Of a stretch of 64,000 bases of DNA, positions 1-64,000 are shown one piece after another. Numbering within the stretch: the stretch's first letter is position 1; every line of letters begins with the position of its first letter. This DNA comes from Caulobacter sp. (lineage in GTDB: Bacteria; Pseudomonadota; Alphaproteobacteria; Caulobacterales; Caulobacteraceae), in NCBI GenBank assembly GCA_030645575.1, contig JAUSMJ010000063.1, positions 1 through 64,000 of the forward strand, written 5' to 3'. The notes beneath the pieces are model-generated. The model ran no database searches. It was not told where the DNA came from and saw only the letters and a list, made by a program, of their open reading frames with translations. A program made the position numbers and the translations under genes.

Positions 1-837
<837 letters not shown>

Positions 838-879
838 TCAAGCCGAACGGGCGCTTACAGGACATTTCGTCCCGTGACG

Positions 880-907
880 CCCTCCCTCCCCTCTCGGGGA
901 GGGAGGG
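880..907. terminator. Perfect 12-bp hairpin between ilvC and the RcnB-family gene
   Basis: CCCTCCCTCCCC, loop TCTC, then its exact complement. It lies just past the stop of the minus-strand RcnB-family gene. There is no T-tract, so it may be a stabilising 3' hairpin rather than a classic intrinsic terminator. Confidence 0.5.
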
Positions 908-913
908 ATCAGA

Positions 914-1750
914 TCACCAGAAGACGTCGTAGATCACCTGGACCACGCGGCCGGAGAACATGTCCACCAGCAGCACGTCGCCGCCAACCCGGACATATTC
1001 ATAGCCAATGGGCGGGATCGGCAGGCCGTAGGACCACCAGTCGTTCAGCCGGTACTGGCTGCTCCACCAGCTGCGCGGCAGTTGGTCGCCATAGCTCCAG
1101 CTGCGGATGTAGAACCCTGACGGCGGGCGATAGGCGTAGCCGCGATAGCGCTGATGGCTACGGAAGTTCTGGCCGTAGTGGCGGCGGTCGAAGCGGGGGC
1201 GCTGCTGGTTACGGTCGGGACGCCAGTCGCGGCCGTTGTTGTTCCAGCCACTGCTGTTGGCGCCGTTGTTGTTCCAGCGCGGATCGCGATCGTTGCGGCC
1301 GTCCCGGTCGCCGCGCCCATCCCGGTCGTTGCGGTCGTTGTTGCGTTGGCCCTGCCAGGACTGCCCGGGGCGTGGCCCCTGGCCGTTATTCCAGCGCTGC
1401 CCGTTCTGGGACGGCTGCTGAGCTTGCTGCCCCTGCTGCCCCTGCTGGCGCGACTGCCAGTTGGGATCGCCACGGCGGCCACCCTGGCGGCCCTGCGGCT
1501 GACCCTGGGGCTGCGCCTGGGCCTGCGGCTGCGGCTGAGCCTGGGGTTGCGGCGCCTGCGCCTGGGGCGCCGGTTGGCGTTCCTGCAGGGAGGGCGGCAC
1601 GTTGCGCGAACTGGCCCGCATCGCCGGATTGTAGCCGCCGTCGCCGCGGCTCTCGCGCCGGCGCTCTTCGCCATTGTCCTGGGCCAGGGCCACGGGGGCC
1701 GTGGAGGCCAGCAGCACCAGCGCCAGGGCGCCCTTCATAACCGTCTTCAT
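914..1750 (-). CDS. RcnB-family secreted protein with Q/N/R-rich low-complexity centre
   Basis: 278 residues from the ATG that opens a signal peptide (MKTVMKGALALVLLASTAPVALA, cleaved at ALA-QD); a longer frame to 1798 adds only non-conserved residues. The centre (about 40-190) is rich in Q, P, N, R, D and G with QPQAQ and RDGRNDRD-like repeats. The last ~60 residues carry the RcnB-type ending GYEYVRVGGDVLLVDMFSG followed by a V/I-rich strand. RcnB in E. coli is periplasmic and linked to Ni/Co homeostasis, but many family members have no known role. Function here is not established. Confidence 0.8.
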   Translation of the reverse strand: MKTVMKGALALVLLASTAPVALAQDNGEERRRESRGDGGYNPAMRASSRNVPPSLQERQPAPQAQAPQPQAQPQPQAQAQPQGQPQGRQGGRRGDPNWQSRQQGQQGQQAQQPSQNGQRWNNGQGPRPGQSWQGQRNNDRNDRDGRGDRDGRNDRDPRWNNNGANSSGWNNNGRDWRPDRNQQRPRFDRRHYGQNFRSHQRYRGYAYRPPSGFYIRSWSYGDQLPRSWWSSQYRLNDWWSYGLPIPPIGYEYVRVGGDVLLVDMFSGRVVQVIYDVFW

Positions 1751-1855
1751 GTCACTGTTCCCTGGCCGGACACGGCCGATGGCTGTCCCTTTAGCCAAGG
1801 TTAATGGCCGGGCCTGTGTGAACCGCGCTTGAACGGAATCCCCGGTGACCTGACA

Positions 1856-1907
1856 TAGAGCGCGTCAGGGTTAAGTGGAGGCCGGTTAATCCGCCCGACG
1901 CGCTCTA
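1856..1907. repeat. Palindromic element TAGAGCGCGTC...GACGCGCTCTA
   Basis: Perfect 11-bp inverted repeat around a 30-nt centre, in the 240-bp gap between the RcnB-family and DUF924 genes. The TAGAG/CTCTA ends match those of the neighbouring hairpin at 1920-1968. Confidence 0.7.
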
Positions 1908-1919
1908 CACTTTAGAAAT

Positions 1920-1968
1920 TAGAGCCTTTTGAACGGGTCAGATTTTTCATCTGACCCTAAAGGCTCTA
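1920..1968. repeat. Compound hairpin TAGAGCCTTT...AAAGGCTCTA
   Basis: Outer 10-bp inverted repeat enclosing an inner 9-bp repeat (GGGTCAGAT / ATCTGACCC) with loop TTTTC. Looks like a second small palindromic element of the same TAGAG-ended type as 1856-1907. It could also act as a terminator or mRNA structure ahead of the DUF924 gene. Confidence 0.7.
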
Positions 1969-1991
1969 GGGGCCGACCCAGGGAGAGCGCG

Positions 1992-2534
1992 ATGCCCGCC
2001 ACACCGCACGACATCACCGGCTTCTGGCGGACCGCCGGCCCCAAGAGGTGGTTCGCCAAGAACCCCAACTTCGACGCCGCCATCCAGCTGAAGTTCGAGC
2101 CAGTGCACTACATGGCCGCCCTGGGCCGCCACGACGCCTGGATGGCCACCGCCGAGGGCTCCCTGGCCCTGCTGATCCTGCTGGACCAGTTCCCGCGCAA
2201 CCTGTGGCGGGGCACCGGCCACGCCTTCGCAACGGACGGCAAGGCCCGCCTGATCGCCCGTCACGCGGTGGCGACCGGCCAGGACCTGGAGATCGAGCCC
2301 CTGCTGCGGCCGTTCGTCTACCTGCCCTTCGAGCATTCCGAGGACCTGGCCGACCAGGACGAGGCCGTGCGGCTCTGCACGGCGCTGGGCGACCCTGAGA
2401 CGCTGAGATACGCCGAGATGCACCGCGACATCATCCAGCGCTTCGGACGCTTCCCGCACCGGAACGCCTCCCTTGGACGCACGACGACTGCGGAGGAGCA
2501 GGCCTTCCTGGACGAGGGCGGGTTCGCGGGCTGA
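1992..2534 (+). CDS. DUF924 family protein
   Basis: 180 residues from the ATG preceded by AGGGAG; the frame is open further upstream but runs through the hairpin repeat. Family hallmarks are present in order: GFWRTAGPKRWFAKNPNFD near the N-terminus, LLDQFPRNLWRGT, FATDGKARLIARHAV, FVYLPFEHSEDLADQ and FGRFPHRNASLGR near the C-terminus. The domain is helical and TPR-like, and its biochemical role is unknown. No operon partner is evident. Confidence 0.9.
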   Translation: MPATPHDITGFWRTAGPKRWFAKNPNFDAAIQLKFEPVHYMAALGRHDAWMATAEGSLALLILLDQFPRNLWRGTGHAFATDGKARLIARHAVATGQDLEIEPLLRPFVYLPFEHSEDLADQDEAVRLCTALGDPETLRYAEMHRDIIQRFGRFPHRNASLGRTTTAEEQAFLDEGGFAG

Positions 2535-2538
2535 GGCG

Positions 2539-2817
2539 CTAGTGGTTCATCTGCGGCGAGTTCTGGCTCTCGATGAACTGCTCACGCTCCCGCTCCTGGC
2601 GCGCCTCCAGCTCGGCCTTGTCGTAGCAGACCCGCTTGGTGAAGCGGGTGCCGGTGGTGGTCTCCTCGCGGCAGATCATCTTGATCCGCTTCTCGCCCTT
2701 CTTCAGCGGCGCGGCGACCGGGACCCGCTCCACCACAGCGGGCGCCGGTGGCGCGGACGCAGGCTCTTTGTCATCCGCAGCGCCCAGCGCCGCAGCCATC
2801 AACAGGACAAGAATCAT
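2539..2817 (-). CDS. Small secreted protein, tandem paralogue A
   Basis: 92 residues from the ATG that opens a short hydrophobic leader (MILVLLMAAALGAADD). The mature part contains VPVAAPLKKGEKRIKMICRE, then TTTGTRFTKRVCYDKAELEAR and an acidic/Gln tail. The next gene upstream (2908-3195) has the same framework: VPVAAPL.KGE.RIKM.CR.E..TGTR..KR.C. The pair is therefore a tandem duplication. Two conserved cysteines suggest one disulphide. No known family is recognised. Confidence 0.75.
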   Translation of the reverse strand: MILVLLMAAALGAADDKEPASAPPAPAVVERVPVAAPLKKGEKRIKMICREETTTGTRFTKRVCYDKAELEARQEREREQFIESQNSPQMNH

Positions 2818-2907
2818 GAAACCCCCAGTCTGGAACTCTACCCAAGGTTCCACATCCTGCGGGGGCGAGGCAATCGCGGACCTGCCGGGAGGCGAACCTC
2901 CGGGACG

Positions 2908-3195
2908 TCAGCGGCCGCGGACGTCGGAGAAGGCCGACTTCATGGCCATCTGCCGCATGGCCTCCTGGTCTTCCTCCGAGCGCCGCTTCCAGTCCTCCAG
3001 GGACAGGCAGGTGCGCTTGGCCAGGCGGGTGCCGGTGGGAGCCTCCTTGCGGCAGACCATCTTGATCCGCTGCTCGCCCTTGTTCAGGGGGGCGGCGACG
3101 GGGATGGCCTGGGGCGTGGCCGCCTCGGCGCTGGCGGCGGGCTGGTCGGCGCCGCTGAGCGCGGCGGACATGAGCAGGGCGAGGATCATGGGCAT
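2908..3195 (-). CDS. Small secreted protein, tandem paralogue B
   Basis: 95 residues (ATG at 3195; an alternative at 3189 starts directly with the leader MILALLMSAALSGADQ). Shares with its downstream neighbour the block IPVAAPLNKGEQRIKMVCRK and the TGTRLAKRTC motif, then an E/D/R-rich C-terminal helix. It lies about 90 bp upstream of the neighbour on the same strand, so co-transcription is plausible. Function unknown. Confidence 0.75.
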   Translation of the reverse strand: MPMILALLMSAALSGADQPAASAEAATPQAIPVAAPLNKGEQRIKMVCRKEAPTGTRLAKRTCLSLEDWKRRSEEDQEAMRQMAMKSAFSDVRGR

Positions 3196-3291
3196 AAGTC
3201 CAAAGTGTCGCGTGAGCCGAGCTTGCTACCGGTATAGGCCAGACACAAGCTCATCACTGCAGCAACCGATTCGATTTTTGATCCGGAAATC

Positions 3292-4137
3292 ATGAACGCG
3301 CCTGTCCGCCATCTTGTCCGTGACCGCGCCGCGCCGGAACATCCCGAGCGGCAGTACCTCGACCTGCTGGCCGACATCCTGGAGAACGGCGTCGAGCGCG
3401 GCGACCGCACCGGCACCGGCACGCTCGGCGTCTTCGGCCGCCAGATGCGCTTTGATCTGTCCCAGGGCTTCCCCCTGCTCACCACCAAGCAGCTGCACAG
3501 AAAGTCGATCTTCGTGGAGCTGCTGTGGTTCCTGAGGGGCGATACAAACGTTCGTTGGCTCCAGGAGCACGGCGTCTCCATCTGGGATGAGTGGGCCGAT
3601 GCGAACGGCGAACTCGGCCCCGTCTACGGCAAGCAGTGGCGCTCCTGGACCGCCCCGGACGGCCGGGTGATCGACCAGATCGCCGCGGTGATCCACAGCC
3701 TGAAGACCAATCCCGACAGCCGCCGCCACATCGTCTCGGCCTGGAACCCGGCCGAGATCGAGGACATGGCCCTGCCCCCTTGCCACTGCCTGTTCCAGTT
3801 CTTCGTCGCGGACGGCAAGCTGAGCTGCCAGCTCTACCAGCGCAGCGCCGACGTGTTCCTGGGCGTGCCGTTCAACATCGCCAGCTACGCCCTGCTGACC
3901 CAGATGATGGCCCAGGTGGTCGGGCTGCGGCCGGGCGAGTTCGTGCACAGCTTCGGCGACGCGCACCTGTATCTGAACCACCTCGACCAGGCCAAGGAGC
4001 AGCTGCGCCGCGAGCCCCTGCCCTTCCCGACCATGCGCATCGCGCCGCGGCGGGACCTGTTCGCGTTCGAGTACGAGGATTTCACCCTGGAGGGTTACCA
4101 GGCCCATCCGCATATCCCCGCAGCCGTTTCGAAATGA
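3292..4137 (+). CDS. thyA: Thymidylate synthase
   Basis: Makes dTMP from dUMP with methylene-tetrahydrofolate, which leaves dihydrofolate for the DHFR encoded 1.8 kb downstream. 281 residues. Family motifs: [40 protein letters not shown], the active-site region [12 protein letters not shown] with its catalytic Cys, and the dUMP site [18 protein letters not shown]. The TGA stop overlaps the ATG of the TIR-like gene (ATGA), implying translational coupling. Confidence 0.98.
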
Positions 4138-4991
4138 CTGACGGAAAGCCGGCGATCTTCATCGGCTCATCGGTTGAGGGTTTGGATGTCGCCTACGCCC
4201 TCCAGCAGGGCTTGGAGTACGACGCGGAACCTACAGTCTGGTCGCAGGGCGTCTTCACGCTCAATCAGGCGGCCATCGTTGACCTGATCGGCGAGACCAG
4301 GACGACCGATTTCGCGCTCTTCGTGCTGACCGCCGACGACATCCGATCTATGCGCGGCGCGTCCACTTCGGTTCCTCGCGACAACGTCATCTTTGAACTC
4401 GGCCTGTTCATCGGGGCGCTCGGCCTTGAGCGCTGCTTCTTTGTCACGCCAAGAAACGCGGACCCGGTTTCGCTCCCCAGCGATCTGCTCGGGCTAACCT
4501 CATTGAGCTACGAAGCCCAGAGAGCCGATGGCAGGCTTCTGGCAGCCTTGGGGCCGGCCGTCCACCATGTGCGCGCCGCCCTTCGCAAGCTCGGGCGCAG
4601 ACCGCCGACACGGGTTCGTACGATCGATTCGGCGCCGATCTCCACGCATCCAGACCTGGCGGCCGACTTCATTGCGACGTGGAATGGCGCCGAACTGAAA
4701 GACGCTCGCGACACGTTGAGGGCGGGCATTCCGCTTCATGCCTTCGAGGATGAGACCGGCGACGGCACCCGCGCCCTAAAGCGCGTCTTCGCGTTCCTGG
4801 ACAGCCTGGCCGACGCATTGTTGGCGGGATGGGTGGACGAGGTTCGCGCCAAGGATGTCTTCGGTGGCTCGATCAAGGCCGTCTGGGAACGGTCCCGGAC
4901 ATATCTGGCTCCGCTGAACATTGCCGACGAATGGTGGTCGCCACCACCCCAGATCGCAATTCTGTATGAGCGTTGGTATCCGGCTGTCTGA
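4134..4991 (+). CDS. TIR-like (Cap12/Pycsar-type) NADase-family protein with extra C-terminal domain
   Basis: 285 residues; ATG overlaps the thyA stop. Residues 1-150 match the TIR domain of CD-NTase-associated Cap12 and Pycsar effectors: [26 protein letters not shown]-like [22 protein letters not shown], and [18 protein letters not shown], where the Glu of FELG is the expected catalytic residue. LPSDLLGLT follows. Residues ~165-285 form a helical domain ([30 protein letters not shown]) that faintly recalls DUF4760. In known systems such TIRs degrade NAD+ when triggered by a cyclic nucleotide. No CD-NTase or cyclase is in the window, so it is an orphan effector or a differently triggered one. 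Base composition looks less GC-rich than thyA and folA. Confidence 0.85.
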
Positions 4992-5028
4992 CGCGGTTCT
5001 GAACGCGCCGTTCGCGAGGACATCGAAC

Positions 5029-5460
5029 TTGACCTGGGCCACAGACCGTCTCAACGCCTTGGTCGCCGGGACCGCCGAACCCCCGCCGGTGGTCACCACC
5101 CTCAGGCTCGGGACCCTCGACGCCTGGGGCGAGGGCTGGGCGCGCAAGACCTGGGTTCCGGCGCCGGAGATCCTCAACGGCGACGGCTCAATGTTCGGCG
5201 GCTATGTCGCCGCCCTCGCCGACCAGATCCTGGCCTTTGCCGCCATGACCGTGGCGCCGGCCGACGCGGCCTTCCGCACGATGAACCTGCGCGTCGACTT
5301 CATCCGCGTCGGCAAGGCCGAGACCCTGACCATCGAGGGCCGGGTGACCGCCCGCACGAAGTCGGTCATCCACGTCGAGGCCGACTTCCGCCGGCCCGAC
5401 GGCGAACTGATCGCGCGCGCCGCCGCGCAGCAGATGGTCACGCCGTTCGCGGCGGGTTAG
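5029..5460 (+). CDS. PaaI-like hotdog-fold thioesterase
   Basis: 143 residues from a TTG preceded by GAGGA at 8-nt spacing; an ATG at 4966 in the same frame would overlap the TIR gene. Hotdog features: LNGDGSMFGGYVAALADQ on the central helix (active-site region of PaaI-type acyl-CoA thioesterases), MNLRVDFIRVGKAETLTIEGRV on the following strands, and VIHVEADFRRPDGELIARA at the end. Substrate cannot be told. Co-directional between the TIR-like gene and a secreted protein. Confidence 0.85.
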   Translation: MTWATDRLNALVAGTAEPPPVVTTLRLGTLDAWGEGWARKTWVPAPEILNGDGSMFGGYVAALADQILAFAAMTVAPADAAFRTMNLRVDFIRVGKAETLTIEGRVTARTKSVIHVEADFRRPDGELIARAAAQQMVTPFAAG

Positions 5461-5470
5461 GTCTGCGCCC

Positions 5471-5989
5471 ATGCTGAAGACCGCCGCCCGTCTCGCCCTG
5501 CTGTGCGCCGTCCTCGCGGCCTGGCCGGCCTCCGCCCAGACCCCGACCGCCGCCCGCCCGGCCGAGGCCCTGGCCTGGCGGGCCTTCCAGGCCTGCCTGG
5601 CGATCAGCCGCGGCGCGACCATCGACACCGCCGCCGCCCAGGCCGGCTTTCTCGAGGACCAACAGGGCTGGGTGGCCGAGATCGGCGAACGGACCCTGAC
5701 CCTCGAGCTGGCGACCCCGCCGTCTCCGCCCGGCGCCCGCGCCTGCGTGGTGGTCGCGCGCGGCCCGCTGGCCGACCACGAGGGCTTCGGCAAGCGCCTC
5801 GACGCCTGGGCGCTCAAGGAGGGCTTCTCGCCCGCCATCAGGGGGGCGACGCCCGGCGGCGGCCAGGCCGCCCGCTACGCCACCCCCGACCAGGCCCGCG
5901 CCGTGGTGCTGGCCTCCTATCCGGACACCGGCAGACCCGACCAGCCGGCCCGCACGACCCTGTTCGTCGGCTGGACCCCCGCCCCATGA
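5471..5989 (+). CDS. Secreted protein of unknown function upstream of folA
   Basis: 172 residues with a signal peptide (MLKTAARLALLCAVLAAWPASAQ). The mature part has the pattern ALAWRAFQACLAISRGATID near its start, GARACVVVARGP in the middle and RTTLFVGWTPAP at the end. I recognise no domain. The TGA overlaps the folA ATG by 4 nt, so the two are probably co-translated. Confidence 0.75.
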   Translation: MLKTAARLALLCAVLAAWPASAQTPTAARPAEALAWRAFQACLAISRGATIDTAAAQAGFLEDQQGWVAEIGERTLTLELATPPSPPGARACVVVARGPLADHEGFGKRLDAWALKEGFSPAIRGATPGGGQAARYATPDQARAVVLASYPDTGRPDQPARTTLFVGWTPAP

Positions 5990-6501
5990 CCATTCCCATC
6001 GCCCTCGGCCCCGTCGCCCGCGCCCGCAATGGCGTCATCGGCAAGGACGGCAAGCTGCCCTGGCGGCTGAAGTCGGACCTGGCCCTGTTCAAACAGGTGA
6101 CCATGTTCAAGCCGGTGATCATGGGTCGCAAGACCTGGGACAGCCTGCCGTTCAAGCCCCTGCCGGGCCGGCTGAACCTGGTCCTGTCGAAGGACGGCTC
6201 GTTCGAGCCCAACGGCGCGGTGGTCTGCGAGAGCTTCGGCGAGGCGCTGGAGATCGCCCGCGAACAGGCGGCCGAGGATGGCGCCGAGGAGGTCTGCGTC
6301 ATCGGCGGGGCGGCGCTCTATGCTCTCGCCCTGCCCCGGGCCAAACGGATCTACATCACCGAGGTCGATGCCGAGCCCGAGGGCGACGTGACCATGCCGG
6401 CCTTCGATGAGTCGGCCTGGACGGAAGTGCGGCGCGAGGCTCATCCGGCTGGCGAGGGCGATGACCACGCCTTCGTCTTCCGGGTTCTCGAGCGGCGCTG
6501 A
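5986..6501 (+). CDS. folA: Dihydrofolate reductase
   Basis: Reduces dihydrofolate with NADPH, recycling the product of ThyA. 171 residues; the ATG lies in an ATGA overlap with the preceding gene, and the longer frame upstream is a shadow of that gene. Motifs: NGVIGKDGKLPWRLKSDL with the catalytic Asp in the W..KSDL turn, VIMGRKTWDSLP, PLPGRLNLVLS, and VIGGAALYALALPRAKRIYIT, then the C-terminal strand HAFVFRVLERR. Confidence 0.97.
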   Translation: MTIPIALGPVARARNGVIGKDGKLPWRLKSDLALFKQVTMFKPVIMGRKTWDSLPFKPLPGRLNLVLSKDGSFEPNGAVVCESFGEALEIAREQAAEDGAEEVCVIGGAALYALALPRAKRIYITEVDAEPEGDVTMPAFDESAWTEVRREAHPAGEGDDHAFVFRVLERR

Positions 6502-6574
6502 CCGGTCGCGTCTTGCGCTGACGCGGCGTCACGCGGTTCAATCCCCGCAACCAGAAAAGCAGGGAGTGCGCCGC

Positions 6575-7486
6575 ATGGATATCGAACTCGTCGCCGAAGG
6601 CCTTCGTTTTCCCGAGGGCCCCGTCGCCATGAACGACGGATCGGTGATCTTCACCGAGATCGCCGGCCAGCGGCTGACCCGCGTCACGCCCGACGGCAAG
6701 ACCTCGACCGTGGCCGAGACCGGCGGCGGACCGAACGGCGCGGCCATCGGCCCCGACGGCGCGATGTATGTCACCAACAACGGCGGCAGCTTCGAATGGC
6801 TTGACGTGCAGGGCCTGCTGATCCCCGGCCCGACCCCGGCCAGCCACGTCGGCGGCATGATCCAGCGGGTCGACCTCAAGACCGGCAAGGTCGAGACGGT
6901 CTATGACAGCTGCGAGGGCAAGCGGCTGGTGGGTCCCAACGACCTGGTGTTCGACCGGCAGGGCGGGATGTGGTTCACCGACCACGGCTGCACCACGCCG
7001 GACGGCCGCAAGTTCGGCGCGCTCTACCATGCCAGGCCGGACGGGTCGCACATCAGCCGCCAGCGCGACCATTTCGTTTCGCCCAACGGCGTCGGGCTCT
7101 CGCCGGACGAGAAGACCGTCTACATGGCCGACACCAACCTTGGCCGGCTGTGGGCCTTCGATATCACCGAGCCGGGGGTGCTGGCCGAGCCGCCGCCGTT
7201 CCAGCCCGGCCGGGTGGTGTGCAACCTGCCCGGCTTCCAGCTGCTCGACAGCCTGGCGGTCGAGGCCGGCGGCAAGGTCTGCGTGGCGACGATCATCAAC
7301 GGCGGCATCACCGCCTTCGACCCGGACGGGACGACCGAGCACTATCCGTTCCCGGATCTGCTGTGCACCAACATCTGTTTCGGCGGGCCGGACATGACCA
7401 CCGCCTGGATCACGGCCTCTGGCACCGGCAAGCTCTACAAGGCCAAATGGCCGCGGCCGGGCCTGAAGCTGAACTTCAACGCCTGA
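6575..7486 (+). CDS. SMP-30/gluconolactonase family protein
   Basis: 303 residues from the ATG after GGGAG. Six-bladed beta-propeller motifs: EGLRFPEGPVAMNDGSVIFTE (metal-binding Glu), GPNGAAIGPDGAMYVTNNGG, VGPNDLVFDRQGGMWFTDHG with the conserved Asn-Asp, and SPNGVGLSPDEKTVYMADT. Members hydrolyse lactones such as gluconolactone or related sugars. The substrate here is open. The 3' end overlaps the convergent flavoprotein gene by 11 bp. Confidence 0.9.
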   Translation: MDIELVAEGLRFPEGPVAMNDGSVIFTEIAGQRLTRVTPDGKTSTVAETGGGPNGAAIGPDGAMYVTNNGGSFEWLDVQGLLIPGPTPASHVGGMIQRVDLKTGKVETVYDSCEGKRLVGPNDLVFDRQGGMWFTDHGCTTPDGRKFGALYHARPDGSHISRQRDHFVSPNGVGLSPDEKTVYMADTNLGRLWAFDITEPGVLAEPPPFQPGRVVCNLPGFQLLDSLAVEAGGKVCVATIINGGITAFDPDGTTEHYPFPDLLCTNICFGGPDMTTAWITASGTGKLYKAKWPRPGLKLNFNA

Positions 7487-8699
7487 CCGGCGGGCGGCGC
7501 GCCAGCCAATCGACCACGCCGGCCGCCGCCATAGCGCCCGAGGCCATCGACGCCTGCAACAGATAGCCGCCGGTCGGGGCCTCCCAGTCGAGCATCTCTC
7601 CGGCCACGAAGACGCCGGGCAAGGCCTTGAGCATCAGCCCCTCGTCGATCTGATCCAGGGCGACGCCGCCGGCCGAGGAGATCGCCCGGTCCAGGTCCTG
7701 GACGCCGGTCAGGGTCAGGCGGACGGCCTTGATGCGCCGGGCCAGTTTCTCGGCGCCCGTGGGCAGGTCGCCGGGGATCTCCCGCAGCAGGCCGACGCCC
7801 ACGGGCGACAGGCCGGCGGTCTTGCGCAGCCAGTTGGTCACGCTGTCCTTGCCGCGCGGCCTGGTCAGCCGGCCGGCCAGGGCCTCAATGGAAAGGTCGG
7901 GGCGCAGGTCCACGGTCAGGGTGGCCGCGCCGTCGCGGGCGATGGCGTCGCGCAGGCCCGCCGACAGGGCGTAGACCGCGCCGCCCTCGATCCCGTAGCC
8001 GGTCACCATGGCCTCGCCCCGCACGGCCGCCGCCCCGTGCGACAGGGCGACCGGTTTCAGCGGCTGGCCCGCGAACCGTTCGGCGAAGATCGCCGACCAG
8101 GCCACGTCGAAGCCGACATTCGACGGCTGGAACGGCGACACCACCACGCCCCTGGCCTCCAGCCACGGCCGCCAGGCCCCGTCCGAGCCGAGCCGGGGCC
8201 AGCTGGCTCCGCCCAGCGCCAGGACGACGGCGTCCGGCCGCTCGGTGCGGCGGCCGTCGGCGGTCTCGAACACCAGCCCCCCGTCGTCGAAACCAACCCA
8301 GCGCGACCGGGTGCGAAGCTCGACGCCGGTCCCGGCCAGCCGGGCCAGCCAAGCGCGCAGCAGCGGGGACGCCTTCATCGCCCTGGGGAAGATGCGGCCC
8401 GACGAGCCGACGAAGGTCGGCTGGCCCAGACCCTCGGCCCAACCGACCAGGTCGGTCGGCGAGAACCGCGCCAGCCATGGGCCGACGACCGGCCCGGCCT
8501 CGCCATAGCGCCCCAGGAAGGCCGGCATCGGCTCGGCATGGCTCAGGTTCAGCCCGCCGCGCCCCGCCATCAGCAGCTTGCGCGAGGGCGAGGGCATGGC
8601 CTCGTGCGCCACCACCGCGAGGCCGGCGGCGGCCAGCCGTTCGGCCGCCATCAGGCCAGCCGGGCCGGCGCCGACGATATGGACGGTGGGACGGGTCAT
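7476..8699 (-). CDS. FAD-dependent flavoprotein (HI0933/TIGR03862-like)
   Basis: 407 residues. N-terminal Rossmann FAD site VHIVGAGPAGLMAAERLA, then SRKLLMAGRGGLNLSHAEP, typical of the HI0933/BaiN group. Further motifs are VVLALGGASWPRLGSDG in the middle and SSAGGVALDQIDEGLMLKALPGVFVAGEMLDWEAPTGGY near the C-terminus, the second FAD contact. Likely a cytosolic oxidoreductase; substrate unknown. The short C-terminal end overlaps the convergent SMP-30 gene. Confidence 0.9.
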   Translation of the reverse strand: MTRPTVHIVGAGPAGLMAAERLAAAGLAVVAHEAMPSPSRKLLMAGRGGLNLSHAEPMPAFLGRYGEAGPVVGPWLARFSPTDLVGWAEGLGQPTFVGSSGRIFPRAMKASPLLRAWLARLAGTGVELRTRSRWVGFDDGGLVFETADGRRTERPDAVVLALGGASWPRLGSDGAWRPWLEARGVVVSPFQPSNVGFDVAWSAIFAERFAGQPLKPVALSHGAAAVRGEAMVTGYGIEGGAVYALSAGLRDAIARDGAATLTVDLRPDLSIEALAGRLTRPRGKDSVTNWLRKTAGLSPVGVGLLREIPGDLPTGAEKLARRIKAVRLTLTGVQDLDRAISSAGGVALDQIDEGLMLKALPGVFVAGEMLDWEAPTGGYLLQASMASGAMAAAGVVDWLARRPPVRR

Positions 8700-8830
8700 C
8701 GGCTCTTCCTAGACCGGCGCGGCGCTGGCGGGAATGTCCCGCTTGCCGACCTCGCCGTCGCCCCTCCACAGCCGCCCGCGAACAGGGCAGGCTGCCGTCC
8801 GACAGGGACTCACCCGCCGGAGACCGCGCC

Positions 8831-10129
8831 ATGACCGTCAGGATCGATCGCCGCCGCGTGATGTTGGCCGGAGGTGGCGCCGTGGCCCTTGGCGCGGCCG
8901 CGACGCTGGCCCTGCGACCCGGCGACCATGGCGGGGTCCATTCGCCCTACTTCCTGGGCCTGCAGGCCGCGCTGAAGGCGGCCGGGCTGGCGCGGCCGAC
9001 GCTGGTCATCGACCAACGGCGGCTGGAAGCCAACATCGCGGCGGTGAGGGGCTTCCTGCCGGCCCGGCAGGGGCTGCGGGTGGTGGTCAAGTCGCTGCCG
9101 TCGCTGGGCCTGCTCGAGGCCGTGGCCAAGGGCGTCGGCACGAGCCGGTTCATGGTCTTCAACGGCCCGATGCTGGCGACCATGGCGGCGGCCCGGCCGG
9201 ACGGCGACTATCTCATGGGCAAACCGCTGGCCGCCGCCGAAGCCCGCGCCTTCTATGCCGCCGGCCCCGGCAGGACCGCCGGCTTCGATCCCGCCCGCCA
9301 GCTGCAGTGGCTGATCGACACCCCGGCGCGGCTGGACCAGTACGCCGCCATCGCCCGCGCGGCCGGGACCAGGATGCGCGTCAGCCTGGAGATCGACATC
9401 GGCCTGCATCGTGGCGGCTTCAGCGACCCGGCCGCCTTCGCCGCCGCCCTGCAACGCATCGCCGCCGATCCAGCCGTCAGTCTGGGCGGCCTGATGGGTT
9501 ACGACCCGCACCTGAGCCACGTGAAGGCCGGCGGCGGCCGCGACAAGGCCCTGGCCCGCAGTCGCGCCCTTTACCAGGGGTTCCTCGACCAGGTGCGCCA
9601 GGCCCAGGGCGCGGCGTTCAATCCGGCGACCCTGACGCTGAACACCGCCGGCTCGCCGACCTACCGGCTGCACCACGACAGCCCCTACGCCAACGACATC
9701 TCGGTCGGCTCGGCCTTCGTCAAGCCGCTGGACTTCGACGTCGATACCCTGACCGCGCATGTCCCGGCCGCCTTCATCGCCACGCCGGTGCTCAAGGCCC
9801 TGCCGCGCACCGACCTGCCGACCGCCGAGGCCCTGACGCCGCTGTTTCGCCTGTGGGACCGCAACACGGCGCGGGCCGTCTTCATCCACGGCGGCCACTG
9901 GCTGGCCGCGCCGGTGTCGCCGCCGGGGCTGCGGTATTCGGCGCTGTTTGGCCGTTCCTCGAACCAGGAGCTGCTGACCGGCTCGGAGAAGGTCTCGCTG
10001 GCTCCCGACGACACCGTCTTCCTGCGCCCGACCCAGAGCGAGGCGGTGCTGCTGCAGTTCGGCGACCTGGCGGTGTGGGACGGAAAGGCGATCAGCCGGA
10101 CGTGGCCGGTGTTTCCTGCGTCGGCGTGA
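8831..10129 (+). CDS. DSD1-family PLP-dependent enzyme with twin-arginine leader
   Basis: 432 residues. The N-terminus MTVRIDRRRVMLAGGGAV is a twin-arginine-type leader, so the enzyme may be periplasmic. The core is a fold-III (alanine racemase-like) barrel: PTLVIDQRRLEANIAAVR followed by LRVVVKSLPSLGLLEAV with the PLP lysine in VKS, then GLMGYDPHL and NTAGSPTY. The C-terminal domain continues to FLRPTQSEAVLLQFGDLAVWDG with the metal-site-like H of IHGGHW. Relatives include D-threonine aldolase and D-serine dehydratase. The exact reaction is uncertain. Confidence 0.85.
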   Translation: MTVRIDRRRVMLAGGGAVALGAAATLALRPGDHGGVHSPYFLGLQAALKAAGLARPTLVIDQRRLEANIAAVRGFLPARQGLRVVVKSLPSLGLLEAVAKGVGTSRFMVFNGPMLATMAAARPDGDYLMGKPLAAAEARAFYAAGPGRTAGFDPARQLQWLIDTPARLDQYAAIARAAGTRMRVSLEIDIGLHRGGFSDPAAFAAALQRIAADPAVSLGGLMGYDPHLSHVKAGGGRDKALARSRALYQGFLDQVRQAQGAAFNPATLTLNTAGSPTYRLHHDSPYANDISVGSAFVKPLDFDVDTLTAHVPAAFIATPVLKALPRTDLPTAEALTPLFRLWDRNTARAVFIHGGHWLAAPVSPPGLRYSALFGRSSNQELLTGSEKVSLAPDDTVFLRPTQSEAVLLQFGDLAVWDGKAISRTWPVFPASA

Positions 10130-10198
10130 CGGGTTCGGCCCGCTCCGGCCTCGGCGGCCAGACGCCTGGGTCAAACCGCTCGCCCACGGCCTCTTGCC

Positions 10199-11365
10199 TC
10201 AGGCTGGAGGAGTCTGCCTGAACGGCGAAAACTCCTCGGCCAGCCAGTCCATCTCCTGGCGGATGGCCGACCGCTCCTGGTCGAGGTAGCGGCGCACGGG
10301 CTCGCGCAGGGCCGGGTCTGCGATCCAGTGGGCGGAATAGACGGGAGCCGGCAGGTAGCCGCGGGCGATCTTGTGCTGGCCCTGGGCCCCGGCCTCGACG
10401 CGCGGCAGGCCCAGGCGAATGGCGTGCTCAATGGCCTGATAGTAGCAGAGCTCGAAATGCAGGAAGGGGATGTCCTCGACGCAGCCCCAGTTGCGGCCGA
10501 TCAGGCAGTCGCCGCCGATCAGGTTCAGCGCCCCGGCCACCCAGCGCCCGCCGCGCCTGGCCATGATCAGCAGGACCTTGTCGGCCATCCGCTCGCCGAG
10601 CAGCGAGAAGAAGGCCCGGTTCAGGTAGGGCCGGCCCCATTTGCGGCCGCCGGTGTCCATGTAGAAGCCGTAGAAGGCGTCCCAGTGGTCCTCGGTGAGG
10701 TCCGCCCCGGTCAGGGCGACGATCTCGTCCACCGCCTCCTGGGCCAGCCGCCGCTCGCGCCTGACCGTCTTGCGCCGGCCCGAGGACAGGTCGGTCAGGA
10801 AGGCGTCGAAGTCGGCGTAGCCGCGGTTGAACCAATGGTACTGCTGGTCCTGCCGTTGCAGCAGCCCGGCGGCGCCGAGAAAGGTCCAGTCGGTCTCGTT
10901 GGGAAAGGTCACGTGCAGGCTCGAGGCGCCGAGCTTCTCGCACAGCGTCAGCGCGCCGCCGAGCAGCATGCGCCGGCCCTCGTCCGGATCGGCGTCCGGC
11001 CGCACCAGCAGCCGGGGCCCGGTCACCGGCGAGAACGGCGCGGCGCACTGGAGCTTGGGGTAATAGCGGCCGCCGGCCTTCTCGTAGGCGTCGGCCCAGG
11101 ACCAGTCGAACACGTATTCGCCCTGGCTGTGGGTCTTCAGATAGAGCGGCATGGCCGCCGCCACCCGGCCCGCTTCGTCCGCCACCGTCAGGTGATGCGG
11201 CGCCCAGCCCGTGCGGTCATCGACCGAGCCCGACTCCTCCAGCGCGTCGAGGAAATCGAAGGCGACGAACGGATTGTCGGGGCCGGCGCAGGCGTCCCAG
11301 GTCGCGCGGCCGATCTCGCTGATGCGGCGGTGAATAGCGACGGCGGGCTTGAGGATTGGGCTCAC
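10199..11365 (-). CDS. GNAT/FemAB-like acyltransferase (DUF482 type)
   Basis: 388 residues. Typical opening EIGRATWDACAGPDNPFVAFDFLDALE, then YVFDWSWADAYEKAGGRYYPKLQ, SSLHVTFPNETDW, and DRFYGFYMDTGGRKWGRPYLNRAFF-like block (DAFYGFYMDTGGRKWG), followed by FELCYYQAIEHAIRLGLPRVEAGAQG. These define the family annotated as peptidogalycan biosynthesis/DUF482 with a double GNAT fold. Substrate unknown. Confidence 0.88.
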   Translation of the reverse strand: MSPILKPAVAIHRRISEIGRATWDACAGPDNPFVAFDFLDALEESGSVDDRTGWAPHHLTVADEAGRVAAAMPLYLKTHSQGEYVFDWSWADAYEKAGGRYYPKLQCAAPFSPVTGPRLLVRPDADPDEGRRMLLGGALTLCEKLGASSLHVTFPNETDWTFLGAAGLLQRQDQQYHWFNRGYADFDAFLTDLSSGRRKTVRRERRLAQEAVDEIVALTGADLTEDHWDAFYGFYMDTGGRKWGRPYLNRAFFSLLGERMADKVLLIMARRGGRWVAGALNLIGGDCLIGRNWGCVEDIPFLHFELCYYQAIEHAIRLGLPRVEAGAQGQHKIARGYLPAPVYSAHWIADPALREPVRRYLDQERSAIRQEMDWLAEEFSPFRQTPPA

Positions 11366-11420
11366 GACGGGGTCAGGATAGTGGCTCGGACTCGCGCTCG
11401 TCTACGCACCGTTCTTCGTT

Positions 11421-11560
11421 CTTCCCTCCCGTCATGGCCCGACTTGTTCGGGCCACCCATGCGTGGAGCGGAGCGGGTGGAGCCGCCTGTGAATCCTCGC
11501 CAAGCCTTCGTGCTCATAGGTGGCCCGCACGAGGCGGGCCATGACGGTGGAAGGAGGGAC
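11421..11560. repeat. Inverted-repeat element (GTCATGGCCCG / CGGGCCATGAC)
   Basis: The 198-bp gap between the GNAT and GDPD genes holds two arms, CCGTCATGGCCCGACTTGTT... at 11429 and its near-complement GGCGGGCCATGACGG at 11533, about 75 bp apart. Each arm folds by itself (GGCCCG..CGGGCC). The same sequence recurs at 26477-26607. Confidence 0.75.
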
Positions 11561-11563
11561 GGC

Positions 11564-12337
11564 TCACGCCTCGAAACCCTCGAAGATCAGGTTGTCGCAG
11601 TGGTCGCCGAGCCGCTCCCACTCCTCGGCGGAACGTACCGTCCAGGCGATGATCGGCATCCCCCGCCCCCGGAAAACGTCCGCCCGCGGCGAGGGCAGCA
11701 TCTTCGCGTCCAGCGCCAGGAAGTCGGGCCGGGCGATGTCCACATGCTCGAGGTTGGCGAACGACTGGCGGACTTCCGGCGTCAGCTTGGTCGCCGCTCC
11801 GTCCTTCCAGTCGTAGCTGTCCAGGCCGCGCAGGATCTGCGGATGGTGGTCGGCGAACCAGGCGTGGCTGTAGGGGTTGAAGCCGATCACGCAGGTCGGG
11901 CCGTTGTGGTCGAGCAGCACCTCGCTGACCCGCTTTTCCAGCGGCCCGACCTCGCCGAACTTCGTCTTCAGCTCGATATGCACCAGCGCGCGGTGGCCGA
12001 CCTCGACCAGCACCTCGGCCAGGGTCGGGATGATCTCGTCGGTTCCGGCCAGCCGCAGGTCGCGCAGATCCTGCAGCGAACGGTCGGCCAGCTTGCCCGC
12101 GGCCCGGGTCATGCGGTCCAGGCTGTAGTCGTGGAACACCACCGCCTCGCCGTCGGCGGTCAGCTGGACGTCCAGCTCGATGCCGTAGCCCGCCGAACAG
12201 GCGGCCTGGAAGGCGGCCAGGGAGTTCTCCGGCGCGCCGCCCGGCGACCACAGACCCCGGTGCGCCACCGGGGGGCTGAACAGCAGCTCCCAGGCTTCGC
12301 CGAAGGCGCCGGGCTCGGGTCTGGCTTTCGGCTTCAT
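11564..12337 (-). CDS. Glycerophosphodiester phosphodiesterase
   Basis: 257 residues; the ATG overlaps the stop of the upstream RidA gene (ATGA), so the longer frame is not used. TIM-barrel GDPD motifs: PPVAHRGLW, PENSLAAFQAA, GIELDVQLTADGEAVVFHDYSLDRMT (metal and acid-base residues), LVHIELKT and a C-terminal IIAWTV. It hydrolyses glycerophosphodiesters to glycerol 3-phosphate and an alcohol. No signal peptide, so a cytosolic UgpQ-like role is likely. Confidence 0.93.
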   Translation of the reverse strand: MKPKARPEPGAFGEAWELLFSPPVAHRGLWSPGGAPENSLAAFQAACSAGYGIELDVQLTADGEAVVFHDYSLDRMTRAAGKLADRSLQDLRDLRLAGTDEIIPTLAEVLVEVGHRALVHIELKTKFGEVGPLEKRVSEVLLDHNGPTCVIGFNPYSHAWFADHHPQILRGLDSYDWKDGAATKLTPEVRQSFANLEHVDIARPDFLALDAKMLPSPRADVFRGRGMPIIAWTVRSAEEWERLGDHCDNLIFEGFEA

Positions 12338-12798
12338 CGGGTGATCTCCACGATGGCGTCGACCTCGACGGAGAAGTTGCGCGGCAGACGATAGACGCCG
12401 ACCGCCGACCGGGCATGGCGGCCGGCCTCGCCGAAGGCCTCGACCATCAGGTCGGAACAGCCGTTGATCACGGTGGGAATCTCGTAGAAGTCCGGCCCGG
12501 CCTGGACGAAGCCGCCCAGCTTGACCACCCGCGCGACGCGGTCGAGGTCGCCGTCGCAGGCGGCGCGCATCTGGGCCAGCAGGTTGATCCCGCACAGGCG
12601 CGCGGCGCGGACGGCGGTCGCCATGTCGACATCGAAGCCGACGATGCCGGTGATCCCGCCGGAAGCATCGAGCGACACCTGGCCGGAGATGTGGACGAGG
12701 TCCCCTGTCCTGACGAACGGCACATAGTTGGCGATCGGGGCGACGGGGTCGGGCAGGACGATGCCCGCGGCGGTCAGACGGTGTGCGACTTGAGACAT
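12334..12798 (-). CDS. RidA/YjgF family protein
   Basis: 154 residues. Family features: NYVPFVRTGDLVHISGQVS, GLNLLAQ-like CGINLLAQMRAACDGDLDRVARVVKLGGFV, and the C-terminal VGVYRLPRNFSVEVDAIVEI. The Arg in YRLPRN replaces the usual Arg-acid site in part, and this subgroup (RidA-like with GDPD) is not shown to be an enamine deaminase. Overlaps the GDPD gene, so the two form a small operon. Confidence 0.9.
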   Translation of the reverse strand: MSQVAHRLTAAGIVLPDPVAPIANYVPFVRTGDLVHISGQVSLDASGGITGIVGFDVDMATAVRAARLCGINLLAQMRAACDGDLDRVARVVKLGGFVQAGPDFYEIPTVINGCSDLMVEAFGEAGRHARSAVGVYRLPRNFSVEVDAIVEITR

Positions 12799-12847
12799 GC
12801 CGCGAAGCTAGCGCGCCGGGGCGGCCGGCGGAAGCGACGACGGAACG

Positions 12848-12881
12848 GAAAAAGGCCCGGGTCGTCGCCGACCCGGGCCTT
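12848..12881 (-). terminator. Intrinsic terminator after the phasin gene
   Basis: Read on the minus strand: AAGGCCCGGGTCG, short loop, CGACCCGGGCCTT, then a T run. The 13-bp stem and five Ts follow the phasin stop codon by ~65 nt. Confidence 0.85.
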
Positions 12882-12945
12882 CACGCGAACTTGAACCCCG
12901 AGGGGGCCTTACTGGGGGGAGGACGCCCGCCCGGCGTTCAGGTTC

Positions 12946-13383
12946 TTACTTCGCGGCTTGCAGCTTCTCGACGGTCGCGGTGACGCGCTCGTTCAGCGGC
13001 TTGACCGAGTCCTTGACGGAGGCGGAGACGGTTTCGCCCCACTTGGCGAACTCGGCCATGTAGCCTTCCAGCGAGGACTTCATCCAGGCGGTCTGCAGCT
13101 CGACGGCTTCCTGCACGCTCTTGGCGCCGGCCAGGGCCTTGGCGGCCGAAACCTGGTCTTCGATGTTCTTCTTGGAGAAGGCCATCGCCTGGGCGCCCAG
13201 GACTTCCGCGCCCTTGGTGGCGGCGGTGACCGAAGCGACGACCGCTTCGAGGTTCTTCTTCGAGTAGGCGTTCACTTCGTTGAGCGTCGCCAGCGACTTC
13301 TCGACGTTGTCCTTGAACGCTTGATTGCCAGCGGTGGCGAACTGCTCGACCGTGGTCTTGAGGGTTTCGGCGCCAGTGGCCAT
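12946..13383 (-). CDS. Phasin family protein
   Basis: 145 residues from the ATG preceded by AGGAG. Amphipathic helical protein without cysteines: TTVEQFATAGNQAFKDNVEKSLATLNEVNAYSKKNLEAVVAS and AFSKKNIEDQVSAAKALAGAKSVQEAVELQTAWMK are typical Phasin_2 segments. It coats polyhydroxyalkanoate granules. The upstream inverted repeat (13464-13511) contains a PhaR-type recognition sequence, and a strong terminator follows. Confidence 0.93.
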   Translation of the reverse strand: MATGAETLKTTVEQFATAGNQAFKDNVEKSLATLNEVNAYSKKNLEAVVASVTAATKGAEVLGAQAMAFSKKNIEDQVSAAKALAGAKSVQEAVELQTAWMKSSLEGYMAEFAKWGETVSASVKDSVKPLNERVTATVEKLQAAK

Positions 13384-13463
13384 CGGAAATCTCCTGTGTG
13401 GTCGGGGAGGACCTGGATAGGGGTTCGGCGGCGACTGAGGTCGCTGCTGACGATTTCCTTGTC

Positions 13464-13511
13464 TCATGCTGCAGTGCAGCAGTCAACGAACTTTTGTGCA
13501 CTGCAGCATGA
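13464..13511. promoter_or_regulatory. PhaR-type operator: 15-bp inverted repeat upstream of the phasin gene
   Basis: TCATGCTGCAGTGCA and its perfect complement TGCACTGCAGCATGA, separated by 18 bp. The left arm extends into CTGCAGTGCAG at 13469-13479, an exact CTGC-N3-GCAG, the recognition form reported for PhaR repressors of PHA phasin genes. It lies ~85 bp upstream of the phasin start and also upstream of the divergent dac gene. Confidence 0.7.
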
Positions 13512-13666
13512 CATGTTTGCGACGCACAAACCGTGGGCGCCCCTGCGGCGAATTCGCTCAACAGGTGTTTACTTTGGCGAAAGGCGAAACAATGCATGCT
13601 ACTTGAATGCCGCAGCGCCGCCTTGAGATGGCCCTGTATTCTGTGACTTTTTTCGACGGACGCCGT

Positions 13667-15001
13667 ATGTACGAGCTCGCCCGCCGCGTTTTCCTCGCAC
13701 TGGCCCTGATCGCCTCGGTGGCGGCCGGCCTTGTCACGCCGACGATCGCGGCGGCCCAGGTTCCCTATCTCGCCATTCCGGCGACCGAGACGAAATACGC
13801 GGCCATCGTGGTGGACGCGAACTCGGGCGAGGTGCTTTACGCCAAGCGCGCCGACAGCCCGCGCTATCCCGCCTCGATCACCAAGGTGATGACGCTCTAT
13901 CTGGCCTTCGAGGCGATCTCGGAAGGCCGGCTCAAGCCCACGGACATGATCACCGTCTCGGCCAAGGCCGCGTCGCAGCCGCCGACCAAGCTGGGTCTGG
14001 CCGCCGGCGACCGGATCAGCATCGACGACGCCATGCGGGCGATCGCGGTGAAGTCGGCCAACGACATGGCCGTGGCCCTCGCCGAGCACATGGGCGGCAC
14101 CGAGCAGCGCTTCGCCGCCCTGATGACCCTGCGGGGCCAGGAGCTGGGCATGGGCAACACCCGCTTCGTCAACGCCTCGGGCCTGCCCGACAGCCGCCAG
14201 ATCTCCACCGCCCGCGACATCGCCATCCTGTCGCGCGCGGTGATGCGCGACTATCCGCAGTACTACAGCTATTTCAGCCTGCGCTCGTTCACCTTCCGCG
14301 GGGTGACGATGAACAACCACAACCATCTGCTGAACCAGATGTGGGGCGTGGACGGGCTGAAGACCGGCTACACCAACGCCTCCGGCTTCAACCTCGCCGC
14401 CTCGGCGGTGCGCGACGGTCGCCGGCTGATCGCCGTGGTTCTGGGCGGCCGCTCGACGGCCACCCGCGACGACCACGTCGAGGATCTGCTGCTGACCGGC
14501 TTCGACGTGCTCAAGCGCCGGTCGCTGGGCGAAACGATCACCGTGGCCCAGTCGATGTTCGAGCCGGCGCCCGACGGCGCGATCGACCGGCCCTCGACCG
14601 AACAGGGCGATTCCAGCCAGCAGGGCCTGCGCGTGGTCCTGACGGAAGGTCCGGCCTCCGGCCCGATCACCATCCAGCGCAGCATGGACCCGGTGCCCAA
14701 TCCGGTCGCCACGCCGGTGCGCGCCTCGACTCCGCCAAAGAAGACCGCCGCGCCGAAGAAACCCCGCGGCCAATGGGCCATCCAGGCCGGCGCCTTCAAG
14801 TCCAAGTCCCAGGCCCGCGCGCAGCTGACCGAGCTGCAGCGTCGCTTCCGCCAGGTGCTCGACGACGGCGAGGCCCAGATCGGCGGCGCGGTCGGCGGCT
14901 ATTTCCGCGTGCGCTTCGAAGGCATGACCGCCGACGCCGCCAGGGCCGCCTGCAAGACCCTCAAGGCCAAGAAGCAGGCCTGCATGGTAGTGGCGCCGTA
15001 G
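13667..15001 (+). CDS. D-alanyl-D-alanine carboxypeptidase (S11) with SPOR domain
   Basis: 444 residues from the ATG that opens the signal peptide (MYELARRVFLALALIASVAAG); an upstream ATG at 13628 is possible. S11 motifs: SITKVMT (SxxK nucleophile), SANDMAVALAE (SxN), and DGLKTGYTNASG (KTG). C-terminal WAIQAGAFKSKSQARAQL with GYFRVRFEGM is a SPOR domain that binds denuded septal glycan, so the enzyme probably acts at division sites. A Pro/Lys linker (about 350-368) separates the two. Confidence 0.93.
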   Translation: MYELARRVFLALALIASVAAGLVTPTIAAAQVPYLAIPATETKYAAIVVDANSGEVLYAKRADSPRYPASITKVMTLYLAFEAISEGRLKPTDMITVSAKAASQPPTKLGLAAGDRISIDDAMRAIAVKSANDMAVALAEHMGGTEQRFAALMTLRGQELGMGNTRFVNASGLPDSRQISTARDIAILSRAVMRDYPQYYSYFSLRSFTFRGVTMNNHNHLLNQMWGVDGLKTGYTNASGFNLAASAVRDGRRLIAVVLGGRSTATRDDHVEDLLLTGFDVLKRRSLGETITVAQSMFEPAPDGAIDRPSTEQGDSSQQGLRVVLTEGPASGPITIQRSMDPVPNPVATPVRASTPPKKTAAPKKPRGQWAIQAGAFKSKSQARAQLTELQRRFRQVLDDGEAQIGGAVGGYFRVRFEGMTADAARAACKTLKAKKQACMVVAP

Positions 15002-15009
15002 GGACGCGC

Positions 15010-15077
15010 AGGGACATGCACTTCAGTGCGTGTCCCTTGTCTGCCGAAGGGGACACGCACTGAAGTGCATGTCCCCG
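15010..15077. repeat. Palindromic repeat GGGACATGCACTTCAGTGCGTGTCCC (inverted pair)
   Basis: Two arms in inverted orientation around a ~16-bp centre; each arm is itself a near palindrome around TTCA. The same arms recur at 28238-28326. Located between the D,D-carboxypeptidase and J-protein genes, convergent stops, so it may also serve as a bidirectional terminator. Confidence 0.8.
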
Positions 15078-15078
15078 T

Positions 15079-15501
15079 TCACTTCTTCAGCAATCGATCC
15101 CTGGCCGCGTTAAGCCGGGCCGCCAGGCCGCTGGTGCCGCCCGCATCCGGATGCACGGCGCGGATCAGCCGGCCGTAGGCGGTCTGGATCTCCTCGCGGG
15201 TGGCGCCCACGGCGACGCCGAGGATCTCGCGCGCCTCGGCCAGGTCGGCGTTGTCCACTTTCGAGGGCGGCGGCAGGCCGGCCCGCCGCGCGGTCATCGC
15301 CAGCACCAGGCCCGCCCCGGCCAACACCACGCCCGGCAACACCCTGCCCGTGACGCCCAGCAGGCCGCCGGCGATCAGCGCCAGCGCCGACAGGGTTCCG
15401 GCGGCGATGCGCCACTCGGGCCTGGCCAGCACGGGCCGCGCGCGCCGTCCCGCCCAGACGAGCAGGGCGAAGGCCGCCAGACCGAGCAGAAGATAGATCA
15501 T
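15079..15501 (-). CDS. Membrane-anchored J-domain protein
   Basis: 140 residues. Starts at MIYLLLGLAAFALLV; two hydrophobic segments (about 1-20 and 35-70) precede a C-terminal J-domain: EAREILGVAVGATREEIQTAYGRLIRAVHPDAGG with the HPD tripeptide, then LAARLNAARDRLLKK. Likely a DnaK co-chaperone anchored at the inner membrane, like TIM14-type single-J proteins. Its gene lies directly downstream of mipZ on the same strand. Confidence 0.85.
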   Translation of the reverse strand: MIYLLLGLAAFALLVWAGRRARPVLARPEWRIAAGTLSALALIAGGLLGVTGRVLPGVVLAGAGLVLAMTARRAGLPPPSKVDNADLAEAREILGVAVGATREEIQTAYGRLIRAVHPDAGGTSGLAARLNAARDRLLKK

Positions 15502-15520
15502 GGACGCCTGGGCTCCCCGC

Positions 15521-16360
15521 CTACTCGGCGGCGAGCAACTCTTCGCCCGAGAATTGCGAAAGTCCAACCGAATGCAGCAGGGCGCGCAGTTCCTGCCGCG
15601 CCGAGACGTGCACCAGCGACACCGGCACCGGCCGCACCTTGGCCGACAGGTCGGCGATGGTCAGGCCGAACGGGAACAGCTCGCGATAGATCACCCGGTC
15701 GCGCAGGCCCGAGCCGATGCGGAAGCCGACCCGTTTGGCCAGGGCCGTCAGCCGCTCATCGACCCGCTTGCGATTGCGCGCCTCGACGCTGGCCAGGCGG
15801 TTGCGCAGCACGATCCAGTCGAGCGCCTGGCGCTGGCCGGTCAGGGCGCGGGCCTTGCGCGCCTCCCAGACGGTCTCGGAATAGATGCTCGGCTTCTGCA
15901 GCTCCAGCGTCACCGGGTCGACATGGCCCAGCACATCGAAGTCGACGAAGCTGTCGTTCATCGGGGTGACGATCAGGTCGGCGCGGGCATGGGCGACGCG
16001 CGACAGGGCCGAGTCGCCGCCGGGCGTGTCGATGATCACGAAGTCGGCGTCCTGGTGGGCGCGGGCAAAGGCTTCCTCGAAGCGGGCCAGCTGCTCGGTC
16101 TCGCCGGCCCGGGCCAGGGCCACGCCATCATCGGACGCATGGCGCAGCAGCGGCTCGGGCAGCACCGCGCCCTGCGAGGCCAGCCAGGCCCGGCGGTTGG
16201 CGAAGAAGCGGGCCATCGACGACTGGCGCAGGTCCAGGTCCATCACCGCCACATTGGCCCCGCCGTGCAGCAGGGCCGCGGTCAGGTGCACGGCGATGGT
16301 CGACTTGCCCGCCCCGCCCTTCTCGTTGCCCACCACGATGACATGCGGCTGCGTCGCCAT
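15521..16360 (-). CDS. mipZ: Division-plane positioning ATPase MipZ
   Basis: 279 residues. ParA/MinD family with deviant Walker A VVGNEKGGAGKST near residue 10, VMDLDLRQSSMARFF, and VIIDTPGGDSALSRVAHARADLIVTPMNDSFVDFDVLG, characteristic of MipZ. In Caulobacter MipZ binds ParB at the origin and forms a bipolar gradient that inhibits FtsZ, placing the ring at midcell. Start chosen at the ATG before TQPHVIVV; the longer frame to 16462 lacks conserved residues. Good marker for Caulobacterales or close kin. Confidence 0.95.
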   Translation of the reverse strand: MATQPHVIVVGNEKGGAGKSTIAVHLTAALLHGGANVAVMDLDLRQSSMARFFANRRAWLASQGAVLPEPLLRHASDDGVALARAGETEQLARFEEAFARAHQDADFVIIDTPGGDSALSRVAHARADLIVTPMNDSFVDFDVLGHVDPVTLELQKPSIYSETVWEARKARALTGQRQALDWIVLRNRLASVEARNRKRVDERLTALAKRVGFRIGSGLRDRVIYRELFPFGLTIADLSAKVRPVPVSLVHVSARQELRALLHSVGLSQFSGEELLAAE

Positions 16361-16515
16361 AGGTCGCCCCAGTTCCGTCCGCCCGCCACGTTCGGCGGGG
16401 TTTTCAGGTGACGAGACACCGGGTGGGTGAGTCGGAGCAATCGTGGCGCGCAAGTTGTCCACAGGCCCGATGTCACGGCTGGACCCCCGTCCCGGCGCGG
16501 GATATGCCGCGCGCC

Positions 16516-17376
16516 ATGACCAACGGCCCCCTTCCCGTCGCCCGCACCGTCGCCGAACTGCGCGCCGTGGTCGCCGGCTGGCGCGCCGCCGGCGAGCGGG
16601 TGGCGATGATCCCGACCATGGGCGCGCTGCACGCCGGCCACCTGTCGCTGATCGCGCTGGGTCGCCAGAAGGCCGACCGGACAGTGGCCTCGATCTTCGT
16701 CAACCCGGCCCAGTTCGCGCCGCACGAGGACTTCGACGCCTATCCGCGCGGCGAGGCGGAGGACGCGGCGAAGCTGGCAGACGCCGGCTGCGACCTGCTG
16801 TTCGCGCCCGGCGCGCGGGAAATGTATCCGGACGGCTTCGCCACCACGGTCAATGTCGCCACGGGCGTGTCCGAGCCGCTGGAGGGCGTGTCGCGGCCGC
16901 ACTTCTTCGGCGGGGTGGCGACGGTGGTGGCCAAGCTGCTGATCCAGTGCGGGCCCGACGTGGCGATCTTCGGCGAGAAGGACTACCAGCAGCTGCTGGT
17001 CATCCGGCGCATGGCCCGGGACCTGGACCTGCCGGTGGAGGTCGTCGGCGGCCCGACCACGCGCGAGGCCGACGGCCTGGCCCTGTCCTCGCGCAACGCC
17101 TACCTGACGGCCGAGGAACGCAAGGCCGCCACCGCCCTGCCCGCCGCCATGCGCTACGCGGTGGCGGCCCTGCGCGACGGCGGCGAGGCGGCCGATGTCG
17201 AGGGCGCGGTCAGGGCCAGCCTGATCGGCGCGGGCTTCAGGCAGATCGACTATGTCGAGATCCGCGACGGCGCGACCCTGGCGCGGCTGGGCCCGGGGCC
17301 GGTCTCGCCCGGCGCGCGGGTGTTCGTGGCGGCGTGGCTGGGCAAGACCCGGCTGATCGACAACTGGGCGGTGTAG
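16516..17376 (+). CDS. panC: Pantothenate synthetase
   Basis: Condenses pantoate and beta-alanine with ATP. 286 residues from MTNGPLPVARTVAEL (an ATG four codons earlier, at 16504, is equally possible). Motifs: MIPTMGALHAGHLSLI (nucleotide HxGH), SIFVNPAQFAPHEDFDAYPR, RPHFFGGVATVVAKL, FGEKDYQQL and LALSSRNAYL (KMSKS-equivalent). Divergent from mipZ with a 155-bp gap. Confidence 0.96.
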   Translation: MTNGPLPVARTVAELRAVVAGWRAAGERVAMIPTMGALHAGHLSLIALGRQKADRTVASIFVNPAQFAPHEDFDAYPRGEAEDAAKLADAGCDLLFAPGAREMYPDGFATTVNVATGVSEPLEGVSRPHFFGGVATVVAKLLIQCGPDVAIFGEKDYQQLLVIRRMARDLDLPVEVVGGPTTREADGLALSSRNAYLTAEERKAATALPAAMRYAVAALRDGGEAADVEGAVRASLIGAGFRQIDYVEIRDGATLARLGPGPVSPGARVFVAAWLGKTRLIDNWAV

Positions 17377-17383
17377 GCCCTGC

Positions 17384-17500
17384 GTGGTTCGAGACGCGAT
17401 CCCTGGGGATCGCTCCTCACCATGACGAGCACCTTTGAAGCCCCACCCTTTGCGTCATCCTGAGGAGCGAGCCCTCAGGCGAGCGTCTCGAAGGACGCAC
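17384..17500. repeat. Inverted-repeat element (TTCGAGACG / CGTCTCGAA)
   Basis: Arms TTCGAGACGCGATCC... at 17388 and ...GCGAGCGTCTCGAA ending ~17491, with inner CTCCTCA / TGAGGAG and CATGACGAG / CGTCATCC-like matches. Lies between panC and the convergent DUF1489 gene. A dispersed palindromic element by appearance. Confidence 0.65.
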
Positions 17501-17908
17501 TCACCACGCCCCCAGCTCGCGCAGCTGCTTCGCCAGCTCCGGTTCGATCGCCTCGCCCGCGGCCGTCGGCAGGTCCGGCGGGGCGTCGGCGGGGGTCAGG
17601 TAGCGCCAGCCCTGGAAGGCGCGGCGCGGCTGGGGCGCGGTCTCGATCAGCTCGGGGTGGAGATAGATGCGGCAGGGCTGGGGCCCGCTGTCCTGCGTGA
17701 CGATCTCGTCGATCGCCTGGCGCACCAGCACCTGGCCCTTGATCACCCAGTAGAGCGAGCCGCCCTCCAGCAGCTCCGCCGCCCGTTTGGGCGTCTGGCG
17801 CGTCGGGCAGACCGAGCGATGGCCCTGGGCCGCGCGATGCGCCCGCCAGGCGCGCAGGTCCTCGACGCTGTCGATGCCGACACAGAGTTTGATCAGGTGG
17901 AGGGGCAT
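17501..17908 (-). CDS. DUF1489 family protein
   Basis: 135 residues. Starts MPLHLIKLCVGIDSVEDLRAW, then RTPKRAAEL-like QTPKRAAELLEGGSLYWVIKG, VRQAIDEI, CRIYLHPELIETAPQPRRAFQGWRYL. The family is nearly confined to alphaproteobacteria, with no established function. Followed by short direct/inverted GGGGCTAGGGA runs. Confidence 0.9.
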   Translation of the reverse strand: MPLHLIKLCVGIDSVEDLRAWRAHRAAQGHRSVCPTRQTPKRAAELLEGGSLYWVIKGQVLVRQAIDEIVTQDSGPQPCRIYLHPELIETAPQPRRAFQGWRYLTPADAPPDLPTAAGEAIEPELAKQLRELGAW

Positions 17909-17916
17909 GGAGAGCA

Positions 17917-18013
17917 GGGGCTAGGGATGAGGGGCTAGGGATTAGTCGAGCCGTGCCCCGACGTCGACCGCGCGGTGAACTTTCTAGCCCCTAGCCCCCA
18001 GTCCCTAACCCCT
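17917..18013. repeat. GGGGCTAGGGA / TCCCTAACCCC inverted repeats
   Basis: Tandem GGGGCTAGGGAT copies at 17917-17942 faced by CTAGCCCCTAGCCCCCAGTCCCTAACCCC at 17982-18013, which also form the 3' end of the mccA region. Probably a palindromic repeat or terminator-like structure between the DUF1489 and mccA genes; no T-tract. Confidence 0.5.
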
Positions 18014-20039
18014 CACTTGCCTCCAGCCTCACCAGCACCACCCCTTCGCTCACCTGCCCGCCGGCATTCGCGTTGAGTTCCGCCACCACGCCATCGAACG
18101 GCGCGGCCAGGGCGTGCTCCATCTTCATCGCCTCAAGCACCAGCAGGGTCTGGCCCTTGGTCACCGTGTCGCCGGCCTTGACCGACACGGAGACGACCTT
18201 GCCGGGCATGGGGGAGATGACTGCGCCGTCGGACTCGCCGCCGTGGGCGGCCGCGTCAGTCGTGGGGCGGCGGAAGGCGAAGGCCTCGCCGGACTCGAAC
18301 ACCACGACTTCGTCCTCGTCGAGGACGAGAAGGTCTTCGGGATGGAGATCGACGTCCAGCAATTCGCCCTCAAGGATCGTTCCGCCGCACATCAGCGTCA
18401 TGCGCCGGCGCGGGGGGCCGTTCAGGCGGAAGCCGCCGGCCAGGTCCAGCGCCGACCAGGGCGTCGGCGCCTCGTCACGGGACTGCAGCTCGACCAGGGC
18501 CGTGGCGGCGACGCCGGCCACCACCGCCGACGCCTGTCCCTCGCCCAGCAGGGTTTCAAGCCTCCGCTCGATGAACCCGGTGTCCACATCGCCGGCCACG
18601 AAATCCGGATGGCTGGCGCACTTCGCCAGGAAGGCGGCGTTGGTCTTGACCGGCCAGACCTCGACGGCGGCGCAGGCGTCGGCCAGCGCCTCGGCGGCGG
18701 CTTCGCGCGTGTCGCCATGGACGATGATCTTGGCGATCATCGGGTCGTAGAAGGGCGTGACCTCGCCGCCCTCCTCGACCGCGCTGTCGATCCTGACCCC
18801 TTCTCCCATGGGGAGAAGGAGGGGCCCGCGCCCGGAGGGCGTGGGAGGTTGAGGGGGTAAGGTGTCGGCGCCGTAACCCCTCACCCTCCCGCCGGCTTCG
18901 CCGTCGGGCCCCTCCCTCTCCCGTTGGGAGAGGGTTTCGGCGGGGAGACGGAAATGCGTCAGCGGCCCCGTGCTCGGCAGGAAGCCCGTCGCCGGGTTCT
19001 CGGCATAAAGGCGCGCCTCCATGGCCCAGCCGGTCATCCCGATCTGGTCCTGGGTCAGCGGCAGCGGCTCGCCGCTGGCCACGCGCAGCTGCCATTCGAC
19101 CAGGTCCAGCCCGGTGATCATCTCGGTGACCGGGTGCTCGACCTGCAGCCGGGTGTTCATTTCCATGAACCAGATGCGGTCGGCGCGCAGGCCCTCGCTG
19201 GCGTCGGCGATGAACTCGACCGTGCCGGCGCCTTCGTAGTTCACGGCCTTCGCGGCCTTGACCGCCGCGTCGCAGACGAAGGCGCGCGTGGCCGCGTCCA
19301 TACCGGGGGCCGGGGCCTCCTCGATGACCTTCTGGTGGCGGCGCTGCAGCGAGCAGTCGCGCTCGAACAGGTGGACGACATTGCCGTGGCTGTCGCCGAA
19401 CACCTGCACCTCGATGTGGCGCGGGCGGGCGGCGTACTTCTCGATCAGCACCCGGTCATCGCCAAAGCTGGCGGCGGCCTCGCGGCGGCAGCTGGCCAGG
19501 GCGTCCTGGAAGTCGCGGGCGGCCTCGACCTTGCGCATGCCCTTGCCGCCGCCGCCGGCCACGGCCTTGATCAGCACGGGGTAACCGATGGCCTTGGCTT
19601 CTTCCTCCAGCCGCACCTCGCTCTGGTCGTCGCCGAGATAGCCGGGGGTGCAGGGCACGCCGGCGGCGATCATCAGGGCCTTGGCCGCGTCCTTCAGGCC
19701 CATGGCGTCGATCGCGGCCGGCGGCGGGCCGACCCAGATCAGGCCCGCGTCCCGCGCCGCCCGGGCGAAGGCCGCGTTCTCGGACAGGAAGCCGTAGCCG
19801 GGATGGATCGCCTCTGCGCCCGTCTGTCTGGCGGCGGCGAGGATATTCTCGGCCACCAGATAGCTCGCGCGCGCCGGGGCCGGGCCGATCAGCACCGCCT
19901 CGTCGGCCTCGGCGACATGCGGGGCGTTGGCGTCGGCCTCGGAATAGACGGCCACCGTCCGCACGCCCATCCGCCGGGCGGTGCGGATGACGCGGCGGGC
20001 GATCTCGCCCCGGTTGGCGATCAGCAGGCTTTCGATCAT
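17991..20039 (-). CDS. mccA: Methylcrotonyl-CoA carboxylase biotin-carboxylase/BCCP subunit, with in-frame palindromic insertion
   Basis: 682 residues. Biotin carboxylase (about 1-445): NRGEIARRVIRTARRMG, IHPGYGFLSENAAFA, KAVAGGGGKGMR, ERDCSLQRRHQKVIEEAPAP, FMEMNTRLQVEHPVTEMITG. The C-terminal biotinyl domain has LEAMKMEHALAAPF near 637. Pairs with mccB to carboxylate 3-methylcrotonyl-CoA in leucine breakdown. Oddity: residues ~369-414 between FRLPAE and GVRIDSAVEEG do not belong to the family; they are encoded by a palindromic repeat (18799-18934) inserted in frame in a surface loop of the carboxylase C-domain. Confidence 0.93.
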   Translation of the reverse strand: MIESLLIANRGEIARRVIRTARRMGVRTVAVYSEADANAPHVAEADEAVLIGPAPARASYLVAENILAAARQTGAEAIHPGYGFLSENAAFARAARDAGLIWVGPPPAAIDAMGLKDAAKALMIAAGVPCTPGYLGDDQSEVRLEEEAKAIGYPVLIKAVAGGGGKGMRKVEAARDFQDALASCRREAAASFGDDRVLIEKYAARPRHIEVQVFGDSHGNVVHLFERDCSLQRRHQKVIEEAPAPGMDAATRAFVCDAAVKAAKAVNYEGAGTVEFIADASEGLRADRIWFMEMNTRLQVEHPVTEMITGLDLVEWQLRVASGEPLPLTQDQIGMTGWAMEARLYAENPATGFLPSTGPLTHFRLPAETLSQREREGPDGEAGGRVRGYGADTLPPQPPTPSGRGPLLLPMGEGVRIDSAVEEGGEVTPFYDPMIAKIIVHGDTREAAAEALADACAAVEVWPVKTNAAFLAKCASHPDFVAGDVDTGFIERRLETLLGEGQASAVVAGVAATALVELQSRDEAPTPWSALDLAGGFRLNGPPRRRMTLMCGGTILEGELLDVDLHPEDLLVLDEDEVVVFESGEAFAFRRPTTDAAAHGGESDGAVISPMPGKVVSVSVKAGDTVTKGQTLLVLEAMKMEHALAAPFDGVVAELNANAGGQVSEGVVLVRLEASEGLGTGG
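18799..18934. repeat. Palindromic element inserted in frame in mccA (about 136 bp)
   Basis: Ends are the hairpins CCTTCTCCC/ATG/GGGAGAAGG (18799) and CCCTCTCCC/GTT/GGGAGAGGG (18914). The left end continues AGGGGCCCG, then an inner hairpin and GGGAGGTTGAGGGG; the right end reads the same in reverse complement (AGGGGCCCGACGG...GGGAGGGTGAGGGG). The element keeps the mccA frame open on the minus strand. A sister copy lies at 20901-21065. Confidence 0.85.
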
Positions 20040-20043
20040 GCGC

Positions 20044-20883
20044 TCAGAGCGCCCAGCCGGGCTTGCGCTTCTCGAGGAAGGCGGCGACGCCCTCGTGGCC
20101 CTCGTCGCTTGTGCGCTGGTCGGCGATCAGCCGGGCCGTCAGGTCGAGCAGCTCCTCGTCGATCGGCACGCCGGCGACGTCATCGACCAGGGCCTTGGAC
20201 TTCGCCACCGCGCCCGGCGCGCAGGCCATGATCTCCTCGGCCATGCGCTCCATCACGTCGTCCAGGTCGGCGGCCGCGGCGACCAGTTCATCGACCAGGC
20301 CGATCTTCTCGGCGAAGGCGGCGTCGAACATCCGGCCCGTGGCGAACAGGCTCTTGGCCCGGCGCGGGCCGATGGCGTCGACCACGTGCGGGCTGATGGT
20401 CGCCGCGACCAGGCCCAGCTTGACCTCGGAGAAGGCGAAGGTCGCCCCCTTCGTCGCCACGGCGTAGTCGCAGGCGGCGACCAGACCGGCCCCGCCGCCG
20501 AAGGCCGGTCCATCGACCAGGGCCACGGTCAGCTGCGGCAGCTCGCGCAGGGCCAACAGCATCTCAGCCAGGGCCATGGCGTCGTCGCGGTTCTCGTCGC
20601 GGGTGAAACCGGCGGCCGCGCGCATCCAGTCCAGGTCGGCGCCGGCGCTGAACGCCCCGCCAGCCCCGCGCAGGAAGACGATGCGCACGCCGTCGGCGTC
20701 GCGCAGGGTCTCGAAATGCTGCGCCAGAGCGGCGATCACCTCGGCGTTGAAGGCGTTCTTGCGGTCGGGCCGGTTGATCGTGACGACGGCCACGCCCGAC
20801 GGGCTGGCGTCAAGCTCGACCAGCGCGCTGAGGGCGTCGGTGTCGGGGACTTCGACGAGGGGGTCGGCGATGGGGTTGGTCAT
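20044..20883 (-). CDS. Enoyl-CoA hydratase/isomerase family, probably methylglutaconyl-CoA hydratase
   Basis: 279 residues. Crotonase fold motifs: VVTINRPDRKNAFNAEVIAAL, FLRGAGGAFSAGADLDWMR (oxyanion hole), VDGPAFGGGAGLVAACDYAVA and FAFSEVKLGLVAATISPHVV. The latter, with ATISPYV-like spacing, is typical of 3-methylglutaconyl-CoA hydratase rather than fatty-acid crotonases. Position between mccA and mccB supports the leucine pathway. Ends 4 bp before the mccA start. Confidence 0.85.
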   Translation of the reverse strand: MTNPIADPLVEVPDTDALSALVELDASPSGVAVVTINRPDRKNAFNAEVIAALAQHFETLRDADGVRIVFLRGAGGAFSAGADLDWMRAAAGFTRDENRDDAMALAEMLLALRELPQLTVALVDGPAFGGGAGLVAACDYAVATKGATFAFSEVKLGLVAATISPHVVDAIGPRRAKSLFATGRMFDAAFAEKIGLVDELVAAAADLDDVMERMAEEIMACAPGAVAKSKALVDDVAGVPIDEELLDLTARLIADQRTSDEGHEGVAAFLEKRKPGWAL

Positions 20884-20900
20884 GGGTTCTGTCCTGGAGT

Positions 20901-21065
20901 CCCTTCTCCCAGCGGGAGAAGGAGGGGCCCGTCCTGCGAAGCCTTGGCGAAGCGGGATGGGAGGATGAGGGTGTACGGGGCCGGCGGGCGTTCGGTAAGG
21001 CCGTAACCCCTCACCCTCCCGCCGCGTTGCGTCGGGCCCCTCCCTCTCCCTCCAGGAGAGGGGGC
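20901..21065. repeat. Palindromic element between the hydratase and mccB genes
   Basis: Left hairpin CCCTTCTCCC/AGC/GGGAGAAGG then AGGGGCCCG; right end GGGCCCCTCCCTCTCC...GGAGAGGG. Inner arms ...GGGAGGATGAGGG and CCCCTCACCCTCCC face each other. Same family as the in-frame copy in mccA and, in layout, as 37719-37876 and the ends of the DUF559 cassette. Confidence 0.85.
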
Positions 21066-21088
21066 AATGCGCGCGAACGGCGTCATGG

Positions 21089-22696
21089 TCACATCCTGAA
21101 CACGCCGAAGGTGGTCTCCGGCACGGGAGCGTTCAGCGAGGCGGAGATGGCCAGGCCGAGGACGTCGCGGGTCTGGGCCGGGTCGATGATGCCGTCATCC
21201 CACAGGCGCGCGGTGGCGTGATAGGGGTTGCCCTCGTCTTCATATTTCTGACGGACGGGAGCCTTGAAGGCCTCTTCCTCGTCCTTCGTCCATTTGTCGG
21301 CGTCGCGGTGGACGGTGGCCAACACGCTGGCGGCCTGTTCGCCGCCCATGACGCTGATGCGGCTGTTGGGCCAGCTGAACAGGAAGCGGGGCGAATAGGC
21401 CCGGCCGCACATGCCGTAGTTGCCGGCCCCGAAACTGCCGCCGATCAGCACGGTGAACTTGGGCACGTTGGCCGACGCGACGGCGGTGACCATCTTGGCC
21501 CCGTCCTTGGCGATGCCGCCGGCCTCGTAACGACCGCCGACCATGAAGCCGGAGATGTTCTGCAGGAAGACCAAGGGGATCTTGCGCTTGCAGGCCAGCT
21601 CGATGAAGTGGGCCGCCTTCAGCGCCGCCTCGCTGAACAGCACGCCGTTGTTGGCCAGGATGGCCACTGGATAGCCCCAGATACGCGCGAAGCCGGTGAC
21701 CAGGGTGGTTCCGTAGAGCGGCTTGAACTCGTCGAACTCGCTGCCATCGACGATGCGGGCGATGACCTCGTGCACGTCGTAGGGCGCGCGGACATCGGAC
21801 GGCACCACGCCGTAGAGTTCGGCGGGGTCGAAGGCCGGCGCCTTCGGCTCGCGCACGTCCATATCGACGCGCTTGACGGTGTTCAGGTTGCCGATGATCG
21901 AACGGACGATCTCCAGCGCGTGTTCGTCGTTGGCCGCGACATGGTCGACCACGCCGCTGCGGCGGCCGTGCACGTCGGCGCCGCCGAGGTCGGTGGCGCT
22001 GATCACCTCGCCCGTGGCGGCCTTCACCAGCGGCGGGCCGGCCAGGAAGATGGTGCCCTGGCTCTCCTCGCCCGCGCCGCGGACGATGACCGTCTCGTCG
22101 CTCATGGCCGGGACATAGGCGCCGCCGGCCGTGCAGCTGCCCATGACGCAGGCGATCTGGGCGATGCCCTCGGCGCTCATCCGGGCCTGGTTGTAGAAGA
22201 TGCGGCCAAAGTGGTCGCGGTCGGGGAACACCTCGGACTGGTGCGGCAGGTTGGCCCCGCCGCTGTCGACCAGATAGACGCAGGGCAGCCGGTTCTGCAG
22301 CGCGATCTCCTGCGCCCGCAGGTGCTTCTTGACCGTCATCGGGTAGTAGGTGCCGCCCTTCACCGTGGCGTCGTTGGCCACGATCATCACCTCGCGGCCG
22401 CTGACCCGGCCGATGCCGGTGATGATGCCCGCCCCCGGGATTTCGCCGTCGTACAGGTCGAAGGCGGCCAGCTGGCCGATCTCGAGGAACGGCGAACCGG
22501 GATCGAGCAGCCGCTCGACCCGCTCGCGCGGCAGCAGCTTGCCGCGGCTGGAATGGCGTTTGCGCGAGGCCTCGTTGCCGCCCAGCGCGGCCTTCGCCGC
22601 CCGCTCGCGCAGCTCCGCCGCCAGGGCGGCGTTGACCGCGACATTGGCGCGGAAGGCGTCGGAATGGGGATCGAGGTCCGAGGTCAGCCTGGGCAT
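21089..22696 (-). CDS. mccB: Methylcrotonyl-CoA carboxylase carboxyltransferase subunit
   Basis: 535 residues from the ATG before [14 protein letters not shown] (the upstream extension to 22744 is not conserved). Carboxyl-transferase motifs: [87 protein letters not shown] and [25 protein letters not shown], diagnostic of MCC-beta over PCC-beta. Forms the holoenzyme with the mccA product. Confidence 0.95.
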
Positions 22697-22749
22697 GGGC
22701 GAGGCATAGCCGGAAGCGGTCGCGGCGTCATCCCTCGCCCACAAACCTC

Positions 22750-22863
22750 GTCATCCTGGGCCTTGTGCCCAGGACCCCTTTATCCACGATCCGATAGTGT
22801 CCAGTTGGATCGCCGCACGTGCGGCTGAACCAGGGGTCCTCGCCACAAGGGCGAGGATGACGG
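22750..22863. repeat. Inverted-repeat element (GTCATCCTGGGC / GAGGATGAC)
   Basis: Arms CGTCATCCTGGGCCTTGTGCCCAGGACCCC and GGGGTCCTCGCCACAAGGGCGAGGATGACG, each self-complementary around a CTTGTG/CACAAG core, with ~55 bp between. It fills most of the 207-bp gap between divergent mccB and the patatin gene. Confidence 0.7.
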
Positions 22864-22903
22864 GGTGTGGGGGCCTCGCACCGACTCGGGCTAGCGTCCC
22901 CCC

Positions 22904-24646
22904 GTGGGTAGCCTCATCGACCCTTTGCACGAGACGGCCCTGGAACGCCTCTTCGATGAGGCGCGGCAGAGCGGTGATGCGCGCTGGTTCTCGCTGCCCG
23001 GCGGCGCGACGCTGTACGGCCCGGGCGAGCCGGCCCAGGAGCTGTATTTCCTGCGCGCCGGGCGGCTGGGGGCCTTTCGCCGCGAGGAGGGTCAGGAGCG
23101 GCATTTTCTCGGCGTGATCCGGCCCGGCGAACCGGCCGGCGAGATGGCCCTGATCGCCGGCACGCCGCATTCGGCCCAGGTCGTGGCTCTGCGCGATTCC
23201 GAAGTACTGGCCATGTCGCGCGAGGACTTCTTCGACGCGGCCGACCGCGACCCGGCGGTGATGACCGAGCTGGCCCGGCTGATGATCCTGCGCACGCGCC
23301 AGGCGGCGACCCACGCCTCGATCGGCGAGCCGTCGGTGTTCGGCTTCATCGCCGCCGACGCCGGCCGCAAGGTCCGGCCGCTGGTCGACAAGATCGCGCT
23401 GGAGATCGCCCGCTCCGGCTATTCGGTGACCGTGACGGGGGTCGAGGCGACCCACGCGCCGACCGAATGGTTCTCCAACGTCGAGGCCGAACACGACTAT
23501 GTGCTCTATGCCGCCGAGCATGCCGAGACCGCCTGGAAGGTGATTGTCGGGCGCCAGGTGGACCGACTGTTCCGCGTCGGCTGCGGCTACAAGACCCCGC
23601 CCGCCGCCCTCCCCGGCTATGCCTCCGAAACGCTGCAGCAGCAGCAACTGGTCGATCTGATCCTGATCCAGCGCGCCGAGGCCCGCCATCCGGTGGGATC
23701 GGAGGCCTGGCTGGACGCCACGGGCGCGGCGCGGCTGTTCCAGGTGCGTGACGGCAGCGTCCAGGACGCCGCGCGCATGGCGCGGGTGCTGACGGGCCGG
23801 TCCGTGGGGCTGGTGCTGTCGGGCGGCGGCGCGCGGGCCTACGCCCATATCGGCGCGATCCAGGCCCTGCGCGAGCGGGGCGTGCCGATCGACTTCGTCG
23901 GCGGGGCCTCGATGGGGGCCATCGTCGCGGCCGGCGTGGCCATGGGCTGGGACGAGGCGGAAATGGACGTCCGCATCAAGGACGCCTTCGTCGACTCCAG
24001 CCCGCTCGACGACATCGCCTTCCCGCTGATCGCCATGACCCACGGCGACAAGGTGCGCGGCCGGTTGCGCGAGCATTTCGGCGACTGCCAGATCGCCGAC
24101 CTGTGGCTGCCGTTCTTCTGCGTCTCCTCGAACCTGACCACCGGCGCCTATCACCTGCACCGGCGCGGCACGCTGCGGCACGCCCTGCGCGCCTCGATCG
24201 CCCTGCCCGGGGTGATGCCGCCGGCGATCGACAACAACAATGTGCTGGTCGATGGGGCGGTGATGAAGAACTTCCCGTCCGACGTCATGCGCTCGGTGCA
24301 GCTGGGGCCGATCGTCGGGGTCGATGTGACGCGCGGCCGCAGCATCACGGCCGACGACGTGGCGCGGCCCTCGTCGGTCTGGCGCTGGATCTTCTCCGGC
24401 GAGTGGCGCAAGGGGCCGCCGATCGTCGCCCTGCTGATGCGGGCGGCCACCGTCTCCACCGGCCGCGACCTGATCGCCGCCCGCGAGGCCACCGACCTCT
24501 TGGTGCTGCCCAAGGTCGATGGCGTCGATATCCGCGACTGGAAGGCCTACGAACCGGCCGTCAGCGCCGGTCATCGCGCGGCCATCGCCGCCCTGGACGC
24601 GCTGGACCGACCGGTGACGGAGCTGCGCAAACGCCGCCCCGGTTAG
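22904..24646 (+). CDS. Patatin-like phospholipase with N-terminal cyclic-nucleotide-binding domain
   Basis: 580 residues from GTG. Residues ~20-130: cNMP-binding beta-roll with GATLYGPGEPAQELYFLRAGRLGAF, PGEPAGEMALIAGTPHSAQVVALRDSEVLAMSR. Residues ~300-500: patatin with glycine-rich VLSGGGARAYAHIGAIQAL, nucleophile Ser in GASMG (about 336) and the catalytic Asp in VDGAVMKNFP (about 449). An intermediate region of about 150 residues looks like the NTE/RssA-type linker. Likely a lysophospholipase-type esterase regulated by the CNB module. Overlaps tam by 4 bp (convergent). Confidence 0.92.
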   Translation: MGSLIDPLHETALERLFDEARQSGDARWFSLPGGATLYGPGEPAQELYFLRAGRLGAFRREEGQERHFLGVIRPGEPAGEMALIAGTPHSAQVVALRDSEVLAMSREDFFDAADRDPAVMTELARLMILRTRQAATHASIGEPSVFGFIAADAGRKVRPLVDKIALEIARSGYSVTVTGVEATHAPTEWFSNVEAEHDYVLYAAEHAETAWKVIVGRQVDRLFRVGCGYKTPPAALPGYASETLQQQQLVDLILIQRAEARHPVGSEAWLDATGAARLFQVRDGSVQDAARMARVLTGRSVGLVLSGGGARAYAHIGAIQALRERGVPIDFVGGASMGAIVAAGVAMGWDEAEMDVRIKDAFVDSSPLDDIAFPLIAMTHGDKVRGRLREHFGDCQIADLWLPFFCVSSNLTTGAYHLHRRGTLRHALRASIALPGVMPPAIDNNNVLVDGAVMKNFPSDVMRSVQLGPIVGVDVTRGRSITADDVARPSSVWRWIFSGEWRKGPPIVALLMRAATVSTGRDLIAAREATDLLVLPKVDGVDIRDWKAYEPAVSAGHRAAIAALDALDRPVTELRKRRPG

Positions 24647-25416
24647 CGCACGGCCACCATGAACAGGCGTGGAAACGGGAACAGGGTCACCCCGTCCGCG
24701 CGCGGCGGGAAGGCCGCGGCGATGCGGGCGCGGAAGGCGTCCAGAAAGGCCTCGAGCAGCGCCTCGTCCCCGGCCAGGGCGTCGAGATAGGGCCGCAGGG
24801 CCGTGCCGCGCATCCAGTCGACCACCGGATCGTCGCCCTCCAGCGCATGCAGATAGGTCGTGGTCCACAGATCGACCTGGCCGCAGACGCCGGTCAGCCA
24901 GTCGTGGTAGTCGGCCAGCGGCGGGGTCGGGTTGATCCGCCGCGCGTCGCGGGTCAGCGGGGCCCAGGGGCCCGCCTCGGCCGTCTCGCGCAGGATGCGG
25001 TGGTGTTCGGTCTCGTAGGCCATCGGCATCTGGCAGGCGAACACCCCGCCGGGGGCCAGCAGGGCCGCCAGGCGTGGGAACAGGGCCGCGTGGTCGGGCA
25101 GCCATTGCAGGGCGGCGTTGGTGAAGATCAGGTCCGGCGGGACGGCCGGCGTGAAATCCTCGACCCCGGCCAGCACCCAGTCCACCTCGGCCTGGCGGCC
25201 ACGGGCCTGGCGCAGCATGTCGGGGCTGGAATCGAGGCCGTGCACCCGGGCCCCGGGGTGGCGCAGGGCCAGCAGGGCCGCGTGCTCGCCGGTTCCGCAG
25301 CCCAGGTCCCAGATCTCGCCGAAGCGCCGGTCCGGGATCTGCACCATCAGGTCCAGCGCCGGCCGGTCGCGGTAGGCCTTGTAGCGCTCGTAGATGTCGG
25401 GGTCCCAACTCGGCAT
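24643..25416 (-). CDS. tam: Trans-aconitate 2-methyltransferase
   Basis: 257 residues from MPSWDPDIYERYK; an ATG two codons upstream has an AGGG too close to it. SAM-binding motif IWDLGCGTGEHAALLALRHP, then VHGLDSSPDMLRQAR, and PDLIFTNAALQWLPDHAALFPRL, typical of Tam, which methylates spontaneously formed trans-aconitate. C-terminal TTTYLHALEGDDPVVDWMRGTALRPYL matches the family. Confidence 0.93.
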   Translation of the reverse strand: MPSWDPDIYERYKAYRDRPALDLMVQIPDRRFGEIWDLGCGTGEHAALLALRHPGARVHGLDSSPDMLRQARGRQAEVDWVLAGVEDFTPAVPPDLIFTNAALQWLPDHAALFPRLAALLAPGGVFACQMPMAYETEHHRILRETAEAGPWAPLTRDARRINPTPPLADYHDWLTGVCGQVDLWTTTYLHALEGDDPVVDWMRGTALRPYLDALAGDEALLEAFLDAFRARIAAAFPPRADGVTLFPFPRLFMVAVR

Positions 25417-25509
25417 GACCATGCCCTACACCGGTTGCACGCGGTGGTCATCGGCCGTTCATTCGCGTTAGGGCAGAAAGACGCCAAGCACTGTTACGGG
25501 ACTGGACCC

Positions 25510-25965
25510 ATGAAGACGATCCGCATCCTGGCACTCATCGGCCTGCTCGGCCTGGCCGCCGCGCCCGCCCTGGCGCGCGAGGAGGCCGCGACCATCATCC
25601 CCGGCTGGTGGGAGAGCACCAACAAGGCGACCATGGTCATCAGCAAGACCGAGGTCGAGCGCCGCTGCATCACCCCGGCCGACGTGGACAAGATCCTCTC
25701 GGGCCGGATCAATCGCCACTACACCTGCACCTATCCGGTGAAGCGGGTCGGCGACGGCAAGATGTATTTCCAGGGGACCTGCGTCGACAAGCGCGGCCGC
25801 CAGGTCAATGTCACGGCCCGCGGGACCTACTCCCCCACCGCCTTCACCCTGTCCGCCGACCTGTCTGGCAAGTACGGCGGCATCCCGCTGGCGGCGACCA
25901 TGAGCTCCAGCGCCAGGCGGGTCGGCGACACCTGCCTGGGCAAGCCGGTGAAGATCAAGGGCTGA
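25510..25965 (+). CDS. DUF3617-like secreted protein
   Basis: 151 residues with signal peptide MKTIRILALIGLLGLAAAPALA. Mature part starts with PGWWESTNKATMVI, then ERRCITPADVDKILSGRINRHYTCTYPVKRVGDGKMYFQGTC and a C-terminal VGDTCLGKPVKIKG. Conserved W-E and four Cys are typical of DUF3617, a periplasmic family of unknown role. The large frame upstream belongs to the patatin gene region and is a shadow. Confidence 0.8.
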   Translation: MKTIRILALIGLLGLAAAPALAREEAATIIPGWWESTNKATMVISKTEVERRCITPADVDKILSGRINRHYTCTYPVKRVGDGKMYFQGTCVDKRGRQVNVTARGTYSPTAFTLSADLSGKYGGIPLAATMSSSARRVGDTCLGKPVKIKG

Positions 25966-26047
25966 TCAAATTGTCGCGCCCTGCGTGCGGAGGGTTGGCG
26001 ACTCGTTAAGAGGCCCCACATAGTGTGAGTCCTGTTTCAACAGCTGA

Positions 26048-26133
26048 AAGGAGGTGATCCGGTGTCTCATCGTATGAACCCGCGGTCGCAGTGCGTGACC
26101 CTGAAATCCGTTTCGGCGGAGGTCAGCGCCTGA
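26048..26133 (+). CDS. Very small ORF (23 aa) with a complete anti-SD match
   Basis: AAAGGAGGTGATCC at 26047-26060 is the full complement of a 16S rRNA 3' end, 7 nt before a GTG (26062). The frame reads MSHRMNPRSQ CVTLKSVSAEVSA and stops at TGA 26131-26133. It is followed by the palindrome GCCGCGATCGCGGC (26151-26164) and a good intrinsic terminator (26175-26204). It looks like an independent short transcript that is translated. The listed range includes the SD. Function unknown. Confidence 0.6.
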
Positions 26134-26174
26134 TCAGCGCCTAGCGTTGAGCCGCGATCGCGGCAGACGATGGA

Positions 26175-26204
26175 AAGGCCGTCGGGGCAACCCGGCGGCC
26201 TTTT
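26175..26204 (+). terminator. Intrinsic terminator with GNRA loop
   Basis: AAGGCCGTCGGG, loop GCAA, CCCGGCGGCCTT, then Ts. 12-bp stem with one G-U pair; ends the small-ORF transcript. Confidence 0.85.
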
Positions 26205-26232
26205 GCATGTGTGGCGGGTCAGGCTGGACCGG

Positions 26233-26415
26233 TCAGTGCTTCACGTGCTCGGGCTTGCCCTTGCGCTTGGTGTGGGCGAACTTTTCGAGTTCCTTTTCGC
26301 TCATCGACATCATCGACGCGCTGGCGCCCTTCAGCTCGCTCTTGGGGGTGTCGCCGCGCTTGGCGGACAGGGCGGCGCCGGCGGCGTTCTGCTGCGCGGC
26401 GGATTTGGCGGGCAT
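26233..26415 (-). CDS. DUF3008 family small protein
   Basis: 60 residues from the ATG after AGGAG (MPAKSAAQQNAAGAALSAKRG...). Lys/Ala-rich with SELKGASASMMSMSEKELEKFA and a basic tail THTKRKGKPEHVKH-like (AHTKRKGKPEHVKH). Conserved across alpha- and betaproteobacteria, with no known function; likely cytosolic and nucleic-acid-associated by charge only. The upstream part of the longer frame is a repeat shadow. Confidence 0.85.
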   Translation of the reverse strand: MPAKSAAQQNAAGAALSAKRGDTPKSELKGASASMMSMSEKELEKFAHTKRKGKPEHVKH

Positions 26416-26476
26416 GGCGGCTCTCCTTTCGTGCAGGAGAAAACGGGGCCGATACTGATCTCGTTCCAACCCCAAT

Positions 26477-26607
26477 CCGTCATGGCCCGGCTTGTCCGGG
26501 CCACCCAAGCGCGCCGTATCGAGTGAATGGCAGCGCCATGACCACCAACCCCCTCCCAGGAAAGACCGTGTGCTTGGGTGGCCCGGACATGCCGGGCCAT
26601 GACGACG
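26477..26607. repeat. Second copy of the GTCATGGCCCG inverted repeat
   Basis: CCGTCATGGCCCGGCTTGTCCGGGCCACCCAAGC at 26477 and GCTTGGGTGGCCCGGACATGCCGGGCCATGACG at 26573: near-perfect inverted arms with ~60 bp between. Same family as 11421-11560. Confidence 0.8.
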
Positions 26608-26617
26608 GTGGAGAAGC

Positions 26618-27034
26618 TCAGAATCCGACGCAGGCCGGGCGTTCGATGAGGAGGACGGACTCCTGCCGGAAGCGCGCCTTGTAGGCCGCCCTCACCGCGT
26701 CGATCCTCGCCCGCTCGTCAGGATCGCCCTTGAGCACCAGCAGAAGGGTTTTCGACGGCTCGGCGACCACCACGCCATTGACCCCGCGCCACTGGCCGGC
26801 CGCGTCGGCGACCGTCAGGCCGTCGGGAAAGCGCGGCGTGACCTCGGTGTCGACGAAGGCCTGCCAGTCAGCATCGCTGACGCCCGGCGCGGACCCGATG
26901 TTGCGGCCGAAGAACAGTTCAGCCGTCATCGCGGGCTTGAGACCTTCCGGACACCCGTCGGCATCCGCGACCACGTTGAGGCTCATGCAGCCGGCGAGCG
27001 GCAGAAACAGGGCGATGACGAGGGCAATGCGCAT
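26618..27034 (-). CDS. DUF3574 lipoprotein
   Basis: 138 residues with a lipoprotein signal (MRIALVIALFLPLAGC, lipobox LAGC). Mature part: AELFFGRNIGSAPGVSDADWQAFVDTEVTPRFPDGLTVADAAGQWRG and KTLLLVLKGD..., the DUF3574 pattern. Envelope protein of unknown role. Its start lies 3 bp downstream of the ivd stop region. Confidence 0.88.
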   Translation of the reverse strand: MRIALVIALFLPLAGCMSLNVVADADGCPEGLKPAMTAELFFGRNIGSAPGVSDADWQAFVDTEVTPRFPDGLTVADAAGQWRGVNGVVVAEPSKTLLLVLKGDPDERARIDAVRAAYKARFRQESVLLIERPACVGF

Positions 27035-27037
27035 CCC

Positions 27038-28201
27038 CTACCCCCCCACCAACTCCCGCCCGATCAGGAACCGGCGGATCTCATTGGTCCCCGCGCCGAT
27101 GTCGTAGAGTTTGGCGTCGCGGACGTAGCGCTCGACAGGCCATTCGCGCGTGTAACCCGCCCCGCCCAGCGCCTGGACCGCCTCGTTGGCGACCTTCACG
27201 GCGTTCTCGCTGGCCATCAGGATGGCGCCGGCGGCGTCGAACCGCGTGGTCTTGCCGGCGTCGCAGGCCCTCGCCACCGCGTAGACGTAGGCCCGGGCCG
27301 AGTTGAGCGCGACATACATGTCGGCCACCTTGCCCTGCATCAGCTGGAACCCGCCGATCGCCTTGCCGAACTGCTTGCGGTCGCGAACGTAGGGCAGGAC
27401 CACGTCGAGGCAGGCCTGCATGATGCCCAGCGGGCCGGCGGCCAGGACGGCCCGCTCGTAGTCGAGGCCGCTCATCAGCACGCCGACGCCGCCGTTGAAC
27501 GGGCCCATGATGTTCTCTTCGGGGACTTCGCAGTCCTCGAACACCAGCTCGGCCGTGTCGCTGCCGCGCATGCCCATCTTGTCGAGCTTCTTGCTGACGC
27601 TGAAGCCCTTCATGCCCTTCTCGATCAGGAAGGCGGTGATGCCGCGGCTGCCCTCCTCCGGCGCCGACTTGGCGTAGACCACCAGGGTGTCGGCGTGCGG
27701 GGCGTTGGTGATCCAGAACTTCGTGCCATTGAGCACGAACCGGTCGCCGTGGCGGTCGGCGCGCAGCTTCATCGAGACCACGTCCGAGCCCGAGCCGGCC
27801 TCGCTCATGGCCAGGGCGCCGACATGCTCGCCGCTGATCAGTTTGGGCAGGTAACGGCGCTTCTGCTCCGGCGTGGCCCAGCGACGGATCTGGTTGACGC
27901 AGAGGTTGGAGTGAGCGCCGTAGCTGAGGCCGACCGAGGCCGAGGCGCGGCTGATCTCCTCCATCGCCACGACGTGCTCGAGGTAGCCGAGGCCCAGACC
28001 GCCGAACTCCTCCTCCACCGTGATGCCGTGCAGGCCGAGGTCGCCCATTTGGGGCCAGAGGTCGCGGGGAAAGGCGTTGTCGCGGTCGATGGCGGCGGCG
28101 ATCGGCGCGATGTGGTCGGCGGCGAAGCGTGCGGTGGTTTCACGGATGGCGTCGGCGGTTTCGCCGAGGCCGAAATCCATGGCGGGTCCGGTTTGGGTCA
28201 T
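27038..28201 (-). CDS. ivd: Isovaleryl-CoA dehydrogenase
   Basis: 387 residues (a second ATG at 28180 would begin [11 protein letters not shown]). FAD-dependent acyl-CoA dehydrogenase: [36 protein letters not shown], and the C-terminal [36 protein letters not shown]. The catalytic Glu of IVD lies in the [21 protein letters not shown] helix, as in isovaleryl-CoA dehydrogenases. Third step of leucine breakdown, matching mccA/mccB/hydratase 4-10 kb away. Confidence 0.93.
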
Positions 28202-28237
28202 GGCCGGGGAAATAGCACGACCTTGGAACGGCTTGGA

Positions 28238-28326
28238 ACGGGGACATGCACTTCAGTGCGTGTCCCCTGCCCGCGGAGTGAGACCCTTCCGGAGAGAGGG
28301 GACACGCACTGAAGTGCATGTCCCCT
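28238..28326. repeat. Second copy of GGGGACATGCACTTCAGTGCGTGTCCCC pair
   Basis: GGGGACATGCACTTCAGTGCGTGTCCCC and its inverted partner GGGGACACGCACTGAAGTGCATGTCCCC, 32 bp apart. Matches 15010-15077 almost exactly in the arms and differs in the centre. In the 194-bp gap between ivd and the muramidase gene. Confidence 0.85.
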
Positions 28327-28395
28327 CGCCAAAACGCACGACGCCCCGCGAGCGAGCCCGCGAGGCGCCAACGCTATCCCCTTACTGTACGCGGG

Positions 28396-29835
28396 TTACG
28401 CTTGAGGCTCCGACTCCGCCTCGGTCACTTCCTCGTCCTCGTCGTCCAGCGGGGCGCCGAGGATCTTGTTCAGAAAAATGTAGGTGGCGCCGCCGAACAG
28501 GCCGGCGCCGACCAGGGCCAGGACGTAGCCGAGGCTCCGCGCGCTCATCAGCCCGCCTCCGTCGGCCGTCGACAGAGCCCAGGCGATGCCGCCGGCGAAC
28601 AGCACGATGCCGCCGAACGCCATGCCCATCAGCGGCAGGCCCTCGATGCGGGCCGGCTCGACAGGCGCGTCGGCGAAGGCGGGGTCGAACTCGCCCATGG
28701 CCGCCATCTCGTCCTCGCGGACCAGGCGGCGGACGTAGTCCTCGTTGACCAGCGGCCGGGCCGGGGCGCCGTCCAGCACCATGTCCGACATGGCCACGTC
28801 GAACAGGCCCGGGCCCGATTCGCTGGTCGGCTCCGGCAGATCGACGCGCAGGGCGTCGGCCGGGGCCCGTTCGATCGCGACCTCCGGCGCCGGGGTCAGG
28901 GTGAAGTCGGCGTCCGGCGCGCTGGCGTAGGCCAGGCTGGAGCCGACGACGATCGGCGCGGGCCGGGGGTAGGACTCGTCGGACCCGGGCATCCATTCCG
29001 GTTCGGGCGCGACCTCGGCGGCTGTTTCCTCCGGAAGGTTCGCCCCGAACGCCGGTTCGGCGGCGGCCTCGGCCTCCGGCGCGATCTCGATGACCGTCAT
29101 GGTCGGAGCCGACTCGGGGGCCGGTTCCGGCGCGGCCGGTTCCGCGTCGGGCAGCAGTTGCTCCAGCCGCGCGCCGACGCCGGCGGCGGCGATCTCGCTG
29201 GCCAGCGGGGCCTGCGGCGGCGGCTCGGGCCGCGGCTGGGGCGTCTCGTCACGGCTCACGCTGGTGCGCTCGCCGGTCAGCGAGGCCTTCACGGCCGTCG
29301 GAGTCTGGCGCGGCACGGCGTTGACCGCATCATAGTCGACCTTGGGGGCCAGCACCGGCGACGGGGCCGGGATCCAGCCATTGGCCGGGGTCAGGAACAG
29401 GGTCTTCTCGGCCGCGCGGCGGCGGACCAGGGCGTCGATGACGATACGCTCGCCCTCGAAGTCGGCCTTGCGCCACATCTCCATGGCGCAGGCGGCCTGC
29501 AGCATCTGACCTTCGTTGATCCGGCGCAGCACCGAGGAGCGGCGGAAGTTGTCGGCCCCGACGTTGAAGGCGAAGCAGCACAGGGCGTCGAACTGGTTCT
29601 GGGTCAGCGGCGTGTAGCTGTGCTCGTTGACCGCATGGGCCACCGCGATCAGGTCGTACATCAGCAGGGCCTCGGCGTCGGCCTCGCTGACCTCGGCGCC
29701 CTGGCGGGCGGTCAGAGTGTGGCCATAGCCGATCGTCCAGCGCCCGTCGGGGAGCTGGGCGGCCTTTTGTCGATAGCCCTCGAACTTCTTGATCAGTTCA
29801 ATGGCGGCTCGGGAGACCTGGTGGCGGGGTTTCAT
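28396..29835 (-). CDS. GH24 (T4-type) muramidase with C-terminal membrane anchor
   Basis: 479 residues from MKPRHQVSRAAIEL. The first ~170 residues are a T4 lysozyme fold: IKKFEGYRQKAAQLPDGRWTIGYGHTLTA gives the E-D-T triad (spacing of Asp a little long), then LTQNQFDALCCFAFNVGADNF. A long acidic Pro/Ala/Glu linker follows, then two hydrophobic stretches (about 405-465: GMAFGGIVLFAGGIAWALS and YVLALVGAGLFGGATYIFL). It lacks a signal peptide; the C-terminal anchor with an N-terminal hydrolase suggests export through a different route or a cytosolic-facing pool. Resembles caulobacterial/Brucella-type housekeeping muramidases. Confidence 0.85.
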   Translation of the reverse strand: MKPRHQVSRAAIELIKKFEGYRQKAAQLPDGRWTIGYGHTLTARQGAEVSEADAEALLMYDLIAVAHAVNEHSYTPLTQNQFDALCCFAFNVGADNFRRSSVLRRINEGQMLQAACAMEMWRKADFEGERIVIDALVRRRAAEKTLFLTPANGWIPAPSPVLAPKVDYDAVNAVPRQTPTAVKASLTGERTSVSRDETPQPRPEPPPQAPLASEIAAAGVGARLEQLLPDAEPAAPEPAPESAPTMTVIEIAPEAEAAAEPAFGANLPEETAAEVAPEPEWMPGSDESYPRPAPIVVGSSLAYASAPDADFTLTPAPEVAIERAPADALRVDLPEPTSESGPGLFDVAMSDMVLDGAPARPLVNEDYVRRLVREDEMAAMGEFDPAFADAPVEPARIEGLPLMGMAFGGIVLFAGGIAWALSTADGGGLMSARSLGYVLALVGAGLFGGATYIFLNKILGAPLDDEDEEVTEAESEPQA

Positions 29836-29922
29836 CGGCCTTCTTGATCCGAAATGAGACAGACGCGGCTGCGTTCCACCCCACTCCCGCAAGAGGGATG
29901 CCGCTTTGGCCTGAACAGCGCC

Positions 29923-31371
29923 TCAAAGGAGAATTAGCGCCGCCAGCCCGAGGAACGACAGGAAGCCCGTGAAATCGGTCACAAAGGTGACGAACACCGA
30001 GGACGACACCGCTGGATCGCGCTCCAGCCGGTCCAGCGCCAGCGGCACGAGGATTCCGGCCAGCGAGGCGACGAACAGGTTGATCACCAGCGCCAGAGCG
30101 ATGGTGAGGCACAGCATCGGGTCGCGGAAGAAGATGTAGGTCGCCACACCCATGATCGCCGCCAGCACCCCGCCGTTGACCAGGCCCACGGTCATCTCGC
30201 GCAGCACGATGCGCACGGTGTTGGACGCGTTCAGCTCGCGGCTGGCCAGGGCCCGCACCGCCACGGCCAGGGTCTGGGTGCCGGCGTTGCCGCCCAGCGA
30301 GGCGACCACCGGCATCAGGATGGCCAGGGTCAGCAGCTTGCCGATTTCGGCCTGGAAGGCGCCGATGACGCTGGCGGCCAGGGCGGCGGTCAGGGTGTTG
30401 ACCACCAGCCAGGGCAGGCGCGAGCGGGCCACGTCCCAGACGCCGGCGTCGCGGCCGGCGTCGCTCACGCCGGCCAGGGCCAGGATGTCCTCCTCGGACT
30501 CCTCCTGGATGACCCCGACGATGTCATCGACGGTGATCTGGCCGACCAGCCGCCCGCCCGCGTCGATCACCGGGGCGCTGATCAGATGGTACTTGTCGAA
30601 GATGTAGGCGACCTCTTCCTGGTCCATATCGACGGTGATCTCGGTCACCGGCTCCATGATCTCGGCCAGGGTGGTCGCGCGCTTCGCCCGCAGCAGCTGG
30701 CTGATCGGCGCCGCGCCGATCGGGCGGTAGGCCGGATCGACGATATAGATGTCGAAGAACAGCTCGGGCAGCTCGTCGCCGGCCGACCGGACATGGTCGA
30801 TGGTCTGGCCCACGGTCCAGAACTGCGGCGCGGCCAGCACCTCGCGCTGCATCAGGCGGCCGGCGGTCTCGTCCTCATAGGCCAGCGAGGCCTCGACGGC
30901 CGCCCGGTCGGTCTCGTCCATCGCCGCCAGCACCTGGGCGCGCTTCTCGCCCTCCAGGTCATCGACGACGTCGGCGGCGTCGTCGGAATCGAGTTCCTCC
31001 AGCGCCTTGGCCAGGGCGGTCGGGTGAACGGTGTCGAGCACCTCCTCGCGCAGGTTGTCGTCCAGTTCGGACAGCACCTCGGCCAGGGTTTCCGAATCGA
31101 GACAGGGGATGATCTCCTCGCGGTAGTCCGCGGTGAGAAAGCCCATCAGGTCGGCCACGTCCTCCGACCGCAGGGCGCCGACCAGCTCGCGCAGCCGCTC
31201 GGCGTCGCCGCGGTCGGCGGCGTCGATGACCATGTCCACATAGGCGGGATTGAGGGCGTAGTCGTCGCCCAGCGCGAGGTCTTCGAGATCCTCGGGCGGG
31301 ACGGCGTTTTCGGGGGCGGCGGGGATGGAGCGGATGTCCTCCTCGAACAGGTCGGCTTTATCCCGGGTCAT
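29923..31371 (-). CDS. mgtE: Magnesium transporter MgtE
   Basis: 482 residues. N-terminal MgtE domain (LRSEDVADLMGFLTADYREEIIPCL), two CBS domains (LMQREVLAAPQFWTVGQTIDHVR; AEIMEPVTEITVDMDQEEVAYIFDKYHLISAPVID) and five TM helices with the pore signature LMPVVASLGGNAGTQTLAV. Mg2+-gated channel of the inner membrane. Confidence 0.96.
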   Translation of the reverse strand: MTRDKADLFEEDIRSIPAAPENAVPPEDLEDLALGDDYALNPAYVDMVIDAADRGDAERLRELVGALRSEDVADLMGFLTADYREEIIPCLDSETLAEVLSELDDNLREEVLDTVHPTALAKALEELDSDDAADVVDDLEGEKRAQVLAAMDETDRAAVEASLAYEDETAGRLMQREVLAAPQFWTVGQTIDHVRSAGDELPELFFDIYIVDPAYRPIGAAPISQLLRAKRATTLAEIMEPVTEITVDMDQEEVAYIFDKYHLISAPVIDAGGRLVGQITVDDIVGVIQEESEEDILALAGVSDAGRDAGVWDVARSRLPWLVVNTLTAALAASVIGAFQAEIGKLLTLAILMPVVASLGGNAGTQTLAVAVRALASRELNASNTVRIVLREMTVGLVNGGVLAAIMGVATYIFFRDPMLCLTIALALVINLFVASLAGILVPLALDRLERDPAVSSSVFVTFVTDFTGFLSFLGLAALILL

Positions 31372-31428
31372 GTCGGGGCCTCCTGAACGAAGAGATCAAT
31401 CCTGCAGCGCTTCTTGCCTCTGATTCAC

Positions 31429-31515
31429 TGGTGCGGTCGAGAAGACTCGAACTTCCACTCCGGTTAGGGAACAGCGACCTCAACGCTGCGCGTCTACCAA
31501 TTCCGCCACGACCGC
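31429..31515 (-). tRNA. tRNA-Leu (GAG)
   Basis: Class II tRNA read on the minus strand: acceptor GCGGTCG / CGACCGC, D-arm, anticodon loop TTGAGGT (anticodon GAG, 5'-CAGCG-TTGAGGT-CGCTG-3'), long variable arm, T-loop TTCGAGT and encoded CCA. Located 58 bp upstream of mgtE. Confidence 0.96.
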
Positions 31516-31566
31516 TCGTGGTGAGGCGCGGGGGGTAGCAAAAGCCGCGCGCGATGGGAAGGGGCG

Positions 31567-31766
31567 TTGTTCCCACGGGAACATGTACGGCCTTCGGGAC
31601 GGGTCGCCCTTCGCCACCGGGCGGACCCGGGCGCAGGGCCCGCCCATATCCTCGTCGAGGCCAACGGCTCGGGTGAGTTGACCTTCGGCTGCATCATCGG
31701 CCAGGTTTTCGGCGGGGACGAGGAGATCAACCTCGCCGCCCGCCGACGGGCTTCTTCAGCGGCCCA

Positions 31767-31770
<4 letters not shown>
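31567..31770 (+). CDS. Small ORF of uncertain reality
   Basis: 67 codons from TTG with GGAAGGGG upstream, ending at TAA. The C-terminal half (ILVEANGSGELTFGCIIG, GDEEINLAA) looks protein-like, but the first 27 codons are Arg/His-rich and the frame overlaps the convergent old yellow enzyme by 4 bp. May be a remnant or noise. Confidence 0.2.
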
Positions 31771-32867
<1,097 letters not shown>

Positions 32868-33044
32868 GGCGGGCTCCGGCTGAAAGGTCGCCGTCGGTTA
32901 AACGCTTGTTTGACGCCCGTCGCCACGGAGAAATTCTTCAAGCGGGACAACGCTATCCTGTCCGGCGAGTCCTGTTCTCCGGGGAGCCGAAGCGGGGTAT
33001 GCTGACGCGACATCCGGTCGGGGGACCCGGATGGGGGCGACGAT

Positions 33045-34898
33045 GTGCTGAAGAGTCTTGAGTACGGCTTCCCGGAGATCATGCGGGAACGGCTGGCCGA
33101 GGGCCGGCCGTCGCTTGCGATCGTCGAGGACTGGGTCGCGCTCGCCCGGTCGCTCGACCGCGACCCCGAAGCCCTGACCGCCGCCCTCCAGGAAGCCGCC
33201 CAGGTCGCCACCGCCCGGGGATCGGCCACGGTCGCGCCGCGATCCGCGTTCGGCGCGGCGGTGGTCGAGGCCAACGGCGAACTGGCCATGGCCGACGAGG
33301 TCTTCTCCCGTTGGTTCGGCGGTCAGTCCGACCTGGCGGACTTCCGCCCGCTGGTCCGGCTGGCCCTGCGCGACGGCCAGGCGTCCGGCCTTGTCGAAGG
33401 GGGCGACGGCGGCGCCCTGGCCGTCTGCGCCGGAGTCCGGGACTCGACGGTCGGCTGGCCCCTGCCCGACGCCTGCCGCGCCGCCCTGGCCGGCCCGGTC
33501 CGGCGGGTCGCCCTGCTCTGTTTCGCCCCCTCGCGCGCCAGCGACCTGGCGGCGCGCGCCGCCGAGGCGTTCGGCCTCACCCCGCTCGAGGCCCGGCTGG
33601 CCGAGGCCCTGCTGGACGCGCCAAACCTGGAGGCCGCCGCCCGGCGTATCGGGGTGGGCCGTGAAACGGCTCGCGAAGCCCTCAAGAAGGCCATGAAGAA
33701 GGCGGGGGCCCGCCGGTCACCCGACCTGATCCGTCGGATGATGGACCTGATGTGCGGCGACCACCCAGCGCCGCCCTGCATCGAGGCGGTGCTGGCCGGG
33801 GCTTTCGGCGCCACGGCCGCCGAGGCCCGCGCCGCCGCCCGCTTCGCCCAGGGGATGACCGCCCGCGAGGTGGCCGAGGCGTTGGGGGTCAAGGACGCCA
33901 CGGTGCGCGGCCAGCTCAAGGCCGTGTTCGCCAAGACCGGCGTCAACAAGGCCAGGGACCTGGTCCGGCTGGCCGCCGAGACCAGCACTCTCGCGGCCCT
34001 GTCGGGCGCGGCCGAGACGGTGCTCGAACCAGCCGATCCGAACGGCCGGCTGCGGGTCGTGGCCTCGGGCGACCGGCGCATCGCCGTCACCGACTACGGA
34101 CCCCGCAGCGGCAAGCCGGTGATCGTCATGCACGGGGCGACCACGGGCCGGCGGCTGCCGCCGGCGCTGGTTATCGCCCTGCACGCGCGCGGGTGTCGCC
34201 CCCTTGTGCCGCAGCGGCCCGGCTACGGCCTGACCGACATCGCCGACGGCCCCTATCTGGAGCAGTCGGCCGACGACATGGCCCGGATCATGGATGCGCT
34301 GCACATCGACCGGGCCAAGGTGCTGATCCGTGATTCTGGCACGCCGACCGGCCTGCTGTTCGCGAGCCGGCATCCCGAGCGCGTGCTGGCGGGCGTCATC
34401 GTGAACCCGAAATGGCCGCTGTCGGCCCTGCGGCCGGCCGCCTGCCAGCCCCGTTCGATGATGGAGGCCCTGTCCACGGGTCTGGCCGCCAATCCCCATC
34501 TGATCGCGCTGGTCGGAGAGATTCTGCGGCGTCAGACACGCACCGACCTGCTGGAAAAGGTCATACGCCAGTCCCTGGCCCACGTGCCCTGCGACCAGGT
34601 CGCGCTGGGCATTCCGGCCGTGATGGACGCCCTGGTGCATGACGCCCAGGGCATGTTCGCCCGGTCGAGCGCGGGTTTCGCCTCCGAGAACCTGGCCTTC
34701 GTCGAGGGCTGGGAGATTCCCGAAATCGTGGGCGGGGAGCGCTGGACCCTGGCCACGGGCGATCAGATGGCCCTGCCCGAGGCCGCGGCCATCTGGAACA
34801 GGCTGCCCAACATGCGGTTCAAGGCGCTCGGGGAGACCGGGTTCCTGGTCTATTTCACCCACCCGGCCGTGGTCGCCGACCTTGTCGCCGATGCCTGA
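33045..34898 (+). CDS. Two LuxR-type HTH domains fused to an alpha/beta hydrolase
   Basis: 617 residues from GTG (an ATG overlaps at 33043 in another frame). The N-terminal ~165 residues are unrecognised. HTH 1 at ~185-230: FGLTPLEARLAEALLDAPNLEAAARRIGVGRETAREALKKAMKKAG. HTH 2 at ~265-310: ATAAEARAAARFAQGMTAREVAEALGVKDATVRGQLKAVFAKTGV. From ~345 a hydrolase with VIVMHGATTGRRLPP (oxyanion HG) and a nucleophile elbow IRDSGTPTG that lacks the usual first Gly of GxSxG, and C-terminal His near GFLVYFTHP. Could be a regulator whose hydrolase binds a ligand. Ends with a hairpin (34891-34931). Confidence 0.75.
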   Translation: MLKSLEYGFPEIMRERLAEGRPSLAIVEDWVALARSLDRDPEALTAALQEAAQVATARGSATVAPRSAFGAAVVEANGELAMADEVFSRWFGGQSDLADFRPLVRLALRDGQASGLVEGGDGGALAVCAGVRDSTVGWPLPDACRAALAGPVRRVALLCFAPSRASDLAARAAEAFGLTPLEARLAEALLDAPNLEAAARRIGVGRETAREALKKAMKKAGARRSPDLIRRMMDLMCGDHPAPPCIEAVLAGAFGATAAEARAAARFAQGMTAREVAEALGVKDATVRGQLKAVFAKTGVNKARDLVRLAAETSTLAALSGAAETVLEPADPNGRLRVVASGDRRIAVTDYGPRSGKPVIVMHGATTGRRLPPALVIALHARGCRPLVPQRPGYGLTDIADGPYLEQSADDMARIMDALHIDRAKVLIRDSGTPTGLLFASRHPERVLAGVIVNPKWPLSALRPAACQPRSMMEALSTGLAANPHLIALVGEILRRQTRTDLLEKVIRQSLAHVPCDQVALGIPAVMDALVHDAQGMFARSSAGFASENLAFVEGWEIPEIVGGERWTLATGDQMALPEAAAIWNRLPNMRFKALGETGFLVYFTHPAVVADLVADA

Positions 34899-34931
34899 CG
34901 GGTCCCCCCCAATGGGGGGCGTCAGGCATCG
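34891..34931 (+). terminator. Hairpin at the end of the HTH-hydrolase gene
   Basis: GATGCCTGACG ... CGTCAGGCATC (11 bp) enclosing CCCCCCAATGGGGGG. No T-run; it overlaps the last codons of the gene. Probable 3' end structure. Confidence 0.5.
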
Positions 34932-35087
34932 GAGGCGACGGCACCCTCTCCAACGACCGCGGGAGACCTGATCCGGCGGGCGCCCGCGGACCGGGACCAG
35001 ATCAAAGCGCGTGATCGCGAACTCCGCTATGTAACGACGAAGGCCCGGCCGACCGGGCGACACAGAGCCAAGTTCCTGGAGGGAAAA

Positions 35088-36053
35088 ATGCGAAAGATCG
35101 TCGATGGGGCTGTCGCCCTCGCGCTGGCCGCCCTGGTCATGGCGCCGGCCGGCCCCGCCTGGGCCCAGTACGGCATGGACAAGAAGAAGCCGGCCAACGC
35201 CGCCACGCCGGAGATGCCGCGTTGCGACCGGCCGCTGGGCGTCATCGCCATCCAGGAACCGGAGAAGCAGTGGTGGACCGAACTGGGGCTGTCGAGCCCC
35301 GAGACCCTGATCAAGCTGTTCGCCTCCCGCTCGGGCTGTTTCCGCGTGGTCGATCGCAACGCCGGTCTGGCGATGCGCGGGCAGGAGCGTGATCTGGCCG
35401 GGTCGGGCGATCTCCAGCGCGGCGCCAACATCGGTCGCGGCCAGGTGATCGCCGCCGACTTCTTCCTCGTGCCGGATATCGCCAATTCCAACTCCAACAG
35501 CGGCGGCAACGCCATCGGCGCGGTCGCCGGCAGCGTGCTACCCGGCGGCTTCGGCGCCCTCGCTGGCAGCATCCGGACCAAGAAGTCCGAGGCCCAGGTG
35601 ATCATCACGGTCGTCGATGCGCGCACCACCGAGCAGCTCTATGTCGCCGAGGGCACGGCCAAGAAGACCGACATCGGCTTCGGCGGCGGCGTCGGCGGTT
35701 TCGGCAGCACGGGCTTCGGCGCCCTGGCCGGCGGCGGCTACAGCAACACAGAGATCGGCAAGGTCATCACGGCCGCCTATTTCAACGCCTTCATCGACCT
35801 GATCCACTACGCCCAGTCCGGCTCGATGCCGACGGGCGCGGACGCTTCGGCCAACGCCGGCCCGGCGGCCATGGTGGCGACCCAGTCGATGCCGATGCGC
35901 TCCGGCCCGAGCCCGACGGCCTCCATGGTGCTGAATGTCCCCACCGGGGCGATCCTCTACCCGACCGGCGGCCGCAACGGCGTCTGGATGGAAGTGGACG
36001 ACGAACACGGCAACCGCGGCTGGGTGTCCTCGGCCTTCGTGACGGCGCGGTAG
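35088..36053 (+). CDS. CsgG-like secreted protein with C-terminal SH3 domain
   Basis: 321 residues with signal peptide (ends MAPAGPAWA-QY; no lipobox Cys). CsgG/HfaB-type core: RPLGVIAIQEPEKQWWTELGLSSPETLIKLFASRSGCFRVVDRNAG, then AADFFLVPDIANSN, Gly-rich stretches, and VIITVVDARTTEQLYVAEG. The last ~60 residues (VLNVPTGAILYPTGGRNGVWMEVDDEHGNRGWVSSAFV) are a bacterial SH3 motif. CsgG relatives form outer-membrane export pores; without a lipid anchor this one may be periplasmic. Confidence 0.82.
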   Translation: MRKIVDGAVALALAALVMAPAGPAWAQYGMDKKKPANAATPEMPRCDRPLGVIAIQEPEKQWWTELGLSSPETLIKLFASRSGCFRVVDRNAGLAMRGQERDLAGSGDLQRGANIGRGQVIAADFFLVPDIANSNSNSGGNAIGAVAGSVLPGGFGALAGSIRTKKSEAQVIITVVDARTTEQLYVAEGTAKKTDIGFGGGVGGFGSTGFGALAGGGYSNTEIGKVITAAYFNAFIDLIHYAQSGSMPTGADASANAGPAAMVATQSMPMRSGPSPTASMVLNVPTGAILYPTGGRNGVWMEVDDEHGNRGWVSSAFVTAR

Positions 36054-36076
36054 CGAACCCCTGCTGAAAAGACGAA

Positions 36077-36106
36077 GGGCGGAGCGCCGCGCGCTCCGCC
36101 CTTTTT
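36077..36106 (+). terminator. Intrinsic terminator after the CsgG-like gene
   Basis: GGGCGGAGCGC, loop CGC, GCGCTCCGCCC, then TTTTT. 11-bp perfect stem. Confidence 0.93.
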
Positions 36107-36125
36107 CATGGCGCGGCTGCCGGCT

Positions 36126-37337
36126 TCACAGCCCCAGAACCAGCTTGGCCATGATGTTGCGCTGGATCTCGTTCGAGCCGGCGTAGATCGAGGCCTTGCG
36201 GTAGTTGAAATAGCTGGGCGCGACCGGCGCGGCGTAGTCGGGGCCGGCGCGGAATTCGTTGGTCGCCGACCAGGTGTCCTGCACGAACGGCGCGGCGTAG
36301 CCGCCGACCGCCTCCAGAGCCAGTTCGGTAATCGCCTGCTGCGCCTCGGAGCCCGCGCATTTGAGCATCGACGAGGCCGGGCCGACCGGCTTGCCCGAGC
36401 CCATGGCCGAGAAGATCTGCATCTCCGTGGCGTTGAGCGACTCGATGCGGATCTCCATCTCGGCCAGCTTGCGCTGGAAGTCGCGGTCGCGGATCAGCGG
36501 CTCGCCGCCGTCGCCCAGCTCGGCCGAGGCGATCTTGCGCACCTTGTGCAGCTGGTTCATCAGGCCCGGCGCGTAGGCGTTGCCGCGCTCGAACTCGAGC
36601 AGGTACTTGGCGTAGGTCCAGCCCTTGCCCTCCTCCCCGATGCGGTTGGCCACCGGCACGCGGACATTGTCGAAGAAGACCTGGTTGATCTCCTGCTCGC
36701 CCTCCGCGGGGCCATCCAGCGTCGGCAAGGCCTTCACCGCGATGCCGGGCGAATCCATCCGCAGCAGCAGGAAGCTGATGCCATTCTGCGGCTTGCCGCT
36801 GTTGTCGGTGCGCACCAGGCAGAACATCCAGTCGGCCCATTGCGCCTGGGTGGTCCAGATCTTCGAGCCGTTCAGCACATAGTCGTCGCCGTCCCGCTCG
36901 GCCTTCATCTGCAGGCTGGCCAGGTCCGATCCGGACCCGGGCTCGGAATAGCCCTGGCACCACCAGAGGTCGGAGTTGATGATCGGCGGCAGGTGCTGGG
37001 CCTTCTGCTCGGGCGTGCCGAAAGCCATGATCACCGGAGCGACCATCTTCAGACCCATGGGCGAGGCCGTCGGCACGCCGGCCAGGCTCATCTCCATGTT
37101 GTAGATATAGGCCTGCGAGGGGGTGAACCCCGGCCCGCCGTACTCGACCGGCCAGTTGATCGTCGCCCAGCCCTTGGCGGCCAGCTTCTTCTGCCACTTC
37201 ACCTGGCCGGCCTTGTTGAGATAGCCGTTCTTCGACTGGCTCATCATCCGGCGCAGGTCGTCGTCGTAATTCTCGGCGATCCAGTCGCGGACCTCGCGCT
37301 GGAAGGCCTTGTCGTCATCCGAAAACGCGAGGTCCAT
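36126..37337 (-). CDS. Acyl-CoA dehydrogenase family protein
   Basis: 403 residues. FAD-binding and substrate motifs: WCQGYSEPGSGSDLASLQMKAERDGDDYVLNGSKIWTTQAQWADWMF, and the C-terminal QRNIMAKLVLGL. A block VNRIGEEGKGWTYAKYLLEFERG contains the catalytic-Glu region. Closest in pattern to medium/large acyl-CoA dehydrogenases such as those for branched or steroid side-chain acyl-CoAs (FadE type); substrate not assignable. Upstream antibiotic monooxygenase-like gene is 5 bp away on the same strand. Confidence 0.88.
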   Translation of the reverse strand: MDLAFSDDDKAFQREVRDWIAENYDDDLRRMMSQSKNGYLNKAGQVKWQKKLAAKGWATINWPVEYGGPGFTPSQAYIYNMEMSLAGVPTASPMGLKMVAPVIMAFGTPEQKAQHLPPIINSDLWWCQGYSEPGSGSDLASLQMKAERDGDDYVLNGSKIWTTQAQWADWMFCLVRTDNSGKPQNGISFLLLRMDSPGIAVKALPTLDGPAEGEQEINQVFFDNVRVPVANRIGEEGKGWTYAKYLLEFERGNAYAPGLMNQLHKVRKIASAELGDGGEPLIRDRDFQRKLAEMEIRIESLNATEMQIFSAMGSGKPVGPASSMLKCAGSEAQQAITELALEAVGGYAAPFVQDTWSATNEFRAGPDYAAPVAPSYFNYRKASIYAGSNEIQRNIMAKLVLGL

Positions 37338-37342
37338 CGGGA

Positions 37343-37630
37343 TCAGACCGCGTCGAGGTATTCGATCGACGGACGGCCGCCCAGGCAGGCGCCGATGCCC
37401 GGCCCGGCGGCCTTGAAATACTCGGTCTGGCCGTGCGCCGTCAGGGCGTCCTGCGAGGCGTAAAGCTCCAGCACCTTGTAGACGTTGGGTTCGGTGCGGC
37501 TCTTGGTCAGCTGGTACATCAGGCAGCCGGATTCATTGGCCTTCACCTTGGCCGCCAGGTCCGCGAACACCTTTTCCAGGTCGGGGCCCTTGCCCTCGGC
37601 CACCGTCAAAGTCGCCACTACGCCGATCAT
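37343..37630 (-). CDS. Antibiotic biosynthesis monooxygenase (ABM) domain protein
   Basis: 95 residues from MIGVVATLTVAEGKGPDLEKVF. Dimeric alpha+beta barrel: FADLAAKVKANESGCLMYQLTKSRTEPNVYKVLELYASQDALTAHGQTEYF. YgiN-like single-domain form, often quinol or heme-degrading-type enzymes; a specific reaction cannot be told. Co-directional with the acyl-CoA dehydrogenase. Confidence 0.85.
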   Translation of the reverse strand: MIGVVATLTVAEGKGPDLEKVFADLAAKVKANESGCLMYQLTKSRTEPNVYKVLELYASQDALTAHGQTEYFKAAGPGIGACLGGRPSIEYLDAV

Positions 37631-37718
37631 GTTCCGCTCCCGAACGTTTGTTTGAAGTGAGGACAATGCTGTGCGGCGGGCGGCGGTGCAAGAGTGACGT
37701 TGGGGAGTGTGAAGTGTT

Positions 37719-37876
37719 CCTTCTCCCCTTGCGGGAGAAGGTGGCCCGCGGAGCGGGTCGGATGAGGGGTCGGGCGCTCTCCCCGCTTCATCACAGAAAC
37801 CCGCTGTCATGAAGGGGCGGCGAGACCCCTCATCCGTCAGGCTTCGCCTGACACCTTCTCCCGCAAGGGGAGAAGG
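37719..37876. repeat. Intergenic palindromic element with hairpin ends
   Basis: CCTTCTCCC/CTTGC/GGGAGAAGG at 37719 and CCTTCTCCC/GCAAG/GGGAGAAGG at 37854. Going inward both ends have a second hairpin (CCCGCGGAGCGGG; CAGGCTTCGCCTG) then GGATGAGGGGTC / GACCCCTCATCC. So the two ends are inverted copies of [hairpin-hairpin-GGATGAGGGGTC]. No ORF inside (~158 bp). Confidence 0.88.
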
Positions 37877-37884
37877 AAGTCTGT

Positions 37885-38181
37885 CTACCGCCGCTCGTTC
37901 CAGCCGTAGGCGACCCAGGAGTGGCCGCCGACGTTGCGGGCTTCGATGATGTCCGGATCGCTGGCGCGCCGCGACCGCACGGTGCGCTTGGCCCGCATGG
38001 CGACGCCGGCCAGGGCCAGCAGGGCGCTGGACATCAGGGCGATGAGCACGACCGTGGCGGCCGCGAACACCGCCAGCACGGCTCCGACCGCGAGGGCGGC
38101 GCAGGTGGCCAGCGCGCCGGCCAGCCAGGCCAGGCCCCTGAAGGCCGAACGAGACCCCCCCGCAGAGTTCAGTCTGTCCAT
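37885..38181 (-). CDS. Small two-helix membrane protein, unknown
   Basis: 98 residues. Two hydrophobic stretches (about 16-37 and 38-62: GLAWLAGALATCAALAVGAVL and AATVVLIALMSSALLALAGVAM), then a basic hinge (RAKRTVRSRRAS) and a C-terminal HSWVAYGWNERR. The ending VAYGWNERR is found in small caulobacterial membrane proteins, but I know no function. Confidence 0.7.
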   Translation of the reverse strand: MDRLNSAGGSRSAFRGLAWLAGALATCAALAVGAVLAVFAAATVVLIALMSSALLALAGVAMRAKRTVRSRRASDPDIIEARNVGGHSWVAYGWNERR

Positions 38182-38292
38182 CTTGTCCTCGGCGGGCCGC
38201 GAGAGGCGCGGCCATGGATCACTATCTTGTCGTTAACCGCTGAACGTCAACTGAACACGCGCCGGACGCGCGGAAAATCGTCGTCTGCCGCT

Positions 38293-38988
38293 TCAGACGG
38301 CGCCCACCGGCGACAGCTCCCGACGCTCCTTCATCACCGCGTCGAACGCGGCGTTGATCGAGGCGGTCTTGGTTTCGGCCACCTCGATGAACTCGCTGGG
38401 CAGCCCGCGCGCCCGGGCCCGGTCGGGGTGCGCCGTCGAGACCTGCTGGCGCCAGGCGGCCCGCACCACCTCGTCGGCCGCGTCCGGCAGCACGCCCAGG
38501 ATCACATAGGGATCGTCCGGGCCGGCCCCCAGGTGAGTCGCCTTGAGCCGACGGAAGGTCAGGGGGGAAAAGCCGAACAGATCCGAGACGGTCTCGAGAT
38601 AGTCCAGCTCGTCGCCCGTGACCGCGCCGTCCGAGCCGGCGATGTGGAACAGCCCGTCCAGCACGTCCTCGAGCAGCTGGGGGCATTTGCGGTAGCGCTT
38701 GGCCAGCCGCCGGGCGTAGCTCTCGAACCCTCGCGTGGTCTGGCGGGCGAGATCATAGAGGCGGTGGACATTGCGTTCCGACCCCGAGTCGGGCTGGAAC
38801 ACGGTGGAGAAGGCGTCGAACTCGTTCTGGTCGGCCCGGCCGTCGGCCTTGGCCAGCTTGGCCCCGAGCGCCGTGACGGCGGTCGTGAAGGCGGGGTCCT
38901 CGCCCGGGGGGCCGGGAGGACAGTCGGGGCATTCGGCGTCGTCAACGCGACGGGCCGCGAGGCCTGCTATGGTGCGCCAGAAACTCAT
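38293..38988 (-). CDS. DjlA-like TerB/J-domain co-chaperone
   Basis: 231 residues from MSFWRTIAGLAARRVDDAECPDCPPG. TerB-like helical domain (FTTAVTALGAKLAKADGRADQNEFDAF, LLEDVLDGLFHIAGSDGAVTGDELDYL) and a C-terminal J-domain: DPYVILGVLPDAADEVVRAAWRQQVSTAHPDRARARG with HPD, and KTASINAAFDAVMKERREL. DnaK partner, soluble form. Divergent from the Hyu gene with 35 bp between starts. Confidence 0.88.
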   Translation of the reverse strand: MSFWRTIAGLAARRVDDAECPDCPPGPPGEDPAFTTAVTALGAKLAKADGRADQNEFDAFSTVFQPDSGSERNVHRLYDLARQTTRGFESYARRLAKRYRKCPQLLEDVLDGLFHIAGSDGAVTGDELDYLETVSDLFGFSPLTFRRLKATHLGAGPDDPYVILGVLPDAADEVVRAAWRQQVSTAHPDRARARGLPSEFIEVAETKTASINAAFDAVMKERRELSPVGAV

Positions 38989-39023
38989 GGGATCGATTTG
39001 CAGCTTATGATCGTGGCGCCGGC

Positions 39024-42000
39024 ATGACAACGGGAACTGACGTAACGTCGGGCTGGACGTTCTGGATCGATCGCGGCGGCACGTTCACCGACGTGATCGG
39101 CCGCACGCCCGACGGGGTCGAGCAGACGCTCAAACTCCTGTCTGCATCGCCCTCCTACCCGGATGCGGCCGTCGAGGCGATGCGCCGCCTGCTGGCGGTT
39201 GAGCCGGCCGCGCCGTTTCCCGCCGCGCGGGTCGCGGCGATCAAGATGGGCACCACGGTGGCCACCAACGCCCTGCTTGAACGCAAGGGGGCGAAGACCC
39301 TGCTGGTCACGACGCGCGGATTCGCCGACTCGGTGATCATCGGCGACCAGTCGCGCCCCGAGCTGTTCGCGCTCGACATCATCCGGCCAGAGCCCCTCTA
39401 CAGCGGCGTGATCGAAGCCGGCGAACGGCTGGCGGCCGACGGCGCGGTGGTCGCGCCGCTCGACGCGGAAGGGCTGGCGGCCGATCTGGCCCGGGCCCGG
39501 GCCAAGGGCTTCGCCAGCGTCGCCGTCGCCTTCCTGCACAGCGACCTCAACCCCGCCCACGAACGGGCCGCCGGCGAGATCGCCCGGGCGGCGGGGTTCG
39601 ACTACGTGGCCCTGAGCCACGAGGTCAGCCCCCTGCCCCGCTTCACGCCCCGGGCCGAGACAGCGGTGGCCGACGCCTATCTGACCCCCGTGCTGCGCGC
39701 CTATGTCGACCAGGTCGCGCGGGCCGTGGCGGGCGCGCCGCTGTGGTTCATGACCTCGGCCGGAGCGCTGGTCCGGGCGCGGGTCTTCCGGGGCAAGGAC
39801 GCCGTCGTGTCCGGCCCGGCCGGCGGGGTGGTCGGCGTGGCGCGGACGGCCGAAGCCGCCGGCGCGGCGGCCGTGCTCGGCTTCGACATGGGCGGCACCT
39901 CGACCGACGTCTGCCGCTTCGCCGGCGTGCTGGAGCGGCGCGACGCGGCGAAAGTGGCGGGCGCGAAGCTGCGCAGCCCGATGCTGGACGTGGAGACCGT
40001 GGCGGCCGGCGGCGGCTCGATCCTGACCTTCGACGGGTCCCGCGCCCGGGCCGGTCCCGCCAGCGCCGGCGCCGATCCTGGCCCCGCCTGCTACGGCCGG
40101 GGCGGCCCGGCGACGGTCACCGACGCCAACCTCGTGCTCGGCCGGCTGGACCCGGCCTTCTTCCCGCCGGTGTTCGGCCCGAAGGGCGACGCGCCGCTCG
40201 ACCCGGACGCCGCCCGCGCCCGGCTGGCCGAGCTGGCGCGGGCCATGGGCCTGTCGGTCGAGGCCGCGGCCGAGGGCTTCGTCGCCGTGGCCGTCGAACA
40301 GATGGCCCAGGCCGTCCGCCGCATCTCCACCGAGCGCGGCTTCGACCCGCGCGGCCACGCCCTCGTGGCGTTCGGCGGCGCGGCCGGCCAGGTCTGCTGC
40401 CAGGTGGCCGACGCCCTGGGTGTCACCGATGTGTTGAGCCCAAAACACGCCTCTCTGCTGTCGGCCTGGGGGATTGGGCAGGCGCGGGTCGGCGGGATGC
40501 GGCAGGCCGGACTGGAACTGCCGCTGGACGGCGCGGGGCTGACCGCCGCCGCGACGCTGGCCGACCGTCTGGAGCGCGAGGCCCGCGAGGCCCTGGTCGC
40601 CCAGGGCGCGGAGGCCGGCGCCGTCGAACGCCGTCTGCGCCTGCGCTACGACGGCGCCGACGCGGCGTTGCCGATCGCGCTGGGGGATGTGGCGACGGTG
40701 AAGGCGGCCTTCGAGGACGCGCACCAAAGGCTGTTCGGGTTCGTCGAGCCGGAGCGGACCGTGCTGATCGCGAGTGTTGAGGTTGAGGCGACGGAAAACG
40801 CCCCCTTCCCCCTTCATGGGGGAAGGGTTGGGGATGGGGGCCAACCCCCGCCCACCGCCAGGCACTTCGTCCCCCAGCCTCGCGCCGCCGTCTCACGCGC
40901 CCGCCGCCTGCGCCAAGCCATGCCTGTCAGCGAGCAGAAGCTCTGGGACGCCCTGCGGAAGCTGAAGCTCCACATCCGTCGGCAGGCGCCCATGGGCCGA
41001 TACACGGCCGACTTCATCCATCACGGCTCGAAGCTGGTGATCGAGGTCGATAGCCGGCGTCACGATCTGCCGGACGCGCAACTGCACGACCTGGAACGTG
41101 ACGCGTGGTTCGGTTCTCAGGGTTATCGGGTGATGCGCGTTCGCGATGACGATGCCTTCGGCCGACCGTTCGATGTGGCCGATCTTGTCGCGTCCGAGAT
41201 CCGGAAAGGGCCCCCATCCCAACCCTTCCCCCATGAAGGGGGAAGGGCTCGCGTCGTGCAGGCTGATCAGTTTGAGGCCCTCGACGGCCCGGCCCTGATC
41301 ATCCGCAGCGACACCCAGATCGCCGTCGCCGCCGGATGGCGCGCCACCGCCGAACCCGACGGCCTGATCCGCCTGACCCGCGTCACCCCGCTGACCGCCG
41401 CCGTCCTCGCGGCCGACGCGCCCGACCCCGTCACCCTGGAGCTGTTCAACCGCCGCTTCATGGGCGTGGCCGAGGCCATGGGCGCGGCGCTGGAGCGGAC
41501 CGCGCACTCGGTCAACATCAAGGAACGGCTCGACTTCTCCTGCGCCCTGTTCGACGCCGGCGGCGGGCTGGTGGCCAACGCGCCGCACATGCCCGTGCAC
41601 CTGGGCAGCATGGGCGCCAGCGTGCGGGCGACGACCGCGCGGCATCCGGTGCTGCGGCCCGGCGAGGCCTTCGCGCTGAACAACCCCTATTTCGGCGGCA
41701 CCCACCTGCCCGACATCACCGTCGTCATGCCGGTGTTCATGGACGCCGCCGCCCCGCCCGCCTTCTACGTCGCCGCGCGCGGTCATCATGCCGACGTCGG
41801 CGGGGTGCAGCCCGGGTCCATGCCGCCCTTTTCCAAGACGCTGGACGAGGAAGGCGTGCTGCTCGACGCCGTGCCGATCATGCGCGAAGGCCGGTTCCTC
41901 GAGGCCGACACCCGCGCGGCCCTGCTGACGGGCCGCTGGCCCGCCCGCGCGCCGGACCGCAACATCGCCGACCTGAAGGCCCAGATCGCCGCCTGTCAGG

Positions 42001-42962
42001 CCGGGGCGGCCGCCGTGGCGGCGATGATCGAGGCCTATGGAGCGGACGCCGTCGCCCGCTACATGACCTTCGTGCAGAAGAACGCCGAACAGGCCGTGCG
42101 CCGGGCCGTGACAAAGCTGCACGACGGCGAGGCCCGCGTGCCGATGGACGGCGGTGGCGAGATCGTCGTGACCATCAAGGTCGATGCGGCGGCCGGCGAG
42201 GCGGTGCTCGACTTCACCGGCTCGGCCGACCAGCTGGCCAGCAACTTCAACGCCCCCTCGGCCATCGTCGATGCGGCGGCGCTGTACGTGTTCCGCAGCC
42301 TGGTCGATGACGACATCCCGCTGAACGCCGGCTGCCTGACGCCATTGAAGATCATCACCCGGCACGGCTCGATGCTCGATCCCGAGCCGCCGGCGGCCGT
42401 CGTCGCCGGCAATGTCGAGACCAGCCAGCATGTGGTCGACGCCCTCTATGCGGCGCTGGGCGTGATGGCCAACAGCCAGGGCACGATGAACAACTTCACC
42501 TTCGGCGACGAGGATCGACAGTACTACGAGACGATCTGCGGCGGCGCGGGCGCGACGGCCCGGCGCGACGGAACCAGCGCCGTGCACAGCCACATGACCA
42601 ACAGCCGATTGACCGATCCGGAGATTCTCGAGCGCCGGTTCCCCGTGCGGGTCGAGGCGTTCGCCATCCGCACCGGTTCGGGCGGCGAGGGCCGGCGGCG
42701 CGGCGGCGACGGGGCGACCCGCCGCATCCGCTTCCTCGCGCCGATGGAAGCCGCCCTGCTCTCGTCACGCCGAAGCCACAGTCCGCGGGGAATCTGCGGC
42801 GGCGGCCCCGCCCTTCCGGGCCGGCAACGTTTGATAACCGCCGAGGGCGCGGTAAGGGAACTTACCGGCTGCTTCTCGATTTCCGTGCGGCCAGGCGATG
42901 TCGTCGAGATCGAAACTCCCGGGGGCGGCGGTTTCGGTTCCAACACCGGCGGCGACGTCTGA
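39024..42962 (+). CDS. HyuA-HyuB fusion (5-oxoprolinase type) with an inserted DUF559 domain
   Basis: 1312 residues. Residues ~8-590: hydantoinase A/oxoprolinase with DRGGTFTDVIGRTPDG, KMGTTVATNALLERKG, GLGFDMGGTSTDVCRF-like GFDMGGTSTDVC near 288 and FVAVAVEQMAQAVRRIS. Residues ~794-1300: hydantoinase B, LFNRRFMGVAEAMGAALERTAHSVNIKERLDFSCALFDAGGGL, PVHLGSMG, DITVVMPVF, NSQGTMNNFTFG. ATP-dependent 5-oxoproline or hydantoin hydrolysis. Between them residues ~594-741 are a complete DUF559 endonuclease domain (see cassette). Without it the length (1164) is near normal for oxoprolinase fusions (~1200). No intein motifs, so the insert is a translated passenger. Confidence 0.9.
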   Translation: MTTGTDVTSGWTFWIDRGGTFTDVIGRTPDGVEQTLKLLSASPSYPDAAVEAMRRLLAVEPAAPFPAARVAAIKMGTTVATNALLERKGAKTLLVTTRGFADSVIIGDQSRPELFALDIIRPEPLYSGVIEAGERLAADGAVVAPLDAEGLAADLARARAKGFASVAVAFLHSDLNPAHERAAGEIARAAGFDYVALSHEVSPLPRFTPRAETAVADAYLTPVLRAYVDQVARAVAGAPLWFMTSAGALVRARVFRGKDAVVSGPAGGVVGVARTAEAAGAAAVLGFDMGGTSTDVCRFAGVLERRDAAKVAGAKLRSPMLDVETVAAGGGSILTFDGSRARAGPASAGADPGPACYGRGGPATVTDANLVLGRLDPAFFPPVFGPKGDAPLDPDAARARLAELARAMGLSVEAAAEGFVAVAVEQMAQAVRRISTERGFDPRGHALVAFGGAAGQVCCQVADALGVTDVLSPKHASLLSAWGIGQARVGGMRQAGLELPLDGAGLTAAATLADRLEREAREALVAQGAEAGAVERRLRLRYDGADAALPIALGDVATVKAAFEDAHQRLFGFVEPERTVLIASVEVEATENAPFPLHGGRVGDGGQPPPTARHFVPQPRAAVSRARRLRQAMPVSEQKLWDALRKLKLHIRRQAPMGRYTADFIHHGSKLVIEVDSRRHDLPDAQLHDLERDAWFGSQGYRVMRVRDDDAFGRPFDVADLVASEIRKGPPSQPFPHEGGRARVVQADQFEALDGPALIIRSDTQIAVAAGWRATAEPDGLIRLTRVTPLTAAVLAADAPDPVTLELFNRRFMGVAEAMGAALERTAHSVNIKERLDFSCALFDAGGGLVANAPHMPVHLGSMGASVRATTARHPVLRPGEAFALNNPYFGGTHLPDITVVMPVFMDAAAPPAFYVAARGHHADVGGVQPGSMPPFSKTLDEEGVLLDAVPIMREGRFLEADTRAALLTGRWPARAPDRNIADLKAQIAACQAGAAAVAAMIEAYGADAVARYMTFVQKNAEQAVRRAVTKLHDGEARVPMDGGGEIVVTIKVDAAAGEAVLDFTGSADQLASNFNAPSAIVDAAALYVFRSLVDDDIPLNAGCLTPLKIITRHGSMLDPEPPAAVVAGNVETSQHVVDALYAALGVMANSQGTMNNFTFGDEDRQYYETICGGAGATARRDGTSAVHSHMTNSRLTDPEILERRFPVRVEAFAIRTGSGGEGRRRGGDGATRRIRFLAPMEAALLSSRRSHSPRGICGGGPALPGRQRLITAEGAVRELTGCFSISVRPGDVVEIETPGGGGFGSNTGGDV
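40803..41247. mobile_element. DUF559 cassette with hairpin inverted-repeat ends, in frame inside the Hyu gene
   Basis: Left end CCCTTCCCCC/TTCAT/GGGGGAAGGG then TTGGGGATGGGGGCC; right end is its reverse complement with one base fewer (GGCCCCCATCCCAA then CCCTTCCCCC/ATGAA/GGGGGAAGGG). Inverted repeats of ~40 bp, 445 bp overall. Inside, on the plus strand, residues ~612-738 of the host ORF read RAAVSRARRLRQAMPVSEQKL, LHIRRQAPMGRYTADFIHHG, LVIEVDSRRHD, DLERDAWFGSQGYRVMRVRDDD: DUF559 (Vsr-like PD-(D/E)xK) with its normal N-terminus and D..ExD site kept. The reading frame passes through without a stop. Confidence 0.88.
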
Positions 42963-42984
42963 CGCAATAGTTCCAGGACCCTGA

Positions 42985-43953
42985 ATGGCCCCGTATCTCC
43001 TCGCCCTCGCCCTGATGATGCAGGACGCCCCGCCAGAGGCCGCCGCGCCCGAGGCCGCCGCGAATGACGGCCCCGTCGCCACGGCCGTGCCCCGCAAGCA
43101 GGACGTCGCGCCGCTGCCGATCCAGGGCGGCGCGGTCTCCGCCCCGACGGACGATTACGGCTATGTCGGCTGGTGCTACGGCGCCATCTCAAGCTACGTC
43201 GAGCTCTATGACCGGGCCATGCCCGAGGTGACCCGCATCGAGCGGGCCTGGCCGACCCCGAGCACCGAGGAGAACCTCGCCGAGGTCTATCCGGGTCAGC
43301 GCGAAGAGGCCAAACGCAACCTTGCCCTGTTCGCCCGCGCCATGGATGCGGCCGAAAAGGCCAGCCCCACGGCGATTCAGCTCCAGGGCGCCGCCGCCAT
43401 CAAGCGCGGTCGGGCCATGTGGACCGGCGCGACCAGCGTGCCGAAGGCCCAGCTGGCGCAGTTCTGGATGTCCTGGTCGCCGCCCGCCAAATGCGAGCAG
43501 ACGGCCAAGGCGCTGGAGGCCCGCTCCCTGCTGTTTGGTCAGGCCCTGACCTACAACGCCAAGGGCGCCGCGCCCGTCGCCGCCCCGCCTCCGCCCGCGG
43601 AGGAACCCGCGCCGGCGCTGCTGCTGGCCAGCCCCTCGACCGAGGCCGGTTTGTCCGTGACGCCCGAACCGGAACCCGAAGGCGGGGAGCCGCTGGGCGA
43701 TCCGCCGCTCGTCGCGCCCGCGGTCGAGCCGCTCCCGACCGGTGAAGCCGAACCGGAGACCGCCCCCGCGCCAGCCGCCGACGAAGCGCCGGCCGACGGG
43801 ACGACCGACGTCGCGCCCTCGACGGCGATCGACGATCTCCTGCCGGTCGGCGATCCCGCGCCGGAGGCGCCGCAGGAGGCCGCGCCCCCGCCCGCCGAAC
43901 CCACCGCCCCGGCCGAGTCCGAGCGCAAGATCGGTCTCAAGGGGCCACAGTAG
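42985..43953 (+). CDS. Pro/Glu-rich protein of unknown function
   Basis: 322 residues. Short N-terminal hydrophobic start (MAPYLLALALMMQ) that could be a weak signal. Residues ~55-200 are a helical region: DDYGYVGWCYGAISSYVELYDRAMPEVTRIE, RNLALFARAMDAAEKASP, KAQLAQFWMSWSPPAKCEQTAKALEARS. Residues 200-322 are low-complexity Pro/Glu/Ala, ending ESERKIGLKGPQ. Two Cys may pair. I recognise no family; envelope-side location is inferred from the tail. Confidence 0.6.
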   Translation: MAPYLLALALMMQDAPPEAAAPEAAANDGPVATAVPRKQDVAPLPIQGGAVSAPTDDYGYVGWCYGAISSYVELYDRAMPEVTRIERAWPTPSTEENLAEVYPGQREEAKRNLALFARAMDAAEKASPTAIQLQGAAAIKRGRAMWTGATSVPKAQLAQFWMSWSPPAKCEQTAKALEARSLLFGQALTYNAKGAAPVAAPPPPAEEPAPALLLASPSTEAGLSVTPEPEPEGGEPLGDPPLVAPAVEPLPTGEAEPETAPAPAADEAPADGTTDVAPSTAIDDLLPVGDPAPEAPQEAAPPPAEPTAPAESERKIGLKGPQ

Positions 43954-44079
43954 CGCGGCGCCGGCCGCCCCTTACCAACCCCTTACACCCCTTCACGGAT
44001 TGCAAACCCCGGGCCGTTAGGGTGCTCGGCGAAAGGGCGGGAAACGCCCTCGACTGAAGCCAGCATGGCGGGGTGTCTG

Positions 44080-44589
44080 ATGATCAGGTTCGTGGCGATC
44101 GCCGCGATTGGCGCACTATCGGCCGTCGGCGCCGCGCGCGCCGTCGCGAGCCTGGATCCGACCCACTACGCCGCCGCGGCCCGCGCCGAGGAGGTCGTCC
44201 AGCCCGCCACGGCGGCGCCGTCCGCCGTCGCCTCGATCCGCAAATCCGCCGACGGCCACTACTGGGCCGAGGCCCAGGTCGATGGCAAGGCCGTCCGCTT
44301 CCTCGTCGATACCGGCGCCACGGCCGTGTCGCTGACCCTCGAAGACGCCCGCCGCCTGGGCATCGACACCGCAAATCTGACCTACGGCTATGATGTGATC
44401 ACCGCCGACGGCAAGGCGCGCGCCGCCGCCGTCAAACTGGCCAGCATCTCGATCGCCGGGGCGCGGATCGAGAACGTCGATGCCCTGATCATCGAAAAGG
44501 GCCTGGGCGCCTCCCTGCTTGGCATGAGCTACCTCGGCCGCCTGCGCGCCTTCGAGGCCACCCAGAGCGCGCTGATCCTGAAGCCCTGA
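44080..44589 (+). CDS. TIGR02281-like clan AA aspartic protease
   Basis: 169 residues from the second ATG (an earlier ATG at 44065 adds five). Signal-like N-terminus MIRFVAIAAIGALSAVGAARA. Single retropepsin-type lobe: VRFLVDTGATAVSLTLEDARRLGI with catalytic DTGA, then YDVITADGKARAAAVKL and LLGMSYLGRLRAFEATQSALILKP. Dimeric periplasmic aspartic protease, function unknown. Confidence 0.88.
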   Translation: MIRFVAIAAIGALSAVGAARAVASLDPTHYAAAARAEEVVQPATAAPSAVASIRKSADGHYWAEAQVDGKAVRFLVDTGATAVSLTLEDARRLGIDTANLTYGYDVITADGKARAAAVKLASISIAGARIENVDALIIEKGLGASLLGMSYLGRLRAFEATQSALILKP

Positions 44590-44635
44590 TCACGCGGCCC
44601 TTGAGCCGCCCGCCATCAGGGCCTTCAATGGGTCG

Positions 44636-46102
44636 ATGTCGCCGTCCCTCGAATCCCTGCTTGGCCAGGCCGCCCAGCTACGCCGCGCGGGGCGGACGCT
44701 GGAGGCCCTGGCGGCCTATGAGGCCTTGCTGACGGCCCATCCCGACCTGCCCGACAGCTGGTACAATCTGGCCCTGTTGCAGCGTCAGGCCGGCCGGCCG
44801 CGGGCGGCGCTCGACTCCTATCGCCAGGCGCTGGACCGGGGCGTCAGCGAGGCCGAGGAGGTCCACCTCAACCGGGCGGTGATCCTGACCGACGACCTGC
44901 GGGACGAGGCCGGGGCGAAGGCCGAGCTGACGGCCGCCCTGGCCCTGAACCCGGCCTATGTCCCGGCCCTGCTGAACCTGGGCAACCTGCACGAGGATCA
45001 CGGCCGGCGGGCCGAGGCTCTCGCCGCCTACGGCGCCATCCTGGCCCTGCATCCGGGCGACCCGACCGCCCTGGCCCGGATCGGCGGCCTGCACACGCCA
45101 ACCGGACCGGACGACCCGTTGATCGGCCGCCTGCGGGGGGCCCTGGCGCGACCTGGCGCGTCGGCCGCCGAGCGGGCGGCGCTGGGCTTCGCCCTCGGCC
45201 GTATGCTGGATGCGACAGGCCGCTACGACGAGGCCTTCGCGGCCTGCGCCACCGCCAACCAGGCCAGCCGCGCCAGCGCCCCGGCCGGCGCGGCGAACTA
45301 TGATCGCGCGGCGATGGAAGCCCTGGTCGATGCCTTGATCGCGGCCTTCCCGACCCCCTGGACCGGCGCCCCAGCCGCCGCGGGCCCGCCGACGCCAGTG
45401 TTCATCTGCGGCATGTTCCGCTCGGGCTCGACCTTGGTCGAGCAGGTGCTGGCCAGCCACGCGCGGGTCAGGGCGGGCGGCGAGCTGGACCTGGTCCCGG
45501 CGATGACGCGCGGCCCGCTGGCCCCCTGGCCGGCCAGCCTGGCGACCACATCGCCGGCGGCGCTCGACGATCTCGCCGCCGGTTACCTGCGGACCCTGGC
45601 GGCGATCTTCCCCGACGCCGACCGGGTCACCGACAAGCGGCCGGACAACTGGCTGCACGTGGGCCTGATCAAGCGGCTGTTCCCGGCCGCTAAGATCGTC
45701 AACACCATGCGCGATCCGCTGGACAACGCCCTGTCGGTGTTCTTCCTGCACCTCGACCACGGCATGACCTATGCCCTGGATCTGATGGACACCGGCCACT
45801 ACCTGCGCCAGCAGCAGCGGCTGATGGCCCACTGGAAGACGCTCTATCCGGACGACATCCTCGACTTCGACTACGACGCCTTCGTCGCCGCCCCGGCGCC
45901 GGCGCTGGCGCGGCTGCTGGCCTTCCTGGACCTCGAGCCGGACGACAACTGCCTGGCCTTCCACCGGCTCGACAATGCGGTGAAGACGGCCAGCGTCTGG
46001 CAGGTGCGCGAGCCGCTCTACCAGCGATCCTCCGGCCGCTGGCGTCGCTACGCGCGGCAGCTGGCGCCGCTGAAGACCTGGCTGGAACAGGACCGGCCTT
46101 GA
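44636..46102 (+). CDS. TPR-containing sulfotransferase
   Basis: 488 residues. Residues ~1-140: tetratricopeptide repeats (LAAYEALLTAHPDLPDSWYNLALLQRQAGRPRAALDSYRQAL; AALLNLGNLHEDHGRRAEALAAYGAIL). Residues ~230-480: sulfotransferase with P-loop FICGMFRSGSTLVEQVLASH, PDNWLHVGLIKRLFPAAKIVNTMRDPLDNALSVFFLHL (3'-PB motif) and a YDAFVA block. Transfers sulfate from PAPS to an unknown acceptor; often linked to surface polysaccharide or peptide modification. Confidence 0.9.
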   Translation: MSPSLESLLGQAAQLRRAGRTLEALAAYEALLTAHPDLPDSWYNLALLQRQAGRPRAALDSYRQALDRGVSEAEEVHLNRAVILTDDLRDEAGAKAELTAALALNPAYVPALLNLGNLHEDHGRRAEALAAYGAILALHPGDPTALARIGGLHTPTGPDDPLIGRLRGALARPGASAAERAALGFALGRMLDATGRYDEAFAACATANQASRASAPAGAANYDRAAMEALVDALIAAFPTPWTGAPAAAGPPTPVFICGMFRSGSTLVEQVLASHARVRAGGELDLVPAMTRGPLAPWPASLATTSPAALDDLAAGYLRTLAAIFPDADRVTDKRPDNWLHVGLIKRLFPAAKIVNTMRDPLDNALSVFFLHLDHGMTYALDLMDTGHYLRQQQRLMAHWKTLYPDDILDFDYDAFVAAPAPALARLLAFLDLEPDDNCLAFHRLDNAVKTASVWQVREPLYQRSSGRWRRYARQLAPLKTWLEQDRP

Positions 46103-46106
46103 CCCC

Positions 46107-47096
46107 TCAGGCCGCCTTTCGCGCCGCCGCGTCGGTCACCGCCGCCAGGGCCGCGTCGAGCACCTCCAGCCCGGCGCCGGTCTTGCTCCCCTCGACGGTC
46201 AGGATGCGCCGCCAGGCCCGGGCCCCGGGGCGGCCGTGGAACAGGCCCAGCATGTGGCGGGTCATGCCGGCCAGGTGAAAGCCAAGCGCCAGCCGGCCGG
46301 CGATATAGGGACGGTAGCGCGCCACGGCCTCGACCGGATCAACCGCCTCGCCCTCGCCGAAGATCCGCGCATCCACGTCGCCGAGGATCGCCGGCTCATG
46401 ATAGGCGGCGCGGCCCAGCATCACCCCATCGACCTGCTCCAGGTGCGCGAGCGCCTCGTCCAGCGACGCCACCCCGCCGTTGAGCACGATGGTCAGCGCC
46501 GGCCGCTCGCGCTTGAGCCGGTAGACCAGCGGATGGTCGAGCGGCGGGACGTCCCTGTTCTCCTTCGGCGACAGGCCCCGCAGCCAGGCCTTGCGGGCGT
46601 GGACGACAAAGGTCGTCACCCCGGCCGCGGCCGACAGATCGACGAGGCGGAACAGGCTCTCCTCCGGGTCCTGGTCATCGACGCCGATGCGGCATTTGAC
46701 GGTCACCGGCACGGCCACGGCGGCCTTCATGGCGGCCATGCAGTCGGCCACCAGCTCGGGCTCGCGCATCAGGCAGGCGCCGAACCGGCCGCTCTGCACC
46801 CGGTCCGACGGGCAGCCGACATTGAGGTTGATCTCGTCGTAGCCCAGGTCCTCGCCGATGCGGGCCGACGCGGCCAGGTCCGCCGGGTCGGACCCGCCCA
46901 GCTGCAGCGCCACGGGATGTTCGACCGGGTCGTAGCCCAGCAGCCGGTCCCGGTCGCCGTGCAGCACCGCCCCCGTCGTGACCATCTCCGTATAGAGCAG
47001 CGCCCGGCGCGTCAGCACGCGATGGAACGCCCGGCAATTGCGGTCGGTCCAGTCCATCATGGGCGCAATGCAGAACCTATGAGCTTGATTTTTCAT
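46107..47096 (-). CDS. dusA: tRNA-dihydrouridine synthase A
   Basis: 329 residues. FMN enzyme making D20/D20a: CIAPMMDWTDRNCRAFHRVL, LQLGGSDPADLA, INLNVGCPSDRVQSGRFGACLM (catalytic Cys), TVKCRIGVDDQD, FVVHARKAWLRGLSPKENR, VLNGGV and GVMLGRAAYHEP. The first codons (MKNQAHRFC) lie in the att-like region at 47049-47081, as happens when an element inserts at the dusA 5' end and replaces the start. Confidence 0.95.
   Translation of the reverse strand: MKNQAHRFCIAPMMDWTDRNCRAFHRVLTRRALLYTEMVTTGAVLHGDRDRLLGYDPVEHPVALQLGGSDPADLAASARIGEDLGYDEINLNVGCPSDRVQSGRFGACLMREPELVADCMAAMKAAVAVPVTVKCRIGVDDQDPEESLFRLVDLSAAAGVTTFVVHARKAWLRGLSPKENRDVPPLDHPLVYRLKRERPALTIVLNGGVASLDEALAHLEQVDGVMLGRAAYHEPAILGDVDARIFGEGEAVDPVEAVARYRPYIAGRLALGFHLAGMTRHMLGLFHGRPGARAWRRILTVEGSKTGAGLEVLDAALAAVTDAAARKAA
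47049..47081. other. dusA att-like site, left copy
   Basis: CCAGTCCATCATGGGCGCAA...CAGAACCTATG, which encodes part of the DusA N-terminus (HRFCIAPMMDW). About 27 of 33 positions match the copy at 49818-49849. dusA 5' ends are known integration sites for a tyrosine-integrase family. Confidence 0.7.
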
Positions 47097-47252
47097 GTTT
47101 TTTGTAAGAGCACCATAGGGTTTGTCACACTCGTTTGTGACCGCTCGCTCTCTCCACGTTCCGCATTTTTCCGGGTTTTTCCGGACTGTTTGTGACCGGA
47201 GCGTGACCGAAACGGGCGGCTAGTCAGTGTGATGATGGCGGAGCGCGTCGTC

Positions 47253-47315
47253 ATGGCGTCGATTGATAAAAGGCGTGGCAAGTGGCGTGCTCAGGTACGA
47301 CGCGAAGGACACCAG
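47253..47315 (+). pseudogene. Integrase N-terminal remnant (dusA-type)
   Basis: ATG-started frame with MASIDKRRGKWRAQVRREGHQP, the arm-type N-terminus of tyrosine integrases, after which the frame loses similarity by ~47315. No catalytic domain follows. Sits just inside the left att copy, where the integrase of a dusA element would be. Confidence 0.6.
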
Positions 47316-47339
47316 CCGCCCGGCGTGCGACACCCAACT

Positions 47340-48811
47340 TCATCGTCGGCGCAACGCGGACCAAACCCCCGCTATCAGCAGAAGCACGAGCACGGCGATG
47401 CATGCATTGGCGAAGTAGTCGCCGGCTTGTCCATAAAGCGTGTGACGGTGCGCCATCGGCATGTCGGCGTACAAAATTGTGCCTGGTGACACGAAGGAGT
47501 CGTTCGAGGCGAGGCGTACGCCATTGGCGGTGGCCGCGACAGAGAGGCCGTTGCTGGTAGCGCGCAAGACGCCGAAACCGCCTTCGATGCCACGCATGAC
47601 ACTCATCTCGCCGTGAAGCGGCGTGATGGCGCGCCAATCGTTAGCGGGGATAACCAGCAAGTCGGCGCGCTGCTGCGCGGCTGCGCGCGCGAACGCTGGA
47701 AAGTCGGCGTCAAAGCAGATTACGACGGCAACGCGGCCAAACGGGGTCTCGAGCGTCGTGACCCGGCCGTCGCCAGCGACGATCGGCTCGCCAGGCACAG
47801 GCACGGACTTTAGATACTCGAGCGCCACGGCGCCTGCTGGCGTGAAGACCATAGCCTTGTTGTGCATGAGCGCTTCAGGGTCGTTGGGAACGCTGACCAC
47901 ACCCGCGATCAGGTAAACCCCATGGCTTTGGGCGAAGGCCTGAGCGCGGGCGATGAAGGCTTGCTCGAATTGAGCGTCATATTGCGCCGCGGCTTCGTAC
48001 CAAACGATCAGGGAGGCGCCTTCGCGGGCAGCGGTCTCGGACGCGGCGAAAAGAGAGTCAAGGCGTGTGGCGCTGTTGGCGGCGCGGCAGGCATAGTCAT
48101 CGCGCGCAGCGCAGCCTTCAAAGAAGCGGTCACTGAACTCCGACGGGTTGCTGAGTGCGGCAACGCGAACGGTCTCGGCGCGCGGCGCCGCGTAAAGCGA
48201 CCACGCGCCGTAACCGAGAGCGGCGACCAAGCAGGCGGCGAAAACAGCGCTCGGCGCGGCCGCGCCGAGTGCGCGCGTGTCGAACAGCGGCTGCACGGCG
48301 CTGGCGAACCACATCACCAGAAAGGCGATGCCCCACAGGCCAGTCAGCGATGCGAGTTGCACCAACGGCAGGAACGGGAGTTGGACATAAGCGTCATTTC
48401 CCCAGGTGCCGAAAGGGCTGCCGAGGGAAAGGGCGTACAGCAGCGTGACGCCAGCGGTGGGGAAAACGAGAGAGCCCAGGAGGCCGACTAGGCGCGGTGC
48501 GATCAGGCGGTGAAACAGGTACGGCACGCCCCGATCACCCCAGAGATCGCGCTGGTGATCGCGTACTCGGCGTCCGCCATCGGGATTGCGCCGCGGAACA
48601 TAACAAACGCGGCAATGGCGCTGGCGACGGACGTTAGCGCGAAGCCGACCAGCGGGCCGGACATCATGACGAATCGAAGCATTAGCATCGGCGCCAGCCA
48701 CGCAGCGAAGATGTTGGCTTGGACGCCGTTCGAGAAGCACAACGCCGCAGCGCCGATGATGAGAGCCAGCCAGCGTGCCAGGGCGGAGTTAAGCGCGGTG
48801 GGCTGGGGCAT
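47340..48811 (-). pseudogene. Apolipoprotein N-acyltransferase-like/CN-hydrolase gene with a frameshift
   Basis: First frame from ATG at 48811: hydrophobic N-terminus (ALARWLALIIGAAALCF, WLAPMLMLRFVMM, ASAIAAFVMFRGAIPMADAEYA). After ...AISGVIG the frame shifts to one reading PYLFHRLIAPRLVGLLGSLVFP and the CN-hydrolase domain (SLIVWYEAAA with catalytic Glu, MVFTPAGAVALEYLKSVPVPGEP with Lys, VICFDADFPAFARAA with Cys). One extra G in the G4 run (CCCC at 48529-48532 on the plus strand) would restore ...IGGVPYLF. Either a recent deletion or a sequencing error. Lnt-type fold, but the E/K/C nitrilase triad is intact. Less GC-rich than its surroundings. Confidence 0.75.
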
Positions 48812-48823
48812 TCTTGTGGGCCT

Positions 48824-48880
48824 ATGCAATGAATTGCATATTAGTTAGCATAGCGCGCCGCCATATGCAACTATGTGCAT
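48824..48880. promoter_or_regulatory. Paired ATGCA-N6-TGCAT operators between the Lnt-like and padR genes
   Basis: ATGCAATGAATTGCAT at 48824-48839 and ATGCAACTATGTGCAT at 48865-48880. Both are 16-bp ATGCA-N6-TGCAT, with 25 bp between. The divergent arrangement points to control of both genes by the PadR-family repressor; PadR proteins often bind inverted ATG-rich sites of this size. Confidence 0.75.
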
Positions 48881-48906
48881 AATGGTTGGTCACTGACGGG
48901 TTTCCC

Positions 48907-49443
48907 ATGTCTTTGAGGCACTTGATCCTGGCCTTGGTGGCCGCTCGTGAGTCAACGGGCTACGAGATCACCAAGGAGTTCGATGAGGTTGCCGGTTTTT
49001 TCTGGCGCGCCACACATCAGCAGGTTTACCGCGAACTAGGGACTTTGGCCGATGCGGGGCTCCTGCGCTTCAGCGAGGTTGAGCAGCACGGAAAGCCGGA
49101 CAAGAAGGTCTACGCGATCACGGCAGAGGGGCGGAAGGCGTTCGCGGATTGGTTTCGAGAGCCGACGGACCCGCCGCGGGCCGCCGATCCGCTGATGATC
49201 AAATTTTTCGCAGCCGAGCTTGTCGGCATAGACGAGCTGCGGAGACAACTGGCGAACGCACGGGCGCGGCGAGAGGCGATATTGGCTGCTTACGAGGCCA
49301 TCCAGGCGCAGCACTATTCAGAGCCGATGAAGGAGATGCCGCGCTGGAAGCAGCTGATATTTATGACACTGCGGCTCGGCATGGCGCGCGAGCGCGCGTG
49401 GCTTGAGTGGGCGGATGAGAGCGAGAAGGTGTTGCGGACATAG
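48907..49443 (+). CDS. PadR-family transcriptional regulator
   Basis: 178 residues from MSLRHLILALVAARESTGYEITKEFDEVAGFFWRATHQQVYRELGTL, a PadR winged helix, then HGKPDKKVYAITAEGRKAFADWF and a C-terminal coiled-coil dimerisation region (DELRRQLANARARREAILAAYEAIQ; MTLRLGMARERAWLEWADE). Represses a membrane/detoxification gene in most cases. Divergent from the Lnt-like gene and separated from it by the paired operators. Confidence 0.92.
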   Translation: MSLRHLILALVAARESTGYEITKEFDEVAGFFWRATHQQVYRELGTLADAGLLRFSEVEQHGKPDKKVYAITAEGRKAFADWFREPTDPPRAADPLMIKFFAAELVGIDELRRQLANARARREAILAAYEAIQAQHYSEPMKEMPRWKQLIFMTLRLGMARERAWLEWADESEKVLRT

Positions 49444-49981
49444 AGCCCACCTCTGCCGCTTGCGACGCCCGGCGTCTCCGCCCTGGCCACAAGGACTCGG
49501 AATACCCTTTTGCGTCAGTTTGTGCGGATGCGGCTGTCCACTTAGGGCCGATCGCTTCCGCCCAGACACAATGTTTCCAGCGACCGTTGACGTGCACATT
49601 ACAGCCGCTTGGATCATCTCCCCAAACTCATCCGCCTGCCCCGCGGCGGTCACACGCCCTCGTGTGACCGCGTGACTGCGCCTAGTCCGGCCCACTCGCA
49701 ACAACCGACAACTTGCGCGCCGTTCAGGAAAAATCGGGCGCCATGAAGCACTCTCAGTGAGTGTGACCGCGTTGTGACCGCGCTTTGGTAAGCGCTTGAA
49801 ATCCTACGTGCGTCCGCCCAGTCCATCAGGGGGCCACACAGAATCTATGTGATTGAAAATGCGTCACTTTTTCTGCAGTCTCAAGGAGTTGGCTCGCAGC
49901 GAATGCAACCGAATTTACGCTATCGCACGACGTTTTTCGCGGCCTTTCGACGAGTCAGCGCACACGGAGCGCACACGAATA
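49444..49981. other. Non-coding stretch with att copy and TGTGACCG repeats
   Basis: No supported gene in 538 bp. It contains the inner dusA att copy (49818-49849) and several TGTGACCG words (49671, 49760, 49773), matching the set near the left att (47136, 47192, 47204). They may be integrase arm sites. Confidence 0.5.
49818..49849. other. Second dusA att-like copy with displaced dusA 5' remnant
   Basis: CCAGTCCATCAGGGGGCC...CAGAATCTATG. Read on the minus strand it encodes HRFCVAP then, after a missing C, LMDWADA, i.e. a degraded dusA N-terminus. It marks a former dusA start pushed away by an insertion. Confidence 0.7.
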
Positions 49982-50173
49982 TGGCGACGTACGCAAGGCT
50001 CGGTTCGGGCTCCTGGCGCGTCCAGGTCCGGCGGAAGGGCCGCTATGTAAGCGAGACCTTTCTCCGGCGCGAGGACGCCCGCAAATGGGCGACCGACGCC
50101 GAACGGCAGGTGGACCGCGGCGAGACGCCCACCAGCTCAAAGATCGCTCGGCTTAACAGCTTCGCCGATCTCG
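49981..50173 (+). pseudogene. Second integrase N-terminal remnant
   Basis: Reads MATYARLGSGSWRVQVRRKG, YVSETFLRREDARKWATDAERQVDRGETP and KIARLNSFADLV, a typical tyrosine-integrase arm-binding/SAM-like N-terminus (~64 residues). Then the frame leaves the family. The catalytic domain is absent. Different from the fragment at 47253, so two elements have inserted here. Confidence 0.75.
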
Positions 50174-50327
50174 TTTCGCGAGATAGGGAAAATGCATATC
50201 GATTTCGGTTCTTCGAGACGGGGATGCTCGGCGATTGGGGCAACCGGACGCCCCTTTTGACCTGGGTCATTGAGTCTCGCGCCGCCTGGGGCCATCCTCC
50301 GCGCCTAGGAGAATTCGTCTGATCCGA

Positions 50328-50672
50328 TTGCTCAGCTTTCTGCTGGTCTGGACCGCCGCACTGGCCTTGCCGCTGGTCGCCGCGCCGGGGGCGCATGCCA
50401 CGGCGAAAGCGACGCCCTGTCCGATGCTAGCCGTCGGCGTGGCGGTGAACCATGCCGGGGTGGACTGTTGCGATCACGGCCAGGGCTCGACCGACCAGAC
50501 GGCGCCCTGCAAGCCGGGGATGGCCTGTTTCGCCACGGCCGCCGCGCTGCCCGCCGCGAGCATCGATCTCTCGTTGATCTCTTTCGACGACCCTGATCCC
50601 GTCCGGCCCCCGACGCGAGTGCTCACGTCCCGGCCCCCGGACCGCGACATACGACCTCCCATCGCCCTCTGA
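50328..50672 (+). CDS. Small Cys-rich secreted protein at the head of the copper cluster
   Basis: 114 residues from TTG (start uncertain; a CTG at 50319 has AGGAG at better spacing). N-terminal hydrophobic leader (LLSFLLVWTAALALPLVAAPGAHA-type). The mature part has a metal-like Cys/His/Met set: PCPMLAV, NHAGVDCCDHG, CKPGMACFA. The C-terminal ~40 residues are Pro/Arg-rich. Directly precedes cusC. A periplasmic metal-binding role is inferred from the Cys pattern and the neighbours only. Confidence 0.55.
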   Translation: MLSFLLVWTAALALPLVAAPGAHATAKATPCPMLAVGVAVNHAGVDCCDHGQGSTDQTAPCKPGMACFATAAALPAASIDLSLISFDDPDPVRPPTRVLTSRPPDRDIRPPIAL

Positions 50673-50744
50673 CCCTCGACTGACCGCCGGCCCCTCCGTG
50701 GGCCGGCCGCTGGCGCTCGCGCGCCGTCATGAGGAGTTTGGAGC

Positions 50745-51977
50745 ATGTCTCCCTTGAAACTGGCGTGGCTGCTTGCCCTGAGCGCCACCGCCGTATCGGC
50801 CCACGCCGAGCCGCTGACTTTTGATCAAGCGCTGGCCCGCGCCGGTGAGACCGCGCCGAGCCTCAGGGCCGCCGCCCTGCGGGTCGATGCGGCGCGATTG
50901 GCCAGCCGCGGCGCCGGGTCCTTGCCCGACCCCAGGCTGGCTCTGGGGGTCGAGAACCTGCCAATCAGCGGTCCCATGGCGGGTCGCTTCGGGGCGGACG
51001 AGATGACCATGGCCAGCGTCGGGGTGATGCAGGACATGCCAAGCCGCCCCGCTCGCCGGGCGGCGGTTGAACGCGCCGGCGCCGAGATCGGCATGGCGGA
51101 CGCCCAGACAGGCCTCGAGGCGCGGGCGGTCCGGCTGGCGGTGGCCCAGGCCTGGGTCGATCTCCACTACACCCGGGCGCGGCTGGCGGCGCTGGACGAG
51201 GTCGAGAAGGCCCTCGGGCCGATCCTCGGCACGGCGCCCTCGGCCGTGACGCGGGGGGCGAGACCCGCCGAGACCATCGATCCGGCCGAATGGCTGCTGG
51301 CCATCGCCGATCGTCGCAGCGCGCTGATGGCCGATCTTGCGAAGGCCCGGGCCGCGCTGGTGCAATGGACCGGCGATCCGGCGGCCTCGGTGAGCGGAGA
51401 GCCGCCGCGATGGGACGTCGATCCGGTCATGCTGCGCGCGGGCCTGGGCCGCCATCCCACGTTGCTGGCCTACGACGCGGGCGCCCGGCTGGCCGACGCG
51501 GATTTGGCCGGAGCGCGGGCCACGCTGACGCCGGACTGGAGCTGGGAGCTGGCCTACCAGCGCAGGGATCCGATGTTCGGTGACATGGTCTCGGCGCGCG
51601 TCACGGTGTCCCTTCCCCTTCGCAAGGGCGAGCGGCAGGGCCCGATGATCGACGCCCGGTCCATCGACGCCGGCCGGGCGAGGGTCGACCGGGAGGTCGC
51701 GCGACGGCGGCTGGCCGCCGAACTTGATGGCGACCTGGCCACCCTTCAGATGCGCCGGGAACTCTGGGCGCGGGCGCGGGACGGCCGACTGCCGCTTGCG
51801 CTGCGCCGGGCCGATCTGGAAACCGCCAGCTATGCGGCCGGAACGGCGGGCCTGCCGAATGTACTGGCCGCCTTCACCGCGCTCGCCGACGCCAAGCTCG
51901 ACCTTCTCGACAAGGAGGCCGACGCCCTGCGCGAGGCCGTGCGGATCAACATCACCTACGGGAGCGACGCATCATGA
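50745..51977 (+). CDS. TolC-family outer-membrane factor (CusC type)
   Basis: 410 residues with signal peptide (MSPLKLAWLLALSATAVSAHA). OEP features: FDQALARAGETAPSLRAAALRVDAARLASRGAGSLPDPRLALGVENLPI, VGVMQDMPS, and two helical repeats ending DAKLDLLDKEADALREAVRINITYG. Outer-membrane channel for the CusBA pump. Overlaps cusB by 4 bp. Confidence 0.9.
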   Translation: MSPLKLAWLLALSATAVSAHAEPLTFDQALARAGETAPSLRAAALRVDAARLASRGAGSLPDPRLALGVENLPISGPMAGRFGADEMTMASVGVMQDMPSRPARRAAVERAGAEIGMADAQTGLEARAVRLAVAQAWVDLHYTRARLAALDEVEKALGPILGTAPSAVTRGARPAETIDPAEWLLAIADRRSALMADLAKARAALVQWTGDPAASVSGEPPRWDVDPVMLRAGLGRHPTLLAYDAGARLADADLAGARATLTPDWSWELAYQRRDPMFGDMVSARVTVSLPLRKGERQGPMIDARSIDAGRARVDREVARRRLAAELDGDLATLQMRRELWARARDGRLPLALRRADLETASYAAGTAGLPNVLAAFTALADAKLDLLDKEADALREAVRINITYGSDAS

Positions 51978-53224
51978 GCGCGTTCAATCGAATTTCGACG
52001 CCTCGGGTCGTCGTGGCGGCCGTGGCGCTGGCGCTGGTCGCCGGCGCGGGCGGCTATGGCCTGGCGCGGCTGGGCTCGCCCTCGGCCGATCCGGCGGCGC
52101 CGGCCAAAGAGGCCGGACCCAAGATCCTCTACTGGCATGACCCGATGCTGCCGGCGGAACGCTATCCCGGCCCGGGCAAGTCTTCCATGGGCATGGACCT
52201 GATCCCGAAATACGCCGACGAGAGCGGCGAGGCCGGGGTTCGCATCGATCCGGCCAGCCTGCAGAGCCTGGGCGGCCGGATCGTCGCCGCCACGCGCGGA
52301 ACCCTGCCCTCCGGTCTCACGGCGACAGGCGTGGTGGACTTCAACCAGCGCGACGTGGCCATCGTCCAGGCGCGGACCGCGGGGTTCGTGCAGAGGGTCT
52401 ACAACCGCGCGCCGGGCGATCTCGTCGGCGCCGGCGCGCCGCTGGCCGATCTGCTGGTCACCGAATGGGGCGGCGCCCAGGCCGAGTACCTCGCGGTGCG
52501 CCGCGCAGGCGACCCGGGCCTGGCGCGGGTCGCGCGGCAGCGGCTGGTTCTGCTCGGCATGTCCGACGAATTGATTGACCGGATCGACCGCACCGACCGT
52601 CCGCAAACGGTGGTGACCATCTCGACGCCGACCGGCGGGGTGATCCGCACGCTGAGCGTCAGGGCCGGCATGACCGTCATGGCCGGCCAGACCCTGGCCG
52701 AGGTCAATGGCCTGGGCACGGTCTGGGTCAACGCCGCCATCCCGGAAGCCCTGGCCGGACAGGTTCGGGCGGGCTCGCCGGTCAGCGTGACCTTCGCCGC
52801 CTTCCCCGGCGAGACCTTCGCCGGCCACGTATCGACGATCCTGCCCGAGACCCAGGGCGAGACACGGACCCTGACCGCACGGATCGAGCTTTCCAACCGG
52901 GGCGATCGACTGAAGCCCGGCATGTTCGCCACTGTTCAGCTCGGCGCGACCGCAAGGCCGGCCCTGCTGGTCCCGTCGGAAGCCGTCATCCGCACCGGCA
53001 GGCGCACCCTGGTCATGCTGGCGCTGGACGGCGGCCGCTATCAGCCCGTCGAGATCCGGACCGGCCGGGAAGCGGGCGGCAAGACCGAGGTCCTCGCCGG
53101 CCTGGCGGACGGCGAGAAGGTCGTCGCCTCCGGCCAGTTCCTGATCGACTCCGAGGCCAGCCTGTCGGGCGTCACGGCCCGCCCGATCGAGGATGGCGAC
53201 ATGCCGACCGGAGACCGGCCATGA
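51974..53224 (+). CDS. Cation-efflux RND periplasmic adaptor (CusB type) with N-terminal metal-binding domain
   Basis: 416 residues with a membrane-anchor N-terminus. A heavy-metal-binding segment ([33 protein letters not shown]) precedes barrel-sandwich, lipoyl-like and MPD domains ([82 protein letters not shown]). Membrane-fusion protein linking CusA and CusC. 4-bp overlaps on both sides. Confidence 0.93.
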
Positions 53225-56200
53225 TCGCCGCCCTCATCCGCTGGTCGGTGGCCAATCGTTTCTTCGTGGTGCTGGCCGCCCTGGCGATCATCGGAACCGG
53301 CGTCTGGGCCGTGCGCACCACGGCCGTGGACGCCCTGCCCGATCTCTCCGACGTGCAGGTCGTCATCCGCACCAGCTATCCCGGCCAGGCGCCGCAGATC
53401 GTCGAGAACCAGGTCACCTATCCGCTGGCCACGACCATGCTGTCCGTGCCCGGCGCGAAGGTCGTGCGGGGCTATTCCTTCTTTGGCGACAGCTTCGTCT
53501 ATGTGCTGTTCGAGGACGGGACCGACCTCTACTGGGCGCGGTCCCGGGTGCTGGAATACCTCAACCAGGTCCAGGGCCGGCTGCCGGACTCCGCGCGCCC
53601 CGCCCTTGGTCCCGACGCCACCGGGGTGGGCTGGATCTACGAATACGCCCTGGTCGATCGCACCGGCCGCCACGACCTCTCGCAGCTGCGCAGCCTGCAG
53701 GACTGGTTCCTGCGCTATGAGCTGAAGAGCCTGCCGGGCGTCGCCGAGGTGGCCAGCATCGGCGGCATGGTCAGGCAGTACCAGGTGGTCCTCGACCCGG
53801 TGAAGCTGGCCGCCTACGGCGTCACCCACCAACAGGTCACCCTGGCCATCAACCGCGCCAATGGCGAGGCCGGCGGCTCGGTGCTGGAGCTGGCCGAGGC
53901 CGAGTACATGGTCCGGGCCAGCGGCTATCTGAAGACCCTGGACGATTTCCGGGCCGTGCCGCTGCGGACCGCCGGCGGGACCCCGGTCCTGCTCGGCGAC
54001 CTCGCGACGATCCAGATCGGGCCGGAGATGCGGCGCGGCATCGCCGAACTGGACGGCCAGGGCGAGGTCGCCGGCGGGGTCATCATCCTGCGCTCCGGCG
54101 AGAACGCCCGCGCCACCATCAAGGCGGTGCAGACCAGGCTGACCGAGCTGAAACGCGGCCTGCCGCCGGGCGTGGAGGTGGTGACCACCTATGACCGATC
54201 CCAGCTCATCGACCGCGCCATCGAGAACCTGACCACCAAGCTCGGCGAGGAGTTCCTCATCGTCGCGCTCGTCTGCGGCCTGTTCCTCTGGCACGTCCGC
54301 TCGGCCCTGGTGGCTATCCTGACCCTGCCGCTGGGGGTTCTGATCGCCTTCATCATCATGCGGCTGCAGGGGGTGAACGCCGACATCATGTCGCTGGGCG
54401 GCATCGCCATCGCCATCGGGGCCATGGTCGACGCGGCCGTGGTGATGATCGAGAACGCCCACAAGAAAATCGAACGCTGGGAGCACGACCACCCGGGCGA
54501 GCGCCTCGAAGGCGACGAACGCTGGCGGGTGATCACCGACGCCGCCGTCGAGGTCGGGCCGGCGCTGTTCTTCAGCCTGGTGATCATCACCCTGTCGTTC
54601 GTGCCGGTGTTCACGCTGCAGGCGCAGGAGGGGCGGCTGTTTTCGCCGCTGGCCTTCACCAAGACCTACGCCATGGCCGGCGCGGCGCTGCTGTCGGTGA
54701 CCCTGGTTCCGGTGCTGATGGGCTGGCTGATCCGCGGGCGCATTCCGGCCGAACAGGACAATTTCCTCAACCGCTGGCTCACGGCCATCTACCGACCCGC
54801 GCTGGACTGGGTGCTGGACCGGCCCCGGACGGCGCTGGTCATCGCCGCGCTGGTGTTCGCCACCACCGTCTGGCCGCTGTCCCAGCTCGGCGGCGAGTTC
54901 ATACCGCTGATGGACGAGGGCGACCTGCTCTACATGCCCTCCGCCTTGCCCGGCCTCTCGGCGGCCAAGGCCTCGCGGCTGCTGCAGCAAACCGACCGGA
55001 TGATCCGCACCGTGCCGGAGGTGAAGAGCGTGTTCGGCAAGGCTGGCCGCGCCGAAAGCGCCACCGATCCGGCGCCGCTGGAGATGTTCGAGACCACCAT
55101 CCAGTTCAAGCCCCGCGACCAGTGGCGGCCCGGCATGACCCCCGAGCGGTTGGTCGAGGAGCTGGACCGGGCGGTTCAGGTCCCGGGCCTGGCCAACGTC
55201 TGGGTCCCGCCGATCCGCAACCGCATCGACATGCTGGCCACCGGCATCAAGAGCCCGATCGGGGTCAAGGTGTCCGGCGCCGATCTGGCCGAACTGGACC
55301 GCATCGCCCATGACGTGGAAGCGGTGGCCAGGCGCACGCCCGGCGTCAGCTCGGCCCTGGCCGAGCGGCTGACTGGCGGACGTTACGTGGACATCGACAT
55401 CGACCGCGCCGCCGCCGCGAGGTTCGGCCTCAACATCGCCGACGTGCAGGAGATCGTCGCCGGCGCCATCGGCGGCGAGACCATCGGCCAGACGGTCGAG
55501 GGCCTGGCGCGCTACCCGATCAGCGTCCGCTATCCGCGCGAGATCAGGGACAGCCTGGATGGCCTGCGAGCCCTGCCGATCCTGACGCCTTCGGGCCAGC
55601 AGATCACCCTGGGAACGGTGGCGGCGGTCACCGTCGCCGACGGCCCGCCGATGCTCAAGACCGAGAACGGGCGGCCCTCGACCTGGGTCTATGTGGACGT
55701 GCGCGGGCGCGATCTGGCGTCCGTGGTCAAGGACCTGCGCGCGGCCGTGGCCAAGGATGTCCAGCTCTCGCCGGGCGTCTCGATCGCCTACTCCGGACAG
55801 TTCGAGTTCCTGGAGCGGGCCATGGCGCGGTTGAAGCTGGTCGTGCCGGCCACCCTGCTGATCATCTTCGTCCTGCTCTATGTGATCTTCCGCCGGTTCG
55901 ACGAAGCGGCGCTGATCATGGGCACACTGCCGTTCGCCCTGACCGGGGGCATCTGGACCCTCTATCTGCTCGGCTACCATCAGTCGGTCGCAACCGGCGT
56001 CGGGTTCATCGCGTTGTCAGGTGTCGCCGCCGAGTTCGGGGTGGTGATGCTGATCTACCTCAAGCACGCCCTGGCCGAACGGGGCGACGATCCGGACATC
56101 GGCCAGGTCGAGGCGGCCGTGAGGGAAGGCGCGCTGCTGCGCGTAAGACCAAAGGCCATGACCGTCGCGGTGATCCTCGCGGGCCTGTTGCCCATCCTGC

Positions 56201-56370
56201 TCGGCCATGGGGCCGGGTCGGAGGTGATGAGCCGCATCGCCGCCCCGATGATCGGCGGCATGCTGACCGCGCCGCTGCTGTCGATGCTCGTTATTCCAGC
56301 CGCCTGGCTGCTGCTCAGGCGACGGCGCGCCCGTTCCGTTCAACCGCTTCCACAAGGAGACACGCCATGA
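53221..56370 (+). CDS. cusA: CzcA/CusA heavy-metal RND pump
   Basis: 1049 residues. 12-TM RND with [76 protein letters not shown] (central TM4 with charged relay), [12 protein letters not shown]-like [21 protein letters not shown], and [20 protein letters not shown]. Exports Cu+/Ag+ or Zn/Co/Cd. Linkage with a CusF domain gene and the copAB operon favours copper. Overlaps cusB and the next gene. Confidence 0.95.
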
Positions 56371-56753
56371 AGCGCCTCACCCTGATCCTCGCCTCCGCCG
56401 CCATGGCGACCGCCCTCGCCGGCTGTGGCGAGAAGGTCGCCGAACCGGCCGCCGATGCCGAACAGGCCGCCCCGGCGGCGGGCCCCGGGGCGGGCGGCAT
56501 GACGCCCGGCATGGGCATGGCCGGCGCGATGATGGCCAAGGGAACCGGAACGGTCACGGCCATCGACAAGACGGCCGGCACGATCACCCTCGACCACGGC
56601 CCGATCGCCGAAGCGAAATGGCCCGCCATGGAGATGGAGTTCAAAGCGACCCCGGCAAGCCTGCTCGACACGGTCAAGGTCGGCGACAAGGTCTCGTTCG
56701 AGCTGAAGATGGGCAGCGGAACGGGTGAGGTGACGGCTATCCAGCCGCAATAG
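56367..56753 (+). CDS. CusF-like copper-binding lipoprotein
   Basis: 128 residues with lipobox (LAGCG). Mature C-terminal OB fold [30 protein letters not shown] has the CusF ligands His, Trp and two Met (H...W..M.M). A Gly/Met-rich linker ([17 protein letters not shown]) lies between. Periplasmic Cu+/Ag+ shuttle to CusB. ATGA overlap with cusA. Confidence 0.92.
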
Positions 56754-56789
56754 GCGCCAGAGGCGGATCGAAGCCGAAGTCGGCTTCGA

Positions 56790-57089
56790 TCAACGCCGCC
56801 CTTCGAGCAGGGTCGAAGGCGCGAGGGCGTCAGTTGTCGCGAAGATCGAGGGTTTGGGCGCGGCGACGGCCGACGCGGCGGTCAGGCCGCCGACGCCTGT
56901 TCCCAGAACCAGGGCAATGCCGACGGCGGCCATGCGAGCCGGCGCGAGGCCGGCTCTCACCGACCGTTCACGGGCGATGAGGCGACGCACGTCGTATTCG
57001 ACAGCGCCGAGCTCACGATCCAGGTCCTGGTCGCGAAGCTGTGTCAGCAAGCTGTCCAATCGGTCGGTCATGTCCTGCGTCCTGGGCAC
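56790..57089 (-). CDS. Single-TM protein, possible CnrY-like anti-sigma factor
   Basis: 99 residues from GTG with GGAGGA at good spacing. Cytosolic N-terminal ~50 residues (TDRLDSLLTQLRDQDLDRELGAVEYDVRRLIARERSVRAG) that are helix-forming and charged, one TM (ARMAAVGIALVLGTGVGGLTAASAVA) and a short periplasmic tail. Size and topology match CnrY (about 95 aa), which holds the CnrH sigma factor. CnrH/CnrX homologues are encoded 4.6 kb away. Assignment is by shape and context, not by recognised sequence identity. Confidence 0.5.
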   Translation of the reverse strand: MPRTQDMTDRLDSLLTQLRDQDLDRELGAVEYDVRRLIARERSVRAGLAPARMAAVGIALVLGTGVGGLTAASAVAAPKPSIFATTDALAPSTLLEGRR

Positions 57090-57251
57090 TGTGTTCCTCC
57101 ATTATACGCGCCGCCCATTCAAATCCCCCAGATCGTTCAGAGCTTTTCCTCCCTCCCCCTCTGCCCGGTCGATGAGGGCTGCCCGGGCCGGGCGCGTATA
57201 TCCGCCTGAAGCGCCAAGGCGCACCGACCCGAGAGACTCGAGGAGTTTTTG

Positions 57252-57581
57252 ATGAAGTCCAATCTGATGATCGCGGTGCTGGCCGCCGCGCTTTCGACCG
57301 CCGGGATGACGGCGCCGGCTCTCGCCCACGATGGCGAAGACCACGCCGCCACTCCCCAGTCGGCGGCCGGCGATGGCGTGATCAAGGCGGTGGACGTCAA
57401 GGCCGGCACGGTGGTGATTGCCCACGGCCCGATCCCCGCGCTCAAGTGGCCCGCCATGACCATGAAGTTCAAGGTCGAGTCCGCAGCCGTTCTGAACGGC
57501 GTCACGATCGGCAAGAGGGTCCACTTCGTTCTGAAGAACGAACACGGCAAGCCGGTCGTCTCCGAAATCCACGTCCTGTGA
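57252..57581 (+). CDS. Second CusF-like copper-binding protein
   Basis: 109 residues from ATG after AGGAG. Signal peptide to ALA-HDGEDHA. OB fold VDVKAGTVVIAHGPIPALKWPAMTMKFKV with His, Trp and Met-x-Met as in CusF. Differs from the lipoprotein copy by lacking the lipobox. A soluble periplasmic copper carrier. Confidence 0.9.
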   Translation: MKSNLMIAVLAAALSTAGMTAPALAHDGEDHAATPQSAAGDGVIKAVDVKAGTVVIAHGPIPALKWPAMTMKFKVESAAVLNGVTIGKRVHFVLKNEHGKPVVSEIHVL

Positions 57582-57651
57582 AGCCGGGCGCAGGCGTGGT
57601 CCTGGAGACCATGCCCGTAGCCTCAATCGAAGACACCGGGGGCCCAAGGCC

Positions 57652-58332
57652 ATGACAAACACGAACGCGAGACCATGGCTGGCCGGTTTGCTGGGGCTAC
57701 TTCTGGCGCTGGGGCTGGCCGCTTCGCCCCTGAGCGCGCACGAAGACGACAAGGCTCCTGTCCCGGCGGCATCGCCCGCCACGGCGCCGGCCACCGCCGC
57801 GATGTCGCCCGAGGATATGCCAGTCACCGACATGGCCTGGCCGACCGATGACGACGACGGCATGATGATGAGCCACAAGGCCAGGCCGACGACGTTCGAA
57901 GGCCGTCTGCTGGCCTGGATCGGAATGTGGCACCCGGCGGCTATCCACTTCCCCATTGCCCTGCTGCTGACGGTGGCCTTCCTGGAGGGCCTCGCGGCTG
58001 TCCGGCGCAAGCCGATCTACACGGCGAGCAACAGGATTCTGCTGGCGGTCGGTGTCGCCGGCGCGTTTGTCGCCGCGCCGATGGGTTGGCTGAACGCGGG
58101 CCTGCCGACGCCCGATGACAGCTTTGCCTTGACCGTTCACCGCTGGCTTGGAACCGCCATGCCCTTCCTGCTGTTGGCGTTGTGGTCCTTGAAGAGACCA
58201 GCGGAACAGGCGGCCACGCGCTTGAGTTCGCGTGGGTATGAGGCGCTGCTGGCCGCCACTGTGCTGCTGATCTTGGTGCAAGCCTATTTCGGCGCGATTA
58301 TCACTCACGGCGCCGAACACATGATGTTCTGA
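57652..58332 (+). CDS. DUF2231-like membrane protein of the copper cluster
   Basis: 226 residues. Signal/TM at the N-terminus, then His/Met-rich region (DMPVTDMAWPTDDDDGMMMSH) and four hydrophobic segments: MWHPAAIHFPIALLLTVAFLEGLAAV, LLAVGVAGAFVAAPMGWL, FLLLALWSLKRP and YEALLAATVLLILVQAYFGAIITHGAEHM. The WHPAAIHFPIALL motif is DUF2231-like. Common in caulobacterial copper islands, but no defined function. Confidence 0.78.
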   Translation: MTNTNARPWLAGLLGLLLALGLAASPLSAHEDDKAPVPAASPATAPATAAMSPEDMPVTDMAWPTDDDDGMMMSHKARPTTFEGRLLAWIGMWHPAAIHFPIALLLTVAFLEGLAAVRRKPIYTASNRILLAVGVAGAFVAAPMGWLNAGLPTPDDSFALTVHRWLGTAMPFLLLALWSLKRPAEQAATRLSSRGYEALLAATVLLILVQAYFGAIITHGAEHMMF

Positions 58333-58430
58333 CACGGCACACTGAGCTGGATCGCACCGGGGGCGTTGGGTGATCCGAAACCAAATGGGAGGCCGCCGTA
58401 TTACGGCGGCTCCGTCCGACCGAGGATTTG

Positions 58431-60170
58431 ATGCCCAAAATCGCCCGCCGCACACTCCTGAGAAACGCCGGTCTGCTCGGAGCGGGGCTGGCCATGACCA
58501 GCCTGTTTCCCGCCTGGGCGCGCAGCAACTCGTCGGGCCTCGTCCGGGACCTGCCAACACTGTCCGGGACGGATATCAAACTTCGTATCGGCCACACGGC
58601 CTGGTCGATTGATGGTCGCCAGGGCCATGCCGTGACCATCAACGGCGCCGTTCCCGGACCGTTGATCCGGCTCCAGGAAGGGCAGACCGCCCGCATCGCG
58701 GTGACCAACGACCTGGACGAGGATACCTCGATCCACTGGCACGGCCTGATCGTGCCGTTCCAGATGGACGGGGTGCCGGGCGTCAGCTTCCCGGGCATCA
58801 AACCGGGCGAGACCTTTGTCTACGAGTTCCCGGTCGTGCAGTCGGGGACCTATTGGTATCACAGCCACTCGGGTCTGCAGGAGCAGGAGGGCCACTACGG
58901 TCCCATCGTGATCGAGCCCAGGGACGCCGATCCCGTGGCCTATGATCGCGAGTATGTGGTCGTGCTGTCCGACTTCGCCTTCATGCATCCGCACGAGATT
59001 TTCCGGAAACTGAAGCAGCAGGCGGGCGTCTTCAATTTCCAGAAGGAGACCGTCGCCGGTCTGCTTGCCGGCCGGGACCAGCCCCTGAAGGACCGCGTCG
59101 AGTGGGCGAAGATGCGGATGGACCCCACCGACATCTCCGATGTCACCGGGTCGGTCTATACATTCCTGATCAACGGCCATGGCCCCGACGACAACTGGAC
59201 CGCGCTGTTCAACCCCGGCGAACGCGTCCGTCTTCGGTTCGTGAACGCCGCCGCAATGACCATCTTCAACGTCCGCATTCCGGGCCTGACGATGACGGTC
59301 GTTCAGTCAGACGGCCAGAACGTGAAGCCGGTCGATGTCGAGGAATTCCAGATCTCGGTTGCCGAGACCTTCGATGTCGTCATCCAGCCGACCGAAGACA
59401 AGGCGTTCACCCTGGTCGCCGAAGCGGTTGATCGTTCGGGCATGGGCCGCGCCACGCTCGCGCCGCGCCCTGGCATGGTCGCCGCCGTGCCCCCCCTCCG
59501 TGAACGCCCTGTCGCCACCATGCGGGACATGGGCATGGACATGAGCGGCATGGACCACGGCCCCGCCGACGACACGTCCGGCGGGATGCAGATGGATATG
59601 TCCGGCATGGATATGTCGATGCGCAATCCCGACAACGCACCGCAGGTCACCATGGGGCCAGGCGTCCAGACCATCTCGCCGATGCCGATGGACCGAACGG
59701 GCGAGCCTGGTCAGGGTCTGGAAGACGTCGGCCACAAGGTGCTGGTCTACACCGACCTTGAGGCGCTGACGCCCAACCCGGACAGCCGGACGCCGTCCCG
59801 TTCCCTCGAGCTGCACCTGACCGGCAACATGGAACGGTTCATGTGGTCGTTCGACGGTGAAAAATACAGCGAGATCACCAAGCCGATCCCGTTCCGGCTG
59901 AACGAACGGGTGCGGGTGACCCTGGTGAACGACTCGATGATGTCGCACCCGATGCACATCCACGGGCATTTCTTCGAGTTGCTGGTTGGGCCAAAAGGCC
60001 GACACCCGCGCAAACACACGGTCAACGTCGCGCCGGGCGGCAAGGTGACCTTTGATCTGACGGCGGATGCGCCGGGCGACTGGGCCTTCCACTGCCACAT
60101 GCTCTACCACATGCATGCGGGCATGTTCCGCCTGGTCAGTGTCCGACCCCTCGCGGGAGAAGGCGCATGA
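58431..60170 (+). CDS. copA: Copper resistance multicopper oxidase CopA
   Basis: 579 residues. Twin-arginine leader (RRTLLRNAGLLGAGLAM). Cupredoxin motifs: SIHWHGLIVPFQMDG, TYWYHSHSGLQEQEG, C-terminal HPMHIHGHFFELL and HCHMLYHMHAGM, covering T1, T2 and T3 sites. A Met/Asp/Gly-rich stretch (about 365-400: MRDMGMDMSGMDHG, GMQMDMSGMDMSM) is the CopA copper-binding region. Periplasmic, oxidises Cu+ and binds copper. Overlaps copB by 4 bp. Confidence 0.96.
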   Translation: MPKIARRTLLRNAGLLGAGLAMTSLFPAWARSNSSGLVRDLPTLSGTDIKLRIGHTAWSIDGRQGHAVTINGAVPGPLIRLQEGQTARIAVTNDLDEDTSIHWHGLIVPFQMDGVPGVSFPGIKPGETFVYEFPVVQSGTYWYHSHSGLQEQEGHYGPIVIEPRDADPVAYDREYVVVLSDFAFMHPHEIFRKLKQQAGVFNFQKETVAGLLAGRDQPLKDRVEWAKMRMDPTDISDVTGSVYTFLINGHGPDDNWTALFNPGERVRLRFVNAAAMTIFNVRIPGLTMTVVQSDGQNVKPVDVEEFQISVAETFDVVIQPTEDKAFTLVAEAVDRSGMGRATLAPRPGMVAAVPPLRERPVATMRDMGMDMSGMDHGPADDTSGGMQMDMSGMDMSMRNPDNAPQVTMGPGVQTISPMPMDRTGEPGQGLEDVGHKVLVYTDLEALTPNPDSRTPSRSLELHLTGNMERFMWSFDGEKYSEITKPIPFRLNERVRVTLVNDSMMSHPMHIHGHFFELLVGPKGRHPRKHTVNVAPGGKVTFDLTADAPGDWAFHCHMLYHMHAGMFRLVSVRPLAGEGA

Positions 60171-61174
60171 AGACCGCGGCGATTCTGACGGCGCTTCTTG
60201 CCATCACGGCGACGCCCGCCCTGGCGCAGCACCAGGGCCACCCGATGCCGATGCCGCTGCCAAAGGCGGCTCCCACACCCAGGCCCCCGCCGCCACCGTC
60301 GCCGGGTAGCGACGCCGCAACTCCCGCCCCGGCCGCCAGGCCGGCGACGGATCAGCCGACAGAAAATCCTGGCGCCGGACCCGCCGAGAGCGGCGTCGCC
60401 GCAATGTCCGGGATGGATCACGGCGCCGCCGAAGAGGAGGTCGGCGACGACCCTGCGCCTCCCCCCCCGACCGATCACGCTGCTGATGGCGTGTTCGACC
60501 CGGCGGTCATGGCCCGCGCCCGTGCCCAGCTTCAAAAGGAACATGGCGGCAGCCTCATATCCAAGGTGATGCTCAGCCTCGGCGAGTACCGGATCGGCGA
60601 CGGCGAGGACGGCTATCGTTGGGAAGGCGAGGCCTGGGTCGGCGGCGACCTAAATCGGTTCGTCGTGAAGACCGAGGGCGAGGGCGCTGGTGAGTTGGAG
60701 AGCGCCGAGGCGCAGACGCTCTATTCGCGGGCGATCAGTCCCTATTTCGACCTCCAGGCAGGCGTTCGGCAGGATTTCCAGTCCGGCCCGAAGCGCACCT
60801 ACGCCACGGTCGGTTTCGAAGGCGTCGCGCCCTACTGGTTCGAGACATCGGGCGCCCTGTTCCTGTCCAACAAGGGCGAGGTGTCCGGCCGGCTGGAAGG
60901 GACTTACGACCTGCGTCTGACGCAACGATGGATCTTGCAGCCCCGCGTGGAAACCAACTTCACCGGCCAGGACATTCCCGAACTGGAGCTGGGCTCGGGC
61001 GTCTCCAACATCGAGCTGGGCCTGCGGCTGCGCTACGAAATCAAGCGAGAGTTCGCGCCCTACATCGGCGTCTCGTTCGACCGCAAGTTCGGCGGCACGG
61101 CTGACTACGCCCGCGTGCTCGGCAAGGATGTCGAGGCCACAGGCTTCGTCATCGGCGTCCGGGCCTGGTTCTAA
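60167..61174 (+). CDS. copB: Copper resistance protein B
   Basis: 335 residues. Signal peptide, a Pro/Ala-rich spacer with a GVAAMSGMDHGAAEEEV Met/His motif, then the CopB outer-membrane barrel: WEGEAWVGGDLNRFVVKTEGEGAGELESAEAQTLYSRAISPYFDLQAGVRQDF and ARVLGKDVEATGFVIGVRAWF at the end. Outer-membrane copper-binding protein paired with CopA. Confidence 0.94.
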   Translation: MKTAAILTALLAITATPALAQHQGHPMPMPLPKAAPTPRPPPPPSPGSDAATPAPAARPATDQPTENPGAGPAESGVAAMSGMDHGAAEEEVGDDPAPPPPTDHAADGVFDPAVMARARAQLQKEHGGSLISKVMLSLGEYRIGDGEDGYRWEGEAWVGGDLNRFVVKTEGEGAGELESAEAQTLYSRAISPYFDLQAGVRQDFQSGPKRTYATVGFEGVAPYWFETSGALFLSNKGEVSGRLEGTYDLRLTQRWILQPRVETNFTGQDIPELELGSGVSNIELGLRLRYEIKREFAPYIGVSFDRKFGGTADYARVLGKDVEATGFVIGVRAWF

Positions 61175-61196
61175 CCCCCAACACGGAAGTGTCCCC

Positions 61197-61667
61197 TTGG
61201 TTCTGAGAGCGCTCGTCTTTTCCCTCTGTCTCGCCGGGGCGGCTATTGCCGCGTCCACGCCGGCAAGCCCTGCCCAGGCCGCCTCGCCGGCCGCCACCCC
61301 GCTCGCCGTTGTCGAACAGTTCCACACGGCGATGAAACGGCGCGACGCAGACGCGGTGGCCGCGTTGATGGCCGACGATGCGGTCATCTATGAACAGGGC
61401 TGGGTTGAAGTCTCGAAGGACGAATACGTCACGGGTCACCTGCCAGGAGATATCGCCTACAGCGTCGGCATGACCGATCAGATCATCAGCCGCCGCGTCT
61501 CGACCAGCGGGTCGTTTGCGGTCGTCATGACCCAGGGCCGCACAACCGGAACCTATGAAGGAAAGGCCGTGGACCGGGGGGCAACTGAAACCATGGTTCT
61601 GAGGCGGACAAAGGGTGTCTGGCTGATCACCCACATCCACTGGTCGTCGCACGCGACGAAGGCCTAG
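61197..61667 (+). CDS. SnoaL/DUF4440-like secreted protein
   Basis: 156 residues from TTG with GGAAG at 7 nt. Signal peptide LVLRALVFSLCLAGAAIAAS. NTF2-fold region: VVEQFHTAMKRRDADAVAALMADDAVIYEQGWVEVSKDEYVTGHL and RRTKGVWLITHIHWSSHAT. Common in copper islands; a role is not known. Overlaps the convergent sigma-factor gene by 4 bp. Confidence 0.85.
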   Translation: MVLRALVFSLCLAGAAIAASTPASPAQAASPAATPLAVVEQFHTAMKRRDADAVAALMADDAVIYEQGWVEVSKDEYVTGHLPGDIAYSVGMTDQIISRRVSTSGSFAVVMTQGRTTGTYEGKAVDRGATETMVLRRTKGVWLITHIHWSSHATKA

Positions 61668-62239
61668 ATATCGTCGAGGGCCAGGGCCTCAGCCAGCGCC
61701 TTACGCGCCCGGTAAACCCGAAGCTCGACGGCCTTGGCGGTCAGTCCGAGAATACGGCCGGCCTCTTCCTGGCTGAGCTCTTCCAGCGCCGTCAGGATCA
61801 GCGGCTCCTTGAGACCTTGCGGCAGGTTGGCCACGGCCCGGTCCAGCCGGGAGAGACGTTGCTGATCCAGCACCGCCGCCTCGGGCGATGGCGTGTCGTC
61901 CGTCAGGTTCAGTCCCGCCTGGCTGTCGAGGGGATCGCTGCGTGTCAGCCAGCGCCGCACCGCACGCCGTCGGGACCAGTCCCGGCATTTGTTGAGCGCG
62001 ATGCTCCGCAGCCAGGTCGGAAAGGAACGGGCGGCGTCATAGCGTTTGAGCGCTGTCCAGGCCGCAGCGAAGGTCTCCTGCAGGAGATCGTAGGCCTCGT
62101 CAGGATTGCCGGTGTAGCGGCGGATGAACCGATAGAGCGCGTCCTTGTGGCGGGCAATCAGCCGAGCGAATGCGCGCTCGTCGCCCGCCACTGCGGTGGC
62201 GGCAAGCTGGTCGTCCGGTGCTTCGAAGTTCGGGCTCAC
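61664..62239 (-). CDS. ECF sigma factor, CnrH-like
   Basis: 191 residues from GTG in a 4-bp overlap with the upstream sensor gene. Region 2: AFARLIARHKDALYRFIRRYTGNPDEAYDLLQETFAAAWTALKRYDAARSFPTWLRSIALNKCRDWSRRR; region 4: LSRLDRAVANLPQGLKEPLILTALEELSQEEAGRILGLTAKAVELRVYRARKAL. Co-encoded with a CnrX-like sensor, so it should direct a metal-responsive regulon including this cluster. Confidence 0.93.
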   Translation of the reverse strand: MSPNFEAPDDQLAATAVAGDERAFARLIARHKDALYRFIRRYTGNPDEAYDLLQETFAAAWTALKRYDAARSFPTWLRSIALNKCRDWSRRRAVRRWLTRSDPLDSQAGLNLTDDTPSPEAAVLDQQRLSRLDRAVANLPQGLKEPLILTALEELSQEEAGRILGLTAKAVELRVYRARKALAEALALDDI

Positions 62240-62679
62240 CGATCCTCTTGGGTGAGCGCCGCGATCACTTCCGCGTCGAACGCCTTGGCCTGCTGCGGCG
62301 TCAGGACGGCCCGCATGTCGAACACATGGGCGATGGTCGCCTTCTGCAGAGCGCCCATGGCCATGTGCAGGTGATCGATGGCGGCCTCGACCTTTGGTGA
62401 GTCCTTGTGGCCCCCACGGATCGCGTCGGCCAGTTCACGGTTGGCCGCCCGCACGTCCGCCTCCAGCAGCCTCCGCTCGGTCCCATATTTTGCCTCGATG
62501 GCGTCGAGCTTGCGGGTCTGTTCCGGTGTCAGGTCCAGATCCCTGTGGACCATGTCATGCAGCGATGGACCGCCTGTCTGGTGGCTGATCACGTAGTAGG
62601 CGCAGAGCGAGGCGCCGCCTCCGGCCGCCAGGACCGCGAGGCCCACGGTGATTAGCAGGTTGCGCAATCCAGGCTTCAT
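62236..62679 (-). CDS. CnrX-like periplasmic heavy-metal sensor
   Basis: 147 residues from MKPGLRNLLITVGLAVLAA, an N-terminal membrane anchor. The Spy/CpxP-like helical domain has H41-x3-H45 (LHDMVHRDL), E62 (LDAIEAKYG), H118 and M122 (IAHVFDMRAVLTPQQ). These are spaced exactly like the CnrX ligands H42, H46, E63, H119 and M123. Conservation predicts the same N3O2S-type Ni/Co (possibly Cu) site. Stop overlaps the sigma gene. Confidence 0.9.
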   Translation of the reverse strand: MKPGLRNLLITVGLAVLAAGGGASLCAYYVISHQTGGPSLHDMVHRDLDLTPEQTRKLDAIEAKYGTERRLLEADVRAANRELADAIRGGHKDSPKVEAAIDHLHMAMGALQKATIAHVFDMRAVLTPQQAKAFDAEVIAALTQEDR

Positions 62680-62830
62680 CAGCGTCTCTCCGCGGCGGTT
62701 TCCGGGGCGCATCGCCAACCAGGCGTTCGCCCGCCTCCTGAGTTACGCACCCAAGCGCAGCAACCCTCCTGCACATGAGGGGTTGGTCTATCGCCCGCGT
62801 AGTTCCTGGGAAGAGTCTGGACGGAGGTCG

Positions 62831-63106
62831 TCATCGCATCGACCGCTGCAACAACGTGACAAGTTCGTCGGCCTTCAGTCGTTGTTCTTCAGGATCGCCG
62901 CTGGCTACGGCAGAGGCGACGCAATGGTCGATATGTTCGCGCATCAGCTCGGTCTCGACCTTGGTCAGGGCCGCCCGCACCGCCTGGAGCTGCGTCATGA
63001 TGTCGATGCAGTAGCGGTCCTCATCGACCATGCGCGCGATGCCGCGCACCTGGCCTTCGATGCGGTTCAGACGGTTCAGGAGTTTGGGTTTGTTTTCGCG
63101 CTGCAT
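62831..63106 (-). CDS. csoR: CsoR/FrmR-family copper-sensing repressor
   Basis: 91 residues from MQRENKPKLLNRLNRIEGQVRGIARMVDEDRYCIDIMTQLQAVRAAL. Conserved Cys in DRYCID, and H.x3.C in EHIDHCV (Cu+ ligand set C-H-C). Binds operators of the inverted TACCCC type found at its own promoter and next to the P-ATPase. Derepressed by Cu+. Confidence 0.95.
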   Translation of the reverse strand: MQRENKPKLLNRLNRIEGQVRGIARMVDEDRYCIDIMTQLQAVRAALTKVETELMREHIDHCVASAVASGDPEEQRLKADELVTLLQRSMR

Positions 63107-63132
63107 GGGTCCTCGTCCTTTGTTTCGAGATA

Positions 63133-63206
63133 TACCCCACCGGGGTAATTGACAAGCGTCGGGGCGAGGTCTAGATATGCCGCCACTATACCCCCGTGGG
63201 GCATAT
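63133..63206. promoter_or_regulatory. Two CsoR-type operators between csoR and the P-ATPase gene
   Basis: TACCCC-ACC-GGGGTA at 63133-63147 (perfect) and TACCCC-CGT-GGGGCA at 63189-63203 (one mismatch per half). The 42-bp spacing places one near each divergent start. Matches the G-tract dyad of CsoR boxes. Confidence 0.75.
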
Positions 63207-63230
63207 GCCGGCACGTGACGGGAGATGGAC

Positions 63231-64000
63231 ATGGCCGATCATCAACACGGCGACGACCACGCGGGGCATAGCTGCTGCGCTGGAAAACCCAAGGTGGCGA
63301 ACGGCGTGCTGGACCCCGTCTGCGGCATGGCGGTCGATCCGGAAGCCACCGCGCACCACGCCACCCATGCCGGCGCGCACTTTCACTTCTGCTCGGCCGG
63401 CTGCCAGACGAAGTTCCAGGCCGATCCCGAGAAATACCTGTCCGGGGATCGCGCCGCGCAACCGCCCGCCCCGGTTGGAACGATATACACCTGCCCGATG
63501 CATCCGGAGATCCGCCAGGTCGGTCCCGGGTCCTGTCCGATCTGCGGCATGGCGCTGGAGCCTGAAACGGTCACCGCCGACTCCGGCCCCAATCCCGAGC
63601 TGGCGGACATGACGCGACGATTCTGGGTCGCGGTGGTCCTCAGCCTGCCGGTGTTTGCGCTGGAGATGGGCAATCACCTCTTCAACCTGCACGCCTTGCT
63701 GCCCGGCCAGTCTTCCAACTGGGTTCAGTTCGCCCTCGCAACGCCGGTGGTTCTATGGGCCGGATGGCCCTTCTTCGAGCGGGGCTGGGCGTCGGTCAGA
63801 ACCCGCAAGCTCAACATGTTCACCCTGATCGCGATGGGCGTGGGGGTCGCCTGGACCTACAGCGTGGTCGCCGTTGCGGCGCCCGGCGTCTTCCCGGCCG
63901 CCTTCCGCAACATGGATGGCAGCGTCCCGGTCTATTTCGAGGCGGCGGCGGTGATCACCGCACTGGTGCTGCTCGGGCAGGTGCTGGAGCTCGGCGCGCG
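63231..64000 (+). CDS. Copper-translocating P1B-ATPase (N-terminal part, cut by window end)
   Basis: Starts MADHQHGDDHAGHSCC (an ATG two codons earlier is possible). Residues ~25-65 are a YHS-type segment (VCGMAVDPEATAHHATHAGAHFHFCSAGCQTKFQADPEKYL), followed by a heavy-metal-binding TCPMHPEIRQVGPGSCPICGMALEPE. Then TM helices (VVLSLPVFALEMGNHLF, FALATPVVLWAGWPFFERGW) and LNMFTLIAMGVGVAWTYSVVAVAAPG. The catalytic DKTG lies beyond the window. Pumps Cu+ out of the cytoplasm. Confidence 0.93.
   Translation, partial: MADHQHGDDHAGHSCCAGKPKVANGVLDPVCGMAVDPEATAHHATHAGAHFHFCSAGCQTKFQADPEKYLSGDRAAQPPAPVGTIYTCPMHPEIRQVGPGSCPICGMALEPETVTADSGPNPELADMTRRFWVAVVLSLPVFALEMGNHLFNLHALLPGQSSNWVQFALATPVVLWAGWPFFERGWASVRTRKLNMFTLIAMGVGVAWTYSVVAVAAPGVFPAAFRNMDGSVPVYFEAAAVITALVLLGQVLELGA

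Follow-up and report, generated by a model that had tools for sequence, protein, structure and literature searches.

The DUF559 cassette that interrupts a HyuA–HyuB gene of Caulobacter sp. is probably, with a chance that we put at roughly 60%, one instance of a minimal mobile element that is widespread and consists of a DUF559 gene and inverted ends of the potential intrastrand triplex (PIT) type, with DUF559 as the mobiliser of PIT-ended elements. DUF559 genes are associated with PIT, ends are shared, copies are dispersed, vacant sites are free of PIT, and nuclease subtype and end type are inherited together. The whole stretch of DNA analysed, 64,000 nucleotides in length, is referred to below as the window, and the claims made earlier for its cassette as the original prediction.

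The host open reading frame (39024..42962, plus strand; ORF search and Pfam) encodes a HyuA–HyuB (hydantoinase/oxoprolinase) fusion of 1312 aa with an interrupted linker, and Pfam finds the domains Hydant_A_N, Hydantoinase_A, DUF559, and Hydantoinase_B in it, in the order that had been predicted. The 445-bp cassette leaves this frame open and carries a DUF559 domain (PF04480; 40890..41205, plus strand), which shares the frame with the host and which was assigned to the EDxHD/Vsr-fold nucleases by Pfam, alignment, and a structural model; its match to PF04480 has E 7.4e-23 and 80.9 bits, with a gathering cut-off of 20.6. The predicted hairpin-ended inverted repeats around the full domain were also recovered: they lie at 40803–40842 and 41208–41247, are 40 nt long each and 90% complementary, and their outer 30 nt match exactly. 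Each repeat opens with a perfect 10-bp hairpin, CCCTTCCCCC-N5-GGGGGAAGGG, from which a G-rich tail runs inward. The left PIT end (40803..40840, plus strand) thus reads as the hairpin CCCTTCCCCC-TTCAT-GGGGGAAGGG, the link TTG, and the third strand GGGATGGGGG, with the tail directed inward, and the right PIT end (41210..41247, minus strand) is its inverted copy.

Between the cassette ends, the first in-frame ATG, GTG, or TTG is found at 40920, within the DUF559 domain; there is no in-frame start upstream of the domain in the cassette, so a complete DUF559 would be made, if at all, only as a fusion to HyuA. An intein was rejected, as had been predicted, since Pfam detects only the DUF559 and MTES_1575 domains in the insert and no splicing domains. 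With up to two mismatches allowed, a 25-mer of the window repeat turns up 37 times across the genome and its reversed control pattern not once, which argues that the repeat is not a product of chance.

A PIT consists of a pyrimidine arm, a purine arm, and a third strand that mirrors the purine arm. The motif reportedly goes back to Hoyne and Maher, and BoxC is said to be another name for it. Both ends of the window cassette have the pyrimidine arm, the purine arm, and a mirrored third strand according to the G.GC and A/T.AT rule. The mirroring of the purine arm by the tail is seen in arm GGGGGAAGGG with tail GGGATGGGGG and in arm GGGAGAGGG with tail GGGTGAGGG. In some PIT families a second hairpin stands between the arm and the third strand, and these form the nested-hairpin class. 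According to the available text of Holder et al. (2015, PMC4666352), over 260 genomes have been surveyed for PIT/TM repeats, which were linked with genome instability but to no mover; triplex folding of the TM motif was reported in vitro, and the in vivo footprint gave no support for a stable triplex.

We searched for a hairpin with a third strand within 400 bp of DUF559 in a set of 75 alphaproteobacterial loci, obtained from 106 rows by leaving out 31 partial or weak ones. PIT was present at 73/75 loci, with 6/138 in control windows of the same loci, and on both sides at 52/75, with 0/138 in the controls. Inverted repeats scoring at least 16 surround DUF559 at 51 of the 75 loci and 0/138 control windows taken from these loci; in the cross-pair null, 12/384 reach this threshold, probably because the loci share end types. 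The result extends across phyla: among the best 80 of 572 relatives, taken from named genomes that include Gamma-, Beta-, and Deltaproteobacteria, Chloroflexi, Nitrospiria, Dadabacteria, and Cyanobacteria and have a GC content of 30–71%, PIT accompanies DUF559 at 71 loci and is two-sided at 49 (controls 6/148 and 1/148), two of the 80 being duplicates of loci in the first set (L289 = L089, L297 = L112). The finder made no PIT call at 2/75 and 9/80 loci; flanking repeats of another kind are present at L087 and L105 of the first set. Chance or base composition as the source of the link was rejected on the strength of the control windows and of shuffled flanks, in which the finder returned 0/75 alphaproteobacterial and 0/80 cross-phyla loci.

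An earlier permutation of arms and tails was partly circular, because the triplex rule had itself selected the units, and it is replaced here by a test free of the rule. Units defined by a hairpin and G content, without the triplex rule, were found at 53/75 loci, 30 of them two-sided, with 3/138 and 0/138 in the controls; the arm–tail triplex-rule score in these units was 0.859, and 2000 permutations averaged 0.777 and reached at most 0.806.

Within the genus, all 23 testable DUF559 loci have PIT, and 21 of them on both sides (controls 6/46 and 0/46); 29 loci had been fetched, and six that were too short were left out. DUF559 matches were present in 56/61 genomes of the genus, with 1–13 in each, among the matches listed. 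The window's own genome has six DUF559 genes, and all six are bounded by PIT ends; the inverted hairpin repeats that flank them differ in their letters. The CCCTTCCCCC ends of the original prediction were rejected as the defining signal: they represent one family among many, and other DUF559 cassettes carry other letters. Its proviso that DUF559 cassettes elsewhere might lack these ends applies to the letters, which do differ, and not to the architecture, which is kept; the architecture survives because most of the DUF559 loci tested have ends of the triplex type.

Nine further loci, from plasmids and E. coli, gave PIT at six, and no call was made at one Bacillota and two cyanobacterial loci; at the latter two, short C5/G5 hairpin repeats are present. 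E. coli ycjD has PIT on a single side, and in E. coli MG1655, TM no. 9 in the table of Holder et al. (1351204–1351239) lies between fabI and the DUF559 gene ycjD, at a distance of about 170 nt from the latter. On a plasmid of Deinococcus psychrotolerans (1092–1586; L154), DUF559 lies between paaD and paaZ with an inverted repeat of 56 nt that is 98% complementary, with the hairpin toward the gene and the third strand outward, the reverse of the window cassette. On a plasmid of Synechocystis sp. B12 (1093–1539; L151), DUF559 splits what appears to be a single BREX methyltransferase gene, pglX; a search for the empty site of this cassette found no close record.

The model of the window DUF559 has a pLDDT of 93.3, and the solved folds nearest to it are 3HRL, a DUF559 protein, and then the homing endonuclease I-Bth0305I, which we take to be of the EDxHD type. 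In the ranking of folds, 3hrl is first, 3r3p second and third, mitoribosome chains fourth and fifth, and Vsr sixth (1cw0) and eleventh (1vsr). The E, Q, D, ExD, H, D, and R positions are kept, with Ser in place of the Gly that usually follows ExD. As judged from the model, then, the domain has the EDxHD/Vsr-like PD-(D/E)xK nuclease fold, and the placement proposed in the original prediction agrees with both the fold ranks and the retained catalytic columns. Kosinski et al. (2005, PMC1189080) counted YcjD among the PD-(D/E)xK proteins of a group that has a profile able to detect Vsr.

In Caulobacter, the DUF559 protein VsrA causes an SOS response in cells without the cytosine methyltransferase ScmA and has been put forward as a repair enzyme of the Vsr type, according to the available text of PMC12907096; the VsrA-dependent response suggests that DNA is damaged in vivo by at least one DUF559 protein. 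We know of no agreed role for the large DUF559 family. It would be in line with the proposal for VsrA if DUF559 were a host mismatch-repair gene of the Vsr type and the adjacent PITs were terminators or control elements, and the finding of a place that covers at least 80% of the ycjD query in 3333/5426 E. coli genomes fits domestication. We regard this reading as very improbable: it is opposed by the range of 0–13 DUF559 matches per genome within the genus, among the matches listed, as well as by the in-frame landing in hyuAB, by the presence of ends at either side, and by the existence of gene-free elements that share them. In a separate setting, experimental evolution of Legionella revealed three hotspots of mutation and recombination, each a segment with a transposase and DUF559, as described in the available part of PMC12308824.

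The site of the window cassette was compared among relatives. HyuAB orthologues were found in 42/61 genomes searched, and 30 loci were read. In the nearest clade (13 loci, L051–L063, with L062 truncated by a contig end), a DUF559 insert is present in the linker at two, those of the window's genome (G000) and of G026. Another hairpin element, CCGCTCATCCCGG..CCGGGATGAGCGG or near variants, occupies the linker at seven loci (L052, L053, L055–L058, and L061, with L057 a remnant); L060 holds a third kind, TGTCATCCCGG..CCGGGATGACA, and L062 a fourth, a C/G-rich double hairpin. Among the 13 clade loci, L059 and L063 are without any such element, and the linker is of ordinary length in the more distant loci L064–L080. 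Insertion at an interdomain linker is as predicted, the place being variable among relatives, and the same insert is not shared by all homologues, since it is absent from most relatives. The predicted empty site was recovered in part: DUF559 is confined to 2/13 clade loci, and the nearest relatives mostly hold other hairpin elements, with two holding none. In-frame palindromic inserts thus seem to be tolerated in the HyuAB linker, which has the look of a hotspot and of a permissive landing place that several element families use.

The two cassettes of the clade, in G000 and G026, encode proteins that are 74% identical, with a dS of 2.8, a value near saturation for the simple NG86 method used, and a dN/dS of about 0.07; the host gene flanking them has a dS of 0.40 and 0.84. 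From these sequence comparisons, the cassettes may have arrived separately or been exchanged, and the DUF559 protein may be under purifying selection.

Elements with PIT ends also occur without the nuclease gene. The window contains three inverted PIT–PIT pairs of this MITE-like form, at 37719..37876 (nested-hairpin type), at 20902..21064 (with an imperfect third strand in the left unit), and at 18797..18934 (with an imperfect left unit), and many of the 37 sites of the window 25-mer are arranged in inverted pairs, several of them gene-free and about 127 nt apart. In the relative G025, a PIT–PIT MITE of about 130 bp is dispersed, with both ends present at 30/30 loci tried with a loose pattern; in the alignment its ends are sharp and its flanks unrelated. 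The loose pattern placed the left end of two copies (L190, L191) too far out, and the true ends were taken from the alignment. A DUF559 cassette of the same genome (L215) has both ends in common with this MITE, and, judging by these ends, it is apparently related to the MITEs as a source element. At four of the copies (L189, L191, L194, L198), the A(A)GATC of the element directly follows or overlaps a TAA or TAG stop codon, so that the element may prefer the ends of genes.

Vacant sites were found for both forms. In the window's genome, 701 bp with the C74 cassette lie between two convergent genes, which are separated by 10 bp in G011, 7 bp in G036, and 49 bp in G034; 231 bp of other sequence lies there in G028 and about 2.3 kb of other sequence in G026, and a search for the flanks in G025 found no match. 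For the G025 MITE, 5/12 sites (L184, L189, L190, L193, L194) are vacant in at least one of six relatives, with 0–23 nt between the flanks; these sites lack PIT, 0–23 nt being too few to hold one. Across the vacant sites of both forms, the flanks are 69–87% alike and the junctions mostly intergenic; at the limited resolution of such a comparison between species, a target-site duplication is not visible at the five vacant MITE sites, and the exact position of a cut could not be read off.

Three candidate empty sites in E. coli were rejected. In ChlosBP-23-1 (L159), which lacks ycjD at the locus, an RND efflux operon and a TetR regulator lie upstream of fabI, so the ycjD locus of this one strain is a replacement. 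In Nissle, the PIT pair between alx and sstT does not give a precise empty site, as the left unit is absent and one hairpin is kept. In the alternative ygfF–gcvP allele (two strains), bglA replaces ygfF.

The vacant sites bear on the possibility of homing by repair, in which DUF559 would cut a vacant allele that bears PIT and the cassette would be copied by recombination between PITs, no new sites being reached. The EDxHD homing nuclease I-Bth0305I is indeed among the nearest solved folds, and the dS of the G000/G026 DUF559, far above that of its host gene, looks as if the gene had been exchanged or inserted twice. Against this, the vacant sites of the C74 cassette and of all five MITEs carry no PIT, and the MITE ends are sharp with unrelated flanks; we consider homing unlikely.

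The type of end follows the type of nuclease. The end class, short link or nested hairpin, is the same at both ends of 43/52 loci, and on the DUF559 tree the PIT class changes 12 times, as compared with 20.6 times for shuffled labels, none of 500 shuffles giving so low a value; the tree has few columns, 1/75 rows is too short, and near relatives inflate this test. In a tally of 142 genomes, a strict short-link PIT pattern was present in 25/51 DUF559-positive genomes, weak matches included, and in 5/91 negative ones, with 517 and 14 copies, respectively, and with 1–4 copies in each of the five negative genomes. When only strong DUF559 matches were counted as positive, the figures were 23/37 and 7/105. 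PIT of the type present in the window's genome goes undetected by the short-link pattern (0 matches there), and the reversed control of this pattern matched once, among the matches listed. PIT-rich genomes are DUF559 genomes.

Host factors or RAYTs could be the movers of PIT elements, and one may suppose that PIT is moved or made by a RAYT-type transposase or by replication slippage, DUF559 being a mere passenger or else a repair gene that was captured. The five of 91 genomes with PIT and no detected DUF559 would fit such an origin, replication errors at TM sites are discussed in the available text of Holder et al. (PMC4666352), and the window's genome has three Y1 (RAYT-type) transposase genes (C4:11843-12169, C43:30152-30472, and C51:17871-18188; L048–L050). 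These genes, in turn, have no PIT within 400 bp (0/3) and are accompanied by palindromes of another kind, and on this ground RAYT was rejected as the owner of the PIT repeats; a passenger would explain neither the association at 73/75 and 71/80 loci, nor the concordance of ends, nor the tracking of the tree, and this origin appears improbable. The palindromes near the Y1 genes (for example, GGGGACACGTAC and GGGACAAGCAGTCCC) form a second palindrome system in the genome.

If DUF559 is the mover, the cassette would be the autonomous form and the gene-free PIT–PIT pairs its non-autonomous, MITE-like derivatives. The Vsr/EDxHD-fold DUF559 may recognise the folded hairpin or triplex of a single-stranded end, for instance on the lagging strand, and may nick at or beside it; the freed or copied strand would then go in elsewhere, the strand intermediate and its joining being steps that we infer. 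DUF559 would, by analogy, move PIT elements as RAYT is thought to move REPINs, and landing in coding DNA would be tolerated where the insert stays open in frame and within a linker, as in HyuAB. As regards the selfish cassette of the original prediction, the mobile-looking form with one nuclease gene and hairpin ends was borne out, and its spread by the endonuclease is a presumption that our proposal shares.

PIT repeats and the nuclease fold were each known before, and their joining appears to be new: a search of the open-licence literature found, among the matches listed, no paper that joins DUF559 to PIT or palindromic elements. DUF559 would offer a mover for the long-known, unexplained PIT/TM repeat, and the link makes both questions testable with a single enzyme and an oligonucleotide. 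If the proposal is true, a nuclease type is newly assigned to lone, hairpin-ended elements, for which, to our knowledge and by the same search, DUF559-type nucleases had no earlier assignment. Triplex-forming DNA would then have a possible use in nature, and the VsrA-linked DNA damage response in Caulobacter could be read in another way. A bolder form of the proposal, to which we give even odds, is that DUF559 is the founder of a separate class of transposable elements, in which a lone Vsr-fold nuclease recognises its own ends by way of an intrastrand triplex and PIT/TM repeats are the remains and satellites. Intrastrand triplex DNA would in that case serve biologically to signal transposition, which would also account for reports of instability near PIT/TM repeats.

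With the PIT/TM repeats as described in the available text of PMC4666352, the elements share the three-block motif, the inverted pairs, the many copies, and the variation between strains. In the same portion of that source, Holder et al. found no tie of TM repeats to transposons, phages, plasmids, or the functional class of flanking genes and tied no nuclease to them, and the nested-hairpin class described here falls outside their loop limit of 1–6 nt (PMC4666352). As in the REP/REPIN–RAYT system outlined in the accessible part of PMC3733652, there is a one-gene source flanked by palindromes, with non-autonomous inverted pairs and some copies within genes, and the inverted PIT pairs are likewise dispersed over many loci. 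The PIT elements differ in having a nuclease of the PD-(D/E)xK Vsr fold and triplex ends, whereas RAYT is a Y1/HUH transposase. The GTAG tag stands directly before the hairpin in 0/108 units and within 5 nt before it in one, and GTAG or CTAC occurs within the first 7 nt after it in three; by transposase type and tag, the PIT elements are not members of the REPIN–RAYT family.

Rickettsia palindromic elements are also mentioned in PMC3733652. They and the window insert have in common an in-frame palindromic insert translated within a host protein. The Rickettsia elements are not known to encode a nuclease, and unlike them the window insert carries a whole conserved nuclease domain. With Vsr, I-Bth0305I, and Caulobacter VsrA, which itself contains DUF559, the window domain shares the predicted fold and catalytic-type residues; it differs from Vsr and the EDxHD homing endonucleases in that DUF559 stands between triplex ends, occurs in many copies, and has gene-free derivatives.
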